A stretch of 64,000 bases of DNA from Gemmatimonadales bacterium (GCA_036265815.1 DATAOI010000052.1:186001-250000); one strand, 5' to 3'. Shown: positions 1 through 64,000, numbered from the stretch's first letter. The notes: a model not told the origin generated them from the sequence alone. Numbers and translations: made by a program.

Positions 1-100
1 AACGGAGCGGAGGCCGTCCGACGGGCGGACGCTCCCGCGTTCCACCACCGTATCGAGCGCCCGAGCCCCGCGCTGGCCGCATACGGACTTCGAATCCACC

Positions 101-135
101 GGCTGCCGGAATTGCAGGTCCGATTCCGGCCAGCC
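101..135. other. strong hairpin upstream of the ada/alkA-type gene
   Basis: Positions 105-112 and 123-130 are a perfect 8-bp inverted repeat, GCCGGAAT and ATTCCGGC, around a 10-nt loop. An alternative pairing extends it to 12 bp with one bulge (101-112 with 123-135). A second weaker inverted repeat lies at 15-31 (CGTCCG, CGGACG). There is no T-run, so a classical intrinsic terminator is not shown. The first 167 bases otherwise hold no gene I can support. The tract may be the end of an upstream transcription unit or a structured leader. Confidence 0.45.
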
Positions 136-154
136 AGGCGGCTCGCGCGAGGGG

Positions 155-160
155 TACATT
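155..160 (+). promoter_or_regulatory. -10-like element TACATT next to the start codon
   Basis: TACATT ends 7 nt before the ATG at 168, a distance that would put transcription initiation at or beside the start codon (leaderless or nearly so). It lies inside a short inverted repeat, GAGGG at 149-153 and CCCTC at 163-167, which could be an operator. No convincing -35 box was found. Confidence 0.35.
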
Positions 161-167
161 ATCCCTC

Positions 168-1673
168 ATGACCACCGCCGCCGCGCCCCTCACCTACCTG
201 ACGCCGGATGTGTGCGAGCGCGCGCTCGACGCCCGCGACGCCCGCTTCGACGGACTCTTCTTCGTGGGCATCACGACGACGCGGATCTACTGCCGGCCGG
301 TCTGCCCGGCTCGTGTGTCGTATCACGACCGCCGCCGGTTCTTCCAGTCCGCGGCCTCCGCCGAGCACGCAGGGTTTCGGCCGTGCCTGCGCTGCCGCCC
401 CGAGCTGGCGCCTGGACGGGCGCTGATCGACGCCGTGCCGCGGCTCGCGCGGGTGGCGGCGCACCGGATCAGCGCGGGCGCGCTCAACGGCCGGGGGGTG
501 ACCCAGCTCGCCCGCGAGCTGGGCGTGAGCGACCGTCATCTCCGCCGCGTGCTCGAGCGCGAGCTGGGCGTGTCGCCGGTCGAGCTGGCGCAGACCCACC
601 GCCTCCTGCTAGCAAAGCGGTTGCTGGCCGACACCTCGCTGCCGGTGACCCGAATCGCGTATGCCAGCGGCTTCCAGAGCCTGCGCCGGTTCAACTCCAT
701 CTTCCGCGAGCGATACCGGCTGAGTCCCAGCGCGCTGCGGCGGGGCCCCCGCGCCGGCGCGCGCCAAGAGGCACTCGACGGCCCCGCGGGCGACCTGGTA
801 CGGTTGACACTCGCCTACCGGGCGCCGCTCGCCTGGGATACTCTGGTTGCGCTCCTCGGGCGGGACGCGCTTCCGGGCGTGGAGCTGGTCGAGGGCGGGC
901 GCTATGCTCGTACCATACAGCTCGAAGGAAGGCGAGGCGTGGTGTACGCCGCGAACGCCGCGGGGGAGGGTCGCATGCACCTCCGAGTGGACGTCTCCCC
1001 GTCACTCCTGCCCGTGCTCATGCCGCTGCTGGCGCGGCTCCGTCATCTGTTCGACCTCGACGCCGAGCCGGTCGCGGTGGACGGACATCTCCGGCGCGGT
1101 GGACTCGGTGCGCTGGTGGCGCGCCGGCCCGGGCTCAGGATTCCAGGCGCGCTCGACGGATTCGAGGCCGCGTTCCGCGCGGTGCTCGGCGGCCGGACTG
1201 GCCTGGCCGCTTCCGGGCCGGCGCGGCGCGTGATCGAGGCGCTCGGTGAGCCGATCGATTCGGAGTATCCCGGTCTCTGCCGGATCGCGCCGGACGCCGG
1301 GCGCGTAGCCGCGGCGGGCGCACCGAGGCTCCTGGCGCTCGGCGTGCCCCGGCGGGCGGCTGAAATCCTCACCTCGCTGGCGCGCGCTCTGGCAGGAGGC
1401 CCGCTCTGGCTCGACCCCGGCAGCGATGTCGGCGCGGCGCACCGCGCCCTGCGGGCGATCGAGGGAATCGGCGAGCGGCTGGCGACCACCATCGTGATGC
1501 GCGCGATGTACTGGCCGGACGCCTTCCCCGCCTCGGACGCCGTGCTGCAGCGCGCCGCGGGCGAGGCCAACCCCCGGATGCTGCGGGCGCGAGCGGAGGA
1601 GTGGCGACCCTGGCGGGCGTACGCGGCACTCCACCTCTGGTTACACGCCGAGGGACCGGGTGCGGCCGCATAG
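168..1673 (+). CDS. Ada-type sensor / AraC regulator / AlkA DNA-3-methyladenine glycosylase fusion
   Basis: This 501-residue fusion has three parts. An N-terminal Ada zinc domain (about 10-90) carries Cys42, Cys46, Cys73 and Cys76 with the spacing of E. coli Ada, where the first Cys accepts methyl groups from phosphotriesters and switches the protein to an activator. An AraC-type HTH follows (about 95-195). The C-terminal part is an AlkA N-domain plus HhH-GPD glycosylase (about 205-495) that would excise alkylated bases; the catalytic Asp is Asp457, and the later conserved Trp (RPWRAY motif) is present. In the HhH hairpin the residue matching E. coli Trp218 is Arg437 (GIGERLA instead of GIGxWTA), which is unusual. 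Domain assignment is secure; the methyl-dependent regulatory role is by analogy. The partner methyltransferase is on the other strand at 8410-8937. Confidence 0.93.
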   Translation: MTTAAAPLTYLTPDVCERALDARDARFDGLFFVGITTTRIYCRPVCPARVSYHDRRRFFQSAASAEHAGFRPCLRCRPELAPGRALIDAVPRLARVAAHRISAGALNGRGVTQLARELGVSDRHLRRVLERELGVSPVELAQTHRLLLAKRLLADTSLPVTRIAYASGFQSLRRFNSIFRERYRLSPSALRRGPRAGARQEALDGPAGDLVRLTLAYRAPLAWDTLVALLGRDALPGVELVEGGRYARTIQLEGRRGVVYAANAAGEGRMHLRVDVSPSLLPVLMPLLARLRHLFDLDAEPVAVDGHLRRGGLGALVARRPGLRIPGALDGFEAAFRAVLGGRTGLAASGPARRVIEALGEPIDSEYPGLCRIAPDAGRVAAAGAPRLLALGVPRRAAEILTSLARALAGGPLWLDPGSDVGAAHRALRAIEGIGERLATTIVMRAMYWPDAFPASDAVLQRAAGEANPRMLRARAEEWRPWRAYAALHLWLHAEGPGAAA

Positions 1674-1742
1674 CTGGCGACTGCGTCTCCTGCGCGTCCA
1701 CGGGATCTACACCACCCGGATGAGCTCCCTGAGATCCGACGA

Positions 1743-3245
1743 GTGACGCCCGCGGCCGTGAGGCATCGGCGAGCCGGGCCACTCACCCGGTCTCGCGCCG
1801 GCCTGACGACCGCCCTGGCGCTGGCGGCCATGGCGACACGGTCCGCCAGCGTCGCCGCGCAGGTGCCCGCGCCGGCGCCGGCGCGGCCTAACGTCGTGGT
1901 GCTCGTCGCGGACGATCTTGGCTGGCGCGACACCGGGGCGTACGGCAACGCCGCCGTTCACACTCCCAACATCGACCGGCTGGCGCATTCGGGGATACAG
2001 GCGACGTACGCCTTCGGAACCACACCGCAGTGCAGCCCGTCGCGCATCAGCATGCTCACCGGCAAATACCCTCATGCCACCGGTGCCGAGGACCTCCACA
2101 TGCCGCTCCCGGCCGGGGAGCGTCTCCTGCCGTCGTTTCTGCAGGCGGAGGGCTACTTCAGCGGGCACATGGCCAAGACCCATTACGGCCCCAATGGGGT
2201 GCGGCAGTTCCAGTGGTACTCTCCGGAGACGGCGGACGCGTTCCCGAGCTTTCTGGACGCGGCAGGCGCCCGGCCGTTCTTTCTCTGGGTCGGCTTCCAT
2301 GACCCCCACCGGCCGTACCGGCCAGGCGCGGTGTCCCATCCGCACGCGCCCGCGGCGGCGGTCGTGCCGCCGCACCTGGTCGACACGCCCGAGACGCGGG
2401 CCGACCTCGCGCTCTACTACGACGCGATCGCGAGGATGGACGCATCGATCGGCCGTATGCTGGACGAGCTCGACCGTCGGAAGCTGCGCGACCGGACGGT
2501 GATCGTGTTTCTCAGCGATAACGGGGCGCCGTTCCCGCGGGAGAAGGGAACCCTGTACGACTCGGGCACCCGCACCCCGCTCATCGTCTCATGGCCACCG
2601 GTGATCCGGGCCGGGGCAATTTATGACCGCGGACTGGTGAGCATGGTCGACCTGGCGCCGACCATTCTGGATCTCACCGGGGGCCACGCGCCTCGCGCGA
2701 TGCAGGGCCAGAGCTTCCGCCCGCTGCTCACCGCGCCCGCCACGTATGCCGGCCGGGAGTACGTGTTCAGCGAACGCAACTGGCACGATTGCGACGAGCA
2801 CCAACGGGCGGTGCGCACCCGGCGCTTCAAGCTGATTCGCACCGACGCGTACACGGCGCTACCCTTGTGTATCACCGCCGACATCGGGGAGAGCCCCTCC
2901 TTCCTGGCGCTCCGCGCCGCTGCGAAGGCTGGCCGGCTCACCGCGGGACAGCAGCGGCTGTTCGAGGCCCCGCGCGCCCGCCTCGAGCTGTATGACTTGA
3001 CCGCGGACCCGTGGGAGCTCCGGAACGTCGCCGACGATCCGGGGTACGCGGGCGAGGTGCGCGGGCTCGCGAAAGTGCTGCAGGAGTGGATCGAGCATTC
3101 GGATGACTTTCCAGCCGACTACCGAGTGCGCGACGACAACACCGATCGGACTACGGGCGTGCAGTTCATCAGCAAGATTCCCCCGATGCGGAACCTGAAC
3201 GTGCCGCCGCCGAGCCGACGCTGGGGACGGCAGGGACCCACCTGA
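1743..3245 (+). CDS. secreted arylsulfatase-family hydrolase
   Basis: A 500-residue type I sulfatase that starts at GTG. Residues about 15-40 form a signal peptide ending near AAQ, so it should act outside the cytoplasm. The metal-binding DD pair is Asp57/Asp58 at the start of the alkaline-phosphatase-like fold (VVLVADDLGW). The signature CSPSR at Cys97 is the site normally converted to formylglycine, so activity would need a formylglycine-generating enzyme encoded elsewhere; none is in this window. It would release sulfate from sulfate esters of unknown identity. It is a separate unit 69 nt after the Ada/AlkA gene. Confidence 0.9.
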   Translation: MTPAAVRHRRAGPLTRSRAGLTTALALAAMATRSASVAAQVPAPAPARPNVVVLVADDLGWRDTGAYGNAAVHTPNIDRLAHSGIQATYAFGTTPQCSPSRISMLTGKYPHATGAEDLHMPLPAGERLLPSFLQAEGYFSGHMAKTHYGPNGVRQFQWYSPETADAFPSFLDAAGARPFFLWVGFHDPHRPYRPGAVSHPHAPAAAVVPPHLVDTPETRADLALYYDAIARMDASIGRMLDELDRRKLRDRTVIVFLSDNGAPFPREKGTLYDSGTRTPLIVSWPPVIRAGAIYDRGLVSMVDLAPTILDLTGGHAPRAMQGQSFRPLLTAPATYAGREYVFSERNWHDCDEHQRAVRTRRFKLIRTDAYTALPLCITADIGESPSFLALRAAAKAGRLTAGQQRLFEAPRARLELYDLTADPWELRNVADDPGYAGEVRGLAKVLQEWIEHSDDFPADYRVRDDNTDRTTGVQFISKIPPMRNLNVPPPSRRWGRQGPT

Positions 3246-3280
3246 GCGGGCCCGGGGCTGGCGGGGAACATCGTATCCTC

Positions 3281-3898
3281 GTGCTCGGCGGCACCGGACC
3301 GGCCGGCCGACAGATCGTCACCCAGGCGATCGAGGCTGGCCACTGGGTCACCGCGCTGGCGAGGCGGCCCGAGCGCCTCGAGTTCCAGCATCCCCGCCTC
3401 ACCACCGCCGGCGGTGATGTGGCGGCGGACGATCAGGTCCTCGCGCGGATTCTGCCGGGCCACGACGTCGTCGTCAGCGCCCTCGGCCGGGGAGGGTCGC
3501 TCCGGGCCGAGGGACTCATTGCGCGGTCGGCTTCCCGGATCGTCACGTCGATGGAGCGAGCAGGAATCAGCCGATTGGTCTTTCTCTCGGCCTACGGGGT
3601 GGGTGGTAGCGCGCCCCACGCGCCCAGGATCTTTCGCCTGATGTTCCGCCTGATGCTCGCCGACATCTATGCCGACAAGGCGGCCGGAGAAGCGATCGTC
3701 CGGGCCAGCGGGCTCCACTGGACGATTCTGGCGCCGGTCGTCCTGACCAACGGCCCTCCCAGCGGCCACTGCCGAATGGCGGAGGATCTCCCGATCCGGG
3801 GGCTGGCGCGGGTTTCCCGGGCCGATGTGGCGGGGTGCACGCTCCGCTGCATCGACGATCCGACGTCGTTTCGCAGCCGAAAGGTGGTGGCGCAGTGA
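3281..3898 (+). CDS. NAD(P)-binding Rossmann oxidoreductase, atypical SDR type
   Basis: A 205-residue atypical short-chain reductase (flavin reductase / NmrA-like group). The glycine motif LGGTGPAG sits right at the N-terminus, followed by an LxxxHxVTALxR pattern. The GTG at 3281 is the only ordinary start in frame, but codons just upstream read R-I-L and complete the first beta strand. The true start may therefore be a rarer codon further 5' (a GGGG tract lies near 3262). The substrate cannot be inferred. The stop overlaps the next gene's GTG by 4 nt, so the two are translationally coupled. Confidence 0.75.
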   Translation: MLGGTGPAGRQIVTQAIEAGHWVTALARRPERLEFQHPRLTTAGGDVAADDQVLARILPGHDVVVSALGRGGSLRAEGLIARSASRIVTSMERAGISRLVFLSAYGVGGSAPHAPRIFRLMFRLMLADIYADKAAGEAIVRASGLHWTILAPVVLTNGPPSGHCRMAEDLPIRGLARVSRADVAGCTLRCIDDPTSFRSRKVVAQ

Positions 3899-5487
3899 GG
3901 CGAGGTGCGGCTCTGCTGGTCATCCTGACATTGGGGACCCCATCGGCTAACGCCGCGGCACAGACGGAAAGCTGCGAGCCGGTGGCACAGCGCGCCGGAC
4001 GGGAGTTCGGCTGCTTCATCACCGCTCGGGAGGCGCTGGGACGCCTCCCCCGCGATAGCGCCTTCTACTGGCACATCGACGCTTACCCAAGCCGTCCCGC
4101 AGCGCTGGCAGCGAAAGGTCCACGTGGCACGGTGGTCGAGTCGCTGGGACGGACCTGGCTCTTCACCATTGCGGGCAGCCGGTGGGGGCCGCGCGAGGGC
4201 GAGCACATCGCCACGGTCGGCCCGCTTGCCCTGGTCGACGCCGGGGCCCACGCCGCGGTCTACATGGAGGGCGTCTTCCGACCCGGCATGCACTCGCCGG
4301 TGCACCGGCATCCCGGCGTGGAAGCCTGGTACACCCTGGAGGGCGAGCAGTGCCTGGAGACCCCTCGGGGGAGGCTGGTACAACGGGCGGGAGACAGCGG
4401 AGTGATGGTTCCTGGTGGAGAGCCGATGATGCTCACCGGCACCGGCAGCACGGTGCGCCGGTCGCTGGTGCTCATTCTCCAGGATGCCTCCAAGCCACGG
4501 TCGGTGCTCGCGACGGATTGGACGCCCAGCGGCCTGTGCGCGAGGGCGAAGCTGCCCGTGAGCTGGACGGATCCCTCACCCCATCGGGTGCGGTTCGTGC
4601 CGGTCGGGCCCGGGGTGCGGCTCGAGGTGCTCGACTGGGGCGGCTCCGGTCCACCGCTTCTCTTCCTCTCGGGTCTGCAGGACGTTGCCCACGGCTTCGA
4701 TGATTTCGCGCCGGAATTCACCGACCGGTTTCACGTACTGGCCATCACCCGCCGGGGCTACGGCGCGTCGAGTCAGCCGCCCTCCGGCTACGATCTGGAT
4801 ACGCGGGTGGCCGATCTCCGCGCGGCCCTGGACTCGCTGCGATTGTCTCGTGTGGCGCTCGTGGGGCATTCGATTGCCGGTGACGAGCTCACCGCCTTCG
4901 CCGGCCGTTTTCCGGAGCGGGTGAGCGGCCTGGTCTATCTCGACGCCGCCTACGATCACAGTGGCGTCCGGGCGCTGATGCAGGCGAGTCCTCCGCCGCC
5001 GCCCATGTTGTCGTCCGATTCGGCTGCGCCTGGGGCGGTCCAGGCGTATCTCCTCCGCGCGTACGGGATGCGGATTCCCGAAGCCCAGCTCCGAGCGATC
5101 GCGCGGTACGACAGCACGGGGAAGCTGATGGCGGACGTCACGCCGGGCCGCATCGATTCGCTGGTGATCGCGGGCACCGGCCATCCGGATTACCAGGCCG
5201 TGCGCACCCCCGCCCTCGCGATCTATGCGGTGACGGATTCGGCTCCCCAGGTGTTTCCCACCTGGCCGACCCTCGAGCCGGCCGCTCGTGCCGCCGCGCG
5301 CCATTTCACTCTGGTGCTGCAACGGTGGGCCGCCACCGAGCGCGCCCGCTTCCGGCACGGCCTCCGCTCGGGACAGGTGCTGGAGCTGCATGGCGCCAAT
5401 CACTACGTGTACTTCTCCCACACGCCCGAGGTCACCCGGGCGATGCGCGACTTCCTCGAGCGGACCGGCCAGTCGACCGGACCATAG
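3895..5487 (+). CDS. secreted cupin - alpha/beta hydrolase fusion
   Basis: I start this gene at GTG 3895, which overlaps the preceding stop as GTGA. The 530-residue product then begins with a clear signal peptide (VRRGAALLVILTLG, cut near AAAQ). An in-frame ATG at 3835 would add 20 residues inside the upstream gene. The first half holds a cupin barrel with an HRHPGVEAWY metal-site-like motif. The second half is an alpha/beta hydrolase with nucleophile elbow GHSIAG and a C-terminal His in the motif GANHYVYF. Both domains look intact. The joint role is unknown; the hydrolase half resembles pimeloyl-ester or haloalkane-type enzymes only in fold. Confidence 0.83.
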   Translation: MRRGAALLVILTLGTPSANAAAQTESCEPVAQRAGREFGCFITAREALGRLPRDSAFYWHIDAYPSRPAALAAKGPRGTVVESLGRTWLFTIAGSRWGPREGEHIATVGPLALVDAGAHAAVYMEGVFRPGMHSPVHRHPGVEAWYTLEGEQCLETPRGRLVQRAGDSGVMVPGGEPMMLTGTGSTVRRSLVLILQDASKPRSVLATDWTPSGLCARAKLPVSWTDPSPHRVRFVPVGPGVRLEVLDWGGSGPPLLFLSGLQDVAHGFDDFAPEFTDRFHVLAITRRGYGASSQPPSGYDLDTRVADLRAALDSLRLSRVALVGHSIAGDELTAFAGRFPERVSGLVYLDAAYDHSGVRALMQASPPPPPMLSSDSAAPGAVQAYLLRAYGMRIPEAQLRAIARYDSTGKLMADVTPGRIDSLVIAGTGHPDYQAVRTPALAIYAVTDSAPQVFPTWPTLEPAARAAARHFTLVLQRWAATERARFRHGLRSGQVLELHGANHYVYFSHTPEVTRAMRDFLERTGQSTGP

Positions 5488-5532
5488 CCGCGCGACCGAC
5501 GACCTCGCGCGCGCAGGATTGGAGGCCTCCGC

Positions 5533-7116
5533 ATGTCCGAGTACGTGACGCTCTTGCGGCCCGGCGAGGACGACCCCACCCGGAGCATGTCGTCGTCCTT
5601 GCCGGCCGATCTGCTCAGCCAGTCCGCCGCACGGCTCCGCACCCTCGCATTGCTGTACGCCCTGGTGTTCTTCCTGGGCGGGATCTTCCCCGCGCTGGTC
5701 ATTCCGAATGACCGGGCAATATTTCTGGGAAGCCTGATCCAGTGGCTTCCGAGCGTGGCCAGCATCAGCGTCGCCCTGCTGGTCGCGGCGGTGATCGGGA
5801 GCACTCGAGTCTCGCTTCCTGCCGTGATGACCATCGGACTGGCATTCGAGGTGGCCAGCAGCTACGGGATCGCCGCGGCCGAGTTCGCCGATCCCAGGAC
5901 ACTCGAGATGCATCGCGGCATGATCGGGCTCTCGTGGGTCGCCGTGTGGACGGTGTTGTTCACCGTGGTGGTCCCGACCTCGCCGCGCCGGGCGGTGCTG
6001 GCGGCCCTGGCCTCCGTCAGCTCGGTTCCCGTCATCAACGGTCTGGTGCTCGCGAGCGGCGCCACCTCGGTCACGCTGGCTCCGGCGCAGTTCTTCTTCG
6101 GGCTCATCTTCCCCTACCTCCTCGCGGTGGTCATGGCCTACGTGGGTGCCCGGGTGGTCTACCACCTGGGCGCCGAGGTCAAGCGTGCGCGCGACCTGGG
6201 GAGCTACCGCCTGGAGGAGAAGTTGGGGGAGGGCGGGATGGGTGAAGTCTGGCGCGCCCGCCATCGCATGCTGGCGCGCCCCGCCGCCATCAAGCTCATT
6301 CGAGGCTCCCTGTCGGCGGATGGGCGCCCTGGAGTCTCCCAGGACGCGCTACGGCGGTTCGAGCGCGAAGCGCAGGTCATCGCCCGCCTCCGCTCGCCCC
6401 ACACGGTGGAGCTCTTCGACTTCGGTGTCGCCCACGACGGGGCGTTCTATTACGTGATGGAATTGCTCAACGGGCTCGACGCCGATGCGCTGGTGCGCCG
6501 CTCGGGGCCCGTGCCGGCCGAGCGAGTCGTCTACCTCATCCGCCAGGTGTGTCACTCACTGTCCGAGGCTGCATCGTGCGGCCTGGTCCATCGTGACATC
6601 AAGCCCGCCAACATCTTCCTGTGTCGCTACGGTGAGGAATACGATTTCGTGAAGGTCCTGGATTTCGGAATCGCGACGGCACCCCGGGACGTGGCAGTGG
6701 GGCCGGCACTCACCCGGGAGAACGTGGTGCAGGGGACGCCCGAGTTCATCGCACCGGAGCAGGCGCTGGGTGAATCCGGCCTGGACGGACGCGCCGACAT
6801 CTACGCGACCGGCTGCGTGGCGTACTGGCTCCTGACCGGGCAGCTCGTGTTCACCGCCGAGACCCAGATGGCGCTGCTGCTGAAGCACGCCCAGACACCA
6901 CCGATTGCGCCGTCTGCCCGGAGCGCGTTGCCGATCCCGGCGGCACTCGACCACCTGGTGCTGTCCTGCCTGGCCAAAGACCCGGCCAAGCGACCGCAGT
7001 CGGCCAGGGAGCTTTCCTGCCGACTGGCGGAGATCGAGGGCGCATCGGCCTGGACTCAGGAGCGGGCTCGGGAGTGGTGGGCAGCTCATCATCCCCAGGC
7101 CGCCGAAGGCACCTAG
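5533..7116 (+). CDS. Ser/Thr protein kinase with a six-helix N-terminal membrane domain
   Basis: This 527-residue protein has about six hydrophobic helices in residues 35-212 and a complete bacterial Hanks-type kinase domain at about 223-490. The glycine loop is GEGGMGEV, the ATP lysine Lys254, the catalytic loop HRDIKPAN with Asp355, then DFG at 377-379 and APEQ at 407-410. Most bacterial kinases of this class have the kinase first and one membrane helix after it. Here the order is reversed, so the membrane domain is likely to sense or anchor. A GGAGG ribosome site lies 7 nt before the ATG. It converges on the gene at 7122 with a 5-nt gap. Confidence 0.9.
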   Translation: MSEYVTLLRPGEDDPTRSMSSSLPADLLSQSAARLRTLALLYALVFFLGGIFPALVIPNDRAIFLGSLIQWLPSVASISVALLVAAVIGSTRVSLPAVMTIGLAFEVASSYGIAAAEFADPRTLEMHRGMIGLSWVAVWTVLFTVVVPTSPRRAVLAALASVSSVPVINGLVLASGATSVTLAPAQFFFGLIFPYLLAVVMAYVGARVVYHLGAEVKRARDLGSYRLEEKLGEGGMGEVWRARHRMLARPAAIKLIRGSLSADGRPGVSQDALRRFEREAQVIARLRSPHTVELFDFGVAHDGAFYYVMELLNGLDADALVRRSGPVPAERVVYLIRQVCHSLSEAASCGLVHRDIKPANIFLCRYGEEYDFVKVLDFGIATAPRDVAVGPALTRENVVQGTPEFIAPEQALGESGLDGRADIYATGCVAYWLLTGQLVFTAETQMALLLKHAQTPPIAPSARSALPIPAALDHLVLSCLAKDPAKRPQSARELSCRLAEIEGASAWTQERAREWWAAHHPQAAEGT

Positions 7117-7121
7117 CTCCG

Positions 7122-7631
7122 TCAGCGATCGGTCGAGACGTTCACCGGCTGCTGGAACAGGCGGATGTACACGAGGCGCCACCGACTCTCGAAACGGATC
7201 AGGCGAAATTCATCCGCACCCGCCGGCGAGCCACCGCAACGAGGGACGGACACTTCCGCCCAGTCGCCGTCGAGAATGATGCCGGCCTGATCGACAAGCG
7301 CCGCCTGCCCCGCGGGGCACATCGCCGAATCATCGGCCTTCGTCGAGCGCTCTGCGGCATCTCGAGCAGCCCCGGCTTTCGTCAGCAGCACCTCGGGCGC
7401 CGGCCGATGGGCCACCACCTTCGCAGGCAGAATATCCGCCGTCAGCGCGTCCCAATCCCGGTGGGCGAGATTGAAATAGAACGCTCGAAGGCCGGTCTGA
7501 ATCTGGGCCCGGGTGGAGTCGGCCAGGATCTGCTGTTGCTGGGCCGCGGCCTTCCCGCTCCAGGTGGTCAGGGTGAGGAAGAGCCCGGCGATCGTCCGCC
7601 GCGTCCGCGGGGGCAGCACCTTCGGGCTCAT
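7122..7631 (-). CDS. secreted NTF2/SnoaL-like protein
   Basis: A 169-residue protein whose ATG at 7631 overlaps the preceding stop as ATGA, so it is the third gene of the methyltransferase-oxygenase operon. A signal peptide (AGLFLTLTTWSG, cut near AAAQ) precedes a small alpha+beta domain that resembles the NTF2/SnoaL fold: helical start, then strands ending in WRLVYIRLF. No catalytic residues are assigned. Its place behind DNA-repair genes is unexplained, since the product should be periplasmic. Confidence 0.72.
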   Translation of the reverse strand: MSPKVLPPRTRRTIAGLFLTLTTWSGKAAAQQQQILADSTRAQIQTGLRAFYFNLAHRDWDALTADILPAKVVAHRPAPEVLLTKAGAARDAAERSTKADDSAMCPAGQAALVDQAGIILDGDWAEVSVPRCGGSPAGADEFRLIRFESRWRLVYIRLFQQPVNVSTDR

Positions 7632-8413
7632 TCGGCGTCGTGGAAGATGATGCCCATGGTATGGCGATGTCCGGAGCGGAGCCGGCTTACGCCATGCCGC
7701 ATGGTGACCCGGTAGACCCCCCGAGTGCCTCGCACCGGCCGATGATGCACCGGGAAGATCACTCCATCTCCCTGGCCGAGCGCTACGACCTCTACCCGCG
7801 ACTGCATCCGCGGGCGCTGCTCCGTCAAGACGAACTCTCCGCCGGTGAAGTCCCGGCCGGGCATCGAGAGCAGGAAGGCCACCTGCAGTGGGAAGACATG
7901 CTCGCCGTAGAGATCCTGGTGCAGGCAGTTGTAATCGCCCTCCGCATATTGCAGCAGCAGAGGCGTCGGACGGGCCTGGCCGGCTCGATGGCAACGATCC
8001 AGGAAAGCGGCATGGTCCACCGGGTATCGCATCTCGACGCCGAGCGCCTCGTTCCAGCGGTTCGCGATCTCGGCGAGCGGCGGGTACAACGCGGTGCGGA
8101 GCTCCTGCACCGGCCCGGGCAAGGGGTACGCGAAATACTGGTAGTCGCCCCGTCCGAAGCCGTGACGCCCCATGACGATCTTGCTGCGGAACGGCGCCTC
8201 GCTGGCGTACATCGCCGCCAGGCGCCCACATTCCTCGGGCGAGAGTACCGAGCGCGCGACCGCGCTGCCGTGTGCATCGAGCTCTTCGCCGAGGCGCCGC
8301 CAGTCCAGGCCGGCGACGCGACCCGCGATCGGGCGAGCCATGATCGTGCCGTCCGGGGCCGAACCGGCGGCCGCTCCCGGCCGAGGGGCGGGTGCCGCGC
8401 TCACCCCGCTCAC
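7628..8413 (-). CDS. 2-oxoglutarate/Fe(II)-dependent oxygenase
   Basis: About 261 residues if started at GTG 8413, which overlaps the methyltransferase stop (GTGA). An ATG at 8341 (MARPIAG) would give a shorter product and is the main alternative. The double-stranded beta-helix iron ligands are visible: HxD in CLHQDLYGEH and a distal His near GHRHTMG. The protein resembles prolyl-hydroxylase-type bacterial oxygenases more than classical AlkB. Because it is coupled to an Ada-C methyltransferase, as alkB is to ada in E. coli, a role in alkylation damage is a reasonable inference but is not shown by the sequence. Confidence 0.82.
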   Translation of the reverse strand: MSGVSAAPAPRPGAAAGSAPDGTIMARPIAGRVAGLDWRRLGEELDAHGSAVARSVLSPEECGRLAAMYASEAPFRSKIVMGRHGFGRGDYQYFAYPLPGPVQELRTALYPPLAEIANRWNEALGVEMRYPVDHAAFLDRCHRAGQARPTPLLLQYAEGDYNCLHQDLYGEHVFPLQVAFLLSMPGRDFTGGEFVLTEQRPRMQSRVEVVALGQGDGVIFPVHHRPVRGTRGVYRVTMRHGVSRLRSGHRHTMGIIFHDAE

Positions 8414-8937
8414 GCTGCCCCCTCCCGCCGAAGCAATGCCCGCTTGCGCTTGAATCCCCAGCGATAGCCGGCGAGGCTGCCGTCCTTTCGCACCACCCGG
8501 TGACACGGAATGGCGACGGCGATCAGATTCGCCGCGCACGCCTCGCCCACCAGGTACGCCTCCTTCGGCGCGCCGAGCTGCTGGGCGATGTCCGAGTAGG
8601 TGGCGGTCGATCCGGCCGGGATCTCACACAAGGCGCGCCAGACCCGCCGTTGGAACGGCGTGCCGCGCGGGTCCAGCGGCACGTCGAGACCCTGGGCAGG
8701 CGCCTCGAGGAAACCGACCACCCTGGCCAGCAGCCGCTGGAGCTCCGGGTCATCGTCAGCCGGCTGTGCCGCCGGGAACCGCTCCCGAAGATCGGCGACG
8801 AGGTCCTCGGCCTGGTCACCCAGGAGAATGGCGCAGATGCCGTTCCGGCTGGTGCCGACGACCACAGCCCCGAGCGAGCACTGGCCCGCGGCATAGCGGA
8901 TCGATTCGGCCGTTTGCATTGTCATTGTCGAGCTCAT
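8410..8937 (-). CDS. ogt: O6-alkylguanine-DNA alkyltransferase, Ada C-terminal type
   Basis: A 175-residue protein that matches the C-terminal half of E. coli Ada, including the RNGICAILLGD region, PLDPRGTPFQ, and the acceptor motif PCHRVV with Cys145. It would remove alkyl groups from O6-guanine by suicidal transfer to Cys145. The residue at the position of the DNA-flipping arginine finger (Arg in the usual xRAVGxA motif) is Tyr128 here (KEAYLVGEA). It heads a three-gene operon on the minus strand. In effect the Ada protein is split: the sensor half is in the fusion at 168-1673 and the methyltransferase half is here. Confidence 0.93.
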   Translation of the reverse strand: MSSTMTMQTAESIRYAAGQCSLGAVVVGTSRNGICAILLGDQAEDLVADLRERFPAAQPADDDPELQRLLARVVGFLEAPAQGLDVPLDPRGTPFQRRVWRALCEIPAGSTATYSDIAQQLGAPKEAYLVGEACAANLIAVAIPCHRVVRKDGSLAGYRWGFKRKRALLRREGAA

Positions 8938-9030
8938 ATAGCGCTCCCGTGGTTCCAGCCACCATTCTATCGGCGACGCCCGCCTCCGGCACCCCGATTC
9001 TTGCGCTCGAACTGCCGAGCCGGGACTGGT

Positions 9031-9036
9031 TACACT
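9031..9036 (+). promoter_or_regulatory. -10-like TACACT for the SDR gene
   Basis: TACACT ends 5 nt before the ATG at 9042, so initiation would fall on or next to the first codon. The 104-bp gap 8938-9041 lies between divergent genes and must hold promoters for both. No clear ribosome site precedes the ATG, which fits a leaderless transcript. Confidence 0.35.
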
Positions 9037-9041
9037 TCGGC

Positions 9042-9800
9042 ATGGGTGCGCTACAGGACAAGGTCGCGCTGGTGACCGGCAGCTCCCGGGGGATCGGTGC
9101 CGCCATCGCCCGCGTGTTCGCCCGGGAGGGGGCGAAGGTCGCGGTCCATGGCCGGGATACCGGTGCCCTGGCCACGGTGCATGCAGAGATCGTCGGGGCC
9201 GGCGGCCGGGTCATCCAGGTGGCGGCCGATACCACCAGACTGAGTGAAATCGAGGGGATGCGCCGGCGGATCGAGGAGGAGCTCGGGCCGATCGACGTCC
9301 TGGTCGCCAACGCGGGTGGCAGCTTCACCCAGCCGGGACCGCTGGAGGAGACCAGCGAGGAGGGATGGCATACCTCGCTCGACAACAACCTCACGGCGAC
9401 GTTCCTGACGATCAAAAGCATCCTGCCCGGCATGAAGGCACGAAAGACCGGCAACATCATTACCATGTCCTCGGCCGCGGCCCGGAGACCGCATCCCGGC
9501 TCGCCGCTGCCCTACGCCGCCGCCAAGGCCGGGGTCATCATCCTCACCCAGGACCTCGCGGCCCAGGCGGGGCCGTTCGGCATACGGGTGAACTGCATCG
9601 CCCCGGAAACGATTCTCACTGATCGCAACCGGCAGCGCATACCTGAAGCCCAGCAGGCAGCGCTGGTCGAGCAGCATCCTATCCGGCGGTTGGGCACGCC
9701 GGAGGACGTCGCCTCGGCGGCGCTCTTCCTCGCCTCGGACGACGCGGGCTGGATCACCGGCATCGTGCTGGATGTGGCGGGCGGATCGGTCCTCGCGTAA
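9042..9800 (+). CDS. short-chain dehydrogenase/reductase (FabG-like)
   Basis: A 252-residue classical SDR with cofactor motif TGSSRGIG near residue 13, NAG motif (VANAGGS), catalytic Ser-Tyr-Lys in MSSAAA and YAAAKAG, and a C-terminal DVAGG typical of the FabG group. The Arg in the first turn region (VHGRD) suggests NADP(H). The substrate is not predictable. It is followed after 10 nt by the acid phosphatase gene, so the two may be co-transcribed. Confidence 0.9.
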   Translation: MGALQDKVALVTGSSRGIGAAIARVFAREGAKVAVHGRDTGALATVHAEIVGAGGRVIQVAADTTRLSEIEGMRRRIEEELGPIDVLVANAGGSFTQPGPLEETSEEGWHTSLDNNLTATFLTIKSILPGMKARKTGNIITMSSAAARRPHPGSPLPYAAAKAGVIILTQDLAAQAGPFGIRVNCIAPETILTDRNRQRIPEAQQAALVEQHPIRRLGTPEDVASAALFLASDDAGWITGIVLDVAGGSVLA

Positions 9801-9810
9801 GGACACAGCG

Positions 9811-10518
9811 ATGAAACGGCTGCCGTCCTACCTCAGTCCGCTCGGTCTTCTCTCCGTCGCGGCGGCGGGCATGCTCGCCTGCGCGGGTGCGCCAGCGCCC
9901 GCGAGCGCGCCCGCGCCGAATCTCTTTGAGGCCCAGCGGCAAGTCGATGAGTACATCCGCTCCGGCCAGTACGAGGACGATGTCGGGAAAGTCGTCGCCC
10001 TGGCACGCGCATGGCTGGAGGAAAGGGCGAGAACCGCCGCGAGGCCGGCCATCGTACTCGACATCGACGAGACGTCGCTGTCCAACTGGCCGGCGTACCG
10101 GATCAACGGCTGGGGGCGCGTCGTCAATGGGGGATGTGACCTCGAGCAAGGTCCCTGTGGTCTCCGCGCATGGCAGGCCCTCGGCCAGTCGAAAGCGCTC
10201 GCGCCGACGCTGGCACTGGCCCGCCGGGCACGCGAGCTGGGAGTGGCGGTGTTCTTCATCAGCGGCCGGCCTCCCGCCCTGCAGGAGGCGACCGAGCGAA
10301 ACCTCCGGGAGCAGGGCTACGAGTGGACCCGGGTGATCGTCCTGCCGGAAGGCGCGCACTTCGCCAGCGCCGTGGACTTCAAGGCACCCGAGCGACGCAA
10401 GCTCACCGAGCAAGGGTACACGATCGTCCTCGCGCTGGGGGATCAGGACAGCGACCTCAAGGGCGGCTACGCGGAGCGGACATTCAAGCTGCCGAATCCG
10501 GTGTACTATCTCCCTTGA
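9811..10518 (+). CDS. HAD-family acid phosphatase lipoprotein
   Basis: A 235-residue lipoprotein with signal peptide and lipobox LAC at Cys24, so it should be membrane-anchored outside the cytoplasm. The HAD motif I is DIDET at Asp84/Asp86; motif II is FISGRPP and the acidic motif III is ALGDQDSD. It belongs to subfamily IIIB, with class B-type acid phosphatases. It probably dephosphorylates small organic phosphates. It lies 10 nt after the SDR gene. Confidence 0.88.
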   Translation: MKRLPSYLSPLGLLSVAAAGMLACAGAPAPASAPAPNLFEAQRQVDEYIRSGQYEDDVGKVVALARAWLEERARTAARPAIVLDIDETSLSNWPAYRINGWGRVVNGGCDLEQGPCGLRAWQALGQSKALAPTLALARRARELGVAVFFISGRPPALQEATERNLREQGYEWTRVIVLPEGAHFASAVDFKAPERRKLTEQGYTIVLALGDQDSDLKGGYAERTFKLPNPVYYLP

Positions 10519-10596
10519 AACCATTGACGACGACGCGTCATCGAACAGCGGCTGAGGCTGCCGCGCTGGCGTCCGGACTAACGGAAGGGAAAGCTC

Positions 10597-11145
10597 GTGA
10601 CGGCGACAATGTTGTGGCGACGGCTGGACGCTCCGGGCCATGATGCCTGTCGCCTCGAGGAAGACGAGGCCGGTTGGCGACTCGACGGCACCGCCGTCTT
10701 CCGGGAATCCGGCGCTCCCACGCTGCTCAGCTATTCGCTGACATGCGACCGCGAGTGGTGCACCCGGCACGCCCGGATCCACGGCTGGCTCGGCGCACGG
10801 CCGATCGAATTCGCGATCGAGCGGAGCGTCAGCGGAGCGTGGACCGTCAACGGCATCGTCGTACCGGGCTTGGAGGGATGCGTCGATCTCGATCTAGGAT
10901 TCACTCCGGCCACCAACCTGCCGCAACTCCGGCGTCTCGGTCTGGCCCCGGGTCAGAGCGCCGACGCACCGGTGGCCTGGCTGGATGTATCGAGCGGCAG
11001 CCTGAGCGTCCTGCCTCAGCGCTACCAGCGGCGCTCCGAGATGCTGTACTGGTACGAGGCCCCGACGGTCGGGTACGCGGATCTGCTCGAGGTTGCGCCG
11101 ACCGGGTTCATCCATTCCTATCCGGGCCTGTGGGAGGTCGGCTGA
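10597..11145 (+). CDS. putative glycolipid-binding protein (DUF1089 family)
   Basis: This 182-residue soluble protein, starting at GTG, matches the DUF1089 / putative glycolipid-binding pattern in length and motifs (LSYSLTCDxxW near residue 45 and SxxLxYWYE near 145). Its beta-rich make-up is typical of the family, whose function is not established. There is no signal peptide. It begins 78 nt after the acid phosphatase and is followed after 27 nt by the HD-domain gene. Confidence 0.72.
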   Translation: MTATMLWRRLDAPGHDACRLEEDEAGWRLDGTAVFRESGAPTLLSYSLTCDREWCTRHARIHGWLGARPIEFAIERSVSGAWTVNGIVVPGLEGCVDLDLGFTPATNLPQLRRLGLAPGQSADAPVAWLDVSSGSLSVLPQRYQRRSEMLYWYEAPTVGYADLLEVAPTGFIHSYPGLWEVG

Positions 11146-11172
11146 GGCGGTCAGGAGAGGGAGAGCGAACCG

Positions 11173-11754
11173 ATGCAGACGGATGAGCTCGAAGGAGTGC
11201 TGACGTTTCTCCGCGCCGCCGAGCGGCTCAAGACGGCCACGCGGAGCGGGTGGACGTCCATCGGCCAGCGGGAGAGCGTCGCCGAGCACACCTGGCGGCT
11301 GTGCCTGATGGCCATGTTGCTCTACGACCGTGCCGAAGGTGTCGATCTGGCGCGGCTGCTCAAGATGTGTCTTATCCACGACCTGGGCGAGGCGATCGGG
11401 GGCGACATCCCGGCGCCGGCACAGGCCGCCGGGACGAGCAAGGCGGGCCAGGAGCGCGCCGACCTGCTGCAACTGGTGGAGCCGCTGCCGCTGGCGATGC
11501 AGCTCGAGATCGTTGCCTTGTGGGACGAGTACGAGGCGGCGAGCTCGCCCGAGGCCCGACTGGCGAAGGGCCTCGACAAGCTGGAGACGATCCTGCAGCA
11601 CACCCAGGGGAAAAATCCGGCGGACTTCGATTACGCCTTCAACCTCGCCTACGGCCAGCAGTACACGGCGGTGGACCCGGTCCTCGCCGCTCTTCGGGCT
11701 CGACTCGACCAGGAGACCGCCCGTCGGGCCGGGGACCCGGGCGCAGCAGAGTGA
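11173..11754 (+). CDS. HD-domain hydrolase, 5'-deoxynucleotidase (YfbR)-like
   Basis: A 193-residue cytosolic protein with the HD metal motif: His in SVAEHTWR, then HD in CLIHDLGE, and a later Asp in KGLDKLE. This order and length match the YfbR/HDDC2 group, which dephosphorylates 5'-deoxynucleoside monophosphates; that specificity is inferred from family membership. Its stop overlaps the start of the next gene (GTGA). Confidence 0.85.
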   Translation: MQTDELEGVLTFLRAAERLKTATRSGWTSIGQRESVAEHTWRLCLMAMLLYDRAEGVDLARLLKMCLIHDLGEAIGGDIPAPAQAAGTSKAGQERADLLQLVEPLPLAMQLEIVALWDEYEAASSPEARLAKGLDKLETILQHTQGKNPADFDYAFNLAYGQQYTAVDPVLAALRARLDQETARRAGDPGAAE

Positions 11755-12578
11755 GCCGGCGGCGCGCCGCACTGCTGCTCCTGCTGGGGACGTTGGCCGC
11801 CTGCCGCACCGGGCGCAACTACGAGAGCCCCACCGGGCCCCGATACGCCGGCGGGCCGGGAGCGCGCGCGGCCGCCCCGGGCGACTCCGCCACGCTCCGG
11901 ATCGTCTCGTTCAACCTCGAGTTCGGGCTGCACGTGGATGGCGCGATCCGCATGCTGACCTCCGATCCAGCGTTGCGCGGCGCCGACGTGATCCTGCTGC
12001 AGGAGATGGACGAGCGAGGCACCCGGCAGGTGGCCGACGCGCTCGGCCTGTGGTACGTGTACTTTCCTGCCATCTTCCATCTGAGGACCGGGCGGAAGTT
12101 CGGGAACGCGGTGCTGTCGCGCTGGCCCATCGTCGAAGATCGAAAGATCCTGCTGCCGCACGTCGCCCGGTTCAGCCGCACCCGGCGCACGGCCACCGCC
12201 GCGACCCTCCGGGTGGGCAACGCGTCGGTGCGGGTGTATTGCGCCCACCTCAGCACCATGACCGACGTGACACCCGCGGCGCGGCGCGACCAGCTGCGCA
12301 CCATCCTGTCGGATGCCGCCCGGTATCCCCGCGTCGTCATTGGCGGCGACATGAACGACGCCGCGGTGGGCCGTGTCGCGCGCCAGATGGGCTACGCCTG
12401 GCCCACCGAGCACGGGCCCGATACCTCCCGGCTGGGGCGGTGGGATCACATCTTCCTCAAGGGACTGGCGAGTCCCGACACCGCGGCGGCCGGCACGGTG
12501 CTCGACGTAGCCCACGCCAGTGACCACCGCCCGGTCTGGGCAGTCGCCATGCTCCGCGTACCGCTCACTCGCCTCTAA
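11751..12578 (+). CDS. endonuclease/exonuclease/phosphatase-family lipoprotein
   Basis: A 275-residue EEP-fold protein. GTG 11751 overlaps the upstream stop by 4 nt and gives an N-terminal lipoprotein signal with lipobox LAAC near residue 17. The catalytic core shows SFNLEFG, LLQEMDE with the metal Glu, GGDMND, and SDHRPV with the final His. Such secreted EEP proteins act on phosphodiesters (nucleic acid, sphingomyelin or inositol phosphates). The substrate cannot be told from sequence. Confidence 0.87.
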   Translation: MSRRRAALLLLLGTLAACRTGRNYESPTGPRYAGGPGARAAAPGDSATLRIVSFNLEFGLHVDGAIRMLTSDPALRGADVILLQEMDERGTRQVADALGLWYVYFPAIFHLRTGRKFGNAVLSRWPIVEDRKILLPHVARFSRTRRTATAATLRVGNASVRVYCAHLSTMTDVTPAARRDQLRTILSDAARYPRVVIGGDMNDAAVGRVARQMGYAWPTEHGPDTSRLGRWDHIFLKGLASPDTAAAGTVLDVAHASDHRPVWAVAMLRVPLTRL

Positions 12579-12615
12579 GGCAGAGGTCGAGGCGCCTCAC
12601 GAGATATCGACCGCC

Positions 12616-13512
12616 ATGCGCTACCGCTACTACATCTGCGATGTGTTCACCCATACCCGCTTCGGCGGGAATCAGCTCGCCGTCCTGCCTGATGCCGGTG
12701 GCCTCTCGGACCGCCAGATGCAGCAGATTGCCCGGGAATTCAACTTCTCCGAGAGCACCTTCGTGTTCCCCTCGGCGGGACAGACGCGAAAGGTTCGTAT
12801 CTTCACGCCCGCTGCCGAGGTGCCCTTCGCCGGCCATCCCAACATCGGAACCGCGTTTGCGCTGGCGACCGCCGGTGAGTTCGGCCCCATCGATTCCTCG
12901 ATCACGGTGACCTTCGAGGAGAGAGCGGGGGTGGTCCCGGTCTCGATTCAGCGGCGGGCGGGCCAGCCGATCTGGTGCGAGCTCGCCGCGCCCGAACGCC
13001 TCTCGCTCGGCAAGAGCACGTCCGCGCGGTCAGTGGCGGCGGCCGTCTCGCTTGCTCCGGAGGATATCGTCACCGCCACGCACCCACCGCAGGTTGCCTC
13101 GGTTGGCCTGCCGTTCCTGATGGCGGAGCTCACCAATCGCGGCGCGCTGGAGCGTGCGCGGATCAACCCGGAAGGATTCGACGGGCTGATCTCGGAAGGC
13201 ATCGTCCCGGACGTCCATCTCTACACCCGCAGCGCCGATGAATTCGATCTCCGGGCACGCATGTTTGCCCCACGCGACGGCGTGCCGGAGGACCCCGCCA
13301 CCGGAAGCGCGAACTGCGCGCTGGCCGGTCTGCTCAGTCACTACGACCGGGTGGCCGACGGCAGCTTCCGCTGGCGCATCGCCCAAGGTGTGGAGATGGG
13401 GAGGCCCAGCGTGCTGGAGGCCCGCGCCGAGAAGCGGAGTGGGCGGGTCGCGGGCACCTGGGTCGGCGGGGCGAGCGTGCTGGTGAGCGAGGGCGTGATC
13501 GAGGTAGGCTAG
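12616..13512 (+). CDS. PhzF-family isomerase/epimerase
   Basis: A 298-residue protein with the two-lobed PhzF fold. Near the N-terminus it has FGGNQLAV and FNFSESTFV, with the Glu that acts as acid/base in PhzF, and a DPATGSANC motif in the second lobe. Members isomerise or epimerise small amino-acid-like compounds. No other phenazine genes are nearby, so a phenazine role is not supported. The ATG at 12616 is chosen because the conserved region starts directly there. Confidence 0.88.
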   Translation: MRYRYYICDVFTHTRFGGNQLAVLPDAGGLSDRQMQQIAREFNFSESTFVFPSAGQTRKVRIFTPAAEVPFAGHPNIGTAFALATAGEFGPIDSSITVTFEERAGVVPVSIQRRAGQPIWCELAAPERLSLGKSTSARSVAAAVSLAPEDIVTATHPPQVASVGLPFLMAELTNRGALERARINPEGFDGLISEGIVPDVHLYTRSADEFDLRARMFAPRDGVPEDPATGSANCALAGLLSHYDRVADGSFRWRIAQGVEMGRPSVLEARAEKRSGRVAGTWVGGASVLVSEGVIEVG

Positions 13513-13640
13513 AGACGGCTGCCGAAGGAAATACCCATGGTGGCCGCCCAGCGGAGGAATGAGATGTCGTGTGGTGCGCGGAATATGGCCGGTCGCCAGT
13601 TCCGGGCTACACTTCAGCACCGAATCGCCTGGAGGCACCC

Positions 13641-14000
13641 ATGAATGCAACGCAGCCGCTCTCACTCGCCGGCCAAACTCAGCGCTGGACCTTTCACGAC
13701 GGGCCGACCGCGGGAAAGACCTACGAGCACACCTTTCGTCCCGATGGCACCGTGAGCTTCCGTGAGGTCGGAGGCGCCGCCCCGGGGAGGCCGGCTGAAG
13801 AGAAGCAGCCCATCCGTTACGCGTCGTTCGACGTGGCCCGCGGCCTCCACCTCGTATCCTATCTCTCCAACTCCGGCTTCACCCTGACGGTCCTGGTGGA
13901 CACCAACGACAACCGACTCCACGGGTTCGCATCCAGCGCGACCGAGTGGTTTCCGCTCACCGGAACGCTGGAGCGATCGGGTGGTTCAGCGAAAGGGTGA
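13641..14000 (+). CDS. MoaF/lipocalin-like small protein
   Basis: A 119-residue protein preceded by a GGAGG site at 13631. The pattern GKTYEHTFRPDGTVSF followed by alternating strands (LTVLVDTNDNRL) resembles the small lipocalin-like barrel of MoaF-type proteins. No signal peptide or catalytic residue is visible. The assignment rests on overall pattern and is tentative. Confidence 0.6.
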   Translation: MNATQPLSLAGQTQRWTFHDGPTAGKTYEHTFRPDGTVSFREVGGAAPGRPAEEKQPIRYASFDVARGLHLVSYLSNSGFTLTVLVDTNDNRLHGFASSATEWFPLTGTLERSGGSAKG

Positions 14001-14013
14001 GCGAACAGGCGAA

Positions 14014-14042
14014 CGCCCGGGCAGGAGAACTTCACCCGGGCG
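14014..14042. terminator. GC-rich hairpin between convergent genes
   Basis: A perfect 8-bp stem, CGCCCGGG at 14014-14021 and CCCGGGCG at 14035-14042, lies 14 nt after the stop of the MoaF-like gene. The same stretch contains a direct repeat GGCGAACGCCCG. There is no T-run, so termination is probable but not proven. The rest of 14043-14165 holds nothing I recognise. Confidence 0.5.
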
Positions 14043-14165
14043 AACGCCCGCAGCGCTTGGTTACCCGGGCTGCCGGCCGGGGCCCGAAGGCTATGTCTCT
14101 GTCTGGGGAGGGTAACGCCGGCTCGGGCGGAGAGGTTCCCAGCGAGCAGATGGGAGGCGCGCGCC

Positions 14166-14402
14166 TCAGGGGTTGGGAGACACGATGCTCCGCGACGCCC
14201 CGGACACCACCGAGCGGGCGAGCAGGGCGGCGAGGTCCGGCGCGGCGATCTCCCACTCCTCCCGGCGGCAACTCACCACCCGGGTCTCCGTGTCGCTCAC
14301 CAGCTCCAGGGTGACGTGGCTGGCGACCTCATCCTTGCGCACCTCATTGCGGGGCCGTATCAACCAGATCCGCCCATTCAAGGCGACGAACTCGCGTGCC
14401 AT
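14166..14402 (-). CDS. conserved-looking small protein of unknown function
   Basis: A 78-residue protein with a good ribosome site (GAAGGAG) before ATG 14402 and its own promoter. It has no cysteine pair, membrane helix or signal; it begins MAREFVALNGRIWLIRP and looks like a small beta-rich cytosolic protein. I do not recognise the family. Codon use and position argue that it is real. Confidence 0.62.
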   Translation of the reverse strand: MAREFVALNGRIWLIRPRNEVRKDEVASHVTLELVSDTETRVVSCRREEWEIAAPDLAALLARSVVSGASRSIVSPNP

Positions 14403-14429
14403 CGTGCTCGCTCCTTCAGGGATCGCTCT

Positions 14430-14462
14430 ACTATGAGCCCGCCCGCCCCGCGGGACAATTCC
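14430..14462 (-). promoter_or_regulatory. sigma70-like promoter of the 78-residue protein gene
   Basis: Read on the minus strand: TCGGAATTGTC, then 18 nt, then CATAGT. This gives TTGTCC as -35 and CATAGT as -10 with a 17-nt spacer. The same arrangement with identical boxes and spacing occurs at 20184-20216. Confidence 0.55.
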
Positions 14463-14551
14463 GAGAAGTTTGACGGTGTCCAGGAGCGCGACAGCGGCAC
14501 CGGTCCGAGCGTGCCAACACCTGCAGCCGGGATCTCCGGGAGGAACACTCG

Positions 14552-16525
14552 ATGACGCTGACCGCTCGCATCGCTCCGTTTGTCGTCCTGATCGAGCTGG
14601 CCGCCGGGCCGATGCTCCCCCAACGGCTACACGCTCAGGCACGGCCGGCCGCGCCGGCCGCGCGCCTGCCGAGCGAGACGCCGGCCCACCTGATCCCGGC
14701 GACCGACGGCTTCGACTACGAGAGACGTGACGTGATGATCCCGATGCGCGATGGGGTGAAGCTGCACACCGTCATCCTGCTGCCGAAGGGAGCCAAAGGC
14801 GCCCCCATCCTGCTCACCAGGACACCGTACGATGCCACCGCGCTCACCACCCATGCCCAGAGCGCTCATCTCGGCCCCATCCTGACCGGCTACGACAACG
14901 CCACCGACGTGATCGTGGAAGGCGGCTACATCCGGGTCGTGCAGGACGTGCGCGGCAAGTACGCCTCCGAGGGCGACTACGTGATGAACCGGCCGCTGCA
15001 CGGCCCGGAGAACCCGACTCCGGTCGACCACTCCACGGACACCTACGACACCATCGACTGGCTGGTGAAGCACCTGCCGGAGAGCAACGGAAAGGTCGGC
15101 ATCCTGGGGATCTCCTACGATGGCTTTCTCCCACTGATGGCACTGGTCAATCCGCACCCGGCGCTCAAGGTGGCAGTCCCGATGAACCCGATGGTGGACG
15201 GCTGGATGGGAGACGACTGGTTCCACAATGGAGCGTTCCGCCAGCAGAACATGTCCTACATCTACGAGCAGGAGGCGACTCGCGACAATTCGGCCAGGTG
15301 GTGGACCAGCCACTTCGACGATTACGACATGTTCATGCAGGCGGGCTCGGCGGGCGAGTTGGGGCGGCGGCGCGGGATGGGGCAGGTCGGCTTCTGGCGG
15401 AAGCTGCTGGAGCATCCGAGCTACGACGCCTTCTGGCGCAACCAGGCGGTAGACAAGGTACTGGCCGCCCAGCCGTTGAAGGTGCCGGTGATGTTGGTGC
15501 ACAGCCTCTGGGATCAGGAGGACATCTACGGCGCGATCGCGATGTACAAGGCGCTCGAGCCCAAGGACTCGGCCAACGACAAGGTATTCCTGGTGCTGGG
15601 ACCCTGGTATCACGGCCAGGAGATCGACGACGGCAGCACGCTCGGCGCGCTCCGGTTCAATAGCAACACGGCGCTCTCCTTCCGCCAGCAGATTCTGCGG
15701 CCGTTCCTGGATCGATACCTCAAGGACGGCGCATCCAAGGGCGACGTCCCGCCCGTGGCCGCCTTCGAGACCGGCACCAATACCTGGCGGCACCTGTCGT
15801 CCTGGCCGGCCGGGTGCACGGGCGGCTGCACCATCCGGCCCACGCCGCTCCACCTGGCGGCTGGCCTGAGGCTCGGCTTCAATCCACCGAAGGCGGGCGA
15901 CGCGGCCTTCGACGAATACGTCTCCGATCCTGCCAAGCCGGTGCCGTTCCGCGCCCGCCCCATTCAGCCGGTGGGCTACGACTACCCGCTGACCTGGCAG
16001 GAGTGGCTGGTCGACGACCAGCGGGAGGCGTCGGGCCGGCCGGACGTGCTGGCGTTCGTCTCTGACGTGCTCACGGAACCGCTCAAGATCAGTGGCCAGC
16101 CGATCGCCAACCTGGTTGCCTCCACCAGCGGCACCGACGCCGACTGGGTCGTCAAGCTGATCGACACGTACCCCGACGAGGTGGCCGGTCAGCCGGGCAT
16201 GGGCGGGTATCAGTTGATGGTGGCGGCTGACATTTTCCGAGGCCGCTATCGGGAGAGCCTGGAGACCCCCAAGCCGATTCCGGCCGATCGGCCGCTGCTC
16301 TACCGTTTTGCCTTGCCCACGGCCAATCATGTGTTCCTGCCGGGTCACCGGATCATGGTACAGATCCAGTCGAGCTGGTTTCCGCTCTACGACCGGAACC
16401 CGCAGAGCTTCGTGCCCAACATCTTCTGGGCCAAACCGGGAGACTATCGGAAGGCGGTGCAGCGGATCTACCACTCGCAAGGGCAGGCGAGCTTCATCGA
16501 GCTGCCCCGGGTAGTGACGCCCTGA
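14552..16525 (+). CDS. secreted CocE/NonD-family acyl hydrolase
   Basis: A 657-residue X-Pro dipeptidyl-peptidase-like hydrolase with signal peptide (cut near HAQ). The nucleophile is Ser188 in GISYDG; the N-terminal region carries RDGVKLHTVI and the C-terminal jelly-roll domain starts around residue 430. Family members cleave esters or amides such as alpha-amino acid esters, cocaine or glutaryl-7-ACA; the substrate here is unknown. A GGGAGGAAC ribosome site precedes the ATG. A paralogue is at 17431-19302. Confidence 0.9.
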   Translation: MTLTARIAPFVVLIELAAGPMLPQRLHAQARPAAPAARLPSETPAHLIPATDGFDYERRDVMIPMRDGVKLHTVILLPKGAKGAPILLTRTPYDATALTTHAQSAHLGPILTGYDNATDVIVEGGYIRVVQDVRGKYASEGDYVMNRPLHGPENPTPVDHSTDTYDTIDWLVKHLPESNGKVGILGISYDGFLPLMALVNPHPALKVAVPMNPMVDGWMGDDWFHNGAFRQQNMSYIYEQEATRDNSARWWTSHFDDYDMFMQAGSAGELGRRRGMGQVGFWRKLLEHPSYDAFWRNQAVDKVLAAQPLKVPVMLVHSLWDQEDIYGAIAMYKALEPKDSANDKVFLVLGPWYHGQEIDDGSTLGALRFNSNTALSFRQQILRPFLDRYLKDGASKGDVPPVAAFETGTNTWRHLSSWPAGCTGGCTIRPTPLHLAAGLRLGFNPPKAGDAAFDEYVSDPAKPVPFRARPIQPVGYDYPLTWQEWLVDDQREASGRPDVLAFVSDVLTEPLKISGQPIANLVASTSGTDADWVVKLIDTYPDEVAGQPGMGGYQLMVAADIFRGRYRESLETPKPIPADRPLLYRFALPTANHVFLPGHRIMVQIQSSWFPLYDRNPQSFVPNIFWAKPGDYRKAVQRIYHSQGQASFIELPRVVTP

Positions 16526-16617
16526 CATCTGTCGCACGCCGGGCTCCGTCGCCAGATTCATTTCGATCCACGGCATGCAGATGAAAGCCACGTCCGGGTC
16601 GCGGGAGGGTTGTACCA

Positions 16618-17415
16618 ATGGGTGACTGGCTCCTCAACATCCCAGTGCTGCCGATGGCGGTCGTGATTCTCGCGGCCTGCTATCTCGTCACGGCTGCCAT
16701 CTACCTGGTCATCACCGCCCTCGCTGTCGGCGAACGGGCGCGCGCCTTCAAAGCCGTCTCGGGCGGCATACTGTCGCCAATGGCGATCCTCTTCGCCCTG
16801 CTGATCGGCTTCCTCGCGGCCCAGGTCTGGGGCGATCTCGACCGAGCCAATACGGCCGTCAACCGTGAAGCGAGCGCGCTCAGGGGGGTCGTGCTCCTTG
16901 CATCCGACTTTCCCGGCGAGCCGGAGGCACGCATCAGAGAGCTGGTCCGGCGTCACATCCAGGAGGCGGTGACTCAGGATTGGCCCGCGATGTCCCGTGG
17001 TAACGCGACCCTGAGGCTGGTGCCCGCGTCGCTGACCGAGGCGCTCCGCCTGACCCTGGCACTCGACCCCAAGAGCGAAGGTAATGTGGCAGCCCAACGC
17101 GAGATGATTGCCTCCCTTGAGAGCGCGCTGGAAGCGCGCCGGCTCCGGATCGTCCTCAGTCATTCGTCCATCAACTGGGTCAAGTGGACCGCGCTGCTCA
17201 TGCAGGCGGCGCTCACCATGGTGACCATCGGCCTGGTCCACAGTGACAACCGCATGGCCAACCGGATCATCATGGGCATCTTCGCCACCTCGGTCGGCGT
17301 GGCGGTAACGCTGGTGGCGTCGCACAGCCGGCCGTTCGCCGGGCAGATCTCGGTCCGGCCCACCGTGCTGCTCAATGTCATGCCCGAGACCGGGCCGGCC
17401 GCGCCGCTGCACTGA
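16618..17415 (+). CDS. DUF4239-like membrane protein
   Basis: A 265-residue protein with two hydrophobic helices near the N-terminus (about 8-35 and 50-70), a long soluble middle with conserved-looking VNREASALR, and two further helices near 185-235. This layout matches the DUF4239 (bestrophin-like) family of unknown function. It sits between two CocE-type genes on the same strand, 92 nt after the first and 15 nt before the second. Confidence 0.72.
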   Translation: MGDWLLNIPVLPMAVVILAACYLVTAAIYLVITALAVGERARAFKAVSGGILSPMAILFALLIGFLAAQVWGDLDRANTAVNREASALRGVVLLASDFPGEPEARIRELVRRHIQEAVTQDWPAMSRGNATLRLVPASLTEALRLTLALDPKSEGNVAAQREMIASLESALEARRLRIVLSHSSINWVKWTALLMQAALTMVTIGLVHSDNRMANRIIMGIFATSVGVAVTLVASHSRPFAGQISVRPTVLLNVMPETGPAAPLH

Positions 17416-17430
17416 CGTCACGGAGCATCG

Positions 17431-19302
17431 ATGCGACACATCTGGTGGAGCCTTGCCGCCCTGCTGCTCCCCACCGCAGGCGAGGCGCAGCAACCCAGTC
17501 CCGCGCCGCTCTTTCGGCTCACCGAGGTCATGGTCCCCGTCCGGGACGGCGTCCGGCTGCAGACCGTGATCCTCGCGCCGAGCAGTCAGACTGGCCCCCT
17601 ACCCATTCTGTTCCGCCGCACGCCCTATGGCGTGCCGGACTCGGTACCCCGCGAGATGCCGCCCAGCATCAAGGAGCTGGCTCGGGACGGCTACATCTTC
17701 GTGATCCAGAACCTCAGGGGCCGGTTCAAGTCGGAAGGGGTGTTCAAGCTCACCTCCCAGGTCGACCTGACGGACTCGACCGCCACCAGCGAGACGACCG
17801 ACGCCTACGATAGCATCGACTGGTTGGTGAAGCACGTGCCGAACAACAGCGGCAAAGTGGGCATGTACGGGGTGTCGTACGACGGGCTGACCACCGCCCT
17901 CGCGCTGCTGCACCCGCATCCGGCGCTCAAGGCCATGAGCGAGCAGGCATCCCCGGTGGATCAGTGGATGAATGACGACGATCACCGATACGGCGCCCTG
18001 CGCGAGAGCTACGCCTTCGAGTATGCCGTCCTGGAGCAGGCGGACAAGTTCAAGAACACCCACTTCGAATTCGAGACCTACGACACATATTCCTGGTACC
18101 TGGCATTGGGGCCGATCGCGAATATCAACGCCCGGTACCTGCACGGTTCCATTCCCTACTGGAACGACGTCGTCGCGCACCCGGACTACGACGAATTCTG
18201 GAAGAGGGAGGCCTGGATCCGGCAGCTCCATGCCTCGACGGTCCCCAACCTCAATGTCGCCGGCTTCTGGGATCAGGAGGATCCCTGGGGCCCGTGGCAG
18301 ATCTTCCGTCACGCCCGGGAGCACGACCCGGATCACACCAACGTCATGGTGGCCGGTCCCTGGTTCCACGGCCAATGGCAGGCCCCCAAGGGCGACAGCA
18401 TCGGGCTGATCCCGCTCGGCGGCCACGAGACCGCGAGAGAGTTTCGCGAGACCATCGAGGCCCCCTTCTTCCGCTTCTACCTTCATGGCAAGGGGGAGAA
18501 GCCAGGCTGGGAAGCCACGATGTTCCAGTCCGGCGCGAACCGGTGGCGCACTTACGCTGCCTGGCCGCCCAAGGAGGCCAAGCCCACCGACCTGTTCCTC
18601 CACGCCGACGGTACGCTCTCCTTCGATCGGCCGACCGGAGCGCGGGGCAGGGAGTACCGCGAGTACGTCTCCGATCCGGCCAATCCCGTACCCTACCGGC
18701 AGCGCCCCATCTCTCCGACCTATCCCGCGGGCGACTGGCGGACGTGGGAGGTGGCCGACCAGCGCTTCGTCGACCACCGGCCCGATGTGTTGACCTTTGT
18801 GAGCGCGCCGCTGGACCACGATCTGACGGTCACGGGCGAGCTAGCGGCCGATCTCTTCGCCTCCACCTCCGGGACCGATGCCGACTTCATCGTCAAGCTG
18901 ATCGACGTCTACCCGGAGAACGCCCAGCGGAACACCTGGGACGCCGAGGAGGGCCCGGCGCCGGGCCAGTACGCTCGATCGATCAATGGTTACGAGCTGC
19001 CGATCGCGATGGAAGTCCGTCGCGGACGCTACCTCTCGAGCTACGAGCATCCTCGATCGCTGGCGCCGAACACGCCGGTCGAGTGGCGGATCCCCCTTCG
19101 GGACCACGACCACGTCTTCCTCAAGGGCCACCGGCTCATGGTGCAGGTGCAGTCGACCTGGTTTCCCCTGATCGACCGGAATCCCCAGAAATTCGTGCCC
19201 AGCATCTACCGCGCAGCGGCCGCCGATTTCATCAAGGCCACTCAACGGGTGTATTGCTCGCCGGCCCGGCCGTCGCGCATCGTGCTGCCGGTCGTGCCCT
19301 AG
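17431..19302 (+). CDS. secreted CocE/NonD-family acyl hydrolase, paralogue
   Basis: A 623-residue enzyme of the same family as the 14552 gene, with signal peptide ending near EAQQ and nucleophile Ser149 in GVSYDG. The two share many blocks (HPHPALK after the nucleophile, WDQED, VSDPAxPVPxRxRPI, ASTSGTDADxxVKLID), so they look like an old duplication. The acid loop and C-terminal jelly-roll appear intact. Substrate unknown. Confidence 0.9.
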   Translation: MRHIWWSLAALLLPTAGEAQQPSPAPLFRLTEVMVPVRDGVRLQTVILAPSSQTGPLPILFRRTPYGVPDSVPREMPPSIKELARDGYIFVIQNLRGRFKSEGVFKLTSQVDLTDSTATSETTDAYDSIDWLVKHVPNNSGKVGMYGVSYDGLTTALALLHPHPALKAMSEQASPVDQWMNDDDHRYGALRESYAFEYAVLEQADKFKNTHFEFETYDTYSWYLALGPIANINARYLHGSIPYWNDVVAHPDYDEFWKREAWIRQLHASTVPNLNVAGFWDQEDPWGPWQIFRHAREHDPDHTNVMVAGPWFHGQWQAPKGDSIGLIPLGGHETAREFRETIEAPFFRFYLHGKGEKPGWEATMFQSGANRWRTYAAWPPKEAKPTDLFLHADGTLSFDRPTGARGREYREYVSDPANPVPYRQRPISPTYPAGDWRTWEVADQRFVDHRPDVLTFVSAPLDHDLTVTGELAADLFASTSGTDADFIVKLIDVYPENAQRNTWDAEEGPAPGQYARSINGYELPIAMEVRRGRYLSSYEHPRSLAPNTPVEWRIPLRDHDHVFLKGHRLMVQVQSTWFPLIDRNPQKFVPSIYRAAAADFIKATQRVYCSPARPSRIVLPVVP

Positions 19303-19310
19303 CCAGCGTA

Positions 19311-19343
19311 CGGGCGGTGCCGCACGGAAGCGGACACCGCCCG
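19311..19343. terminator. bidirectional terminator-like hairpin
   Basis: A perfect 9-bp stem, CGGGCGGTG at 19311-19319 and CACCGCCCG at 19335-19343, lies exactly between the convergent CocE gene (stop 19302) and lipoprotein gene (stop 19365). There is a short T-stretch on the plus side after it. Confidence 0.65.
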
Positions 19344-19364
19344 ACCTTTGCCAGCTGTGGGTCC

Positions 19365-20108
19365 TCAGGGAGTGGGAACTTCGTAGAACCGGAGCTGCGC
19401 CAGCTTGAGACCCTGGTTGTCGTAGGACCAGAAGTAGGAGAGCAGATTGTTGCTGAACAGCGCGATTTGGGACACACTGGTGCAGACGTCATCCTCGGTG
19501 CCCAGGATGAGGTCGGTGCCGGCCGACCAGGCGGTGCAGTAATCCACGAAGAGGAGGTCCTTGGAGACGTTGACGAACTTGGCCGCGCCGTTCTTGCTGC
19601 GCTCCAGCGTGATCGGCTCGACACCGCCGGCGAAGTCGACGGCGCACCAGGTCCCGGTCGCATCCTCGTAGCAGGACTGCATGGTGGCCTGGCCGCCCGG
19701 CTTCCCCAGGGCCCGCACGTAGACCGAGTATGAGGTGGTGCCGTCGCCGTCCGGATCCGGATTGGGCAGGCGGAAGGCGGCCACACCATCGGTGCCATTG
19801 GCGTCGAGCACGCCGAAATCGCCCTCGGTCAGATTGATCTTGGTGTTCGCCGCCGCGCCGGTTCGTCCCAGGTCGACGAAGATGCGGCGCCCGTCACCAC
19901 CCGAGAAGTCCGCCGACTTGTCCTTCGCCACGCCGATGATATTGAGGGTGTAGTGCGCGCCACTGGGCGCGCCGTTCCCGGTGGCCGAGGCGGAGAGCGC
20001 CGGGGTGACCGCCGGGTCGGCAGGGCTGGTCGTCTCTTCGGTGCAGGCCACCAGCGCGCCGGTGGCGAGCGCGGCAAGGGTGAGCCCGCGGGGCGTGAAG
20101 ATCCTCAT
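19365..20108 (-). CDS. secreted lipoprotein of unknown function
   Basis: This 247-residue lipoprotein starts at ATG 20108 behind a near-perfect ribosome site (AGGAGGA). The signal ends in a lipobox, LVAC, near residue 22. The mature part has THxxNIIGVAK-type beta strands and an acidic DPDGDG segment that could bind calcium. Four to six cysteines occur in the second half (SCYED, TWCAVD, DYCTAW, DDVCTS), which would suit disulfides outside the cell. I do not recognise a named domain. Confidence 0.7.
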   Translation of the reverse strand: MRIFTPRGLTLAALATGALVACTEETTSPADPAVTPALSASATGNGAPSGAHYTLNIIGVAKDKSADFSGGDGRRIFVDLGRTGAAANTKINLTEGDFGVLDANGTDGVAAFRLPNPDPDGDGTTSYSVYVRALGKPGGQATMQSCYEDATGTWCAVDFAGGVEPITLERSKNGAAKFVNVSKDLLFVDYCTAWSAGTDLILGTEDDVCTSVSQIALFSNNLLSYFWSYDNQGLKLAQLRFYEVPTP

Positions 20109-20183
20109 GATTCCTCCTGGAAAGCACCACTTCGGTGAGTGCCCAACCACCGCCGGTCCCACCCGCCGCCCTTGGGCTGACTC

Positions 20184-20216
20184 ACTATGCGTATCCGGCA
20201 GCGCGCCGACAATTCC
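20184..20216 (-). promoter_or_regulatory. sigma70-like promoter of the lipoprotein gene
   Basis: On the minus strand: TCGGAATTGTC, 18 nt, CATAGT, giving -35 TTGTCG, a 17-nt spacer and -10 CATAGT. Expected initiation near 20176 leaves a leader of about 68 nt. The architecture duplicates the promoter at 14430-14462. The rest of 20217-20357 holds nothing I recognise. Confidence 0.55.
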
Positions 20217-20357
20217 GAAAATTGCGACAATGCATGAGAGCTCGACACCGCCGGCGTTCGGCCCGCGTATGATTCAGGCAGAGTGCGAGAGAGCAGCTCC
20301 GCATCCACGTGCGAAGTGCAAGACGCCTCCCGGCACTGCAAGTCCGTGCGCGGATAA

Positions 20358-20588
20358 CGGAGGAACACATGTGGAATCAGTTATGAGATCCGACTGGAGG
20401 GCGGCGCGCTCGTGGGCCAGCAGACCGGCCGGAAGCCCGAGGTGTTGCGGGCCGAGGTGCGGGATGTCCTCTTTGTTTCTGGCCGTCCGCGGTATCGCAA
20501 GATCTTCCGGCGTGACACCGACGGCCGTATCACCGACTTCGCCGAACGGCGGGAAGCGTGGGACCTGGTATGGAGCCGGGTCCGCTAG
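20358..20588 (+). pseudogene. C-terminal fragment of a lost gene
   Basis: One frame is open from 20358 to TAG 20586-20588 and reads like real protein: YEIRLEGGALVGQQTG, then FVSGRPRYRKIF, RRDTDGRITDFAERRE and a final WDLVWSRVR. This resembles the C-terminal beta-rich tail of a larger secreted hydrolase. There is no upstream in-frame continuation (TAA at 20355) and no suitable start apart from an internal GTG at 20412. I interpret it as the remnant of a deleted gene. A very short unrelated protein from a non-standard start is the alternative. Confidence 0.5.
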
Positions 20589-20623
20589 TCGTTCGGCTCT
20601 GTTTCCAGCATTGCGAGGTCCAG

Positions 20624-20869
20624 ATGAGCACCAGACTGGAGATCCCGTTTCCACCTCAGCGGCAGCCCGAGCGTACGGCCCGGGTCGAGCCTCCGTTCGT
20701 CCCGCTCGACCCTCGTTGGGAGTACAAGGCGCTCGTGCGCGAGGCGGGGGAGGAGCTGCCGTCCGAAACCGACCTGAACGCCCTGGGTGCCGACCATTGG
20801 GAGCTGACGGGAGTAGCGTCTCTCGGCTACCGGGTCCATTTCTATTTCAAGCGGGAGCGGCGCTCCTGA
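20624..20869 (+). CDS. small DUF4177-like protein
   Basis: An 81-residue protein. The block WEYKALVRE, then LNALGADHWELTGVA and a final YFKRE, matches the DUF4177 layout (WEYKxV, LNxLGxxGWEL, FxFKR). The function of that family is unknown. The ATG at 20624 gives a product starting MSTRLEIPF. It is the first gene of a likely unit with the amidase, which starts 31 nt downstream. Confidence 0.65.
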   Translation: MSTRLEIPFPPQRQPERTARVEPPFVPLDPRWEYKALVREAGEELPSETDLNALGADHWELTGVASLGYRVHFYFKRERRS

Positions 20870-20900
20870 CGCGCCCTCGCTCTTCCGTGGAGAATCCATC

Positions 20901-22712
20901 GTGAATACCCGCCGGCAGTTCCTGATCCGTGCTCCGCTCGGCCTGCTCGGCGCGGTCGCCGCGTGCCGAGGCGACGAGCGTGCCGCGGCTCCCTCCTCGT
21001 CCGGGGGGCCACCGCCCGGCGCGCCGCCCACCTTCGGCACCGCGCCCGGCGTCGGACCCCAAGTCTCAGCGGCCACGTTCGCGGAGGCGGAGAAGTTGGA
21101 GCAGGTGACGATGAGTGCGGAGCAGCGGGAGATGGCGGCGGCGAGCTGGCGAAAGTCGCTGGCGCCGCTGCTCGAGCGCCGGGTCGGGCCGCGCAAGGTG
21201 ACGCTCGACCCGGCCCTGTCGCCCGGGACGCGGTGGAATCCGGTGCTCCCGGGCGCGAGCGCCGGCCCGTCACGCGACCGATTCGTCCGCAGCACCGCCG
21301 ATCCGGGTCCGGTGCCCGCCAGCGATGAAGCGATCGCCTTCGCTCCGGTCACCCAGCTCTCCCGCTGGATCGAGCGGCGCGCCCTCACTGCCGAGCGTCT
21401 GACCAACATCTACCTGCAGCGGATCGACCGGTTCGATCCCAAGCTCCGCTGCGTCATCACCGTCACCAGGGAGCTGGCGCTCTCCCAAGCGAAGAAGGCC
21501 GACGCGGAGATCGCGGCGGGGAAGTATCGCGGCCCGCTGCACGGCATCCCGTTCGGTGTGAAGGACCTGCTGGACACGGCCGGGATCCCGACGACCTACG
21601 GCGCCGAGCCGTTCCGGAACCGGGTACCCAAGGAGAATTCGGCGGTGGTGCGCCGCCTGGAGGACGCAGGAGCGGTCCTCATCGCCAAGCTGAGCCTGGG
21701 CGCCCTCGCGCTCAACGACATCTGGTTCGGCGGCCAGACGATGAACCCGTGGCTCTTGGAAGAAGGCGCGTCGGGATCGAGCGCGGGCCCGGGCGCCGCG
21801 ACCGCGGCGGGGCTGGTCGGGTTCTCCATCGGCAGCGAGACCGGCGGCAGCATCGTGAGTCCGGCGATGCGCTGCGGGATCACCGGTCTGCGTCCCACCT
21901 TCGGCCGGGTGCCGCGCACCGGCGCGATGACGCTCTGCTGGTCGCTCGACAAGCTCGGCCCGATGACCCGCGGCGTCGAGGACGCGATGCTGGTGCTGCA
22001 GGCCATCACGGGGCCCGATGCGGGTGACCTCTCCAGCGTGCCCAGCCATCTCGACTACGACGCGGCCGCTCCGGTGGCCGGCCTCAGGGTCGGCTATTTC
22101 CCGGCCTGGATGAAGGAGAGCCCGGCCACCGACGTGGATCGCTCGGCGCTCGACGCGGTGCGCAAGCTGCGCATGGTCCCGGTCGAGGTGAGCATTCCAG
22201 ACTGGCCCTATGGCTCGCTCCAGCACATCCTCTTCAGCGAGGGGGCGGCGGCCTTCGAGGAGCTCACGCTGAGCGGACAGGCGGACCAGCTCAAGGTTCA
22301 GGTGCCCGACGCGTGGCCCAACCTCTTCCGGATGGCGCGATTTCTCTCCGCCGTGGACTTCGTGCAGGCCGATCGCTTCCGCCGCCTGGTGGCAGGTGAG
22401 ATGGCTCGAGTCTTCTCCCAGGTGGATCTGCTCCTGGTGCCGTCGCTGCGTGACGAGATGCTGACCATCTCCAATTTCACCGGGCATCCCTCGCTCACGC
22501 TGCGCGCGGGATTCGTCAGCGTCTCCCAGGCCCGGAGCGACTGGGCCCCCGACCCCAACCATCCCCTGCCGACGTTCTCCCCGCCGCGGCGAGTGCCCCA
22601 CGGCGTGACCCTGCTCGGCCGGCTATTCGACGAAGGCACCATCACCCGCGCTGGACTCGCGCTGGAGCGCGCGCTCGACGTGAGCGCCGAGCGGCCGGCG
22701 GGATTCGGATGA
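20901..22712 (+). CDS. exported amidase-signature-family hydrolase
   Basis: A 603-residue protein with a Tat-type leader (TRRQFLIRA, then a hydrophobic run and lipobox-like VAAC), so it is probably a Tat-exported lipoprotein. The amidase signature is present: GVKDLLD with the catalytic Lys, SGSSAGPGA with the cis-Ser, and SETGGSI with the nucleophile Ser. Amidase-family members hydrolyse aryl or fatty amides. Start at GTG 20901. The next gene starts 4 nt after its stop. Confidence 0.87.
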   Translation: MNTRRQFLIRAPLGLLGAVAACRGDERAAAPSSSGGPPPGAPPTFGTAPGVGPQVSAATFAEAEKLEQVTMSAEQREMAAASWRKSLAPLLERRVGPRKVTLDPALSPGTRWNPVLPGASAGPSRDRFVRSTADPGPVPASDEAIAFAPVTQLSRWIERRALTAERLTNIYLQRIDRFDPKLRCVITVTRELALSQAKKADAEIAAGKYRGPLHGIPFGVKDLLDTAGIPTTYGAEPFRNRVPKENSAVVRRLEDAGAVLIAKLSLGALALNDIWFGGQTMNPWLLEEGASGSSAGPGAATAAGLVGFSIGSETGGSIVSPAMRCGITGLRPTFGRVPRTGAMTLCWSLDKLGPMTRGVEDAMLVLQAITGPDAGDLSSVPSHLDYDAAAPVAGLRVGYFPAWMKESPATDVDRSALDAVRKLRMVPVEVSIPDWPYGSLQHILFSEGAAAFEELTLSGQADQLKVQVPDAWPNLFRMARFLSAVDFVQADRFRRLVAGEMARVFSQVDLLLVPSLRDEMLTISNFTGHPSLTLRAGFVSVSQARSDWAPDPNHPLPTFSPPRRVPHGVTLLGRLFDEGTITRAGLALERALDVSAERPAGFG

Positions 22713-22716
22713 GCTC

Positions 22717-24636
22717 ATGAAGGGCGACTATCAGCGGGCGTACGACGATGCGCTCCGATCCCCCGACCGATTCTGGGCCCGCGCCGCCCAGGCCATCGAC
22801 TGGTTCAAGCCGTGGGACGCCGTGCTGGACGCGTCCGACGCGCCGTTGTACCGCTGGTTCACCGGCGGCCAGCTCAACACCTGTTACAACGCCATCGATC
22901 GCCACGTCGAGCACGGCCGAGCGGATCAGGCGGCCGTGATCTACGACAGCCCGGTCACGGGCGTGCGGCGAAGCCTCACCTACCGGGAGCTGCGGGACGA
23001 GGTCGCCCGCTTTGCCGGGGTGCTGACCTCGCTCGGCGTGAGCAAAGGAGATCGGGTCGTCATCTACATGCCGATGGTCCCCGAGGCGCTGATCGCGATG
23101 TACGGATGCGCCCGCATCGGCGCCATCCATTCGGTGGTGTTCGGCGGATTCGCCTCCCAGGAGCTGGCCGTGCGGATCGAGCACGCCGCGCCCAAGGTGG
23201 TGATCTCCGCCTCCTGCGGGATCGAGATCGCCCGCGTCGTGGAGTACAAGCCGCTGCTCGACCGGGCACTGGAGATCTCGCGCCATCAGCCCGACCACTG
23301 CATCGTGCTGCAACGGCCGCAGCATCGCTGCGCGATGATGGCCCCGCGCGACCTGGACTGGCACGAGCTGATGGCGTCGGCCCAGCCCGCCGGCTGCGTC
23401 GCCGTGTCGGCCACTGACCCGCTGTACATCCTCTACACCTCCGGCACCACTGGCATGCCCAAAGGCGTGGTCCGGGACACCGGGGGCCACGCCGTCGCGC
23501 TCACCTGGTCGATGCGGCACGTCTATGGTGTCGAGCCCGGAGAAGTCTTCTGGGCGGCCTCGGATATCGGCTGGGCGGTGGGGCACTCATATACGGTGTA
23601 CGGGCCGCTGCTGCACGGGTGCACCACGGTCATGTACGAGGGGAAGCCGGTGGGTACGCCCGACCCGGGGGAGTTCTGGCGGGTGATCGAGCAGTACCAG
23701 GTGCGGGTGCTCTTCACCGCGCCTACCTCCATCCGGGCGATCAAGCGGGAGGACGCGGGCGGAGAATATTTCCGCAGGCACGACATCGGCGGGCTTCGCT
23801 CCCTCTTCCTGGCAGGGGAGCGGCTCGACCCGGACACCTATCACTGGGCACGAGCACTGCTGCAGCGGCCGGTGATCGATCATTGGTGGCAGACCGAGAC
23901 GGGCTGGCCGGTCGCGGCCAACTGTATGGGGCTCGAGCCGCTGCCGTTCAAGCCCGGCTCCCCCACCAAATCGGTGCCGGGGTACGTGGTGGAAATTCTG
24001 GATGAGCAGGGAAGTCCCCTGCCGCCAAACCGGGAAGGCAGCGTGACGATCCGTCTGCCGCTTCCGCCCGGGAGCCTGCCCACCCTGTGGCGAGACGACG
24101 AGCGGTTCCGTGAGACCTACCTCACGCGCTACCCCGGCCGGTACCTGACAGGCGACGGAGGCCACATCGACGAGGACGGCTATCTCTTCATCATGGGGCG
24201 CATTGATGATGTGATCATCGTCGCCGGGCACAATCTGTCCACCGGGAGCATGGAGCAGGTGCTCGCCAGCCATCCGGATATTGCCGAGTGCGCGGTGTTC
24301 GGCGTAAGGGATCCGCTCAAGACGCAACTGCCGCTGGGACTGGTGGTGCTCAAGGCAGGCGTCCAGCGCCGCCCGGCGGACCTCCTGGGCGAGCTGATCC
24401 AGCTCGTCCGAGACCAGGTCGGGCCGGTAGCGAATTTCAAGCAGGTGGGGATCGTTCCCCGGCTGCCCAAGACCCGGTCGGGCAAGGTGCTGCGGGGCAC
24501 GATGCGGCGGATCGCCGATGGGGATCCGTACCAGATTCCGCCGACCATCGAGGATCCGGCGGCGCTGGAGGAGGTCCGGGTTGCACTGGAGCGGCTGGGA
24601 TATGCCAGGCAGGCGCCAGCCAAGATCGGAGAATAG
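22717..24636 (+). CDS. prpE: PrpE-like propionate/short-chain acyl-CoA ligase
   Basis: A 639-residue AMP-forming ligase. The N-terminal part matches propionyl-CoA synthetases (NTCYNAIDRHVEHGR, IYDSPVTG), followed by the P-loop-like YTSGTTGMPKGVV, the motif DHWWQTETGW, the hinge GRIDDV and the C-terminal adenylation lysine in TRSGKVLRG. It would convert propionate or a similar short acid, ATP and CoA into acyl-CoA, AMP and PPi. The usual NVAGHRLST motif reads IVAGHNLST here. It sits between an amidase and a thioesterase, 4 nt and 10 nt away, which suggests one acyl-metabolism operon. Confidence 0.9.
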   Translation: MKGDYQRAYDDALRSPDRFWARAAQAIDWFKPWDAVLDASDAPLYRWFTGGQLNTCYNAIDRHVEHGRADQAAVIYDSPVTGVRRSLTYRELRDEVARFAGVLTSLGVSKGDRVVIYMPMVPEALIAMYGCARIGAIHSVVFGGFASQELAVRIEHAAPKVVISASCGIEIARVVEYKPLLDRALEISRHQPDHCIVLQRPQHRCAMMAPRDLDWHELMASAQPAGCVAVSATDPLYILYTSGTTGMPKGVVRDTGGHAVALTWSMRHVYGVEPGEVFWAASDIGWAVGHSYTVYGPLLHGCTTVMYEGKPVGTPDPGEFWRVIEQYQVRVLFTAPTSIRAIKREDAGGEYFRRHDIGGLRSLFLAGERLDPDTYHWARALLQRPVIDHWWQTETGWPVAANCMGLEPLPFKPGSPTKSVPGYVVEILDEQGSPLPPNREGSVTIRLPLPPGSLPTLWRDDERFRETYLTRYPGRYLTGDGGHIDEDGYLFIMGRIDDVIIVAGHNLSTGSMEQVLASHPDIAECAVFGVRDPLKTQLPLGLVVLKAGVQRRPADLLGELIQLVRDQVGPVANFKQVGIVPRLPKTRSGKVLRGTMRRIADGDPYQIPPTIEDPAALEEVRVALERLGYARQAPAKIGE

Positions 24637-24646
24637 CGGTCGACCT

Positions 24647-25087
24647 ATGACGGCGCCCTGGGTACCCAAGAACCCGGATTATCAGGCAGCGGTGCGGCAG
24701 AGCTTCGAGCACCAGCGGATGATGGCTTTGCTGGGCGCCAGACTGACGCACCTCGCGCCGGGCGAGGTCGACCTGAGCGCGCCCTTCGCGGCGGAGTTCA
24801 CCCAGCAGAACGGCTTCTGGCACGCGGGAGCGGTAGCGAGCCTGGCCGATTCGTCGACCGGTTACGCCGCGTTCAGCCTGGCGCCACCCGATACAGACGT
24901 GCTCGCCGTCGAGTTCAAGATCAATCTGCTCGCGCCCGCCCGCGGGGAGGCGTTCCTGGCGCAGGGGCGGGTCGTGCGGCCGGGGCGAACGCTCACCGTG
25001 TGCCTGGCGGAGGTGTTCGCCATCCAGGGGGCGCTCCGGACGCCGATCGCCACCATGTTGTCGACGGTGATCGTTCGGCCCGTCTAG
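24647..25087 (+). CDS. PaaI-type hotdog thioesterase
   Basis: A 146-residue hotdog-fold protein with NGFWHAGAVASLADSSTGYA, where the HAGAVASLAD block holds the usual catalytic acid. Length and motifs fit acyl-CoA thioesterases of the PaaI group. It follows the acyl-CoA ligase by 10 nt, so it may limit or proofread the CoA esters made there. The start ATG 24647 places M-T-A-P-W before the conserved region. The stop shares CTAG with the opposing gene. Confidence 0.86.
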   Translation: MTAPWVPKNPDYQAAVRQSFEHQRMMALLGARLTHLAPGEVDLSAPFAAEFTQQNGFWHAGAVASLADSSTGYAAFSLAPPDTDVLAVEFKINLLAPARGEAFLAQGRVVRPGRTLTVCLAEVFAIQGALRTPIATMLSTVIVRPV

Positions 25088-25308
25088 CTCCGCCGCCGGG
25101 TGGCCGTGGCTGCCTTCATGGCCGCTTCCACCCGCCCGGCCAACGCTCGCATGCGCTCGCGGTGCTCCGGCCGGCATTCTTCTTCCACCAGATAGAAGCC
25201 CCACCCGTGCTCGATATAGACGTGCGCCAGCTGAGCGGCCGCGGTGTCGAGCTCCAGCTGTCCTCCCAGGTACTGGGCCAGGATGTTCGAAAGTCTGTCG
25301 TTTTCCAT
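25084..25308 (-). CDS. small helical protein of unknown function
   Basis: A 74-residue protein with amphipathic helices (about 1-35 and 45-68), many Glu and Arg, no signal and no membrane helix. It converges with the thioesterase gene, and a single CTAG at 25084-25087 supplies both stop codons. No ribosome site is evident before ATG 25308, so confidence is moderate. Confidence 0.5.
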   Translation of the reverse strand: MENDRLSNILAQYLGGQLELDTAAAQLAHVYIEHGWGFYLVEEECRPEHRERMRALAGRVEAAMKAATATRRRS

Positions 25309-25444
25309 AGCGCAGCTCGTCGGTGGTCGGAACGGCCACAGGTTTCCATTCCGTCACTTCCGCCAATGTAACTCATGGGTTCCACCTCGTTAAGCATGCA
25401 CCGCCGTCAGAGTCCGGTTGCGGAAGCGCCGGTGCGGCAGGGAC

Positions 25445-26910
25445 TCAGCCATGGGCCGCTCCGGCAATCGCGGCCAGGACGACCACCCAGATCGCCACGT
25501 AGAGCGGAACGAATCGCTGCCGGCGCCGCCGCATCTCGGGAAACCGGATCGGCATGCCGGCGAACTTCCCCCGAGGCTTCGATGGGAAGAAGAAGGTCTT
25601 GTAGGTCTCCGTCGCGGCGACGGTGTACCCGGTGGCAGCCAAGGCGACCAGCAGCAGGCTCGGGGTAAGCCCGGTGAGCCGTCCATCACGTAGAGGTTGT
25701 CCAGCCCGCGGAATCGGCGGTCCGGCGGAGGATGGCCCGGGCGCGGTTCCCCAGCGCCTTGCCGGCCGCGCGGTCTCGAGCACTGTAGCGGTGGCTCACG
25801 AGCAGGCGCGGCAGGCCGTATCGATCGGTGACAGGGCCATCGAGCCCAACTCGGTTCTCGTACTGCGGCTGATCTTCCGCGATTACCAGCAGCCCTGTCA
25901 GGTGATTCACCCAGGGTGCCAGGACTGCGCCAAGGAGGTGGGGCAGCTGCGCTCGCACCAGAGACGCCGAAGACGATCTCGTTGTAGTGCCGCATCAGAT
26001 AGCGGCCCACGACGTGACCGCCGGGATTGAGTCGCTGCAGCCCGGACGCCAGCAACAGATGGGGCGAGGCGATCGCTCCGGCGGCCAGCACGACTGTGCC
26101 CCCGCGATAGACGCTGACCCGGCCCGAGTCGCGGTCGGTCGCTTCCACCGCGGTCACCCGGCCGCCTTCGGTCGTGAGCCGGGTGGCCACTGCGTTGGTC
26201 CGGAGGTGCAGCCCACGGCACAGCAGGGGCTGCACCGCCACGGTGGCGAGATCGTTCTTGGCGCCGACCGCGCAGGCGAAACCGTCGCAGGTGCCGCAGG
26301 CGACACAGGCGTTTCGGCCGGGACGCTCGGTGTGGTTGATCGCCAGCGGAAGCCGGAACGGCCGGCAGCCGAGCTCACGTGCGGCGCGCTCGATCCTCTG
26401 CGAGATCGGCGCCAGCTCCATCGGCGGCTGAGAGTAGGGCGTGCTGCGACCCGGCTCCGTCGGATCGGCACCCGCCTCGCCCGCGACGCCGAGGATCCGT
26501 TCGGCCTCGGCGTAGTAGGGCTCGAGCGCGGCGTAGGTAAAGGGCCACCGCGCCCCGGAGTTGCCGGCGATCTCGGGATCGTGCTCGAGGTCCTCGGCGC
26601 GGAAACGGAAAGCGACACCGCCGTAGAACACCGACGGGCCACCGACGCAGTGAAACGCGCCGGCCGTGGTATCTCCCGCGTCGTCTCTCAGCCGGTAGGG
26701 TGACTCGGTAGAGTAGTGCGGGGTGAGCGGGCCCACGCCCTCGACCGACCAGTTCCGCGCTCCCCGGGGCACCCAGTCGCCCCGCTCCAGCATCAACACC
26801 GACCACCCAGCCTCCACCAGCACGTGTACCGCCATCGCCCCGCCGAACCCGCTGCCGATGACGATGGCGTCGTACGCCTCGCTATCCGCGTTCCACCCCG
26901 CTGCGATCAT
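25445..26910 (-). pseudogene. GMC-family FAD oxidoreductase, disrupted by at least three indels
   Basis: The first two thirds read well in one frame from ATG 26910: the FAD motif GSGFGGAMA near residue 20, GGPSVFYGG, and a cysteine-rich CVACGTCDGFAC. After YLMRHYNEIVFGV the sense frame shifts by one base near 25968 and continues as RAQLPHLLGAVLAP. It shifts again near 25710, where about 30 residues that normally include the C-terminal catalytic His are missing before RFRGLDNLYVMDG. It shifts a third time into LTPSLLLVALAATGY, ending with a membrane helix and TGA at 25445. I infer a choline-dehydrogenase-like enzyme that is no longer functional. Sequencing errors alone would not remove the catalytic block. 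Confidence 0.8.
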
Positions 26911-27246
26911 GCTGACGGCTCCGGTTGAGTGCGGGGCTAAGCTCCCGCCGAGCCGTTGCCTGTCGGTGGTGCGGAGCGTGACCCGGCCTGCGGAGCCAGG
27001 TCACGCCGGCGGCCGAATAGAGGGTTTCAGGGTGTGGACTGCGTCCGGAGCTTCACTCGTGCGTGGATCCTGCGGCGCCGAGCGCGGTGGGTGCCGGTGG
27101 CATCATCCATGAAATGATGGAGACAACCGATGCAGGCTGCTCCTCCCATTGCCGATCCCTCCGGCGGCTCTTACGTTGGACACACTGCCGCCCGGGCGTT
27201 GCCCTGCCGTTGTTGTTGCGTGACCTCCCCGCTCCCCACGGAATTC
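26911..27246. other. intergenic region with two inverted repeats
   Basis: This 336-bp gap separates the decayed oxidoreductase from the BTAD regulator. It contains a perfect 8-bp inverted repeat, GCGTGACC at 26976-26983 and GGTCACGC at 26999-27006, and CATCAT at 27101-27106 mirrored by ATGATG at 27114-27119. An upstream ATG at 27130, with GGAGA before it, could extend the regulator by 39 residues; those residues are Cys-rich and look non-conserved. No other gene is supported here. Confidence 0.5.
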
Positions 27247-29892
27247 ATGATCCGGTTCCACACCCTCGGCGTGCTGGACCTACGCGGCCCGGGTGAGGTC
27301 GAGCTCCGTTCCGTCCTTCAACAGCCGAAACGGCTCGGGCTGCTGGCTTACCTCACCATCGCCTCGCCTCGCCGGTTTCACCGGCGAGACTCGCTCCTGG
27401 CGCTCTTCTGGCCGGAGCTGGATCAGGAGCACGCGCGTGCGGCACTCCGCCGCTCGCTCTACTTCCTGCGGGCGGAACTAGGAGCGGACGTGGTCGCCGG
27501 CCGGGGCGACGACGAGCTGGAGGTACCCGAGGCGGCACTCTGGTGCGACGCGACCGCGCTGGACCGAGCGCTGGACGAGGGACAGGCCGAGGCGGCCCTG
27601 GCGCTCTACCGTGGGCCGCTGCTCGAAGGTCTCTATGTCACCGGCGCGTCCCCGGATTACCAGGACTGGCTGGATCGCGAGCGCGTCCGGCTGCGGGAGC
27701 GCGCCGCGGTGGCGGCACGGTCGTTGGTGGAGCGGAGCGAGGCCGACGGCCGCCTGTCCGAGGCCGCCCAGTGGGCTCGGCGCGCGCTGGAGCTCAGCCC
27801 TCATGATGAAGCCGCCCTTCGCCGCCTGCTCGCGCTGCTGGACCGGGTGGGTGACCGCTCGGCCGCGCTCCGGATGTACGATCAGTTCGTCCGCCGCATG
27901 GCGCAGGAGCTCGAGCTCGATCCGTCCGCTGAGACCAGTGCGCTGGTCGACATGATCAGGGCGCGCGCCGACGTAGTGGTCCCCGGCGCCCGGGCCGCGG
28001 CCGATAGCACCCCGACCGACTCGGCCCTCCCCGCCGCCAGCACCATCGCCGTGCTGCCCTTCTCGGTGCGGGGGAACAGCCGCTTCGGCTATCTCGGGGA
28101 AGGCATGGTCGAGCTGCTCGCCACCAAGCTGGACGGTGCCGGCGAGATCCGCACGGTCGATCCGCGGGCACTGCTCCGCTTCCTCGCCCGGGATGACCCG
28201 GCGGCCGCGCTGCCCGACGCCCGCGCGGTGGCGGAGCACTTCGGAGCAGGCCGCTACCTGACCGGCACCGTGGTGGAGGCAGGCGGGCGGATCGAGGCGG
28301 CAGCCTCGCTGTACGCCCTCGACGGCAGAGAGATCGCGCGGGTCCACGCCAACGCCACGGCCGAGGACGACATCTTCGATCTGGTGGACGAGCTCGCCCG
28401 CCAGCTCCTGGTGGCGCAGCGGGTCGGGCCCGGCACCCGGCTGGCCCGTCTGGCGGCGCGCACCACGACCTCGCTGGATGCGCTCAAGGCGTATCTCGGG
28501 GGCGAGCGCGAGCTGCGCGCGGGCCGGTACTTCGATGCCATGGAGGCGTTCCAGGCCGCGGTCGACGCCGACGGCTCATTCGCCCTGGCCTACTACCGCC
28601 TGGCGGCCGCAACGGCGGGGTGCGCGCTCCCCGATCTCGCCCGGGAGCTGGCCGACCGCGGGTTCGATCACCGGCAGCGACTCTCCCCTCACGACCGGCT
28701 GGTCTTCAGCGCGCAGCGCGCCTGGCTGCACGGCGCGGTCACGGAAGCCGAGTCGCTCTACAACACCATCACCGGCACCTACCCGGACGACGTGGAGGCC
28801 TGGTTCCACCTGGGCGACCTCCTCTTTCACTCCAATCCGCTCCGCGGCCGGTCCGCCGTGGAAGCCCGCGGGCCATTCGAGCGGGTGATCCGGCTCGACC
28901 CCGACCATGTCGCCGCGCTGGTTCACCTGGCGCGGATCTCCGCCCTCCAGGGCCGGAGAGGAGAGATGCTCGATCTGATCGAGCGGATCCTGCGGGTGAG
29001 CCCCCAGGGAGATCAGGCGCTGGCGATGCGGGCACTCCGGGTGTTCTCCGGCAGCGATCGCGCCGCGATGCAGGAGATCGCGGATGAGCTGCAGCAGGCC
29101 CGCGCCATCACGGTGGCGATTGCGTTCTCCGACGTGGCGCTCTATGCCGGCAATCTTCCCGGCGCCGAGCTGCTGGCCCGGAGCTTCATCCAGGTGGCCC
29201 GATCGCCCGAGCTGCGCGCGCTCTGTCACATCGTGCTGGCCCACCTCGCCCTGGCGGCCGAGCGGCCGGAGTCGGCCTGGCAGGAGCTGGAGCACGCCGA
29301 GGTCCTGGACCGGACCTGGGGGCTCGAGATGCGGGCGCTGTTCGCGACTCTGCCGTTCGTGCCGCGGACGCAAGGCGAGCTCCGCGAGGTCCATCATGCC
29401 CTGGAGCGGTGGGACATCGGCACGATCGAGCCGAGCATGTTCCTGATTTTCGCGATGCACAACGATCTGCACCCGGCGATCCGGGCGTATCTGCTCGGTC
29501 TGCTGGAGGTCCGGCTGGGAAACCTGGCCGGCGCCGCCGCCCGGGTGGCCGAGCTGGGCGCCGCGCAGCCGGAGCCGACCGGGTTGGCGCGCAGCCTGGA
29601 GGTGGAGCTACGCGCCACGGTGGCGCGGGCCGAAGGGCGCGCCGGAGAGGGACTCATGCTGCTGGAGCGGTGCCGACCGGAGCTCTGGTTTCAGCTGACC
29701 GTGGCATCGCCGTTCTTCTCGCTCGCCTCGCAGCGGTTCCTCCGGGCCGAGCTGCTGCACGAGGTGGGAAGGAGGGAAGAAGCGGCCGCGTGGTATGGGT
29801 CGATTGCGGAGCGCTCACCCTATGAGCTGATCTACGCCCCCGCGGCGCGGCGCCAGTTAGCCGAGATCAGCGAGGCCGCGGCCCGTCGGTGA
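27247..29892 (+). CDS. BTAD-domain transcriptional regulator with TolB-like and TPR regions
   Basis: An 881-residue protein from ATG 27247 (alternative ATG 27130). The N-terminus (about 1-90) is the winged-helix part of SARP/AfsR-type regulators (FHTLGVLDLRG, RRDSLLALFWPE, ARAALRRSLYFLR). The bacterial transcriptional activator domain follows to about 240 (EAAQWARRALELSPHDE). A TolB-like N-terminal domain begins at about 270 (IAVLPFSVRG), and TPR-type repeats fill about 430-880. It probably binds DNA and senses a protein or ligand through the repeats. Its target is unknown; the divergent decayed oxidoreductase is one candidate. Confidence 0.87.
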   Translation: MIRFHTLGVLDLRGPGEVELRSVLQQPKRLGLLAYLTIASPRRFHRRDSLLALFWPELDQEHARAALRRSLYFLRAELGADVVAGRGDDELEVPEAALWCDATALDRALDEGQAEAALALYRGPLLEGLYVTGASPDYQDWLDRERVRLRERAAVAARSLVERSEADGRLSEAAQWARRALELSPHDEAALRRLLALLDRVGDRSAALRMYDQFVRRMAQELELDPSAETSALVDMIRARADVVVPGARAAADSTPTDSALPAASTIAVLPFSVRGNSRFGYLGEGMVELLATKLDGAGEIRTVDPRALLRFLARDDPAAALPDARAVAEHFGAGRYLTGTVVEAGGRIEAAASLYALDGREIARVHANATAEDDIFDLVDELARQLLVAQRVGPGTRLARLAARTTTSLDALKAYLGGERELRAGRYFDAMEAFQAAVDADGSFALAYYRLAAATAGCALPDLARELADRGFDHRQRLSPHDRLVFSAQRAWLHGAVTEAESLYNTITGTYPDDVEAWFHLGDLLFHSNPLRGRSAVEARGPFERVIRLDPDHVAALVHLARISALQGRRGEMLDLIERILRVSPQGDQALAMRALRVFSGSDRAAMQEIADELQQARAITVAIAFSDVALYAGNLPGAELLARSFIQVARSPELRALCHIVLAHLALAAERPESAWQELEHAEVLDRTWGLEMRALFATLPFVPRTQGELREVHHALERWDIGTIEPSMFLIFAMHNDLHPAIRAYLLGLLEVRLGNLAGAAARVAELGAAQPEPTGLARSLEVELRATVARAEGRAGEGLMLLERCRPELWFQLTVASPFFSLASQRFLRAELLHEVGRREEAAAWYGSIAERSPYELIYAPAARRQLAEISEAAARR

Positions 29893-29913
29893 CGATGGAG
29901 CCCGCCGATTCGG

Positions 29914-30843
29914 CTACTGTGCCTCAGCCGCGGCGGACTGGCCCGCGGCGGACTGGCCCGCGGTGAGCCTGAAGCGCAGCTCACCCGCATCCACCGTCTG
30001 ACCCGCCCGCACCTGCACGGTGACCACCTCGCTCCGCAGATGGCGCCGCACATCCTCCGCCATCACCTGGTACGAGCCCGGGCGGAAGAAGGAGATGGTG
30101 AAGCGGCCCTGGGCATCGCTGCGCGACGTGGAAGCCAGCGGCCCGAGGACCGAGGTCGAATCGAGACCATAGTAGACACCGAGCAGCGCGTTCGGGGCCG
30201 GCGTGCCGTCCTCCCGGCGCACCAGCCCGGTGATGCCGCCGGAGCCGCTGCGGGTGATGGCGCGGAGGAAGGGCATGAAGGTGAACCCGCCGTGCCCGTC
30301 ATAGAGGAAGCTGCGGCCCACGTCGAAATCGATGACGATGTCGGCACCGTTCTCGTCCACCGCCATCGGCTCCTCGACCATGGCATAGAGCGTCGGATGA
30401 ACGCCCTTCGCCTGCCAATCGATCCCCGGGGTGCCGGGCGTTTCGGTACGGGTGATGGTCTGGCCCTCGGCGTCGGTGATGCCGGAGCGGTCGGGATCGA
30501 TGACCATCCGCACCGCCGAGTAGTTGCCCCGTGGGATCACCGCGTCGCCCAGCAGGGCGGTCGAGCCGTTCTGCAGGTCGAGCAGGTTGAAGGCGCGATC
30601 CGGGGTCGCCACGGTCACCCAGGGTGGCCCAGACTCCGAGGTGTCGGCTCGGACCGCCAGGGCGATGCTGACCACGTGGATGTCCACCCGGGATACGCCG
30701 TCGAAGGGAAAGGGATCATCGGTGAGAAACACCGAGGTCTTGCCGTCCGTCGTATGGGGGGCCTGGGGCCCGATCTCATTCGAGTCACAGGCCGACAGCG
30801 CCAACAGCGCGCCCAGCCCGATCACCATTCCAGTGCTGCGCAT
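29914..30843 (-). CDS. DUF4382-type lipoprotein with a carboxypeptidase-regulatory-like domain
   Basis: A 309-residue lipoprotein starting at ATG 30843 behind GGAGG. The lipobox is LSAC near residue 19. Residues about 35-190 match DUF4382 (VFLTDDPFPFDGVSRVDIHV, YSAVRMVID). Residues about 200-290 form a CarboxypepD_reg-like beta sandwich (ITGLVRREDGTPAPNALLGVY, GRFTISFFRPGSY). It is probably a cell-surface binding protein. It is divergent from the sigma factor operon across 139 bp, which makes it a plausible target of that sigma factor. Confidence 0.82.
   Translation of the reverse strand: MRSTGMVIGLGALLALSACDSNEIGPQAPHTTDGKTSVFLTDDPFPFDGVSRVDIHVVSIALAVRADTSESGPPWVTVATPDRAFNLLDLQNGSTALLGDAVIPRGNYSAVRMVIDPDRSGITDAEGQTITRTETPGTPGIDWQAKGVHPTLYAMVEEPMAVDENGADIVIDFDVGRSFLYDGHGGFTFMPFLRAITRSGSGGITGLVRREDGTPAPNALLGVYYGLDSTSVLGPLASTSRSDAQGRFTISFFRPGSYQVMAEDVRRHLRSEVVTVQVRAGQTVDAGELRFRLTAGQSAAGQSAAAEAQ
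29932..29961. repeat. 15-bp tandem repeat, two copies
   Basis: The unit GGCGGACTGGCCCGC occurs twice in a row inside the 3' end of the DUF4382 gene. On the minus strand it encodes the repeated AAGQS tail. In-frame length change by slippage would leave the reading frame intact. Confidence 0.8.
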
Positions 30844-30954
30844 AGCCGCCTCCGAACAGTCGCGAGAGTCGTGGTGGGTCCACCCTCTCAGAGACCCGGA
30901 GGTGCCGCGGGCTGTGACCATCGGGCCGTGCGGCTGGCCACCATTCCCGTTGTC

Positions 30955-30980
30955 ACAACCTGGGCGGTGTGAGAGTCTAC
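30955..30980 (+). promoter_or_regulatory. ECF-type promoter candidate of the sigma factor operon
   Basis: ACAACC at 30955-30960 and GTCTAC at 30975-30980 are separated by 14 nt and resemble -35 (GGAACC/ACAACC) and -10 (GTCTAA-like) boxes of ECF sigma factors. Initiation would fall at the start codon. TCACA and TGTGA form an inverted repeat around it. Autoregulation is the usual arrangement for ECF operons and is inferred here. Confidence 0.45.
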
Positions 30981-30982
30981 CC

Positions 30983-31522
30983 ATGATGAGCGACAGCGAT
31001 GCCGCGCTGGTCGCCCGAACGCTCGCCGGCGACCTCGAGGCGTACACCCAGCTGATCGCTCGCTACCGCGACACGCTGGGGCGCTACGCGGTGTACATGG
31101 TGGGCAATCGGGAAGACGCCCAGGAAGCGATGCAGGACAGCTTTTTCCGGGCCTACCGCAGCCTGGGGGAGTGCCGCCAACCCGAACGCTTCGGGGCCTG
31201 GCTCTTCCGGATCGTGGTCAACCGCTGCCGGACCGCGCAGCGGCGGCTCAGCCGGGATCGGCGGTTCACCGGAGAGCTTCCGACCGAGGTGGCCGCGAAC
31301 GGAGACGCCGCCGACGGGCTGGAATGGCGGGAAGAGATCGCCCGGGCACTCGCCAGGCTTAGGCCCCACTACCGCGAGGCGTTTCTCCTGCGTTACGTGG
31401 AAGAACTCGAGTACGACGAAATGGCCAAGCTCACCGGCGCCAATCAGCCGGCCCTGCGCATGCGAGTCAAACGGGCCAGCGACCAGCTCCGGGAGCTGCT
31501 GCGGGACATCCATGCCACCTGA
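30983..31522 (+). CDS. ECF-family RNA polymerase sigma factor
   Basis: A 179-residue sigma factor. Region 2 spans about 10-80 (LIARYRDTLGRYA, DAQEAMQDSFFRAYRSL) and region 4 about 120-170 (LRPHYREAFLLRYVEELEYDEMAKL, then a helix-turn-helix). No region 3 is present, as expected for ECF types. Start ATG 30983, with ATG 30986 equally possible. It overlaps the next gene by 11 nt. That gene encodes a single-pass membrane protein in the position normally held by an anti-sigma factor. Confidence 0.93.
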   Translation: MMSDSDAALVARTLAGDLEAYTQLIARYRDTLGRYAVYMVGNREDAQEAMQDSFFRAYRSLGECRQPERFGAWLFRIVVNRCRTAQRRLSRDRRFTGELPTEVAANGDAADGLEWREEIARALARLRPHYREAFLLRYVEELEYDEMAKLTGANQPALRMRVKRASDQLRELLRDIHAT

Positions 31523-32021
31523 TCACAGCGACGAACTTCAGGATGACATCCTGCGCCGGGCGGTGGCCGAGCTCCGGCGGCCGGTGGCACTGGATCCGGC
31601 CACCGATGCGGCGGCGCTCCGGAGGATCCGCACGGAAGGCTCCCGGCCGGCCGGCCGGCCGTGGTGGCGCGGGGCTCTGGCCGCCGCCGCGCTCGCCGCC
31701 GGGATTCTTCTCCTGCTGCTGCTTCGCTCCTCGGCGCCGCCGACGCCGAGCGGCGGCGCCAGGTCGGTCGAGCTCCGCCTCGTCGCGCCCACCGGCTCCC
31801 AGGTCGTCGTCGTGGGAGACTTCAACGACTGGGACCCGGCGGCTACTCCGCTCCGTCCCGCGGGTGAGCCCGGGGTCTGGAAGGTCGAGCTCCGACTCAA
31901 GCCGGGCCGTTACCACTACGCGTTTCTGGTCGACCAGCGGCACTGGGTGAGGGATCCGAGCGAGCCGCCCGTCTCCCACGCCGACTTCGGTACCCCGACA
32001 TCGGTTCTGACGGTAAGTTGA
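31512..32021 (+). CDS. single-pass membrane protein with CBM48 domain, putative anti-sigma factor
   Basis: This 169-residue protein has a cytosolic segment (1-50) that is mostly helical (ILRRAVAELRRP, DAAALRRIR), one membrane helix (about 52-72), and an outer domain (84-168) with the glycogen-binding/isoamylase N-terminal fold: VVVVGDFNDWDPAA with Trp107, GVWKVELRLKPG, YHYAFLVD. No zinc-finger anti-sigma (ZAS) motif is present. The 11-nt overlap with the sigma gene and the N-in topology fit an anti-sigma role. That role is inference; the carbohydrate-binding fold is clear from motifs. Confidence 0.82.
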   Translation: MPPDHSDELQDDILRRAVAELRRPVALDPATDAAALRRIRTEGSRPAGRPWWRGALAAAALAAGILLLLLLRSSAPPTPSGGARSVELRLVAPTGSQVVVVGDFNDWDPAATPLRPAGEPGVWKVELRLKPGRYHYAFLVDQRHWVRDPSEPPVSHADFGTPTSVLTVS

Positions 32022-32025
32022 TCCG

Positions 32026-32634
32026 ATGCGATCCTCCTCTTTCCTCCTGCTACTGGTCGGCCTTGTCACCGTGCTCCCGGCCGCGCTTCGGGCCCAGGAC
32101 CGCCGGCTCGCCGAGCGGCTGGATCCCGTCACCGCGGCAACCGTGCAGCACCTGGTGAATTCGGCGCGCACCAGCGGTCTCCCGACCGAGCCGCTGGTGC
32201 AGAAGGCGCTCGAGGGCAGCACCATGGGGGCGAGCGGAGACCGGATCCGGACCGCGGTCCAAGGGCTGCTGGGCCAGCTCGCCCAGGCGCGCGAGGCGCT
32301 CGGCAGTCGCGCGAGCGAGGCGGAGCTCACGGCTGGTGCGGGCGCGCTTCGCGCCGGGCTCCCGGGCGGCTCGCTCAGCCAGCTCCACGATATCAGATCG
32401 GGGCAGTCCCTGGTGGTCCCGATCTCCGTGCTCACCGACCTGGTGGCGGAGGGTGTGCCGCCAGAGCAGGCCACCAGGGAGGTCTTCGATCTCGCGCGCG
32501 AGGGTCGGTCCGACGCCGAGTTCGTGGAGCTGCGCCGCCGAGTGCAGCTACGACGCGGCGGCACTCCGGCCGTGCCCCAGCCACCCGAGCGGCCGGTAAC
32601 AACGCCGGCCGCCGATCCGCCGTCGGACCGATGA
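32026..32634 (+). CDS. secreted protein of unknown function in the sigma operon
   Basis: A 202-residue protein with signal peptide (FLLLLVGLVTVLPAALRAQ). The mature part is Ala/Leu-rich and mainly helical (about 25-110), with a second helical block SVLTDLVAEGVPPEQATREVFDLAREG and a Pro-rich tail. I do not recognise a domain. It starts 4 nt after the CBM48 gene, and its stop overlaps the next start (ATGA), so it belongs to the same transcript. Confidence 0.78.
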   Translation: MRSSSFLLLLVGLVTVLPAALRAQDRRLAERLDPVTAATVQHLVNSARTSGLPTEPLVQKALEGSTMGASGDRIRTAVQGLLGQLAQAREALGSRASEAELTAGAGALRAGLPGGSLSQLHDIRSGQSLVVPISVLTDLVAEGVPPEQATREVFDLAREGRSDAEFVELRRRVQLRRGGTPAVPQPPERPVTTPAADPPSDR

Positions 32635-33809
32635 CCGCCCCCGCGATCGCCTCGATCGTGGCGCTGCTCCTTGGCGGAGCGGCCGGCGCCGCGGCGGGCC
32701 AGGCCAGCGCCACCCTGGACATGGGCGCCGGAAGCTATCGGCCGGATCGCGCCATCACCGGGGGGGTGGCCTCTGTCGCGCCGGCGGTACGAGTGGCGGC
32801 TGGACCTGTCCGCTGGTTCGGATCGGGGGTGTACTCCAATGCGCAGGCCGGCCGCTGGAATTTTCAGGGCTCCAGCGGGGCAGCACTCCATTCACCCAAT
32901 TTCGGGATCTTTCGCGCCGAGCTGCTGGGCGAGGTCGACTGGACCTGGCACCACCAGGCGGCCGGCTCCGCCACGGTTGCGGGTGAGCTCCGGGGATACG
33001 TCGCGCCGTCGCCAAGCACGCTGCTCTGGATCGGCCAGGCGCGCGGGTCGGCCTGGTCGCTGGCTCAGCACCGGCCGCTCGAGCGCAGCACCGTCGGCAC
33101 CTCGGCCCGGCTGGGCCGGATTCGGGTGGGGGTGACGCTGGCCAACACCTCGTTCGATCTCTTCCGCGGAGGCGGAAAGGGAGGAGCCGCTGCCGATTCA
33201 GGGCTGGCTGGCAGCGCCGATACGCTGAGCCTCGAGAGGCGCACCACTTTTACCGACGCGATGCTTTCCGGACGGTGGGAGTTGTCGCGGCTGGACCTCG
33301 ACCTCTCGCTGGGCCGCAGGTTCAGCCGGACCACGCCGGAGATCACCCTCTGGGACGTGACCGCCGTGCGGAGCCTGACCGGCCCGTTGGCCCTCCTCGG
33401 CTCGGTGGGCCGATCCGGATCCGACCCGGTGACCGGACTGCCAGGCTCACGCTATCTGGTCGTGGGGCTGCGAGTGAGGCTCAGCGGAGCCCCCATGCCG
33501 GTGGTGGAGCTCCCGGCTGCGCCGGTGCGAAGTGGCCTCCGCATCGGTCCCGCGCGGATCACCGGACGCGAGATCCTGCTCCAGGCACCGGGCGCCCGCG
33601 AGGTCGAGCTGGCGGGAGACTTCACCGATTGGCGCCCGGTCGAGCTCGCTTCCGCGGGTGGAAACGAGTGGCGTGTCGTGCTTCCGATCGCGCCCGGCCT
33701 GCATCGCCTCGCGGTACGGATCGACGGCCGGGCCTGGGGTGCGCCGCCCGGCACCCGCCGGATGACCAGTGAGTTCGGCTCGGAGGTCGGAGAGGTGGCC
33801 GTCGAATAG
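32631..33809 (+). CDS. secreted beta-rich protein with C-terminal CBM48 domain
   Basis: A 392-residue protein with signal peptide (cut near AAGQA). Residues about 25-290 show alternating hydrophobic/polar strands of outer-membrane-barrel type (RWFGSGVYSNAQAGRW, RRTTFTDAMLSGRWELS, LDLDLSLGRRFSR). Residues about 306-392 repeat the CBM48 pattern of the operon's second gene (VELAGDFTDWRPVEL, EWRVVLPIAPGLHRLAVRIDG). So two products of one operon carry the same type of glycan-binding fold, one at the inner membrane and one probably at the outer membrane. Confidence 0.78.
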   Translation: MTAPAIASIVALLLGGAAGAAAGQASATLDMGAGSYRPDRAITGGVASVAPAVRVAAGPVRWFGSGVYSNAQAGRWNFQGSSGAALHSPNFGIFRAELLGEVDWTWHHQAAGSATVAGELRGYVAPSPSTLLWIGQARGSAWSLAQHRPLERSTVGTSARLGRIRVGVTLANTSFDLFRGGGKGGAAADSGLAGSADTLSLERRTTFTDAMLSGRWELSRLDLDLSLGRRFSRTTPEITLWDVTAVRSLTGPLALLGSVGRSGSDPVTGLPGSRYLVVGLRVRLSGAPMPVVELPAAPVRSGLRIGPARITGREILLQAPGAREVELAGDFTDWRPVELASAGGNEWRVVLPIAPGLHRLAVRIDGRAWGAPPGTRRMTSEFGSEVGEVAVE

Positions 33810-33834
33810 CGCTGAATCGGGTGCCGCCGCAGGT

Positions 33835-33840
33835 TAGACT
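33835..33840 (+). promoter_or_regulatory. -10-like TAGACT next to a GTG start
   Basis: TAGACT ends 6 nt before GTG 33847, with TGAATC 17 nt upstream as a possible -35. This is the former promoter of the decayed amidohydrolase gene and is also of leaderless geometry. Confidence 0.35.
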
Positions 33841-33846
33841 TCGAAG

Positions 33847-34231
33847 GTGAACACCCGCCATACCCGTGCGTTGGCCCGATCCCGGCTCTCTCCGGCGGCC
33901 GTCGTTCTGCTCCTGATCTCCTGCTCCTGCATGTCCTGCGGCCGAAGGGCGGCTCCCTCAGCCGAGCGCGGCCCAGTGGCCGGGCGATTCGCGCGGAGTG
34001 CCGTGGCACCCCGCCGAAGAGGTCGATCTCCCCACCATGGTGGCGCTCTATACCATCAACGCCGCTTATGCCAATCACCAGGAGCGGGAGACCGGGTCGA
34101 TTGAGGCAGGCAAGCTCGCCGACCTGGTGGTGCTGGACCGGAATCTGTTCGAGCTTCCGGTGGATCAAATCCATCGGGCGCGGGCAATCTGGACTCTGCT
34201 GAAGGGTGAGACCGTGTTCCCGCGCCGCTAG
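33847..34231 (+). pseudogene. amidohydrolase (YtcJ-like) reduced to its two ends
   Basis: GTG 33847 opens a lipoprotein-like signal (RLSPAAVVLLLISCSC). Shortly after, another frame holds a typical amidohydrolase C-terminus: MVALYTINAAYANHQE, GSIEAGKLADLVVLDRN, and TLLKGETVF before TAG 34231. Everything between, including all metal ligands, is missing. An intact member would be near 550 residues; about 120 codons remain in two frames. This is a deletion remnant. Confidence 0.75.
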
Positions 34232-34390
34232 GCGGCTGGTCCCTCCCGGGCGCGGCTGGTCACCGCTGGCCACGGCCCGTACCCCAACCGTGTGCGCCGG
34301 AGCCAGAGCACCGTCCCCCTTGCCATGTCCGAGCACGGCGTGAGGCTGCGCACAGTGAGCTGAACTCACCCCCTTCATCCAGGAGATCCC

Positions 34391-34924
34391 ATGCGAACAC
34401 CCGGTTCGACAGGCATAGCCCTCGCGGCAGCCCTGCTTCTGACGCTTCAGACGGGTCAATTTCATCCGCTCTCGGCGCAGGCGACACGCCCCAAGTGCGA
34501 CTTGGCCGAGTACCGGCAGTTCGATTTCTGGATCGGTGACTGGGAGGTGACCACGCAGGGCAAGCAAGCCGGCACCAACCTGGTGACGCGGGAAGAGGAC
34601 GGGTGCCTGATTCACGAGCACTGGACCGGCGCCAAAGGCGGCACCGGCCAGAGCCTCAACTTCTTCGATCGAGGCGATGCCCGGTGGCATCAGGTCTGGG
34701 TATCGAACGACGGTGGCGTGCTGAATCTCGCCGGCAGCTACGTTGAGGGGACCCTGACCTTACGGGGTGAGACCAAACAGGCGGACGGCACCCGTCTGAT
34801 GCACCGGCTCAGCTTTCATCTCAATCCCGACAGCACTGTACGCCAGTTCTGGGAGATCTCGTCCGATAAGGGCAAAACCTGGGCGTCCTCCTTCGACGGA
34901 CTCTACCGCAAGCGGAAGGCGTGA
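34391..34924 (+). CDS. secreted DUF1579-like protein
   Basis: A 177-residue protein with signal peptide (LAAALLLTLQTG, cut near LSAQ) and the DUF1579-type start RQFDFWIGDWEVTT followed by beta strands (CLIHEHWTGAKGG, VSFHLNPDSTVRQFWE-like). The function of this family is unknown. A GGAGATC ribosome site precedes the ATG. Its 3' end overlaps the convergent gene by 22 bp. Confidence 0.8.
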   Translation: MRTPGSTGIALAAALLLTLQTGQFHPLSAQATRPKCDLAEYRQFDFWIGDWEVTTQGKQAGTNLVTREEDGCLIHEHWTGAKGGTGQSLNFFDRGDARWHQVWVSNDGGVLNLAGSYVEGTLTLRGETKQADGTRLMHRLSFHLNPDSTVRQFWEISSDKGKTWASSFDGLYRKRKA

Positions 34925-35407
34925 CCCGCGCAGTCCACCCGATGATACCCGAAGCCGATCTTCGGTCCCTTCGCCTCGGCCCCTCCATCGATCCACGCCT
35001 GCAGCGAATCGGGCGTCACCAATCGGTATCCGATGCGCTTGGGGAAGTCGTGCGTGGGGTTTTCGAACACCGCCTCGGTGGCGGACGGTGCGGCCGCGCG
35101 GAAGACCACCTCGGCCTGATCGCCCGTTCGAACCCGGTACTCCAGAGCCGGCCCGGCAACGCGCAGCACCACGAACTCGTGCTCGGTGACCCGCCCTCCC
35201 TTGGTGGTTCGGCTCATGCCCAGCATCATTCCCCCCCCGCGGGGGCAGCCAGGCTTCCTCGACGATCTGATCGCCGCGCTGGAGCGACCAGCAGCCCGCG
35301 AGCCATCCGGCCGGCGCCGGATCCGCGGAGTGCTGGGCGGCTGCGGGGATCGATCCCAGGAGCAGCAACCCTGCACCGAGCGTGAGATCGCGCGAAATCG
35401 TGCGCAT
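34903..35407 (-). pseudogene. DUF6265-type secreted protein broken at a C8/G8 tract
   Basis: From ATG 35407 one frame gives a signal peptide (LTLGAGLLLLGSIPAAAQ) and GWLAGCWSLQRGD, VEEAWLPPRGG. At the G8 run (plus-strand C8, 35231-35238) the sense moves to the next frame, which continues MMLGMSRTTKGG, EFVVLRVAGP, FENPTHDFPKRIGYR and stops at 34903. With seven G the two parts join exactly, as in DUF6265 proteins. The gene could be a fresh frameshift, a phase-variable gene or an assembly error at a homopolymer. Confidence 0.75.
35231..35238. repeat. C8 homopolymer inside a coding region
   Basis: Eight C in a row, flanked by CATT and GCGGGGG, lie exactly where the DUF6265 frame breaks. Loss of one base restores the full reading frame. 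Confidence 0.9.
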
Positions 35408-35525
35408 GCGGGCACCGCTTCGAGACAGGGTGAAGAGTGGCGTCGAGCGAGGGTCCTCGAGGAAAGGTCGCACGTCATCGGGCCGGGCGCTTGTACGAAT
35501 CCGACAGCACTCGAATCGAAGCGCG

Positions 35526-36366
35526 TCAGCCCTGGTCGTTCAGGAAGGCTGTCGTGATCGGCGTGCTGGCCGGAGCCACCAGGGTCGGGGCACACCCGGC
35601 GAACTGCCGGAAGTCGCGCCCCAGATGCGACTGGTCGCTGTAACCGGCCCGCGCGGCGATGGTGGACCAGTGGAGCATCGGCTGCTCACGCGCGAGACGC
35701 AGCGCGCGCTGGAACCGCCGCACCCGGGAGAACTCCTTCGGCGAGATGCCGACGAAGCGATCGAACTGGTGCTCCAGGGTTCGGGCGGAGCACCCCGCGG
35801 CGCGGGCCAGCGCGTCCACGGATGGTCCCGGACTGCCGCACCACGACCGGGCGAAGCGGTTGAGACCGTCCCGCCGCCTGCCGCCGCCCGCTGCGAGCCG
35901 CGATCGAATCGCACGATCCAGGACCGCGCCGATCTGGTCGTCGCCACGGCACGCGTGGAGTTGATCGCCGGTTTCGGGGAGGAGCGCCGGATCGATGTCG
36001 GACAGGGCGACCGTGCGATCGCGCACCGCCGCGCTCGCCTCACCCAGAATCGCCGCGGCTCCCCAGGGCGCCAGCTTGATTCCCACGATCCGCAGCATTC
36101 CACCGGGAACCATATCTAGCGGCCGGGTCATCTGGCCAACCAGCATGGTCAAGGGCTGGGCCGTCAACCGGCCGGATGGCTGCCGCTCGTGCGTGAGGGG
36201 GCCGAGATTGAAGACGATCTCCGCTGCACCCATCGGGAAAGACCGGATGGGCCGGGGCGCCGGAGGCCCCGCCGAGGAGCACCCAGTAGTGGCGAACGTG
36301 CGCCGCGAGATCGACCGCCGGTTCGATGCATCGAAACTCGAGGGTCAGCGTGGCGCCCCCGCTCAC
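35526..36366 (-). pseudogene. AraC-family regulator with a one-base frameshift
   Basis: The start GTG 36366 overlaps the stop of the upstream amidohydrolase (GTGA), giving LTLEFRCIEPAVDLAAHVRHYWVL, the N-terminal sensor domain of DUF6597-type AraC regulators. After FPDG, an extra T near 36228 moves the sense into another frame, which resumes AAEIVFNLGPL and runs to TGA 35526. That part holds the two AraC helix-turn-helices (ALARAAGCSARTLEHQFDRFVG and WSTIAARAGYSDQSHLGRDF). Intact length would be about 279 residues. The gene is the last of the pyrimidine operon and may once have regulated it. Confidence 0.75.
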
Positions 36367-37232
36367 AGCCTGCACAGCCCGCCGTAGGTCTCGGGACGGC
36401 GATCCCGATAAAACTGCCACACGTTCCGGACCTCACGGATCTGGTCCAGGTCCAGCTCGGCGGTGATCAGCTCGTCCCGGTCCCGCGCGGCCTGGGCAAC
36501 GATCTGACCCCGCGGGGTGCAGAAGTAGCTCTGCCCGTAGAACTCGCCGATGCGCCAGGGATCCTCATAGCCCACCCGGTTGATGGCGCCCACGAAGAAT
36601 GTGTTGGCCACGGCGTGCGCCGGCTGCTCCAGCCGCCAGAGGTATTCCGAGAGCCCCGCCACGGTGGCCGAGGGGTTGAACACGATCTCGGCGCCGTTGA
36701 GGCCGAGCTCCCGGGCGCCCTCGGGGAAGTGCCGGTCGTAGCAGATATAGACGCCCACATCGGCGTAGCGTGTCCTGAAGACCGGGTACCCGAGATTGCC
36801 GGGGCGGAAATAGAATTTTTCCCAGAAGCCCGGCGCGCAATGGGGGATGTGATTCTTGCGGTACTTGCCGAGGTAACTGCCGTCGGCATCGATCACGGCG
36901 GCCGTATTGTAGTAGATACCGGTGCCGTCCTCTTCGTACAGGGGAACGACGATGACCATCGCGTGCCCCCGGGCCACTTCCTGCATGAGACGGGTGGTGG
37001 GCCCGTCGGGAATCCTCTCGACCGCATCGTACCAGCGGGTGCTCTGCTCCGCGCAGAAGTAGGGGCCGGTGAAGATCTCCTGCATGCAGAGAAGCTGAAC
37101 TCCCTCCCGGCCAGCCTGATCGATCAGCTCCATGTGCTTGGCCAGATTGGCCGCGCGAATGGTCTCGAGGGGCTCGTCGGTGCCACAGGCGTGGGATGCC
37201 TGAATCAGCCCGCATTTCACGACTCGGGACAT
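36363..37232 (-). CDS. beta-ureidopropionase-like carbon-nitrogen hydrolase
   Basis: A 289-residue nitrilase-superfamily amidohydrolase with the Glu-Lys-Cys triad at Glu52 (MQEIFTG), Lys126 (KYRKNHIPH) and Cys164 (YICYDRHFPE). In an operon with dihydropyrimidine dehydrogenase and dihydropyrimidinase it should perform the third step, N-carbamoyl-beta-alanine to beta-alanine, CO2 and ammonia. The pathway assignment comes from context and family. It starts 99 nt after the permease gene. Confidence 0.9.
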   Translation of the reverse strand: MSRVVKCGLIQASHACGTDEPLETIRAANLAKHMELIDQAGREGVQLLCMQEIFTGPYFCAEQSTRWYDAVERIPDGPTTRLMQEVARGHAMVIVVPLYEEDGTGIYYNTAAVIDADGSYLGKYRKNHIPHCAPGFWEKFYFRPGNLGYPVFRTRYADVGVYICYDRHFPEGARELGLNGAEIVFNPSATVAGLSEYLWRLEQPAHAVANTFFVGAINRVGYEDPWRIGEFYGQSYFCTPRGQIVAQAARDRDELITAELDLDQIREVRNVWQFYRDRRPETYGGLCRL

Positions 37233-37331
37233 GTCGTCCTTTCGGTGGAGCGGTGTGTCGGTAGTCGGGCGTTCAGGTTGTCATAGCGAGCGGGCTGTCA
37301 GCGCACGGATGACCCGAACCGCGCTCCCCCG

Positions 37332-38813
37332 TCACCCATCGGCCGGCACGCTTTTGCCGCGCATCAAGCCAAGATAGACGAGCCCGCTGAGCGCGAAGGT
37401 GACGAACCAGGCGTAGGAGTAGAGCCGGTCGAAGAAGGTTGGATCCGTGACGGCGCCACCCGGGGTGGTCACCGCGCGCAGGAACCCCGGCACTACCGGC
37501 AGGATCCCGATCACCAGCGCCACGACCGCCCGCGGGTTGACTCCGCCGCGGTAGCTGTAGACTCCGCGCTCGCGGTAGAGATCGTCCACTACCAGCCGCT
37601 GCCGCCGGATGATCCAGTAATCGGCGATCAGGATCCCGCCCAGTGCTCCCATCAGGCTCGAGTATCCCAGCAGCCAGGTAAAGATGTAGGCCGCGGCGTC
37701 GGAGTAGAGCTTCCACGGCATCATCGCGATCCCCAGCACCGCCGTGATCAGGCCGCCGGTCACGTAGCTGATCCGCTTGGGGCTCAGGTTGGAAAAATCG
37801 TTGGACGGAGAGACGACGTTCGCCGCCATGTTGGTGGTGAGCTGCGCGGCCAGGACCACCAGCGCCGCAAACACGATCACCGCGGTGCCGCCGATCCGGC
37901 CAATCAGCACCACCGGATCCCAGATCGGCTCGCCAAACAGCACGATGGTCGCACTGGTGACCACCACCCCGATGAAGGCGAAGGCCGTCATCGTGGTCGG
38001 AAGCCCCAGCGCTTGACCCAGCATCTGCGAGCGCTGGCTCTTGGCATAGCGGGTGAAGTCGGGGATGTTGAGGCTGAGCGTGGCCCAGTACCCGATCGAC
38101 GCGGTGAGCGCCGACGGGAACAGGGCCCAGAAGGGAGCGCCCCCGCCGCGAAGCCGCTCCGACTGGCTCAAGAGCTGGCCCAACCCGCCCCCGGCTCTGA
38201 CGGCCCACAGCAGGAGGATGGCACCGCCTCCGAGGAGCAGCGGCGCCGACCAGCTCTCCAGGAGCTTGATCCCCTCGGTACCCTTGAGGATCACCGCAAC
38301 CTGGATCAGCCAGAACAATCCGAAGGTGATGGCGGTGCCGCCCGGCATGCCGGCCCAGCCCGGCCAGGCCGCCCTGAAGAGCGCATCCAGCGCCAGCCCA
38401 CCGATCCAGGTCTGGATCCCGAACCAGCCGCAGGCCACCACCGCGCGGAGAATGGCCGGTAGATTGGCACCCCGCACCCCGAAGCTCGCCCGGCACAGCA
38501 CCGGGAAGGAGATCCCGTACTTGGTTCCCGCGTGTGCGTTGAGCACCATCGGCACCAGCACGATGGTGTTGCCCAGGAGAATGGTGATCATCGCCTGCCA
38601 CCAGCTCATCCCCTGCTGCATGAGGCCGGAGGCCAGGGTGTAGGTGGTGATGACCACGCTCATGCCGATCCAGAGTGCGGCGATGTTGTAGGTGGACCAG
38701 GTGCGGCGGGCAGGCTCGGTCGGGGCGAGGTCGGGATTCCAGAGCGGGCTGCCGGTGAGATCGTCCGCGTCGGACGGCGGCGGCCCGAGGTCGATGGCGC
38801 GTCCCGCGCTCAT
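37332..38813 (-). CDS. NCS1-family nucleobase/hydantoin permease
   Basis: A 493-residue protein with about 12 hydrophobic helices. NCS1 hallmarks include the N-terminal LWNPDLAPTEPARRTW, WIGMSVVITTYTLASG, GISFPVLCRASFG and the conserved NIPDFTRYAKS and SNDFSNLSPKRISY loops. It would import uracil, thymine, hydantoin or allantoin with sodium or protons. Start ATG 38813 overlaps the dihydropyrimidinase stop as ATGA, so uptake and degradation are co-expressed. Confidence 0.92.
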   Translation of the reverse strand: MSAGRAIDLGPPPSDADDLTGSPLWNPDLAPTEPARRTWSTYNIAALWIGMSVVITTYTLASGLMQQGMSWWQAMITILLGNTIVLVPMVLNAHAGTKYGISFPVLCRASFGVRGANLPAILRAVVACGWFGIQTWIGGLALDALFRAAWPGWAGMPGGTAITFGLFWLIQVAVILKGTEGIKLLESWSAPLLLGGGAILLLWAVRAGGGLGQLLSQSERLRGGGAPFWALFPSALTASIGYWATLSLNIPDFTRYAKSQRSQMLGQALGLPTTMTAFAFIGVVVTSATIVLFGEPIWDPVVLIGRIGGTAVIVFAALVVLAAQLTTNMAANVVSPSNDFSNLSPKRISYVTGGLITAVLGIAMMPWKLYSDAAAYIFTWLLGYSSLMGALGGILIADYWIIRRQRLVVDDLYRERGVYSYRGGVNPRAVVALVIGILPVVPGFLRAVTTPGGAVTDPTFFDRLYSYAWFVTFALSGLVYLGLMRGKSVPADG

Positions 38814-40195
38814 CCGGCCCTCGTACGCGACAGCCATTTGCCCCGGCCCTCCCGGCCAACCACGCGATAGTCGTCCACGATCACCTCGCCCCGGGAGAGG
38901 GTGGTCCGGGCGAACCCCGCCAGCTCCCAGCCCAGGTAGGGCGACCAGTCGGCGTTGGTCTCCATCGTGGCGGGATCCACCGTCCGAGCGGCGGTCGGAT
39001 GGATGATCGCGAGGTCCGCATCCGCGCCGACGGTGATGCCCCCCTTCCTGGGATACAGGCCCATGATCCGGGCCGGGTTGGTGCTCAGCTTGAGGCAGAG
39101 CTCCTCGATCGAGAGCTTCCCGCCGAGCACGCCATGGGTATAGGTGACCGGGAGCAGCGTCTCGAGTCCCGGCAGGCCCATCGGGATCTTGGTCCAGTCC
39201 CCGTTCCACATGGCCTTCTGCTCCCGGTTGAAGGTGCAGGTATCGGTGGAGATGACCGAGACCTCGCCCCCGCGGAGCCCCTTCCACAGGCGCTCGACGT
39301 CCTTGGGCTTCTTCACCTGCGGGCAACAGGCGAAGAGGTGCCCGTCCTCCCGCTCGAACACCGAGTCGTCCAGCACCAGGTACTGGGCGCAGGTCTCCGC
39401 CACGACCGGCGCGCCGCGGGCCTGCGCCGCGCGCACCAGATCCGCTCCCTCGCCGGTCGACATGTGCACGATGTAGAGCTTGCCGCCGGTCACCTCGCAC
39501 CACTGGATGGCGCGCTGGATGGCCTCCGCCTCGACGAAGTTGGGCCGGGTCATCGGGTGCAGCCGGGCGCCATAGCGGGCCATCAGCTCCGGCGTGTGGT
39601 GCCGTGCGATGAGCTCGTCCAGCACCCGCGCCGACTCCGCGTGCACCAGGAGCATGGTGCCGTACTCCCGCATCAGCTCCAGGGTGCCGAAGAGGGCGCG
39701 ATCGTCCGACTGCCACCCCTCGGACTCGTAGATCATGAACTCCTTGAAGGTGGTGAACCCGCGCTCCACCATCCCCTTCACCTGGCTCTTATGCTCGGCA
39801 AAGCGGGTGATGCAGATGTGGAAGGTGTAGTCCACCAGCGCCTTTCCCTCGGCCTTCCGCATCCAGTTGTCGGCCGCCTGCTCCAGCGACTCGCCGGCGT
39901 AGGGGATGGCGAAATCGATCACGGTAGTGACCCCACCCCGGGCACCGGCGCGGGTACCGGTACGGTAGTCGTCGGCGGAGACGGTGCCGCAGAAGGGGAG
40001 TTCGAGGTGGACGTGGACGTCGAGCACGCCGGGCAGGACATGGTGCCCGGCGGCCTCGATCACCTGGGTGCGGGCACCCGGCACGAGATCGCTGCCGAGC
40101 GCGGCGATCTTCTCGCCCACGATTCCGACGTCCCCGGTGAAGCTCCCGGCGGGCGTCACCACGTTCCCGCCCCGGACGATCCGGTCGAAGTCCAT
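38810..40195 (-). CDS. dihydropyrimidinase (hydantoinase)
   Basis: A 461-residue amidohydrolase of usual family length. Metal ligands are His61 and His63 in DVHVHLE, the carboxylated Lys151 in FKEFMIY, later His residues in LLVHAES and YIVHMS, and Asp in ISTDTC. Tyr156 near the lysine is the oxyanion residue of this family. It opens dihydrouracil or dihydrothymine to the N-carbamoyl acid. It begins 3 nt after the preA-like stop. Confidence 0.93.
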   Translation of the reverse strand: MDFDRIVRGGNVVTPAGSFTGDVGIVGEKIAALGSDLVPGARTQVIEAAGHHVLPGVLDVHVHLELPFCGTVSADDYRTGTRAGARGGVTTVIDFAIPYAGESLEQAADNWMRKAEGKALVDYTFHICITRFAEHKSQVKGMVERGFTTFKEFMIYESEGWQSDDRALFGTLELMREYGTMLLVHAESARVLDELIARHHTPELMARYGARLHPMTRPNFVEAEAIQRAIQWCEVTGGKLYIVHMSTGEGADLVRAAQARGAPVVAETCAQYLVLDDSVFEREDGHLFACCPQVKKPKDVERLWKGLRGGEVSVISTDTCTFNREQKAMWNGDWTKIPMGLPGLETLLPVTYTHGVLGGKLSIEELCLKLSTNPARIMGLYPRKGGITVGADADLAIIHPTAARTVDPATMETNADWSPYLGWELAGFARTTLSRGEVIVDDYRVVGREGRGKWLSRTRAG

Positions 40196-40198
40196 CGG

Positions 40199-41344
40199 CT
40201 ACTCGCTGACCGCGGCCTGCGCGGGCGGGGCCGGCGGCGCGTATCCCTCGACCGCCTCGTAGCCGGCGTGATAAGCGGTGGCGTCGGGCCGACGAATCTC
40301 CGACTGCGCAACGATCCGGTCGCGCCGGAGCCCGCGGAAGTCCTCGATCCGGGTCCAGCTCTCGGCGGCGTGGCGCAGAAGAAACTCGTCCAGTCCGGCG
40401 AGGAGCCGCTTGATCACGTTGGGGCCCACCGCCTGATCCAGCATGGCGGCGGTGCAGACCTGCACTGTCCCGCAGCCGAGCAGGATGTAGGAGAGCGCCT
40501 GGCGGAAGTCGGAGATGCCGCCGATCCCGGAGAAGCTCCGGTCGGGGAACGCCTGGGTCATCTGGGCCATCTTGGCGAGCGAGAGCGGGAGGATGGCCGG
40601 TCCGCCGAGCCCGCCGCTCGACACCAGCCCATCCACGTTGATCTCGAACTCGAGGGTCTCGGAGTCGATCGGCGGCAGCGACGGGAAGGTGTTGGAGGAG
40701 ACGATCGCATCCGCCCCGCCCCGGAAACACGCGGCGGCCTCGAGGACGATGTCTGACGTCGCCGGCGTCAGCTTGCACCAGACCGGCACCTTCGCCACCT
40801 CCTTCACCGCCTCGGTCACCACCGAGCAGAGCCCCTGATCTTTGCCGATGTTGGAGCCCATATCGCGCCGGTCCATGTGGGGACAGGAGAAGTTGAGCTC
40901 CAGTCCGTCCGCGCCCGCGTCCTGGCATTCACGGGCGAGCCGCTGCCAGTTCTGCAGCTCCTTGTCGTTTCCCGAGCCGGCCATGATGGAGGCGATGAGC
41001 CTCCGGTCGGGAAACGCCTCCTTGATCCGTCGGAGCCGCGGCAGCCACCAGTCGATGGTCTTGTCGGAGATGAGCTCCCAGTTCCAGGAGGAGTGCAGGG
41101 CCGCCCCGGGACGCTTCCGCATCGAGACGAAGGCGTCGTCGGGGGTGGTGCGGAGAAACTTCGCCTTGGCGCCGAGGACGTTGGTGACGGGGTGCAGTCC
41201 GATGGTCTTGGTCACCACCCCGGCCCAACCGGCCTCGAAGGCGCGCAGGATGTTGCTCTCCGACTCGGTGGGGGGTGCCGAGGAGAGGAGGAACGGGTTC
41301 TCGAAACGAATGCCGGTGAAATCGACTGCGCGATCGAGGGGCAT
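40199..41344 (-). CDS. preA: dihydropyrimidine dehydrogenase, PreA/PYD1-like single subunit
   Basis: A 381-residue TIM-barrel flavoprotein starting at ATG 41344 behind GGAG. FMN-site and substrate motifs of the class 2 dihydroorotate/dihydropyrimidine dehydrogenases are present: NPFLLSSAPPT, ELNFSCPHMDRRDMG, VWCKLTPA, GIGGISDFRQA. E. coli PreA carries a C-terminal ferredoxin domain and works with PreT. Here the tail (PPAPPAQAA) has no CxxCxxC motif and no preT is in the window, so this resembles the single-subunit plant enzyme. It is the first gene of the operon and would reduce uracil or thymine. Confidence 0.9.
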   Translation of the reverse strand: MPLDRAVDFTGIRFENPFLLSSAPPTESESNILRAFEAGWAGVVTKTIGLHPVTNVLGAKAKFLRTTPDDAFVSMRKRPGAALHSSWNWELISDKTIDWWLPRLRRIKEAFPDRRLIASIMAGSGNDKELQNWQRLARECQDAGADGLELNFSCPHMDRRDMGSNIGKDQGLCSVVTEAVKEVAKVPVWCKLTPATSDIVLEAAACFRGGADAIVSSNTFPSLPPIDSETLEFEINVDGLVSSGGLGGPAILPLSLAKMAQMTQAFPDRSFSGIGGISDFRQALSYILLGCGTVQVCTAAMLDQAVGPNVIKRLLAGLDEFLLRHAAESWTRIEDFRGLRRDRIVAQSEIRRPDATAYHAGYEAVEGYAPPAPPAQAAVSE

Positions 41345-41449
41345 AACGACTCCTGCAGCGTGCGGGGTGATGGTGAAGCATACGCCGCGGGCGGGTGGGG
41401 GGCAAACGGCATACGGGCCCCTGAGCGACCCCCGCCCGCTCGGGACGCC

Positions 41450-41455
41450 TATAAT
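41450..41455 (+). promoter_or_regulatory. consensus -10 box TATAAT
   Basis: A perfect TATAAT lies 79 nt before the phosphoribosyltransferase ATG within a GC-rich tract. No matching -35 is obvious at 17 nt. The 190-bp divergent region 41345-41534 must also contain the promoter of the pyrimidine degradation operon. Confidence 0.5.
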
Positions 41456-41534
41456 TCTCCTCGATCTCGTTCCGCGGGGACTTCCGTCCACCATACCGTC
41501 GACCTGATCCGGCAACCGGTAACTGGACCCAGGC

Positions 41535-42164
41535 ATGAGCCAGACGACAGCCGATGCGTTTCTGGAGCTGGTCAGCAGCAGGCGGGGCCACTTCGAGTTC
41601 GAGTCCGGGTATCACGGCGAGCTGTGGCTGGATCTCGACCCACTCTTCGCCCGGCCCAGCCGGGTCGCGCCGCTGATCGCCGGACTCGCCGCCGCGCTCC
41701 GTTGCCACGACGTGGAGGGCGTGTGTGGTCCGCTGGTGGGCGGCGCCTTCCTCGCGCAGAGCCTGGCGGCCGCGCTCGACCTGGAGTTTCTCTACACCGA
41801 GCCGGTGCCCGCTCCGGCCGGGAGCGGGCTCTACCAGGCCCGCTACCGCCTGCCGGCGGCGCTCTCGCCGCGGGTTCGCGCGAAGCGGATCGCCATCGTC
41901 GACGACGTCATCAGCGCCGGCTCCTCGAGCCGTGCGACCTGGGCCGAGCTGCAGACCCACAGGGCCCATCCCGTGGCGGTGGGGACCCTGCTCCTGCTAG
42001 GCTCGGCCGGGGCGGATTTCTTTCGCCGGAACGGCCTGGCGGTCGAGGCGGTCTCGTGCCTTCCGTTCGAGCTCTGGACTCCCGCCAGCTGCCCACTCTG
42101 CGCCGGGGGCGTGCCCCTGGAGCGCCCCCGTGCAGGCGATCGAGCGATCGAATCCCGGCCCTGA
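41535..42164 (+). CDS. pyrE: orotate phosphoribosyltransferase-like protein
   Basis: A 209-residue type I phosphoribosyltransferase. The PRPP loop is IAIVDDVISAGSS near residue 122; GHFEFESGYHGELWLDLD at the N-terminus and CGPLVGGAFLA fit PyrE. The C-terminus has a CPLC pair, seen in a subset of PyrE-like proteins, which may bind metal. It would attach ribose phosphate to orotate or a related base. It is divergent from the pyrimidine degradation operon, an apt place for shared pyrimidine control. Confidence 0.82.
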   Translation: MSQTTADAFLELVSSRRGHFEFESGYHGELWLDLDPLFARPSRVAPLIAGLAAALRCHDVEGVCGPLVGGAFLAQSLAAALDLEFLYTEPVPAPAGSGLYQARYRLPAALSPRVRAKRIAIVDDVISAGSSSRATWAELQTHRAHPVAVGTLLLLGSAGADFFRRNGLAVEAVSCLPFELWTPASCPLCAGGVPLERPRAGDRAIESRP

Positions 42165-42267
42165 CCCTCCGGAGCCAGTTTCGGGCTGGCACTTTGGCCG
42201 GCCTGGACTCGTCAGTCTCCGATGCCAGCCGCCATCGAACGGCCGAACCCATCCTGAGGAGAGTGCC

Positions 42268-42795
42268 ATGCGCGTGATTACCCTCATCCTGCTGCTCTCG
42301 TCCGCGCCAACGCTGGTCCGCGCTCAGGCCGGGCCGTACCCCGACCTCCAGGCCGACTGGCAGCGCAATCGTACGGCGGTGCTCGCCTACATCGACGCGA
42401 TGCCGGATTCCGCCACCGGTTTCCGCCCCACGCCGGGCGTCCGGACCTTTGCCCAGCAGTTCGACCACATCGTGACCACCAATCTCGAGGTGGCGGCCAT
42501 CGCCCTGCGCGGTCTCAAGGCGGCGCCGAGCCTGGGCGACAGCACCGTGTATCTCCGCGACAAAGCCGCCCTCCGTCGGTACGCCACGTCCACCTACGAT
42601 TACCTGCTCGACGCACTCCGGCATGCCTCACCGGCGCAGCTGCGCCGTCCCGTCGCCATGTACGGTCAGCCCCCGCAGCCCGCCATCCGCCTCGCCGCGC
42701 TGTCGTTCGAGCACTCGGTATGGACCTTGGGACAACTGGTGCCCTATCTTCGGCTGAATGGGGTCACCCCACCCGAGTACAGTATGCCGTTCTGA
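42268..42795 (+). CDS. secreted DinB-fold protein
   Basis: A 175-residue protein with signal peptide (LILLLSSAPTLVRAQA) and the four-helix DinB/YfiT layout. Candidate metal histidines are His in QQFDHIVTTN and in LSFEHSVWTLGQL. DinB proteins are putative thiol-dependent transferases; an exported one is of unknown role. A GAGGAGAG ribosome site precedes ATG 42268. Confidence 0.8.
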   Translation: MRVITLILLLSSAPTLVRAQAGPYPDLQADWQRNRTAVLAYIDAMPDSATGFRPTPGVRTFAQQFDHIVTTNLEVAAIALRGLKAAPSLGDSTVYLRDKAALRRYATSTYDYLLDALRHASPAQLRRPVAMYGQPPQPAIRLAALSFEHSVWTLGQLVPYLRLNGVTPPEYSMPF

Positions 42796-42825
42796 GTCCC
42801 GAACGAGGCAGGAGGTCTTTCCCCC

Positions 42826-42978
42826 ATGATCCGCAAACTGGCGTCCGGCGAGTACCGTCTGTATTCCAGGAAGAAGAACCCGAAGACCGGAAAGCGCCGC
42901 AACCTGGGCACCTTCAAGACACGGGCGGCCGCGGAGAAGCACGAACGGGCGGTGCAGTACTTCAAGCGTGGCGGCTGA
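42826..42978 (+). CDS. 50-residue basic protein, Arm-type DNA-binding-like
   Basis: A very short gene with a strong GGAGG site at 42811-42815. The product starts MIRKLASGEYRLYSRKK and continues NPKTGKRRNLGTFKTR, AAAEKHERAVQYF; 18 of 50 residues are Lys or Arg. The three-strand plus helix pattern (GEYRLYS, RRNLGTF, AAAEKHERA) is like the Arm DNA-binding domain at the N-terminus of tyrosine recombinases, but no recombinase follows. It could be a small nucleic-acid-binding protein. It is easily missed by length cut-offs. Confidence 0.75.
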   Translation: MIRKLASGEYRLYSRKKNPKTGKRRNLGTFKTRAAAEKHERAVQYFKRGG

Positions 42979-43056
42979 CGCCGCCGCCGCTGACGCCTGC
43001 CGATCCGCGGTGGATATCGAGCAGACGGCCGTCTGGTCCGGGCCCGCTGGACGGCG

Positions 43057-43062
43057 TATCTT
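43057..43062 (+). promoter_or_regulatory. -10-like TATCTT before the DinB gene
   Basis: TATCTT lies 24 nt upstream of ATG 43087 in a GC-rich gap. The same hexamer occurs in the shared 23-bp element at 46515 and 54167, which suggests it is a usable -10 in this genome. Confidence 0.35.
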
Positions 43063-43086
43063 GAGCCGTCCCCGTCCCGAGCCGTG

Positions 43087-43623
43087 ATGGACTTCGACCT
43101 CGACTCCTCGACCACCGTACTCGCGCGCACGCCGGCCACGCTGCAGGCCCTTCTGGCCGACCTGCCCGAGCCGTGGACCCGCGGGCGAGAGGGGCCTGAC
43201 ACCTTCAATCCATTCGATGTCGTCGGTCATCTGATTGACGGCGAGGAGACTGACTGGATTCCCCGCGCGCGGATCATCCTTGCCCGCGGCCCGGACCCGC
43301 GCTTCGAGCCGTACGATCGCTTCCGCCATCGGGCTCGCAACGCGGGCCGCTCGCTGAGCGAGCTCCTGAAAGAGTTCGCCCAGCTCAGGACAAGGAACCT
43401 CGAGCTGCTGCACTCCTGGCGACTCACCGGTGCGGAGCTCGAGCTCACCGGCATCCACCCGACCTTTGGCCCCGTCACGCTCCGTCAACTGCTCGCCGCC
43501 TGGGTCGTCCACGATCTCGGCCACCTGGCGCAGATTGCCCGGGTGATGGCGAAGCAATATGGCGACGCGGTCGGCCCCTGGGTGCCGTTCATGCCTGTGC
43601 TCACCGACCGACTCTCGTCATGA
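43087..43623 (+). CDS. cytosolic DinB-family protein
   Basis: A 178-residue DinB protein without signal peptide. The metal histidines are visible in FDVVGHLIDGEE and in WVVHDLGHLAQIARV, the standard positions. The GTG at 43084 is an alternative start. The family includes mycothiol- and bacillithiol-dependent transferases; specificity is unknown. Its stop overlaps the next start (ATGA), so the two are coupled. Confidence 0.87.
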   Translation: MDFDLDSSTTVLARTPATLQALLADLPEPWTRGREGPDTFNPFDVVGHLIDGEETDWIPRARIILARGPDPRFEPYDRFRHRARNAGRSLSELLKEFAQLRTRNLELLHSWRLTGAELELTGIHPTFGPVTLRQLLAAWVVHDLGHLAQIARVMAKQYGDAVGPWVPFMPVLTDRLSS

Positions 43624-44951
43624 GGAGCGCGTTCGGCCTGGCCATGGCGCTCGCATGGCTCGGCCACTCTCCCGGCCGGCTGCAGGGACAGGCGTCCGAC
43701 ACGGCGGCTGTCCACCGTCATGTGGTCATCCGCGCCGCCCGGCTGATCGACGGCCGGGGCGGCCCGCCGCTGCTCCATCCCGTCATCATCATCGACAGCA
43801 CCCGCATCACCGCGGTCGGCAGCAACCTCGCAGTTCCGCCTGGCACCGAGGTCATCGACCTCGGCCGCGCCACCCTGCTCCCGGGCCTGATCGACTGCCA
43901 CACCCACATCACCGGCGGCGATCCGGGAGACTACTACCAGAGCCTCTTCCGCCGGAGCCCGATCGACTACGCCGTGGCCGCTCCGACCTTCGCCCGCCGA
44001 ACCCTGGAGGCCGGCTTCACCAGCGTACGGGACGTCGGGAGCGGCGAGTTCATCGACGTGGCGCTCCGCCGGGCGATCGACTCTGGCCTGGTGGTCGGTC
44101 CCCGGATGCAGGTGGCCACGCTCGCGATCGGAGCGACGGGGGGCCACAACGACCTGGTCGGCTTCTCGCCCTACATCAAGTTCGGCCAGTTCTCCGGGGT
44201 TGCCGATGGGGTGGACGAGATCCGGAAGCTGATCCGGTTCGAGGTGAAGAACGGGGCCGACGTGATCAAGCTGATCGCGAGCGCGGGCGTGCTCACCGAG
44301 GAGCAGTCGGCCGGGGCCCCGCAGTACTCCCAGGAGGAGATGAACGCGGTGGTGCAGGAGGCAGCGGCGTGGGGCCGCAAGGTGGCGGCCCATGCCCACG
44401 GGGCCGAGGCCATCAAGCGCGCCGTCCGGGCCGGCGTCGCCTCCATCGAGCACGGCAGCCTGATCGACGACGAGGGGATCCGGCTCATGAAGGAGCGGGG
44501 CACCTACCTGGTGGCCGATATCTACAACGACGATTACATCCTGGCCGAGTACAAGCGGCTCGGCTACCCCGACCTCATTCTCGACAAGGAGCGGCAGATC
44601 GGCCGCCTGCAACGGGAGAACTTCCGAAAGGCCGTGCGCGCCGGCGTGAAGGTGGCATACGGGACCGACGCCGGGGTTTACCCCCACGGCTGGAACGCGA
44701 AACAGTTCGCCTTCATGGTGCGCTACGGGCTCACCCCGATGCAGGCGATCCAGTCGGCCACCACCAGCGCGGCCACCCTGCTCGGCTGGGAGGACCGGGT
44801 CGGTGCATTGGCAGCGGGGCTCTATGCGGATATCGTTGCGGTCGATGGCGACCCGCTCCAGGACATCACCCAGCTGGAGCGGGTGACTTTCGTGATGAAG
44901 GGTGGCATCGTGTACAAGAACCTTCGCCCGGCGGCCGCGACCAGCCGCTGA
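43620..44951 (+). CDS. secreted metal-dependent amidohydrolase (Xaa-Pro dipeptidase/imidazolonepropionase-like)
   Basis: A 443-residue amidohydrolase with signal peptide (cut near LQGQ). Metal ligands: HxH in IDCHTHITGG, the bridging Lys in VIKLIASAG, His in AAHAHG and in SIEHGS, and Asp in YGTDAG. It belongs to the group annotated as Xaa-Pro dipeptidase or organophosphate acid anhydrolase-like amidohydrolases. The start overlaps the DinB stop (ATGA). Confidence 0.9.
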   Translation: MRSAFGLAMALAWLGHSPGRLQGQASDTAAVHRHVVIRAARLIDGRGGPPLLHPVIIIDSTRITAVGSNLAVPPGTEVIDLGRATLLPGLIDCHTHITGGDPGDYYQSLFRRSPIDYAVAAPTFARRTLEAGFTSVRDVGSGEFIDVALRRAIDSGLVVGPRMQVATLAIGATGGHNDLVGFSPYIKFGQFSGVADGVDEIRKLIRFEVKNGADVIKLIASAGVLTEEQSAGAPQYSQEEMNAVVQEAAAWGRKVAAHAHGAEAIKRAVRAGVASIEHGSLIDDEGIRLMKERGTYLVADIYNDDYILAEYKRLGYPDLILDKERQIGRLQRENFRKAVRAGVKVAYGTDAGVYPHGWNAKQFAFMVRYGLTPMQAIQSATTSAATLLGWEDRVGALAAGLYADIVAVDGDPLQDITQLERVTFVMKGGIVYKNLRPAAATSR

Positions 44952-44983
44952 TCTCCCTCGGACGCACACCTCTGGAGCACCCG

Positions 44984-45196
44984 ATGGCCGCGAAACTCGA
45001 CAAATCGATCAAACGCGAGCTGGAGTTGGACGGCAAGCTCTACACGGTCACCATCTCGCCGGAAGGCGTGAAGATCACGCCCAAGGGGGCGCGCAAGGGG
45101 CCGGAGCTGACCTGGCGGACCCTCCTGGCAGGGGATGCCGAGCTGCACCGCGACCTCAACGTCTCGGTCGACGCCTACAGGACGCCGACGGAGTAG
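44984..45196 (+). CDS. small conserved-looking protein of unknown function
   Basis: A 70-residue soluble protein: a basic N-terminal helix (KLDKSIKRELEL), a beta hairpin (GKLYTVTISPEGVKITPKG) and a tail ELTWRTLLAGD. The repeated strand pattern and spacing 32 nt after the amidohydrolase support a real gene. Function unknown. Confidence 0.65.
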   Translation: MAAKLDKSIKRELELDGKLYTVTISPEGVKITPKGARKGPELTWRTLLAGDAELHRDLNVSVDAYRTPTE

Positions 45197-45221
45197 CCCG
45201 CCACCCCGTGGGAAGGGCGAG

Positions 45222-46481
45222 CTACCGGAAGGTTCCGGGACTCACCTCGTAGAGCACGTGATGCACCCCGACCTCGTCCTCGGGCGCCCAGAAGCCGAGC
45301 TGCTCGGTCCAGCGGGTGGTCTGCAGCCGCCGGCCCCTGAGCGTGAGAAATCCGCCGGCCCTGGTCGTGACCACGCCCAGGCCACGGAGATCCGACAGGC
45401 CCCGGAGGCTGGTGGACGCCCGCTGAGCGACGATGCGACGCGCCGCGAGCGGACCGATGCCTGGCACGCGCACCAGCTCCTCATAGCTCGCGCGGGACAC
45501 CTCGACCGGGAACCGCTCGGGATGCGCCAGCGCCCAGGCGCTCTTGGGGTCCATCGCGAGCGGGAGATTGCCACCCGGTCCGAACACCACCTCGTCGGCC
45601 GCAAAGCCGTAGTCCCGCAGCAGGTACTCCGCCTGATACAGCCGGTGCTCGCGCAGGACGGGAGTGGCCGGCAGGTTTTCCATCGGTGTGTCGGTGATCG
45701 GCCGGAAGGCGCTGAAGTGCGCATGATGCAGCCCGCCACCGTGCTGCAACCGGCTCACCGTGTCGAGAATAGTCCGATCGGTGTCCGGCGTGGCGCCGAC
45801 CACGAACTGCATGGTCATGCCGGAGACCCCGCCCGGGTGGAGCGGGTCGCGGGGCCGGCCGGCGCCCCGCGCCATGCGCTCCTGAAGGACCAGTGCCCGC
45901 ACCCGCTCCAGATCGCCCAGCGTGACCGGCAGGCTCTTCTCCGGGGCAATCCGCGCGAGCGTGGCGCCACACGGCGCCTCGAGATTGAGCGAGACCCGGC
46001 TCGCCAGCGCGGTGAGCCGCTCGATCTGCGACGCCTCCGCCCCGGGCACCAGCTTCACGTGGATGTAACCATCGAACCGGTGCCGCTCCCGCAACAGCTC
46101 GAGCGCCTGGATCAGATCGTCCACCACCTTGACGGGCCGGCCGGGGATGCCGGTGGTGATGAACAGCCCTTCGCACCAGCCCCGCCGCCGTGCTTCCAGA
46201 AAGATGCGGACCAGCTCCTCCGGCTTGAGCAGCGTGCGCGGCATTTCCCGGTCGCGCCGCATCGGACAGTAGTGGCAGTTGAAGCTGCAGGCGTTGGTCA
46301 TGAGGACCCGGAGCAGGGATGTCTGCCTGCCCGGTCCGGGCCGGAGATTCCGGATGTTGAGCGGACCCAGCGCCCCCACCTTCTGCGCGTGGCGCAGCCG
46401 GGGTGGCGGTCCATCCCGGTCTCCCGCCGCGAGAGCCATCAGGATCTGGAGCTTGCTCTTGAGGTCCAGCACACCCTTCAT
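45222..46481 (-). CDS. radical SAM protein with helix-hairpin-helix, putative DNA modification/repair
   Basis: A 419-residue protein with the radical SAM cluster Cys65-x3-Cys69-x2-Cys72 (CSFNCHYC) and a C-terminal helix-hairpin-helix (VRVPGIGPLAARRIVAQ near residue 350). This combination is the hallmark of the family named putative DNA modification/repair radical SAM protein (TIGR03916). Those genes are usually beside a uracil-DNA-glycosylase-like partner, which is absent here. Start ATG 46481 is chosen over the ATG at 46538 because the latter lies inside the shared promoter element. It probably acts on DNA in the cytoplasm. Confidence 0.88.
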   Translation of the reverse strand: MKGVLDLKSKLQILMALAAGDRDGPPPRLRHAQKVGALGPLNIRNLRPGPGRQTSLLRVLMTNACSFNCHYCPMRRDREMPRTLLKPEELVRIFLEARRRGWCEGLFITTGIPGRPVKVVDDLIQALELLRERHRFDGYIHVKLVPGAEASQIERLTALASRVSLNLEAPCGATLARIAPEKSLPVTLGDLERVRALVLQERMARGAGRPRDPLHPGGVSGMTMQFVVGATPDTDRTILDTVSRLQHGGGLHHAHFSAFRPITDTPMENLPATPVLREHRLYQAEYLLRDYGFAADEVVFGPGGNLPLAMDPKSAWALAHPERFPVEVSRASYEELVRVPGIGPLAARRIVAQRASTSLRGLSDLRGLGVVTTRAGGFLTLRGRRLQTTRWTEQLGFWAPEDEVGVHHVLYEVSPGTFR

Positions 46482-46514
46482 GGCGGCACCCCCGGTGGTG
46501 GTCACCGACACATT

Positions 46515-46537
46515 ACCCGAAGATATCCCGAAGATCA
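46515..46537 (-). promoter_or_regulatory. 23-bp element with 9-mer direct repeat, copy 1
   Basis: On the minus strand the element holds ATCTTCGGG twice, 11 bp apart (one helical turn), and a TATCTT -10-like hexamer. It ends 33 nt before ATG 46481. An identical 23-bp copy is at 54167-54189. CTTC-N7-CTTC inside it is formally like direct-repeat operators such as alphaproteobacterial LexA sites (GTTC-N7-GTTC). Confidence 0.6.
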
Positions 46538-46579
46538 AGAGCGCGCGGCGCCCCGGAATTCATCTCGACCCGTAGTGCC

Positions 46580-47035
46580 GTGAAGGTGAGCGCCGGCCTC
46601 CTGCTCTTTCGCCGGGGAAGCGGGGGTCTCGAGCTGTTTCTCGCCCATCCCGGCGGGCCGTTCTGGTCACAGAAGGATGCCGGCGCCTGGACCATTCCCA
46701 AGGGAGTGATCGAGCCGGGCGAAGATCCCCTCGCCGCGGCCTGCCGGGAGTTCGAGGAGGAGACCGGCGTACCACCCCAGGGTCCGTTCCTCCCGCTCGG
46801 AAGCATCCGCCAGAAGGCCGGGAAGGAGATCCACGCCTGGGCCTGGGAGGGCGATGCGGACCCCGACCGGGTCCACAGCAATCTGACCCGGATGGAGTGG
46901 CCCCGGGGCTCCGGCCGGTGGCTCTCTTTTCCTGAAGTCGATCGCTGCGGCTGGTTCGGTCCGGCCACGGCGCGGAAGAAGATCAACCAGGCGCAGACCG
47001 AGCTGATCAGCCGGCTGGAGGCGGCCCTGGGGTAG
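46580..47035 (+). CDS. Nudix hydrolase
   Basis: A 151-residue Nudix protein starting at GTG 46580. The Nudix box runs from GVIEPGEDPLAAA to REFEEETG near residue 45-65 and is complete. The group with SAGLLLFRR and AWTIPKG is close to diadenosine tetraphosphate or nucleotide-sanitising hydrolases. It is divergent from the radical SAM gene across 98 bp. Confidence 0.9.
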   Translation: MKVSAGLLLFRRGSGGLELFLAHPGGPFWSQKDAGAWTIPKGVIEPGEDPLAAACREFEEETGVPPQGPFLPLGSIRQKAGKEIHAWAWEGDADPDRVHSNLTRMEWPRGSGRWLSFPEVDRCGWFGPATARKKINQAQTELISRLEAALG

Positions 47036-47062
47036 GCTATCGCCCTGTCCAGATGAGGGCTT

Positions 47063-47094
47063 ACCTTGTTCGAGCACGACCTTGTTCGAGCACC
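47063..47094. repeat. 16-bp tandem direct repeat in a leader region
   Basis: Two copies of ACCTTGTTCGAGCAC plus one base (G in the first, C in the second) lie side by side, 22 nt before the M1 peptidase ATG. A TTGTTC hexamer recurs with 16-bp period. It may be a recent slippage duplication or paired regulator sites. Confidence 0.8.
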
Positions 47095-47115
47095 AGCCAC
47101 GCGGAGCTGACCACC

Positions 47116-48789
47116 ATGCGCACGTCGCTGCCGGGGATCGCCGCCCTCGTCCTGTGCCTGTCCGCACCGGCACTGGCCCAGGATACCGCCGCGATCACCC
47201 GTGCCGACACGCTCCGCGGCAGCATCACACCGGAGCGGATCTGGTGGGACGTCACGTTCTACGACCTGCACGTGGCCGTGAGTCCGGCGGACAGCAGCAT
47301 CCGAGGCTGGAACGGCATCGGGTACCGGGTGGTGGCGGGCGCGCGGGAGATGCAGGTCGATCTGATGACCCCGCTCCAGGTCGACAGCATGGTGCAGGAC
47401 GGACGCACGCTCTCCTACCGCCGCGATGGCGATGCGTTCTTCGTCACCCTGGCCTCGCCGCAGCGGCAGGGAGACCGGAAGACGCTCACGGTGTACTACC
47501 ACGGCCGGCCGCGCGTGGCCAAGCACGCACCCTGGGACGGCGGGTTCGTCTGGGGCGCAGACAGCCTGGGCCACCCCTGGATCGCGACCGCCTGCCAGGG
47601 CGTGGGCGCCAGCATCTGGTGGCCCAACAAGGACACCCAGGCCGACGAGCCGGATAGCCAGCGGGTGGCGATCACCGTCCCCGATTCGCTGGTCGATGTG
47701 TCCAACGGCCGGCTTCGCGGAGTGACCCTCCACCCCGACCGGACCACCACCTACGAGTGGTTCGTGGCCGATCCGATCAACAACTACGACGTGGCCGTCA
47801 ACGCCGCCAGCTACGCCCATTTCGCCGAGCTCTACCAGGGCGAGGACGGCACGCTGACACTGGACTACTGGCCACTGGCATACAACCTGGACGCCGCCCG
47901 CCGGCAGTTTCAGCAGGTCAAGCCGATGCTCAAGTGCTTCGAGCACTGGTTCGGACCGTATCCTTGGTACACCGATGGCTACAAGCTGGTGGAGACCCCG
48001 CACCTCGGCATGGAGCATCAGAGCGCCGTCGCCTACGGCAACCACTACCAGAACGGCTACCTGGGACGCGACCTCTCGCGCTCCGGCGTCGGGCTCCGCT
48101 GGGACTTCATCATCGTCCACGAGAGCGCCCACGAGTGGTTCGGCAACAGCCTCACCACCGCGGACGTGGCCGACATGTGGGTGCACGAGGGCTTCGCCAA
48201 TTACTCGGAGAACCTCTTCACCGAATGCCAGCAGGGACGCGAGGCGGGCTCGGCCTACGTGATCGGCAGCCGGAGGAACATCGTGAACGACCGGCCCATC
48301 ATCGGCCGGTACGGCATCAACCGGGAAGGCTCCAAGGACATGTACTACAAGGGCGGCAACCTGTTGCATACGATCCGGCAGATCGTGGGCGACGACGCCC
48401 GGTGGCGGGGCATCCTGCGGGGTCTCACCGCCACCTACCGACACCAGATCGTCACCAGCAACCAGGTCGAGAGCTATATCAGCCGCGAGGCCGGAATCGA
48501 CCTGAGCAAGGTGTTCGATCAGTACCTGCGCACCGCCCGAGTGCCGGTGCTGGAATACCGGATGGCCGGGGCGACGCTCAGGTACCGCTGGACCGACGTG
48601 GTGCCCGGATTCGCCATGCCGCTCAAAGTGACGCTGTCCGACAGTGGGTACGCGCTGATTCATCCTACCGAGGCCTGGCAGAAGACGCGGCTTCGGCTGC
48701 GCCGGCGGGCCGACTTCCGGGTCGACCAGAACTTCTACGTTTTCGCCCAGGACGCGGACTCGCTGCCCGGCTCGATCGGCGCGCGGTAG
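47116..48789 (+). CDS. secreted M1-family metallopeptidase
   Basis: A 557-residue protein with signal peptide (ALVLCLSAPALAQ). The zinc site HEXXH-x18-E is complete: His335, Glu336, His339 and Glu358 (VHESAHEWFG, VHEGFANY). The exopeptidase GxMEN motif reads GMEHQSAVAYG here, as in several exported M1 homologues. It would remove amino acids from peptides outside the cytoplasm. ATG 47116 is chosen for the signal peptide; ATG 47053 lies before the tandem repeat. Confidence 0.9.
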   Translation: MRTSLPGIAALVLCLSAPALAQDTAAITRADTLRGSITPERIWWDVTFYDLHVAVSPADSSIRGWNGIGYRVVAGAREMQVDLMTPLQVDSMVQDGRTLSYRRDGDAFFVTLASPQRQGDRKTLTVYYHGRPRVAKHAPWDGGFVWGADSLGHPWIATACQGVGASIWWPNKDTQADEPDSQRVAITVPDSLVDVSNGRLRGVTLHPDRTTTYEWFVADPINNYDVAVNAASYAHFAELYQGEDGTLTLDYWPLAYNLDAARRQFQQVKPMLKCFEHWFGPYPWYTDGYKLVETPHLGMEHQSAVAYGNHYQNGYLGRDLSRSGVGLRWDFIIVHESAHEWFGNSLTTADVADMWVHEGFANYSENLFTECQQGREAGSAYVIGSRRNIVNDRPIIGRYGINREGSKDMYYKGGNLLHTIRQIVGDDARWRGILRGLTATYRHQIVTSNQVESYISREAGIDLSKVFDQYLRTARVPVLEYRMAGATLRYRWTDVVPGFAMPLKVTLSDSGYALIHPTEAWQKTRLRLRRRADFRVDQNFYVFAQDADSLPGSIGAR

Positions 48790-48853
48790 GCCCCGCCGGG
48801 TGGTCTTGGGCCCGGCGGCGGTCTAGATTGGTCTTTTCTCCGACCCGCGCAGC

Positions 48854-50536
<1,683 letters not shown>

Positions 50537-50540
50537 TCGC

Positions 50541-51875
50541 CTAGAAATTGTATTCCAATCCGAAGGTCCAGATGAGGTCGGGTCGGAGGCCACCGCGGTT
50601 GAGCGGCCATTCGCCGTTGGCGATGGCGATGAGCCCCCGTGCCGCCTCGAGCTTCACGCCCAGGGATGCGTTCACCTGGTCGTCCCGCCGGTCGGGAATC
50701 GTGGTCGGCGTGATCACCCTCCGGTAGGGCGACTGGATCACCACCGGGCCGGGGACCTGGAGCGGGCTGTCTCCCACCTGGAGCTCGGTGACGAGGTCGG
50801 CCGCGAGGGTGGCCCACGGCGCGAGCAGATGATCGAAGCCGGCCGTGGCGAGCACCTCATCGCTCTCGAACGCGCCGCCCCGGTAGAGGTAGCCCAGGTT
50901 GGCGTGGGGGGAGAAATCGCCGAACCGAGCCGAGACGATGCCCAGGCCGCGCACCGCGAAGGAGCCTGAGCCGAGGAGATCTTCGCTGCTGCCGGTGGGG
51001 AAACGGGTATCGGCCAGGATCGCGACCGACACCGGCATGCCCCGGCTCAAGTTGATCTTGACCCGGGCGGCGACATCCCCCACACCGGTGGCGGACCCCT
51101 CCACGAACCGGGAAGCGCTGAGCACCGGATTCTCCGGTGTGCCACCGAAGAAATGCACCGCCGGCGGCGGACCGAACGGCACGATCTGCGCGTTGCTGGT
51201 GCCTTGCAGTGAGGTGGAGACGATCGGGAGGACCACGCCCAGGTCGATCCGATCGGTCAGCCCGTAGCTGAGGAGGAACGAGGTCACCGTCAGCCGGACA
51301 TCGAGTGCCAGGCTGAGGTCGATCGTCTCGTTCTCTAGCAGCGGCACCCCCAGCAGGGAACAGTCCCCCCCGGCGATCGAGTCACACCCCTCGAAGTCGG
51401 AGTTGGCGTGGGTAAAGGTGAACGACAGATTGTCTAGGTCCACCCCCCGCAGCGTCTTGAAGCTGACCCCGGTCCGGGTGAGGCTCGCGAGGATCCGGCC
51501 CCGTCCCAGCGTCTGCGCCCGCTCCCCGAAGATGGGACCGGCGGAACTCGAGGTCCGCACCGGTACGCCCCCTTCGAAGCTGAAGGTCGACCCGCCGCTG
51601 GCCGCGCTCACCGGGACGTTGGCGACGTTGCTGCCGATGGAGTTGGTGAGGAACGAGATCACCGTGCCGTTGCTGGCCACCGCAGCCGGAACGAAGTGGT
51701 TGCCGTGAATGCGGATCGCTTCGGGATTGTTGGGGTCACCGGTGCCGCCGAGAAAAAGCGGCTGGTCGCCCTCGCCGAAGATGAACAGCTGGGAGAGCTC
51801 GTGCTGCAGATGCTGGGCCTCGAGGGTACGGGCCGCGCAGCCGAACAGGGCGGCGGCCAGGAGCAGGTGGCGCAT
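50541..51875 (-). CDS. outer-membrane beta-barrel protein
   Basis: A 444-residue protein starting at ATG 51875, with signal peptide (LLLAAALFGCAARTLEAQ). The chain is a series of amphipathic strands (LSLALDVRLTVTSFLLSYGLTDRIDLGVVLP, RVKINLSRG-type) and ends in WTFGLEYNF. The terminal aromatic residue is typical of outer-membrane barrel assembly signals. It may be a porin or transporter of unknown cargo. It converges on the kinase gene with a 4-nt gap. Confidence 0.82.
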   Translation of the reverse strand: MRHLLLAAALFGCAARTLEAQHLQHELSQLFIFGEGDQPLFLGGTGDPNNPEAIRIHGNHFVPAAVASNGTVISFLTNSIGSNVANVPVSAASGGSTFSFEGGVPVRTSSSAGPIFGERAQTLGRGRILASLTRTGVSFKTLRGVDLDNLSFTFTHANSDFEGCDSIAGGDCSLLGVPLLENETIDLSLALDVRLTVTSFLLSYGLTDRIDLGVVLPIVSTSLQGTSNAQIVPFGPPPAVHFFGGTPENPVLSASRFVEGSATGVGDVAARVKINLSRGMPVSVAILADTRFPTGSSEDLLGSGSFAVRGLGIVSARFGDFSPHANLGYLYRGGAFESDEVLATAGFDHLLAPWATLAADLVTELQVGDSPLQVPGPVVIQSPYRRVITPTTIPDRRDDQVNASLGVKLEAARGLIAIANGEWPLNRGGLRPDLIWTFGLEYNF

Positions 51876-52007
51876 GGGAACTCCGGCAAGAGAGTCCCCG
51901 ACATTGTCGGTGCGTCGGTCGAATTTCGCAACGGCTTGCGCTCCCAACGGGCCGGGTCTTTCTTCTCGCGACTCCGTCTCGTTTCCCGCCGCCACCAGGA
52001 CGTCCGC

Positions 52008-53204
52008 ATGCCTCGGCGCATCGGTTGGGTCGCTGTCCTCGCTCTCCTGGCGTCCTCCCCGCTCGAGGCCCAGCGCCGGTCAGACCCGGGGCCGGGCTGG
52101 TCCGAGTTCACCAGGACGTTTCGCGTCTTTCTTGCGACGGACAGCGTTGTGGGGGCGAGCGCGCTCCTGCTGGGCGACGGTCAACGGCTCGCCCATGTCG
52201 AGGCGGGATCTGCCGACCGCGACCTCCGGCAGCGCATCGACGAGCGCACCATCTATCACTACGCCTCGATCACCAAGACGTTGACCGCCGTCGCCATCAT
52301 GCAGCTGCGCGACCGCCACCGGCTCTCCCTTGACGACCGGGTCACCAGCTACATCCCCGAGCTGCGGCAGATCCACAACCCGTTCGGCTCGATGGATGCC
52401 ATCACCATCCGGATGCTCCTGTCCCACACTGCGGGGTTCCAGGATCCCACCTGGCCGTACAGGGCGGGGAAGCCGTGGGAGCCGTTCGAGCCCACCCGGT
52501 GGGAGCAGCTGGTGGCGATGATGCCGTACCAGGAGATCGCCTTTCCGCCAGGCAGCCGCTTCAGCTACAGCAACCCGGCGTTCATCTATCTCGCGCGCAT
52601 CATCGAGGCAGTCACCGGCGACCCCTACCCGACCTACATCCAGAAGAACATCTGGACTCCGCTTGGCCTCACCCGCAGCTACTTCGGTGCGACCCCGTAC
52701 CACCTGGCCGACCAGCGCTCGAACAACTACACCCTGGTCCGGGACAGTACCGGCCGTGAAGCGGTGGTGGCCAACGGGCGGGACTTCGATCCGGGTGTGA
52801 CCATCCCCAACAGCGGCTGGAACGCGCCGTTGGCCGACCTCGCCACCTGGGCCGATTTCCTGACCGGCGCCCCGCGAGGGGACAGCGCCGCCGCCCGGCG
52901 GTACCAGGGGGTGCTCGCCCGGACGTCGTTGCTGGAGATGTGGCGGGCGGTGCGGCCGATCACCGGCGACTCGGCGGGCCGGAAGGCCGTGGGACTCTCG
53001 TTCTTCCTGTTCGACGATGGCGGGGCCCCGCTGGTGGGACACACCGGTGATCAGGCGGGCTTTCGCTCGTTCCTTTACCTCAACCCGCGGACCGGCGCCG
53101 CGATCCTCGGTGTGATCAACACCGGGAACGACGTCGACCCCGAGGGCACGGCCGCGCGGTGGAACGAGATGAATCGCGCGGCACGAGCGGTCATTGCCCC
53201 ATAG
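52008..53204 (+). CDS. secreted serine hydrolase, class C beta-lactamase fold
   Basis: A 398-residue protein with signal peptide (VAVLALLASSPLEAQ). The penicillin-binding fold motifs are present: SxxK as Ser87-Ile-Thr-Lys90, YxN as YSNP, and HTG in GHTGDQAG. Family members are esterases, D-aminopeptidases or beta-lactamase-like proteins; this one is probably an exported esterase or peptidase. It is divergent from the barrel gene across 132 bp. Confidence 0.9.
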   Translation: MPRRIGWVAVLALLASSPLEAQRRSDPGPGWSEFTRTFRVFLATDSVVGASALLLGDGQRLAHVEAGSADRDLRQRIDERTIYHYASITKTLTAVAIMQLRDRHRLSLDDRVTSYIPELRQIHNPFGSMDAITIRMLLSHTAGFQDPTWPYRAGKPWEPFEPTRWEQLVAMMPYQEIAFPPGSRFSYSNPAFIYLARIIEAVTGDPYPTYIQKNIWTPLGLTRSYFGATPYHLADQRSNNYTLVRDSTGREAVVANGRDFDPGVTIPNSGWNAPLADLATWADFLTGAPRGDSAAARRYQGVLARTSLLEMWRAVRPITGDSAGRKAVGLSFFLFDDGGAPLVGHTGDQAGFRSFLYLNPRTGAAILGVINTGNDVDPEGTAARWNEMNRAARAVIAP

Positions 53205-53283
53205 TGATCACATGTCGATTTCGGCGCGTCCGGTTCGTCGGAGCAGTAGAACCGGAGCTCAGCCGAAAGGAGACACCGCCGAG

Positions 53284-54141
53284 ATGAGGTACCCAACGAT
53301 CTCGAAAACCGAGTCGAATGCCCTGAAGGTGCCGGGCGCCACGATCTACTATGAAATTCGGGGATCCGGCCCGACGCTGGTGATGATCCCTGGTGGGCCC
53401 GTGGACGCCGGTATTTTCGCCGGTCTGGCCCGAAGCCTGGCGGATCGCTATACGGTAGTGGCCTACGACCCGCGCGGAATCTCGCGCAGCACCCTGGACG
53501 GCGCGTCCGAGGACCAGCAGGTCGACGTTCTCGGCGATGATGCCGCGCAGCTCATCGAGGCACTGGGCGGCGAGCCGGCCTATGTGCTGGGGACCAGCGG
53601 CGGCGGGCAGATCGGGCTCAACCTTGCCGCCCGACATCCCGAGCGGGTGCGCCTCCTCGTGGCCCACGAGCCGCCCTGCGCAACCCTGCTTCCCGACGCT
53701 CAGCAAGTGCTGGCTCAAATCGAGGAGGTCTACGCCACCTATCGCCGGGAGGGCGCCAGGCCCGGCATGCGCAAGTTTACCGAGCTCGTCGCATCGGGTG
53801 GCACGCAGCAGCGGCAACACCGGTCATCGCGGGTCGAGCCGGCCTCCGAGCTGGGTGAGACGTTTGCCCGGATCGGAGGCAACCTGGACTACTTCCTGGA
53901 GCACCTGCTCAGGCCGATCTCGTTCTACCTCCCCGACGTCGAGGCGCTGCGTGGCTTCCCGGAGAAGGTCGTGGTGGGCATCGGCCAGGAGTCGGGGGGA
54001 CAACTCGCCAGCCGCAGCGCGCTCGCGCTGGCCAGCAGGCTGGGAACCGAGCCGGTCGTCTTCCCCGGCGACCACGGCGGCTACGGCGCTTACCCCGACA
54101 GCTTTGCGGAGACCCTGCAGGGCGTGCTTCGCAGCGAGTGA
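53284..54141 (+). CDS. alpha/beta hydrolase
   Basis: A 285-residue cytosolic hydrolase. Motifs: oxyanion loop MIPGGPVDAG, YDPRGISRS, nucleophile elbow GTSGGG, and C-terminal His in GDHGGYGAYP. ATG 53284 has an AAGGAG site 11 nt upstream; ATG 53212 and 53194 are alternatives that add a basic, poorly conserved segment. Substrate unknown. Confidence 0.86.
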   Translation: MRYPTISKTESNALKVPGATIYYEIRGSGPTLVMIPGGPVDAGIFAGLARSLADRYTVVAYDPRGISRSTLDGASEDQQVDVLGDDAAQLIEALGGEPAYVLGTSGGGQIGLNLAARHPERVRLLVAHEPPCATLLPDAQQVLAQIEEVYATYRREGARPGMRKFTELVASGGTQQRQHRSSRVEPASELGETFARIGGNLDYFLEHLLRPISFYLPDVEALRGFPEKVVVGIGQESGGQLASRSALALASRLGTEPVVFPGDHGGYGAYPDSFAETLQGVLRSE

Positions 54142-54166
54142 TCGCATCGAGGATCTAGCGGGTACG

Positions 54167-54189
54167 TGATCTTCGGGATATCTTCGGGT
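54167..54189 (+). promoter_or_regulatory. 23-bp element with 9-mer direct repeat, copy 2
   Basis: Identical over 23 bp to the element before the radical SAM gene. ATCTTCGGG occurs twice with 11-bp spacing, and TATCTT at 54179-54184 would be the -10. It ends 39 nt before ATG 54229, nearly the same distance as at the other copy. It therefore looks like a shared operator-promoter. Confidence 0.6.
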
Positions 54190-54228
54190 GGTCCGGCGCA
54201 GTGGCCGGCAGACCGAGGAGTGTCCCCT

Positions 54229-55188
54229 ATGGATGTGGATGTGCGTCAGGCATCGCGGCTGCGCCCCGCCCGCCGAGCCGGCTTGCGGTTGGCCAGCGGG
54301 GTGCAGCTCAAGTACTTCCTGCGGTATCAGCGGCTTCCGGCCGGGATGGGCGACCCCCGGATGCAAGTGGTCCAGCGGATCCTGGACTACATCGAGGCGG
54401 GCCGGCTGGCAGGTGACCTGGTCGACCGGGCCATCGCCGAGTTCCTGGAGTACCGCAACAAGCGGGTCTACTTGTATCGGGCGGAGCCCTCCGCCCTGGT
54501 CCGGATCGATCTGGCGCGCTACCCGCTCCGGATCCGGACCTGGTCGGAGGCGCGTATCGAGTCGCTGCCCGACACGCCACAGGCCAACTACTCCTACATC
54601 GATGCCGAGCAGGTTCGGGTCACCTTCAGCGAAACCCATCGCCACCCCACCGTCGACCTCACGGCGGAGCGGGTCGGCTGGCGCCGCGCAGGGAAGATCA
54701 TCGTGCTCGACGTGGATCGCCGCACCGGCTTCGTCACACTCGCGCTCGATCCGCCGGGCCTGATCCACCCTCACGGCAGCCGGCCGGTCGACTACTACGC
54801 CTTCTACGCCGGACAGGCGGAGGTCCTGCTGGGTACCCCGCTGGTCCCTTTCCCACTGCAGGGCCCGCTGTTGCGGCTCGAAGCCGGAAACCTGGTGCGG
54901 GTGCAGCAGGGCCGCGGCTCGACCATCGACGGCAGGATCGACATCCTCGCCTCGGGGCCCGACGTCCGTGCCATGCCGGCGTTTCAAGCGGTCCGGCCCA
55001 GTATCGCGGTGCGCGACTCGGGCCGATACGTCTGGCTGCCGGGCCACTCGACTCAGAACGGAGCGCCCCGCCTGCTGCGCGAGGTGCCGACCGAAATCCA
55101 TGCCGGCACCAGCATGGTCCGCTTCACCCGGGACTCGCTGGTGCAGGAGGTGCGGTATGTTCTGGGACAGATTCAGGCGCACAGCTGA
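54229..55188 (+). CDS. protein of unknown function, first gene of an uncharacterised operon
   Basis: A 319-residue soluble protein with a GAGGAG ribosome site. Residues 20-75 are helical (LKYFLRYQRLPAG, MQVVQRILDYIEAGRL, AIAEFLEYRNKRVY). The rest is rich in beta strands, with HPHGSRPVDYYAFYAG near the middle and paired Arg-rich strands. There is no signal peptide, membrane helix, P-loop or recognised catalytic motif. I do not recognise the family. The promoter carries the 23-bp element shared with a DNA-repair gene. It overlaps the next gene by 32 nt. Confidence 0.72.
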   Translation: MDVDVRQASRLRPARRAGLRLASGVQLKYFLRYQRLPAGMGDPRMQVVQRILDYIEAGRLAGDLVDRAIAEFLEYRNKRVYLYRAEPSALVRIDLARYPLRIRTWSEARIESLPDTPQANYSYIDAEQVRVTFSETHRHPTVDLTAERVGWRRAGKIIVLDVDRRTGFVTLALDPPGLIHPHGSRPVDYYAFYAGQAEVLLGTPLVPFPLQGPLLRLEAGNLVRVQQGRGSTIDGRIDILASGPDVRAMPAFQAVRPSIAVRDSGRYVWLPGHSTQNGAPRLLREVPTEIHAGTSMVRFTRDSLVQEVRYVLGQIQAHS

Positions 55189-55510
55189 GCCCGGGGTCCC
55201 CGCCGAGTGGGCGGACGATCTGGCCAAAGTCGAACAGATTATCGAGGGAGCGCCCCGGGGCGCGGCGGTGGACCCCATGATCGTCGCCGCGCTCACCGGG
55301 GTGCCGCTTGGCGCGGTCATCGCGCTCCTCCAGGTACTCGCCCGAGGGAAGCGGGGCCGCCTCGAGCTCCGGGTGATCGACGCGCGGGGCCAGGAGGTCG
55401 CCGCCTATCCCACTCTCCGTGACATCCCGGCCCAGGTGGAAGATCAGTTCGGCGACCTGACCCGGGTGCATCCCGAGAACGTCGAGCTGGTCTTTCGGGT
55501 GCCAGCGTGA
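55157..55510 (+). CDS. small winged-helix-like protein
   Basis: A 117-residue protein with a strong AGGAGG site 6 nt before ATG 55157, inside the end of the preceding gene. Residues about 40-95 look like a winged helix: DPMIVAALTGVPLGAVIALL as the helix-turn-helix, then a hairpin RGRLELRVIDARGQEVA. It may bind DNA or a partner protein. No enzyme motif is seen. The stop overlaps the next start (GTGA). Confidence 0.7.
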   Translation: MFWDRFRRTAEPGVPAEWADDLAKVEQIIEGAPRGAAVDPMIVAALTGVPLGAVIALLQVLARGKRGRLELRVIDARGQEVAAYPTLRDIPAQVEDQFGDLTRVHPENVELVFRVPA

Positions 55511-55827
55511 ACCTCTCTCAGCTTCCCGATCTCCATCGTCTGAGGGCCGACTGCCGGAACGCGCGTCTCAAGGCCTACTATGACGAGGCCATCCGCCAGA
55601 CGCTCGCCGGGGTGCAGGACGAGCGCCTGCCCCACCATTTCATGCGCGCCGTCCTCTGGGTGCTGCTCGGCTTCTTCGCGGTTTCCGGCGGGATCGGAAT
55701 TTTGGCAGCCCTCCGGGTCCTCCAGGTCGACCAGCCTGGCATGACCCTCATCTGGCGCACCTTCGTGACCAGCGTGGTCGGCCTCGCGGCGGCCATGATC
55801 CGGGCAGCCTTGCCGGGTCGGCCTTAG
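55507..55827 (+). CDS. two-TM membrane protein of the uncharacterised operon
   Basis: A 106-residue protein starting at GTG 55507. The first 45 residues are charged and helical (LRADCRNARLKAYYDEAIRQ). Two hydrophobic helices follow at about 48-68 and 80-100. Small two-helix proteins of this kind occur as membrane-acting effectors in bacterial conflict systems, but nothing in the sequence proves that role. It is translationally coupled to the winged-helix-like gene. Confidence 0.72.
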   Translation: MNLSQLPDLHRLRADCRNARLKAYYDEAIRQTLAGVQDERLPHHFMRAVLWVLLGFFAVSGGIGILAALRVLQVDQPGMTLIWRTFVTSVVGLAAAMIRAALPGRP

Positions 55828-55929
55828 TTTGCATGGCGGAGAGGGATGGTGGTGCCGCAACCTTTTCCGGCGTCCGCACGTCCAATCGACGGCTGAGTTG
55901 CTTCCACGCCTCCTCTGCTCGAGTGCCCC

Positions 55930-58377
55930 ATGGAAACCTTGCTCCAGGACCTCCGGTACAGCCTCCGGCGTCTGATCAAGTCGCCTGGCTTCACCCTCGT
56001 GGTCATCCTGACGCTCGCCCTCGGCATCGGCGCCAACACCGCCATCTTCAGCGCGGTGAACGCGGTGCTCCTCAGACCGCTGCCCTACCACGAGCCGGAG
56101 CAGCTGGTAACCATCCAGCATTTCTATCCCTCGCTCAACGACCTCAAGGCGCCGGTGTCGGTGCCCGGCTTCCGGGACTACCAGCAGCGGGGACGATCCT
56201 TCGCCTCGATGGCGGTGCAGACCAACTGGGCCGTCAACCTGACCGGCGTCGGCGAGCCGGTGCGGCTGCAGGGCGCGCGAGTGACCGGGCGGCTCTTCGC
56301 CACCCTCGAGGTCCCGGCGCTGCTGGGCCGCACCATCCAGCCGGGAGAGGACAGCGCCGGACGCGACCGGGTCGTGGTGCTCAGCTACGAACTCTGGCAG
56401 CGGCTCTTCGGAGGCGAGCGGAGCGTGGTCGGGCGGAGCCTCTCGCTCAACGGTGAGAACTACCAGGTGATCGGTGTCATGCCCCCTGGATTCCGGGATT
56501 TCTTCAATCGGAACGGGGAGATCTGGGCCCCGCTGGTCTTCACTCCGGATCAGTACGCGGACAACGCGCGGACCCAGGAGTATCTCAATCTGACCGGGCG
56601 TCTCAAGACCGGCGTTCCCCTTGCCCAGGCCGCATCCGAGATGAAGAGTCTCGCGGAGCGGCTCAAGCGACAGTACCCGGACGTCTATGCCCCCGACTGG
56701 AGTCTCACGGTCACGCCGCTCAGTCAGCTGGCCACCGGCGACATCCGGCCGGCCCTGCTGGTCCTGCTCGGCGCGGTCGGGTTCGTGCTGCTCATCGCCT
56801 GCGCCAACGTGGCCAACCTGCTGTTGGCGCGCGCGGCGGCGCGGAGCAAGGAGATCGCGGTGCGCACCGCACTCGGCGCCACCCGCGACCGGCTGATTCG
56901 CCAGCTGCTGACCGAGAGTGTCCTCCTGGCGCTGGGCGGTGGGGCCGTGGGCCTGGGGCTCGCCTTCTGGGGACTGCGTGCGGTGGTGGCGGTCAACGCG
57001 GCCAACCTTCCCCGGGCCGACGAGATCGGCATCGACCTCAAGGTCGCGGGTTTCACCCTCATCGTCTCCCTGGTGACGGGCCTCCTCTTCGGACTCGCGC
57101 CGGCGCTGCAGCTCTCGGTCGCGGACCTGCACGGCTCGCTCAAGGAAGGCGGCCGGGGGTCTGCCGGCGACCGCAAGGGCCAGGCTGTCCGCCGGTCACT
57201 CGTGGTGGCCGAAGTAGCGCTCGCGCTCACTCTGCTCACCGGCGCGGGGCTCCTGGTGAAGAGCTTCGCCCGGCTGCAGGGCGTCGATCCAGGATTCGCG
57301 CCCGACCACCTCCTCACCTTCAACCTTTCGCTCCCCGCCGCGAAATACCCCGCCGACACGCAGCAGATCGCGTTCTTCGATCAGGCGCTGCCCGCCATCG
57401 GGCGGATTCCAGGCGTACGCGCCGTGGGTGCGACCTCGGTCATGCCCTTCAGCGGCTCCTGGACGACCGGCAGCTTCCAGGTCGAGGGCTACCAGCCACC
57501 CAGGAACCAGCCGGGCCCCTGGGGTGACATCCGGATCGTGAGTCCCGGTTTCTTTCAGACGCTGCGGATCCCACTCATCCGGGGTCGGCTGCTCTCCGAC
57601 GAGGACCGCGCGGGCTCCCGGCCCGTGGCGGTGATAGACGAGGAGTTCGTCCGGCGCTATTGGCCCCGGGAGGATCCGCTGGGTAAGCGGTTCACCTTCG
57701 GGCCGCCCGCCGGCGCGACGGACACTTCCGCGCGGGAGTGGATCGAGGTGGTGGGGGTGGTGGGGCACACCAAGCACGAGGGGCTCGACGCCGAGGCACG
57801 GCTGCAGCTCTATCTCCCATACCGGCAGGCGGGGCGGCAAGCCCTCTGGGCCGCTGTGCGGACCGCGGGTGACCCGGAGCGCTACACCAACCTGGTGCGC
57901 GCGGCGGTTCGGTCGGTCGACCCGGACCAGCCCATTGCGCTGGTGCGGACCATGGACGACCTGATCGCGTTGTCGGTGGGCCAGCGGCGGCTCTCGATGC
58001 TGCTGCTGAGCCTCTTCTCCGGCATCGCCCTGGTGCTGGCATCAGTCGGCATCTACGGAGTGATGAGCTACTCGGTGAGCCAACGCTCCCGCGAGCTGGG
58101 CGTCCGGATCGCCCTTGGCGCCGCCCGGCGCGACGTGCTGAGGCTGGTGCTCAGGCAGGGGATGACGCTCGCGGTGCTGGGGATCGGGATCGGAGTTGGG
58201 GCGGCTTTCCTGCTGGCCCGGCTGATCCGGAGCCAGCTCTATCAGGTCGGGACGGGCGATCCGCTGACCTTCATCGGCGTGGCGCTCCTGCTGGGCCTCA
58301 CCGCGCTGGCCGCAAACCTGATTCCGGCGCTGCGGGCCACGCGGGTGGACCCGGCGGTGGTGCTCCGGGAGGAATGA
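55930..58377 (+). CDS. ADOP/MacB-type ABC transporter permease
   Basis: An 815-residue permease that begins [15 protein letters not shown], the signature of the ADOP family of acidobacteria and gemmatimonads. It carries two MacB-PCD periplasmic domains (about 45-260 and 460-670) and two FtsX domains (about 280-430 and 690-810), each with three or four helices. No ATPase gene is adjacent, which is common for this family. It is likely to take part in export or envelope mechanotransmission with an unlinked ATPase. Confidence 0.9.
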
Positions 58378-58467
58378 ATGCTGATTGTGCATCAGAAACA
58401 GCCTGATTTGCGACAGTATTGTGACTTTAGGTAGCAAAATCGCTCGAATCAGCAGGGGTGCTAACGT

Positions 58468-58490
58468 AATCGTGCATAAAATGCACGATT
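58468..58490. promoter_or_regulatory. perfect 23-bp palindrome upstream of amt
   Basis: AATCGTGCAT at 58468-58477 is mirrored exactly by ATGCACGATT at 58481-58490 around AAA. It lies 14 nt upstream of the amt -35 box in an unusually AT-rich stretch (58378-58500). The size and position suit an operator for a dimeric regulator. The half-sites GTGCA and TGCAC resemble NtrC half-sites but face the opposite way. Confidence 0.6.
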
Positions 58491-58504
58491 TGCGTGACAA
58501 CGCC

Positions 58505-58533
58505 TTGCGCCTGCCGGTCCGGGGGAGTACAAT
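58505..58533 (+). promoter_or_regulatory. sigma70-type promoter of amt-glnK
   Basis: TTGCGC at 58505-58510, an exact 17-nt spacer, and TACAAT at 58528-58533. Initiation near 58540 leaves a leader of about 50 nt before GTG 58589. Confidence 0.65.
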
Positions 58534-58588
58534 GCCGTAGGCTCCGCCATCCGGGGCGGGCCGCCACCCCGAACGCACAGGATGCAAG

Positions 58589-59923
58589 GTGACTCGGATC
58601 CCTCTGCTGCTCGCCCTCCAGGATGCCACGCCCGCCGTGGTCCCGGCCGATACCGCCTGGATGCTGGTGTCCACCGCGCTGGTGCTGCTCATGACCCCCG
58701 CCCTCGCCTTCTTCTATGGCGGGCTGGTCCGCTCCAAGAACTCGCTCAACACCATGATGATGAGCTTCGCGGCGCTGGGCGTCGTGGGAGTCACCTGGGC
58801 GCTGTTGGCCTATACCCTCGCCTTCGCCGACGGCAACGCGCTGATCGGCGGCTGGGGAAACGCGCTCCTGAGCGGCGTCGGGACCGAGGCCAAGGGCACC
58901 ATTCCGCACGTCCTCTTCATGGCGTTCCAGGGCACCTTCGCCATCATCACGGCGGCGCTCATCTCCGGCGCGGTGGTCGAGCGCATGCGATTCGGGCCCT
59001 ATCTGGTGTTCATCGCGCTCTGGACGCTGCTGGTCTACGCTCCGGTGGCGCACTGGGTGTGGGGCGGCGGCTGGCTCATGACCCGCGGCGTGCTCGACTT
59101 CGCCGGCGGCACGGTCGTGCACATCAACGCCGGCGTCTCCGCGCTGGTGGCGGCGCTCGTTCTGGGAGTCCGGAAGGACTACGCCCGCCAGGCCATCCTC
59201 CCCCACAACGTGCCCTTCACCCTGCTGGGCGCAGGGCTGCTCTGGTTTGGCTGGTTCGGCTTCAACGGCGGCAGCGCACTCGCGGCCAACGAGCTGGCCG
59301 CGCTGGCGTTCACCAACACCTTTCTGGCCCCGATGGCCACGCTGGTGGTCTGGGTGCTGCTGGACTATTTCCGCACCGGACACGCCACTGCGGTAGGCGG
59401 CGCCACCGGGATCGTCATCGGCCTCGTGGCCATCACGCCCGCCGCCGGATTTGTGAGCCCGGCCAGCGCCCTCCTGCTGGGCGCCCTGGCTGCGTTCCCC
59501 AGCTACTTCACCATCGTGCTGCGCTCCCGCACCCGGCTGGACGACTCGCTCGACGTGTTCGCCGGACACGGCATCGGCGGCATGACCGGCGCGCTGCTCA
59601 CCGGTGTGTTCGCCCAGAAGGCCTGGAACGCCGCCGGCGCAGACGGGCTCATCGCCGGCAACGCCGCCCAGCTGGGCATCCAGGCGCTCGGTGTGGTCAG
59701 CTCGATCGCCTATTCCGCCATCATGACGTTCGGCATCCTCAAGCTCCTGGCACTTGTCACTGCGCTCCGCACCGAGCCGCGCACCGAAGGCGTAGGTATG
59801 GACGTGAGCCAGCACGGCGAAGAAGCGTACAGCAGCGGCGAGGGGTCGATCCTGGTCATTCCCGATGCGGGCGCGGCACCGGCGCCGGCCCGCGCCCTCA
59901 CCCCGCAGACCGTGGCGCGTTGA
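58589..59923 (+). CDS. amt: ammonium transporter Amt
   Basis: A 444-residue Amt/Rh-family channel starting at GTG 58589, with a short exported N-terminus and about 11 helices. Typical blocks: MLVSTALVLLMTPALAFFYGGLV, SFAALGVVGVTWALLAYTLAF, APVAHWVWGGGWL with the pore-region His, ALAANELAALAFTNT, and HGIGGMTGALLTGVFA. It conducts ammonium into the cell. It is followed after 18 nt by a P-II gene that should gate it. The C-terminal tail is long and rich in Ala and Pro. Confidence 0.95.
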   Translation: MTRIPLLLALQDATPAVVPADTAWMLVSTALVLLMTPALAFFYGGLVRSKNSLNTMMMSFAALGVVGVTWALLAYTLAFADGNALIGGWGNALLSGVGTEAKGTIPHVLFMAFQGTFAIITAALISGAVVERMRFGPYLVFIALWTLLVYAPVAHWVWGGGWLMTRGVLDFAGGTVVHINAGVSALVAALVLGVRKDYARQAILPHNVPFTLLGAGLLWFGWFGFNGGSALAANELAALAFTNTFLAPMATLVVWVLLDYFRTGHATAVGGATGIVIGLVAITPAAGFVSPASALLLGALAAFPSYFTIVLRSRTRLDDSLDVFAGHGIGGMTGALLTGVFAQKAWNAAGADGLIAGNAAQLGIQALGVVSSIAYSAIMTFGILKLLALVTALRTEPRTEGVGMDVSQHGEEAYSSGEGSILVIPDAGAAPAPARALTPQTVAR

Positions 59924-59941
59924 CGCCGAAAGGACCGTGGC

Positions 59942-60304
59942 ATGAAGCTCATCGTGGCGATCATCAGGCCCGACCGCCTGAATGAGGTGCTCGAGGCGCT
60001 CTATCGGGCGGAGGTGAGGGGACTTACTGTTTCGCGGGTGATGGGGCACGGCGGCGAGACCGACCGGGTCGAGACCTATCGCGGCACTACCGTGAAGATG
60101 GAGTTGCAGGAGAAGGTGCGGCTCGAGATCGGTGTCTCCGAGCCGTTCGTCGGGGTCACCGTGCGGGCGATTCTTAGCGCCGCCCACACCGGCGAAGTGG
60201 GCGATGGCAAGGTCTTCGTCCTCGACGTGGAGCAGGTGCACCGGATCCGCACCGGCGAGCGGGACGAGGGCGCCGTCACGCCGGCCTTGGCGCCGCTTCT
60301 CTGA
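59942..60304 (+). CDS. glnK: P-II nitrogen regulatory protein, GlnK-like variant
   Basis: A 120-residue P-II protein. The core (MKLIVAIIRPDRLNEVLEAL, TGEVGDGKVFVL, RIRTGERDEGAV) is standard. The T-loop keeps YRG at Tyr46-Gly48, but the residue matching the uridylylated Tyr51 of GlnB/GlnK is Val51 (YRGTTVKME), and the usual GRQKG segment reads GHGGET. Uridylylation at the normal site is therefore impossible; effector binding (ATP/ADP, 2-oxoglutarate) can remain. Coupling to amt implies control of ammonium uptake. Confidence 0.92.
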   Translation: MKLIVAIIRPDRLNEVLEALYRAEVRGLTVSRVMGHGGETDRVETYRGTTVKMELQEKVRLEIGVSEPFVGVTVRAILSAAHTGEVGDGKVFVLDVEQVHRIRTGERDEGAVTPALAPLL

Positions 60305-60316
60305 GGTCCGGACGGC

Positions 60317-61612
60317 TTACTTGAGATCCCCCGGCAGCCGCGGCGAGGCGAGCAGGGCCCCGAAGGCCCGCCACCGCGCCGCGGTCGAGTCGTGGCCCTC
60401 CCGCTCCACCCAGGCCGCCACCAGGTCTTTTCCCAGGTTGTAATTGATCACGTAGCTCCGATAGGTCTCGATGAATCGCAGCGTCTTGGCCGCCTGCTCG
60501 GGGCTCTGGAGCCAATAGCGCCCCATCGCCGCTGTGGCACCCGCCGAGTCCAGCTCGCCGTTGAGATAGCGGCGGGCCACCTCGTTCCTCGCGTAGTTGA
60601 GCCGCTCCATCACTACCCGCACCGCCGCGTTCCGCTCCGCCAGCGCCGGATTGAGCCCCGCCAGCGGAAACAGCGAATTCCGCTCGAAGTTGGTCCGCTC
60701 CGCCGCGGGGAAGGCCATGTCGATCCCGAAGTTGGCGCTCCCCTCGGCGATGAGCGACTGAGGGCTGAACAGCGGATACACCGACAGCTCGACCCATCCC
60801 CGTCCCCGCTCCAATGCCCGCTCGAGCATCGCGTTGTAGACGTGGTGCCCGGGATATCCCTCGTGACAGGCCAGATCGATGGCACGGTCCACCGCGATCG
60901 GAAAGTCCTGGTTCACCTGGATGATGCTGTGGTACCCACCCTTGTACCAGTTGTAGGCGTTCCAGGGCGTGCCCTTGACGTACTCCAGGTCGAAGCGCTC
61001 GCCCTCAGGCAGCGTGAGATGCGCCATGGTGCGCGCCCGGCACGCGGCAATGGCGGTCTTGAACACGGTGTCGACCCGTGCCGCGGGAATCAGCGTACTG
61101 TCACGGAACAGCGCGTAGCGCCGCGCCAGCGGGGCTCGGCCCGGGAGCAACAAATCCAACCGGGCGAGCAGCGAATCGAAGTGGGCATCGGAGAGATGTG
61201 GCGGCCTGGCGTCGTACAGCGCCACGGCTTCCCGGTCGAACTTCAACCGCTTGCCTTCGAGCATCCCCGCCCGGGCCGAAAGCGCGCCGAGCTGGGTGCG
61301 GAGATACCGGTGCCGCATCTGGACCAGCGAGTCAGTATAGGCCGGCACGCTGTCGCCCAGGATGGCGATGAGCGAATCCGCCGCCGTGCGGAGCTGCCCG
61401 ACGGTCAGTGACTCGCGTTCCGCCAGGGTCTTGAGCGAGTCCGGGCCGTAGTACGCATCGACGTAGTTGGGATCGTGCCGGCCGAGGCCGAGGACCAGGG
61501 TGACGTAGCGGCGGGCGACCCTGTCGAGCACGACGGGGTCGGCGGCCTTGGGTCCGCGTAGGCACCCGGTCAGAATGGAGAGGAAGAGGATTGGGCCCAG
61601 GAACCACCGCAT
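60317..61612 (-). CDS. DUF885-like putative metallopeptidase lipoprotein
   Basis: A 431-residue lipoprotein starting at ATG 61612, with lipobox LTGC near residue 16. The motif CHEGYPGHHVYN in the second half, followed about 40 residues later by a Glu-containing LIAEGSANFG, is a metal site like that of DUF885/M32-type peptidases. It is probably a periplasmic peptidase. It converges on glnK with a 12-nt gap. Confidence 0.82.
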   Translation of the reverse strand: MRWFLGPILFLSILTGCLRGPKAADPVVLDRVARRYVTLVLGLGRHDPNYVDAYYGPDSLKTLAERESLTVGQLRTAADSLIAILGDSVPAYTDSLVQMRHRYLRTQLGALSARAGMLEGKRLKFDREAVALYDARPPHLSDAHFDSLLARLDLLLPGRAPLARRYALFRDSTLIPAARVDTVFKTAIAACRARTMAHLTLPEGERFDLEYVKGTPWNAYNWYKGGYHSIIQVNQDFPIAVDRAIDLACHEGYPGHHVYNAMLERALERGRGWVELSVYPLFSPQSLIAEGSANFGIDMAFPAAERTNFERNSLFPLAGLNPALAERNAAVRVVMERLNYARNEVARRYLNGELDSAGATAAMGRYWLQSPEQAAKTLRFIETYRSYVINYNLGKDLVAAWVEREGHDSTAARWRAFGALLASPRLPGDLK

Positions 61613-61659
61613 CGAACGACTCCGGTGAAGGTGCTCAATAGTAGCGACCACGGAATGCT

Positions 61660-62826
61660 TCAGGGATGGAGTGCCCAGGCGAGAAACCGTTCGGTCTGAA
61701 ACAGCGCGAGCTGGGCGCTCAAGCCGTTGGAGATCGCGTCGAACCCGTGCTCCGCCCAGGGAATCTCCAGCAGGACCGATGTGGTGCCGGTCCTCTTGAG
61801 CCGCGCCTGCAGCATCGTCCCGAAGCGGGCCTCCACGATGTTGTCACGCCCCGCGTAGACCAGCAGCGTGGGTGGCAGCGGCCGAGTCACGTAGGTGATC
61901 GGCGACGCCTCGCGATACCGCAGCGGCTCTTCCGCCGGGGTCCCGCCGAGGTAGGCTTCCTCGATCGTGCGGACATGCAACGGATCGGGGCGGGGCGGGT
62001 GCCGGTACCCTTCGGTGAGATCGACCGGACCGTAGTAGATCACCACTGCCTGGACCGGCGGTGCCCCGGGTTCGTACGCGGCCAGCATCGCGAGCTGACC
62101 GCCCGATGACCGGCCCAATAGCGCCAGCCGGGCCGGATCGGCGTCGTAGCGTTGGCCGCTGTCCCGGACCCAGGTGAGCGCCGCCCGCACGTCCTCGATC
62201 TGCGCGGGCCACTGCCAGCGGGGCGCGTGACGGTAGTCGACGGCGAAGACGACGTAGCCGTGACCCGCGAGATACCCGGCGAATGCCGCGTTGGCCGACG
62301 GCGAGCCGGTCTGCCAGGCACCTCCGTAGATCTGTACCACCCCAGGGTGCCGGCCTGCCTTCGCCGGGCGATACACATCGAGCGTGAGCCGCGCGCCATC
62401 GTGTATGGCGAACGGAACGCCCCGAGTGACGCGTGCGTCCGCCCGATCGACCCCCCGCACGAGCTCCGACACGACCAGCGGCGTCCGCCGCATCTCGCTC
62501 CGGACGCCGGCCGGTACGTGGGCCAGGTAGTGCTCCCCGAGCGCGGAGCGCATCGCGGCGTCGAACCCTGCGGCCACGCCGGCAAACTGGAGCAGCGGAC
62601 GGGACGCGAGCGCCAGCGCGAGCAGCGCCAACCCCAGTGCGACGCGTGCCGCCTTCGAGCGGCCCACGTCCATCAGCGCGAGCCCAGCCGCGAGGGTCGC
62701 GAGACTCGCCAGCCAAACGCTGACCTCGGGTGCTCCCACTGCCAGGAGCAGCAGCGGGTACGTCGGCGGCGGCAGCACGATCCACGACGCGAGGAACAGC
62801 GCGATTGCCGCCAGCCCGAGCTTCAC
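61660..62826 (-). CDS. membrane-anchored esterase/lipase (BD-FAE/HSL-like)
   Basis: A 388-residue protein from GTG 62826, preceded by AGGAGG. Three or four hydrophobic helices occupy residues 1-85. The catalytic alpha/beta hydrolase domain follows: oxyanion motif IYGGAWQTG, nucleophile in LLGRSSGGQLA, Asp in LLVYAGRDNIV, His in WAEHGFD. The helices may hold the enzyme at the inner membrane. It is divergent from the methyltransferase gene. Confidence 0.87.
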   Translation of the reverse strand: MKLGLAAIALFLASWIVLPPPTYPLLLLAVGAPEVSVWLASLATLAAGLALMDVGRSKAARVALGLALLALALASRPLLQFAGVAAGFDAAMRSALGEHYLAHVPAGVRSEMRRTPLVVSELVRGVDRADARVTRGVPFAIHDGARLTLDVYRPAKAGRHPGVVQIYGGAWQTGSPSANAAFAGYLAGHGYVVFAVDYRHAPRWQWPAQIEDVRAALTWVRDSGQRYDADPARLALLGRSSGGQLAMLAAYEPGAPPVQAVVIYYGPVDLTEGYRHPPRPDPLHVRTIEEAYLGGTPAEEPLRYREASPITYVTRPLPPTLLVYAGRDNIVEARFGTMLQARLKRTGTTSVLLEIPWAEHGFDAISNGLSAQLALFQTERFLAWALHP

Positions 62827-62859
62827 GGCACCTCCTGCGGCAATGGGACGAGCCCGGCC

Positions 62860-62865
62860 TATATT
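62860..62865 (+). promoter_or_regulatory. -10-like TATATT before the methyltransferase gene
   Basis: TATATT lies 44 nt upstream of ATG 62910 in the 83-bp divergent gap. No good -35 is seen. A GGAGGG ribosome site at 62897-62902 shows a normal leader. Confidence 0.45.
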
Positions 62866-62909
62866 GTGATCCGAGCCCGGTGCGTGGTGCAACACGGAGG
62901 GATGTAACG

Positions 62910-63665
62910 ATGGTCGGCTCGTTCCCCGATCACTTCTCGCGGGTGGCTGGCGGCTACGCGAGCTACCGTCCACGCTACCCGGAGGCGTTGTTCAGCTTCC
63001 TGGCCCGGCTGCCCGCGCGCCGCGAGCTGGCCTGGGATTGCGCCGCCGGCAGCGGCCAGGCCACCGTCGGACTCGTTCCCCACTTTGACCGGGTCATTGC
63101 CACCGACGCGAGCGCAGCCTTGCTGGCGAGCGCGCCGGCTCATCCCAGAATCGCCTACCGGGTGGCGCCGGCCGAGGCGAGCGGGCTCGAGACCGGCTCG
63201 GCTGACCTGATCACGGTGGCCCAGGCGGCGCATTGGTTCGACCTCGCCGCCTTCTACCGGGAAGCCCGTCGGGTGCTCGCGCCGGGAGGCGTATTGGCCC
63301 TCTGGACCTATGGAGTGTACCATCTGGACGACCCCGGGGTCGACCGGATACTCCAGTATTTCTACCACGACGTCGTGGGTCCCTACTGGCCCCCGGAGCG
63401 CCGCCTGGTGGAGGACGGCTACCGAAGCCTTGCGTTCCCATTCGAAGAGATCACTCCGCCGGAGATCGCCATGACGGCCGACTGGAGCTTGCCCGAGCTA
63501 CTCGGCTACCTGGGGACCTGGTCCGCCACGACGCGATGCCGTGAGGCGACCGGACGAGATCCCGTCCAGGCGCTCGTGCCCGAGCTCGAGGCGCTCTGGG
63601 GACCGGCCGATCTGGTGCGCCGGGTAACCTGGCCCCTCGGTCTCCGGGTGGGCAGCCGCCCATGA
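62910..63665 (+). CDS. class I SAM-dependent methyltransferase
   Basis: A 251-residue methyltransferase with N-terminal YRPRYPEALF. Motif I is AWDCAAGSGQATVGL, motif II ATDASAALL, then TVAQAAHWFD and VLAPGGVLAL. This pattern matches the UbiE/trans-aconitate methyltransferase-like group found across bacteria and fungi. The acceptor is unknown. Its stop overlaps the next start (ATGA). Confidence 0.88.
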   Translation: MVGSFPDHFSRVAGGYASYRPRYPEALFSFLARLPARRELAWDCAAGSGQATVGLVPHFDRVIATDASAALLASAPAHPRIAYRVAPAEASGLETGSADLITVAQAAHWFDLAAFYREARRVLAPGGVLALWTYGVYHLDDPGVDRILQYFYHDVVGPYWPPERRLVEDGYRSLAFPFEEITPPEIAMTADWSLPELLGYLGTWSATTRCREATGRDPVQALVPELEALWGPADLVRRVTWPLGLRVGSRP

Positions 63666-64000
63666 CCGCATCCATCCTCGGACTGCACCACGTCACCGCC
63701 ACCGTGGCCGACGCCCAGGACGACCTGGATTTTTCTCTCGGCGCTCTTGGCCTTCGTCTGCTCAAGAAGACGATCAACTTCGACAACCCGAGCGTCTACC
63801 ACTTCTACTACGGCAGCGAGACCGGCGCGCCGGGCACCATCTGGACGACGTTCCCGTACAAGGGCTGGGGCGTGCCGGTCGGGGCCAAAGGGGCGGGGCA
63901 GATCACCGCCACCGGGTTCTCGGTTCCGGCCGGCTCGCTCGGCTTCTGGACCGAGCGGCTCCGCCGGTCCAGCCTGGAGGTGGAGCCGCTCCCGCCTCGC
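63662..64000 (+). CDS. ring-cleaving dioxygenase of the VOC family, N-terminal part
   Basis: The window ends inside this gene; 113 residues are visible. The N-terminus GLHHVTATVADAQDDL places the first metal His at the usual site of vicinal-oxygen-chelate proteins. The continuation GLRLLKKTINFDNPSVYHFYYG, PGTIWTTFPYKG matches the MhqO/PcpA-type ring-cleaving dioxygenases of about 310 residues. It would open hydroquinone-type rings. Start ATG 63662 overlaps the methyltransferase stop (ATGA), so they form an operon. Confidence 0.85.
   Translation, partial: MTASILGLHHVTATVADAQDDLDFSLGALGLRLLKKTINFDNPSVYHFYYGSETGAPGTIWTTFPYKGWGVPVGAKGAGQITATGFSVPAGSLGFWTERLRRSSLEVEPLPPR

Follow-up and report, generated by a model that had tools for sequence, protein, structure and literature searches.

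How an ECF sigma factor is controlled when the gene after it encodes a single-pass membrane protein ending in a CBM48 domain is the question raised by an operon of a Gemmatimonadales bacterium (GCA_036265815.1, DATAOI010000052.1:186001–250000; this whole stretch of 64,000 nucleotides is called the window). The anatomy of the operon, its conservation, the homology of its putative anti-sigma segment via intermediates and its promoter motif were computed, and the result was compared with known signalling systems.

Architecture of the Operon

The operon consists of four genes that overlap or lie at most 4 nt apart, in the order and spacing given in the initial annotation (Table 1). The first product matches Sigma70_r2 with 51.6 bits and r4_2 with 46 bits in Pfam. 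Because of the position of its promoter, the second ATG is favored as its start, which yields a protein of 178 residues. The product of the second gene (the 31512 product) is made up of a segment of approximately residues 1–52, a transmembrane helix at approximately 53–74 and a CBM48 domain at approximately 82–169. Since the N-terminus was taken as cytosolic from the sequence, the CBM48 domain would be periplasmic. The zinc anti-sigma motif HX3CX2C is absent from this protein, as had been annotated.

Table 1. Features of the operon and its divergent neighbor (window coordinates).
Feature	Position	Strand	Remark
ECF sigma factor limited to regions 2 and 4	30983–31522	+	First ATG at 30983; probable true start at 30986
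Probable membrane anti-sigma factor, transmembrane helix and CBM48	31512–32021	+	11 nt overlap with the sigma gene
Exported all-helical protein	32026–32634	+	4 nt gap after the preceding gene
Predicted outer-membrane 14-strand beta-barrel with C-terminal CBM48	32631–33809	+	4 nt overlap with the helical gene
Divergent exported protein, DUF4382 and carboxypeptidase-regulatory-like	29914–30846	−	Likely co-regulated via the divergent promoter
Predicted autoregulatory promoter, GTCAC-N17-AGTCT	30952–30978	+	7 nt before the ATG at 30986
Second predicted promoter of this sigma factor, divergent, GTCAC-N17-GGTCT	30892–30918	−	Reads towards the DUF4382 gene

Two flanking regions were also read. Directly after the operon, at 33847–34231, a start resembling that of a signal peptide (33847) is closely followed, in a different frame, by a tail like the C-terminus of an amidohydrolase (33998–34231); read by eye, the region looks like a decayed gene. 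On the other side, the DUF4382 gene adjoins a gene for a BTAD-TPR transcriptional regulator-like protein of 920 residues (27130–29892).

Conservation of the Gene Arrangement

Homologs were searched in genome contigs with a CBM48 peptide pattern, and the sampling is therefore biased to CBM48 proteins. The CBM48 membrane protein was matched in 72 of the 102 genomes of the window’s family and in 280 of 395 sampled Gemmatimonadota genomes (~70%), with one to several copies each, and the helical protein was found in 247 of 394 genomes of the class. A sigma gene lies directly upstream of the CBM48 membrane gene at all 161 unique Gemmatimonadota places for which the upstream sequence extends to 1500 nt or more; the initial annotation had named the conservation of this pair in relatives beforehand as a point on which its reading depended. 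The junction itself is also kept: in 147 of 182 pairs, the membrane gene begins at −8 or −4 when counted from the stop codon of the sigma gene. Further downstream, 70 of 77 loci continue with the helical gene, and the remaining seven with the barrel gene followed by the helical gene. Of 43 cases, 33 have the barrel gene on the same strand and 7 have it on the opposite one, and the divergent DUF4382 gene family recurs in 8 of 40 related loci.

Outside the phylum, the sigma and CBM48-membrane pair was found in Rhodothermia, Elusimicrobiota, Desantisbacteria and Bipolaricaulota, and also in MAGs labelled Clostridia and Eisenbacteria, labels that may be wrong. Among the Rhodothermia loci listed, the sigma gene is upstream in 29 of 29, and in nearly all a long ORF whose match lies in its CBM48 part is present downstream. 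Because the arrangement is conserved across the phylum and beyond, it is not due to chance.

The search also returned related arrangements. Five loci (L054, L055, L056, L057 and L070) carry a paralogous operon with a longer, LDGE-type anti-sigma segment and the barrel-CBM48 gene on the opposite strand; in L054, methionine synthase and NifU-like genes are found downstream of it. In the phylum of the Elusimicrobia MAG L134, several CBM48 domains occur in adjacent genes (G469:C2, G481:C109 and G498:C2), with 10–13 matches per genome. Free-standing CBM48 proteins of ~100 residues with no sigma neighbor are widespread in several phyla (e.g., L115, L120, L124 and L126).

The Membrane Protein as a Probable Anti-Sigma Factor

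The initial annotation had placed the CBM48 membrane protein in the anti-sigma position, and both the location of its gene after the sigma gene and the descent of its N-terminus agree with this. In class I complexes, helix 4 of the anti-sigma domain binds sigma region 2 and helix 1 binds sigma region 4, and the zinc motif is absent from ~44% of class I anti-sigma domains (PMC7406223). The 31512 product itself gave a weak, generic anti-sigma match in NCBIfam (E 0.006) and no stronger one there. The HX3CX2C motif, missing in the window protein, is present in the N-terminus of eight distant homologs that share the transmembrane helix and CBM48 domain (from Elusimicrobiota, Desantisbacteria or MAGs), and in five of the six zinc homologs scanned, zf-HC2 exceeds its Pfam cut-off together with CBM48.

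The cytosolic segments were linked by hhalign, the final comparison using the eight zinc sequences and 22 Rhodothermia sequences as bridges. The zinc homologs matched the Rhodothermia segments with a probability of 98.0%, the Rhodothermia segments matched the LDGE class of Gemmatimonadota with 98.0%, and the LDGE class matched the class of the window protein with 97.9%, against at most 1.1% for unrelated controls. The zinc homologs also matched the LDGE class directly (93.5%); their direct match to the window class is weak (23.6%). With three zinc homologs alone, an earlier profile comparison with the N-termini of the LDGE class had given 2.7%. According to the alignment, counterparts of helices 3 and 4 are kept in the window class, while those of helices 1 and 2 are missing.

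Taken together, the zinc motif fused to the transmembrane helix and CBM48 domain in homologs and the stepwise profile links support the anti-sigma reading well: by descent and position, the 31512 product is probably a membrane anti-sigma factor. The missing zinc motif of the window class looks like a secondary loss rather than the mark of a different protein class. As in RseA, ChrR, RskA and RsiW, a cytosolic domain precedes the transmembrane helix and the gene directly follows that of an ECF sigma factor, and zinc-less members are common among these class I proteins (PMC7406223). The window class differs from them in keeping the helix 3–4 equivalents only and in having CBM48 as its outer domain.

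Alternatively, the membrane protein might not be an anti-sigma factor at all, the sigma factor being controlled otherwise, for example by its expression alone, and the CBM48 proteins being structural targets. The missing helices 1 and 2 would fit this, and so would a mean-field DCA between the sigma factor and the 31512 product, in which the cytosolic segment accounted for 26 of the top 100 couplings with 25% of the columns, in a shallow alignment of 182 unique pairs (Meff 130). However, the zinc anti-sigma domain of the orthologous proteins, the chain of profile matches and the strict adjacency and overlap with the sigma gene all speak against this alternative, which we regard as very improbable.

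Promoters and Regulon

The initial annotation had pointed to promoters near 30955 and upstream of 30843, and both places proved to fit one bipartite motif. In Gemmatimonadota, 66 of 172 regions carry GTSAC-N15..18-RGTMT where the sigma gene begins, compared with 0.6 in shuffles, mostly with a spacer of 17 or 18 nt; on the divergent strand, the motif occurs in 35 of 175 upstream regions, compared with 0.5 in shuffles. A GTSAC-N17-RGTCT promoter just before the sigma start implies autoregulation. In 42 of the 66 regions, the next RTG start codon lies exactly 7 nt downstream of the motif. This short distance implies a leaderless message, and the sigma mRNA of the window is probably of this kind, judged from the sequence.

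A pattern search of the window’s own genome for a wider regulon gave 13 matches, compared with 16 for the reversed control, and none other than the two at this operon was recognized as a promoter by eye. In 61 genomes of the family, the pattern matched at most twice per genome. Since these genome-wide searches gave no larger set, the regulon appears to be limited to local genes, although variants of the motif could be missed.

Comparison with Known Systems

The view in the initial annotation that no described system has this layout calls for correction, as it overlooked close analogues in SigI/RsgI (PMC12203970) and FecIRA-type surface signalling. No report linking CBM48 or AMPK1_CBM with a sigma or anti-sigma factor was found in the open-access literature. 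In the SigI/RsgI systems of Clostridium thermocellum, a co-encoded sigma factor and single-pass anti-sigma factor likewise occur with an outer carbohydrate-binding module; the modules on the anti-sigma factor sense polysaccharide, and the signal is thought to be carbohydrate (PMC12203970). Nevertheless, SigI is not an ECF factor, whereas the sigma factor described here has ECF regions 2 and 4_2. Moreover, RsgI works in a Gram-positive cell wall and possesses an N-terminal domain and an autocleaving periplasmic domain of its own, its modules are CBM3, CBM42 or PA14 instead of CBM48, and it has neither an outer-membrane barrel nor a helical partner.

Fec/Fox signalling resembles the operon in pairing an ECF sigma factor and a single-pass anti-sigma factor with an outer-membrane barrel that has a domain in the periplasm (PMC9249621, PMC11637429). 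In FoxI/FoxR/FoxA, the periplasmic signalling domain of the barrel contacts and protects the anti-sigma factor FoxR (PMC11637429). Here, by contrast, the barrel is predicted to be porin-like with 14 strands, CBM48 is present on both partners, and there is an additional helical protein.

Membership in these two systems was examined through their defining features. In Pfam, the sigma factor is of the ECF type and no RsgI domain was matched; for Fec-type TonB-dependent signalling, there was no FecR, Plug, STN or TonB-receptor match, and the barrel model has 14 strands. Membership in both was dropped because neither set of defining features was found here.

The Predicted Barrel and the Helical Protein

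The product of the last gene had been described as barrel-like with a C-terminal CBM48 domain, on which AlphaFold2, Foldseek and Pfam agree. The AlphaFold2 model shows 14 long strands at residues 24–285 followed by CBM48 at 303–391, with moderate confidence (mean pLDDT 69.5, pTM 0.55). In Foldseek, it resembled outer-membrane porins; among the matches listed, the highest target-normalized TM-score (0.66) belonged to a variant of the 14-strand porin OmpG. The CBM_48 family scored 19.7 bits with the protein as query, below the cut-off of 22.4, and 23.0 bits, above it, in the whole-genome search; the profile of the barrel CBM48 family matches AMPK-beta at 1.5e-5. An even number of strands places both ends of a barrel on the same side, which for outer-membrane barrels is usually the periplasm. 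As the even strand number of the model puts both ends together, the C-terminal CBM48 is predicted to face the periplasm.

The third product was confidently predicted as all-helical, with about 10 helices (pLDDT 91), in line with its annotation as an exported helical protein. It belongs to no Pfam family, and a structure search with its model returned no PDB counterpart and nothing below E 0.05. Two operons, L065 (2271–2963) and L073 (2192–2920), have the helical gene twice, with the additional copy located after the barrel gene.

CBM48 Domains and Their Possible Ligand

The CBM48 domain annotated in the 31512 product lies above both Pfam cut-offs, with 36.1 bits for CBM_48 (cut-off 22.4) and 35.9 bits for AMPK1_CBM (cut-off 26.8). 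It is homologous to that of the barrel (E 2e-7), and for both domains the nearest PDB structures include glucan enzymes as well as the AMPK-beta glycogen-binding domain. In AMPK-beta, W100 and W133 stack against the glucan, and lysine 126 also has a role. The equivalents of both tryptophans are nearly invariant: W107 is present in 182 of 182 membrane proteins and W145 in 161 of 182, and W334 and W369 are present in 35 of 35 barrel proteins. The W100 equivalent is also part of the CBM48 fold motif. The position of lysine 126, in contrast, is not conserved in the membrane protein (alanine in 107 and methionine in 27 of 182). Thus, the likeness to the AMPK-beta domain (PF16561/CBM48; PDB 1z0m, 1z0n) extends to the fold family and two tryptophan positions, whereas the fusion to a transmembrane anti-sigma factor and to a barrel, and the variable lysine position, set the present domains apart. 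Since the tryptophans are nearly invariant, alpha-glucan binding by the CBM48 domains is plausible, even though the lysine 126 position varies.

In a strict glucan relay, both domains would bind a stored, exported or imported alpha-glucan, and the ligand would trigger release of the sigma factor, as plant polysaccharides do with RsgI (PMC12203970). Besides this precedent, the structural relatives and the conserved tryptophans would fit such a relay. Two other CBM48 matches in the window’s genome, in long ORFs of enzyme size, make alpha-glucan metabolism plausible in the host and count in the same direction. On the other hand, no carbohydrate gene was recognized among the neighbors scanned (DUF4382, peptidase M20, phosphoesterase, MFS, methionine synthase and thioredoxin-like), the predicted regulon includes no sugar gene, and the lysine 126 equivalent is lost. 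On balance, the strict relay is unlikely.

Alternatively, the system might sense the integrity of the outer membrane without any glycan. The CBM48 domains or the helical protein would bind protein, and loss or misassembly of the barrel would expose the anti-sigma factor to proteolysis. By analogy with the FoxA signalling domain and FoxR, the barrel CBM48 would normally contact and protect the anti-sigma factor, a contact-dependent protection for which there is precedent (PMC11637429). In favor of this explanation, the two domains are homologous to each other and predicted in one compartment, the genes for the barrel and the anti-sigma factor stay linked across phyla, and the lysine equivalent is lost. 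The near invariance of the stacking tryptophans in both domains counts against it, as they are unneeded for protein binding alone, although the first is also a fold residue. Sensing of this kind is conceivable, but we consider it less probable than not by a clear measure.

Proposed Mechanism and Significance

The reading that we prefer, and hold to be fairly likely, is an autoregulated module of an ECF sigma factor and a membrane anti-sigma factor with periplasmic CBM48 sensing and a barrel and a helical partner. How the sigma factor is bound and released, in which compartments the parts lie, and what the ligand and the signal are, are inferred as follows. The 31512 product would tether the sigma factor to the inner membrane via a shortened, zinc-less class I anti-sigma domain consisting of the helix 3–4 equivalents, and its single transmembrane helix would put its CBM48 domain in the periplasm, where the 14-strand outer-membrane barrel would present its own. 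The third gene would supply the exported helical partner. Together, the periplasmic CBM48 domains and the helical protein most likely read the state of either an alpha-glucan-like ligand or the barrel itself. A change of signal would then lead to proteolysis or a conformational change of the anti-sigma factor, and the freed sigma factor would transcribe its own operon and, in the window’s clade, the divergent DUF4382 gene. Such a link from the envelope or a glucan to transcription looks undescribed.

More broadly, and at somewhat short of an even chance, the locus may represent a sigma switch that spans the envelope by means of two CBM48 domains, of which the inner-membrane anti-sigma factor carries one and the barrel, on its periplasmic face, the other; a glucan, or the two domains themselves, would do the bridging or gating. 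The helical periplasmic family, hitherto without a name, would be a regular part of it, and it would occur in most Gemmatimonadota, in Rhodothermia, in Elusimicrobiota and in others. If true, its interest would lie in a type of sigma/anti-sigma signalling with a glucan-binding-type sensor in diderm bacteria of distant phyla. The locus also brings to light a conserved protein family without any annotation, that of the helical protein, and the zinc anti-sigma domain, eroded stepwise to an apparent two helices, would offer a natural test of the minimal domain that can hold a sigma factor.
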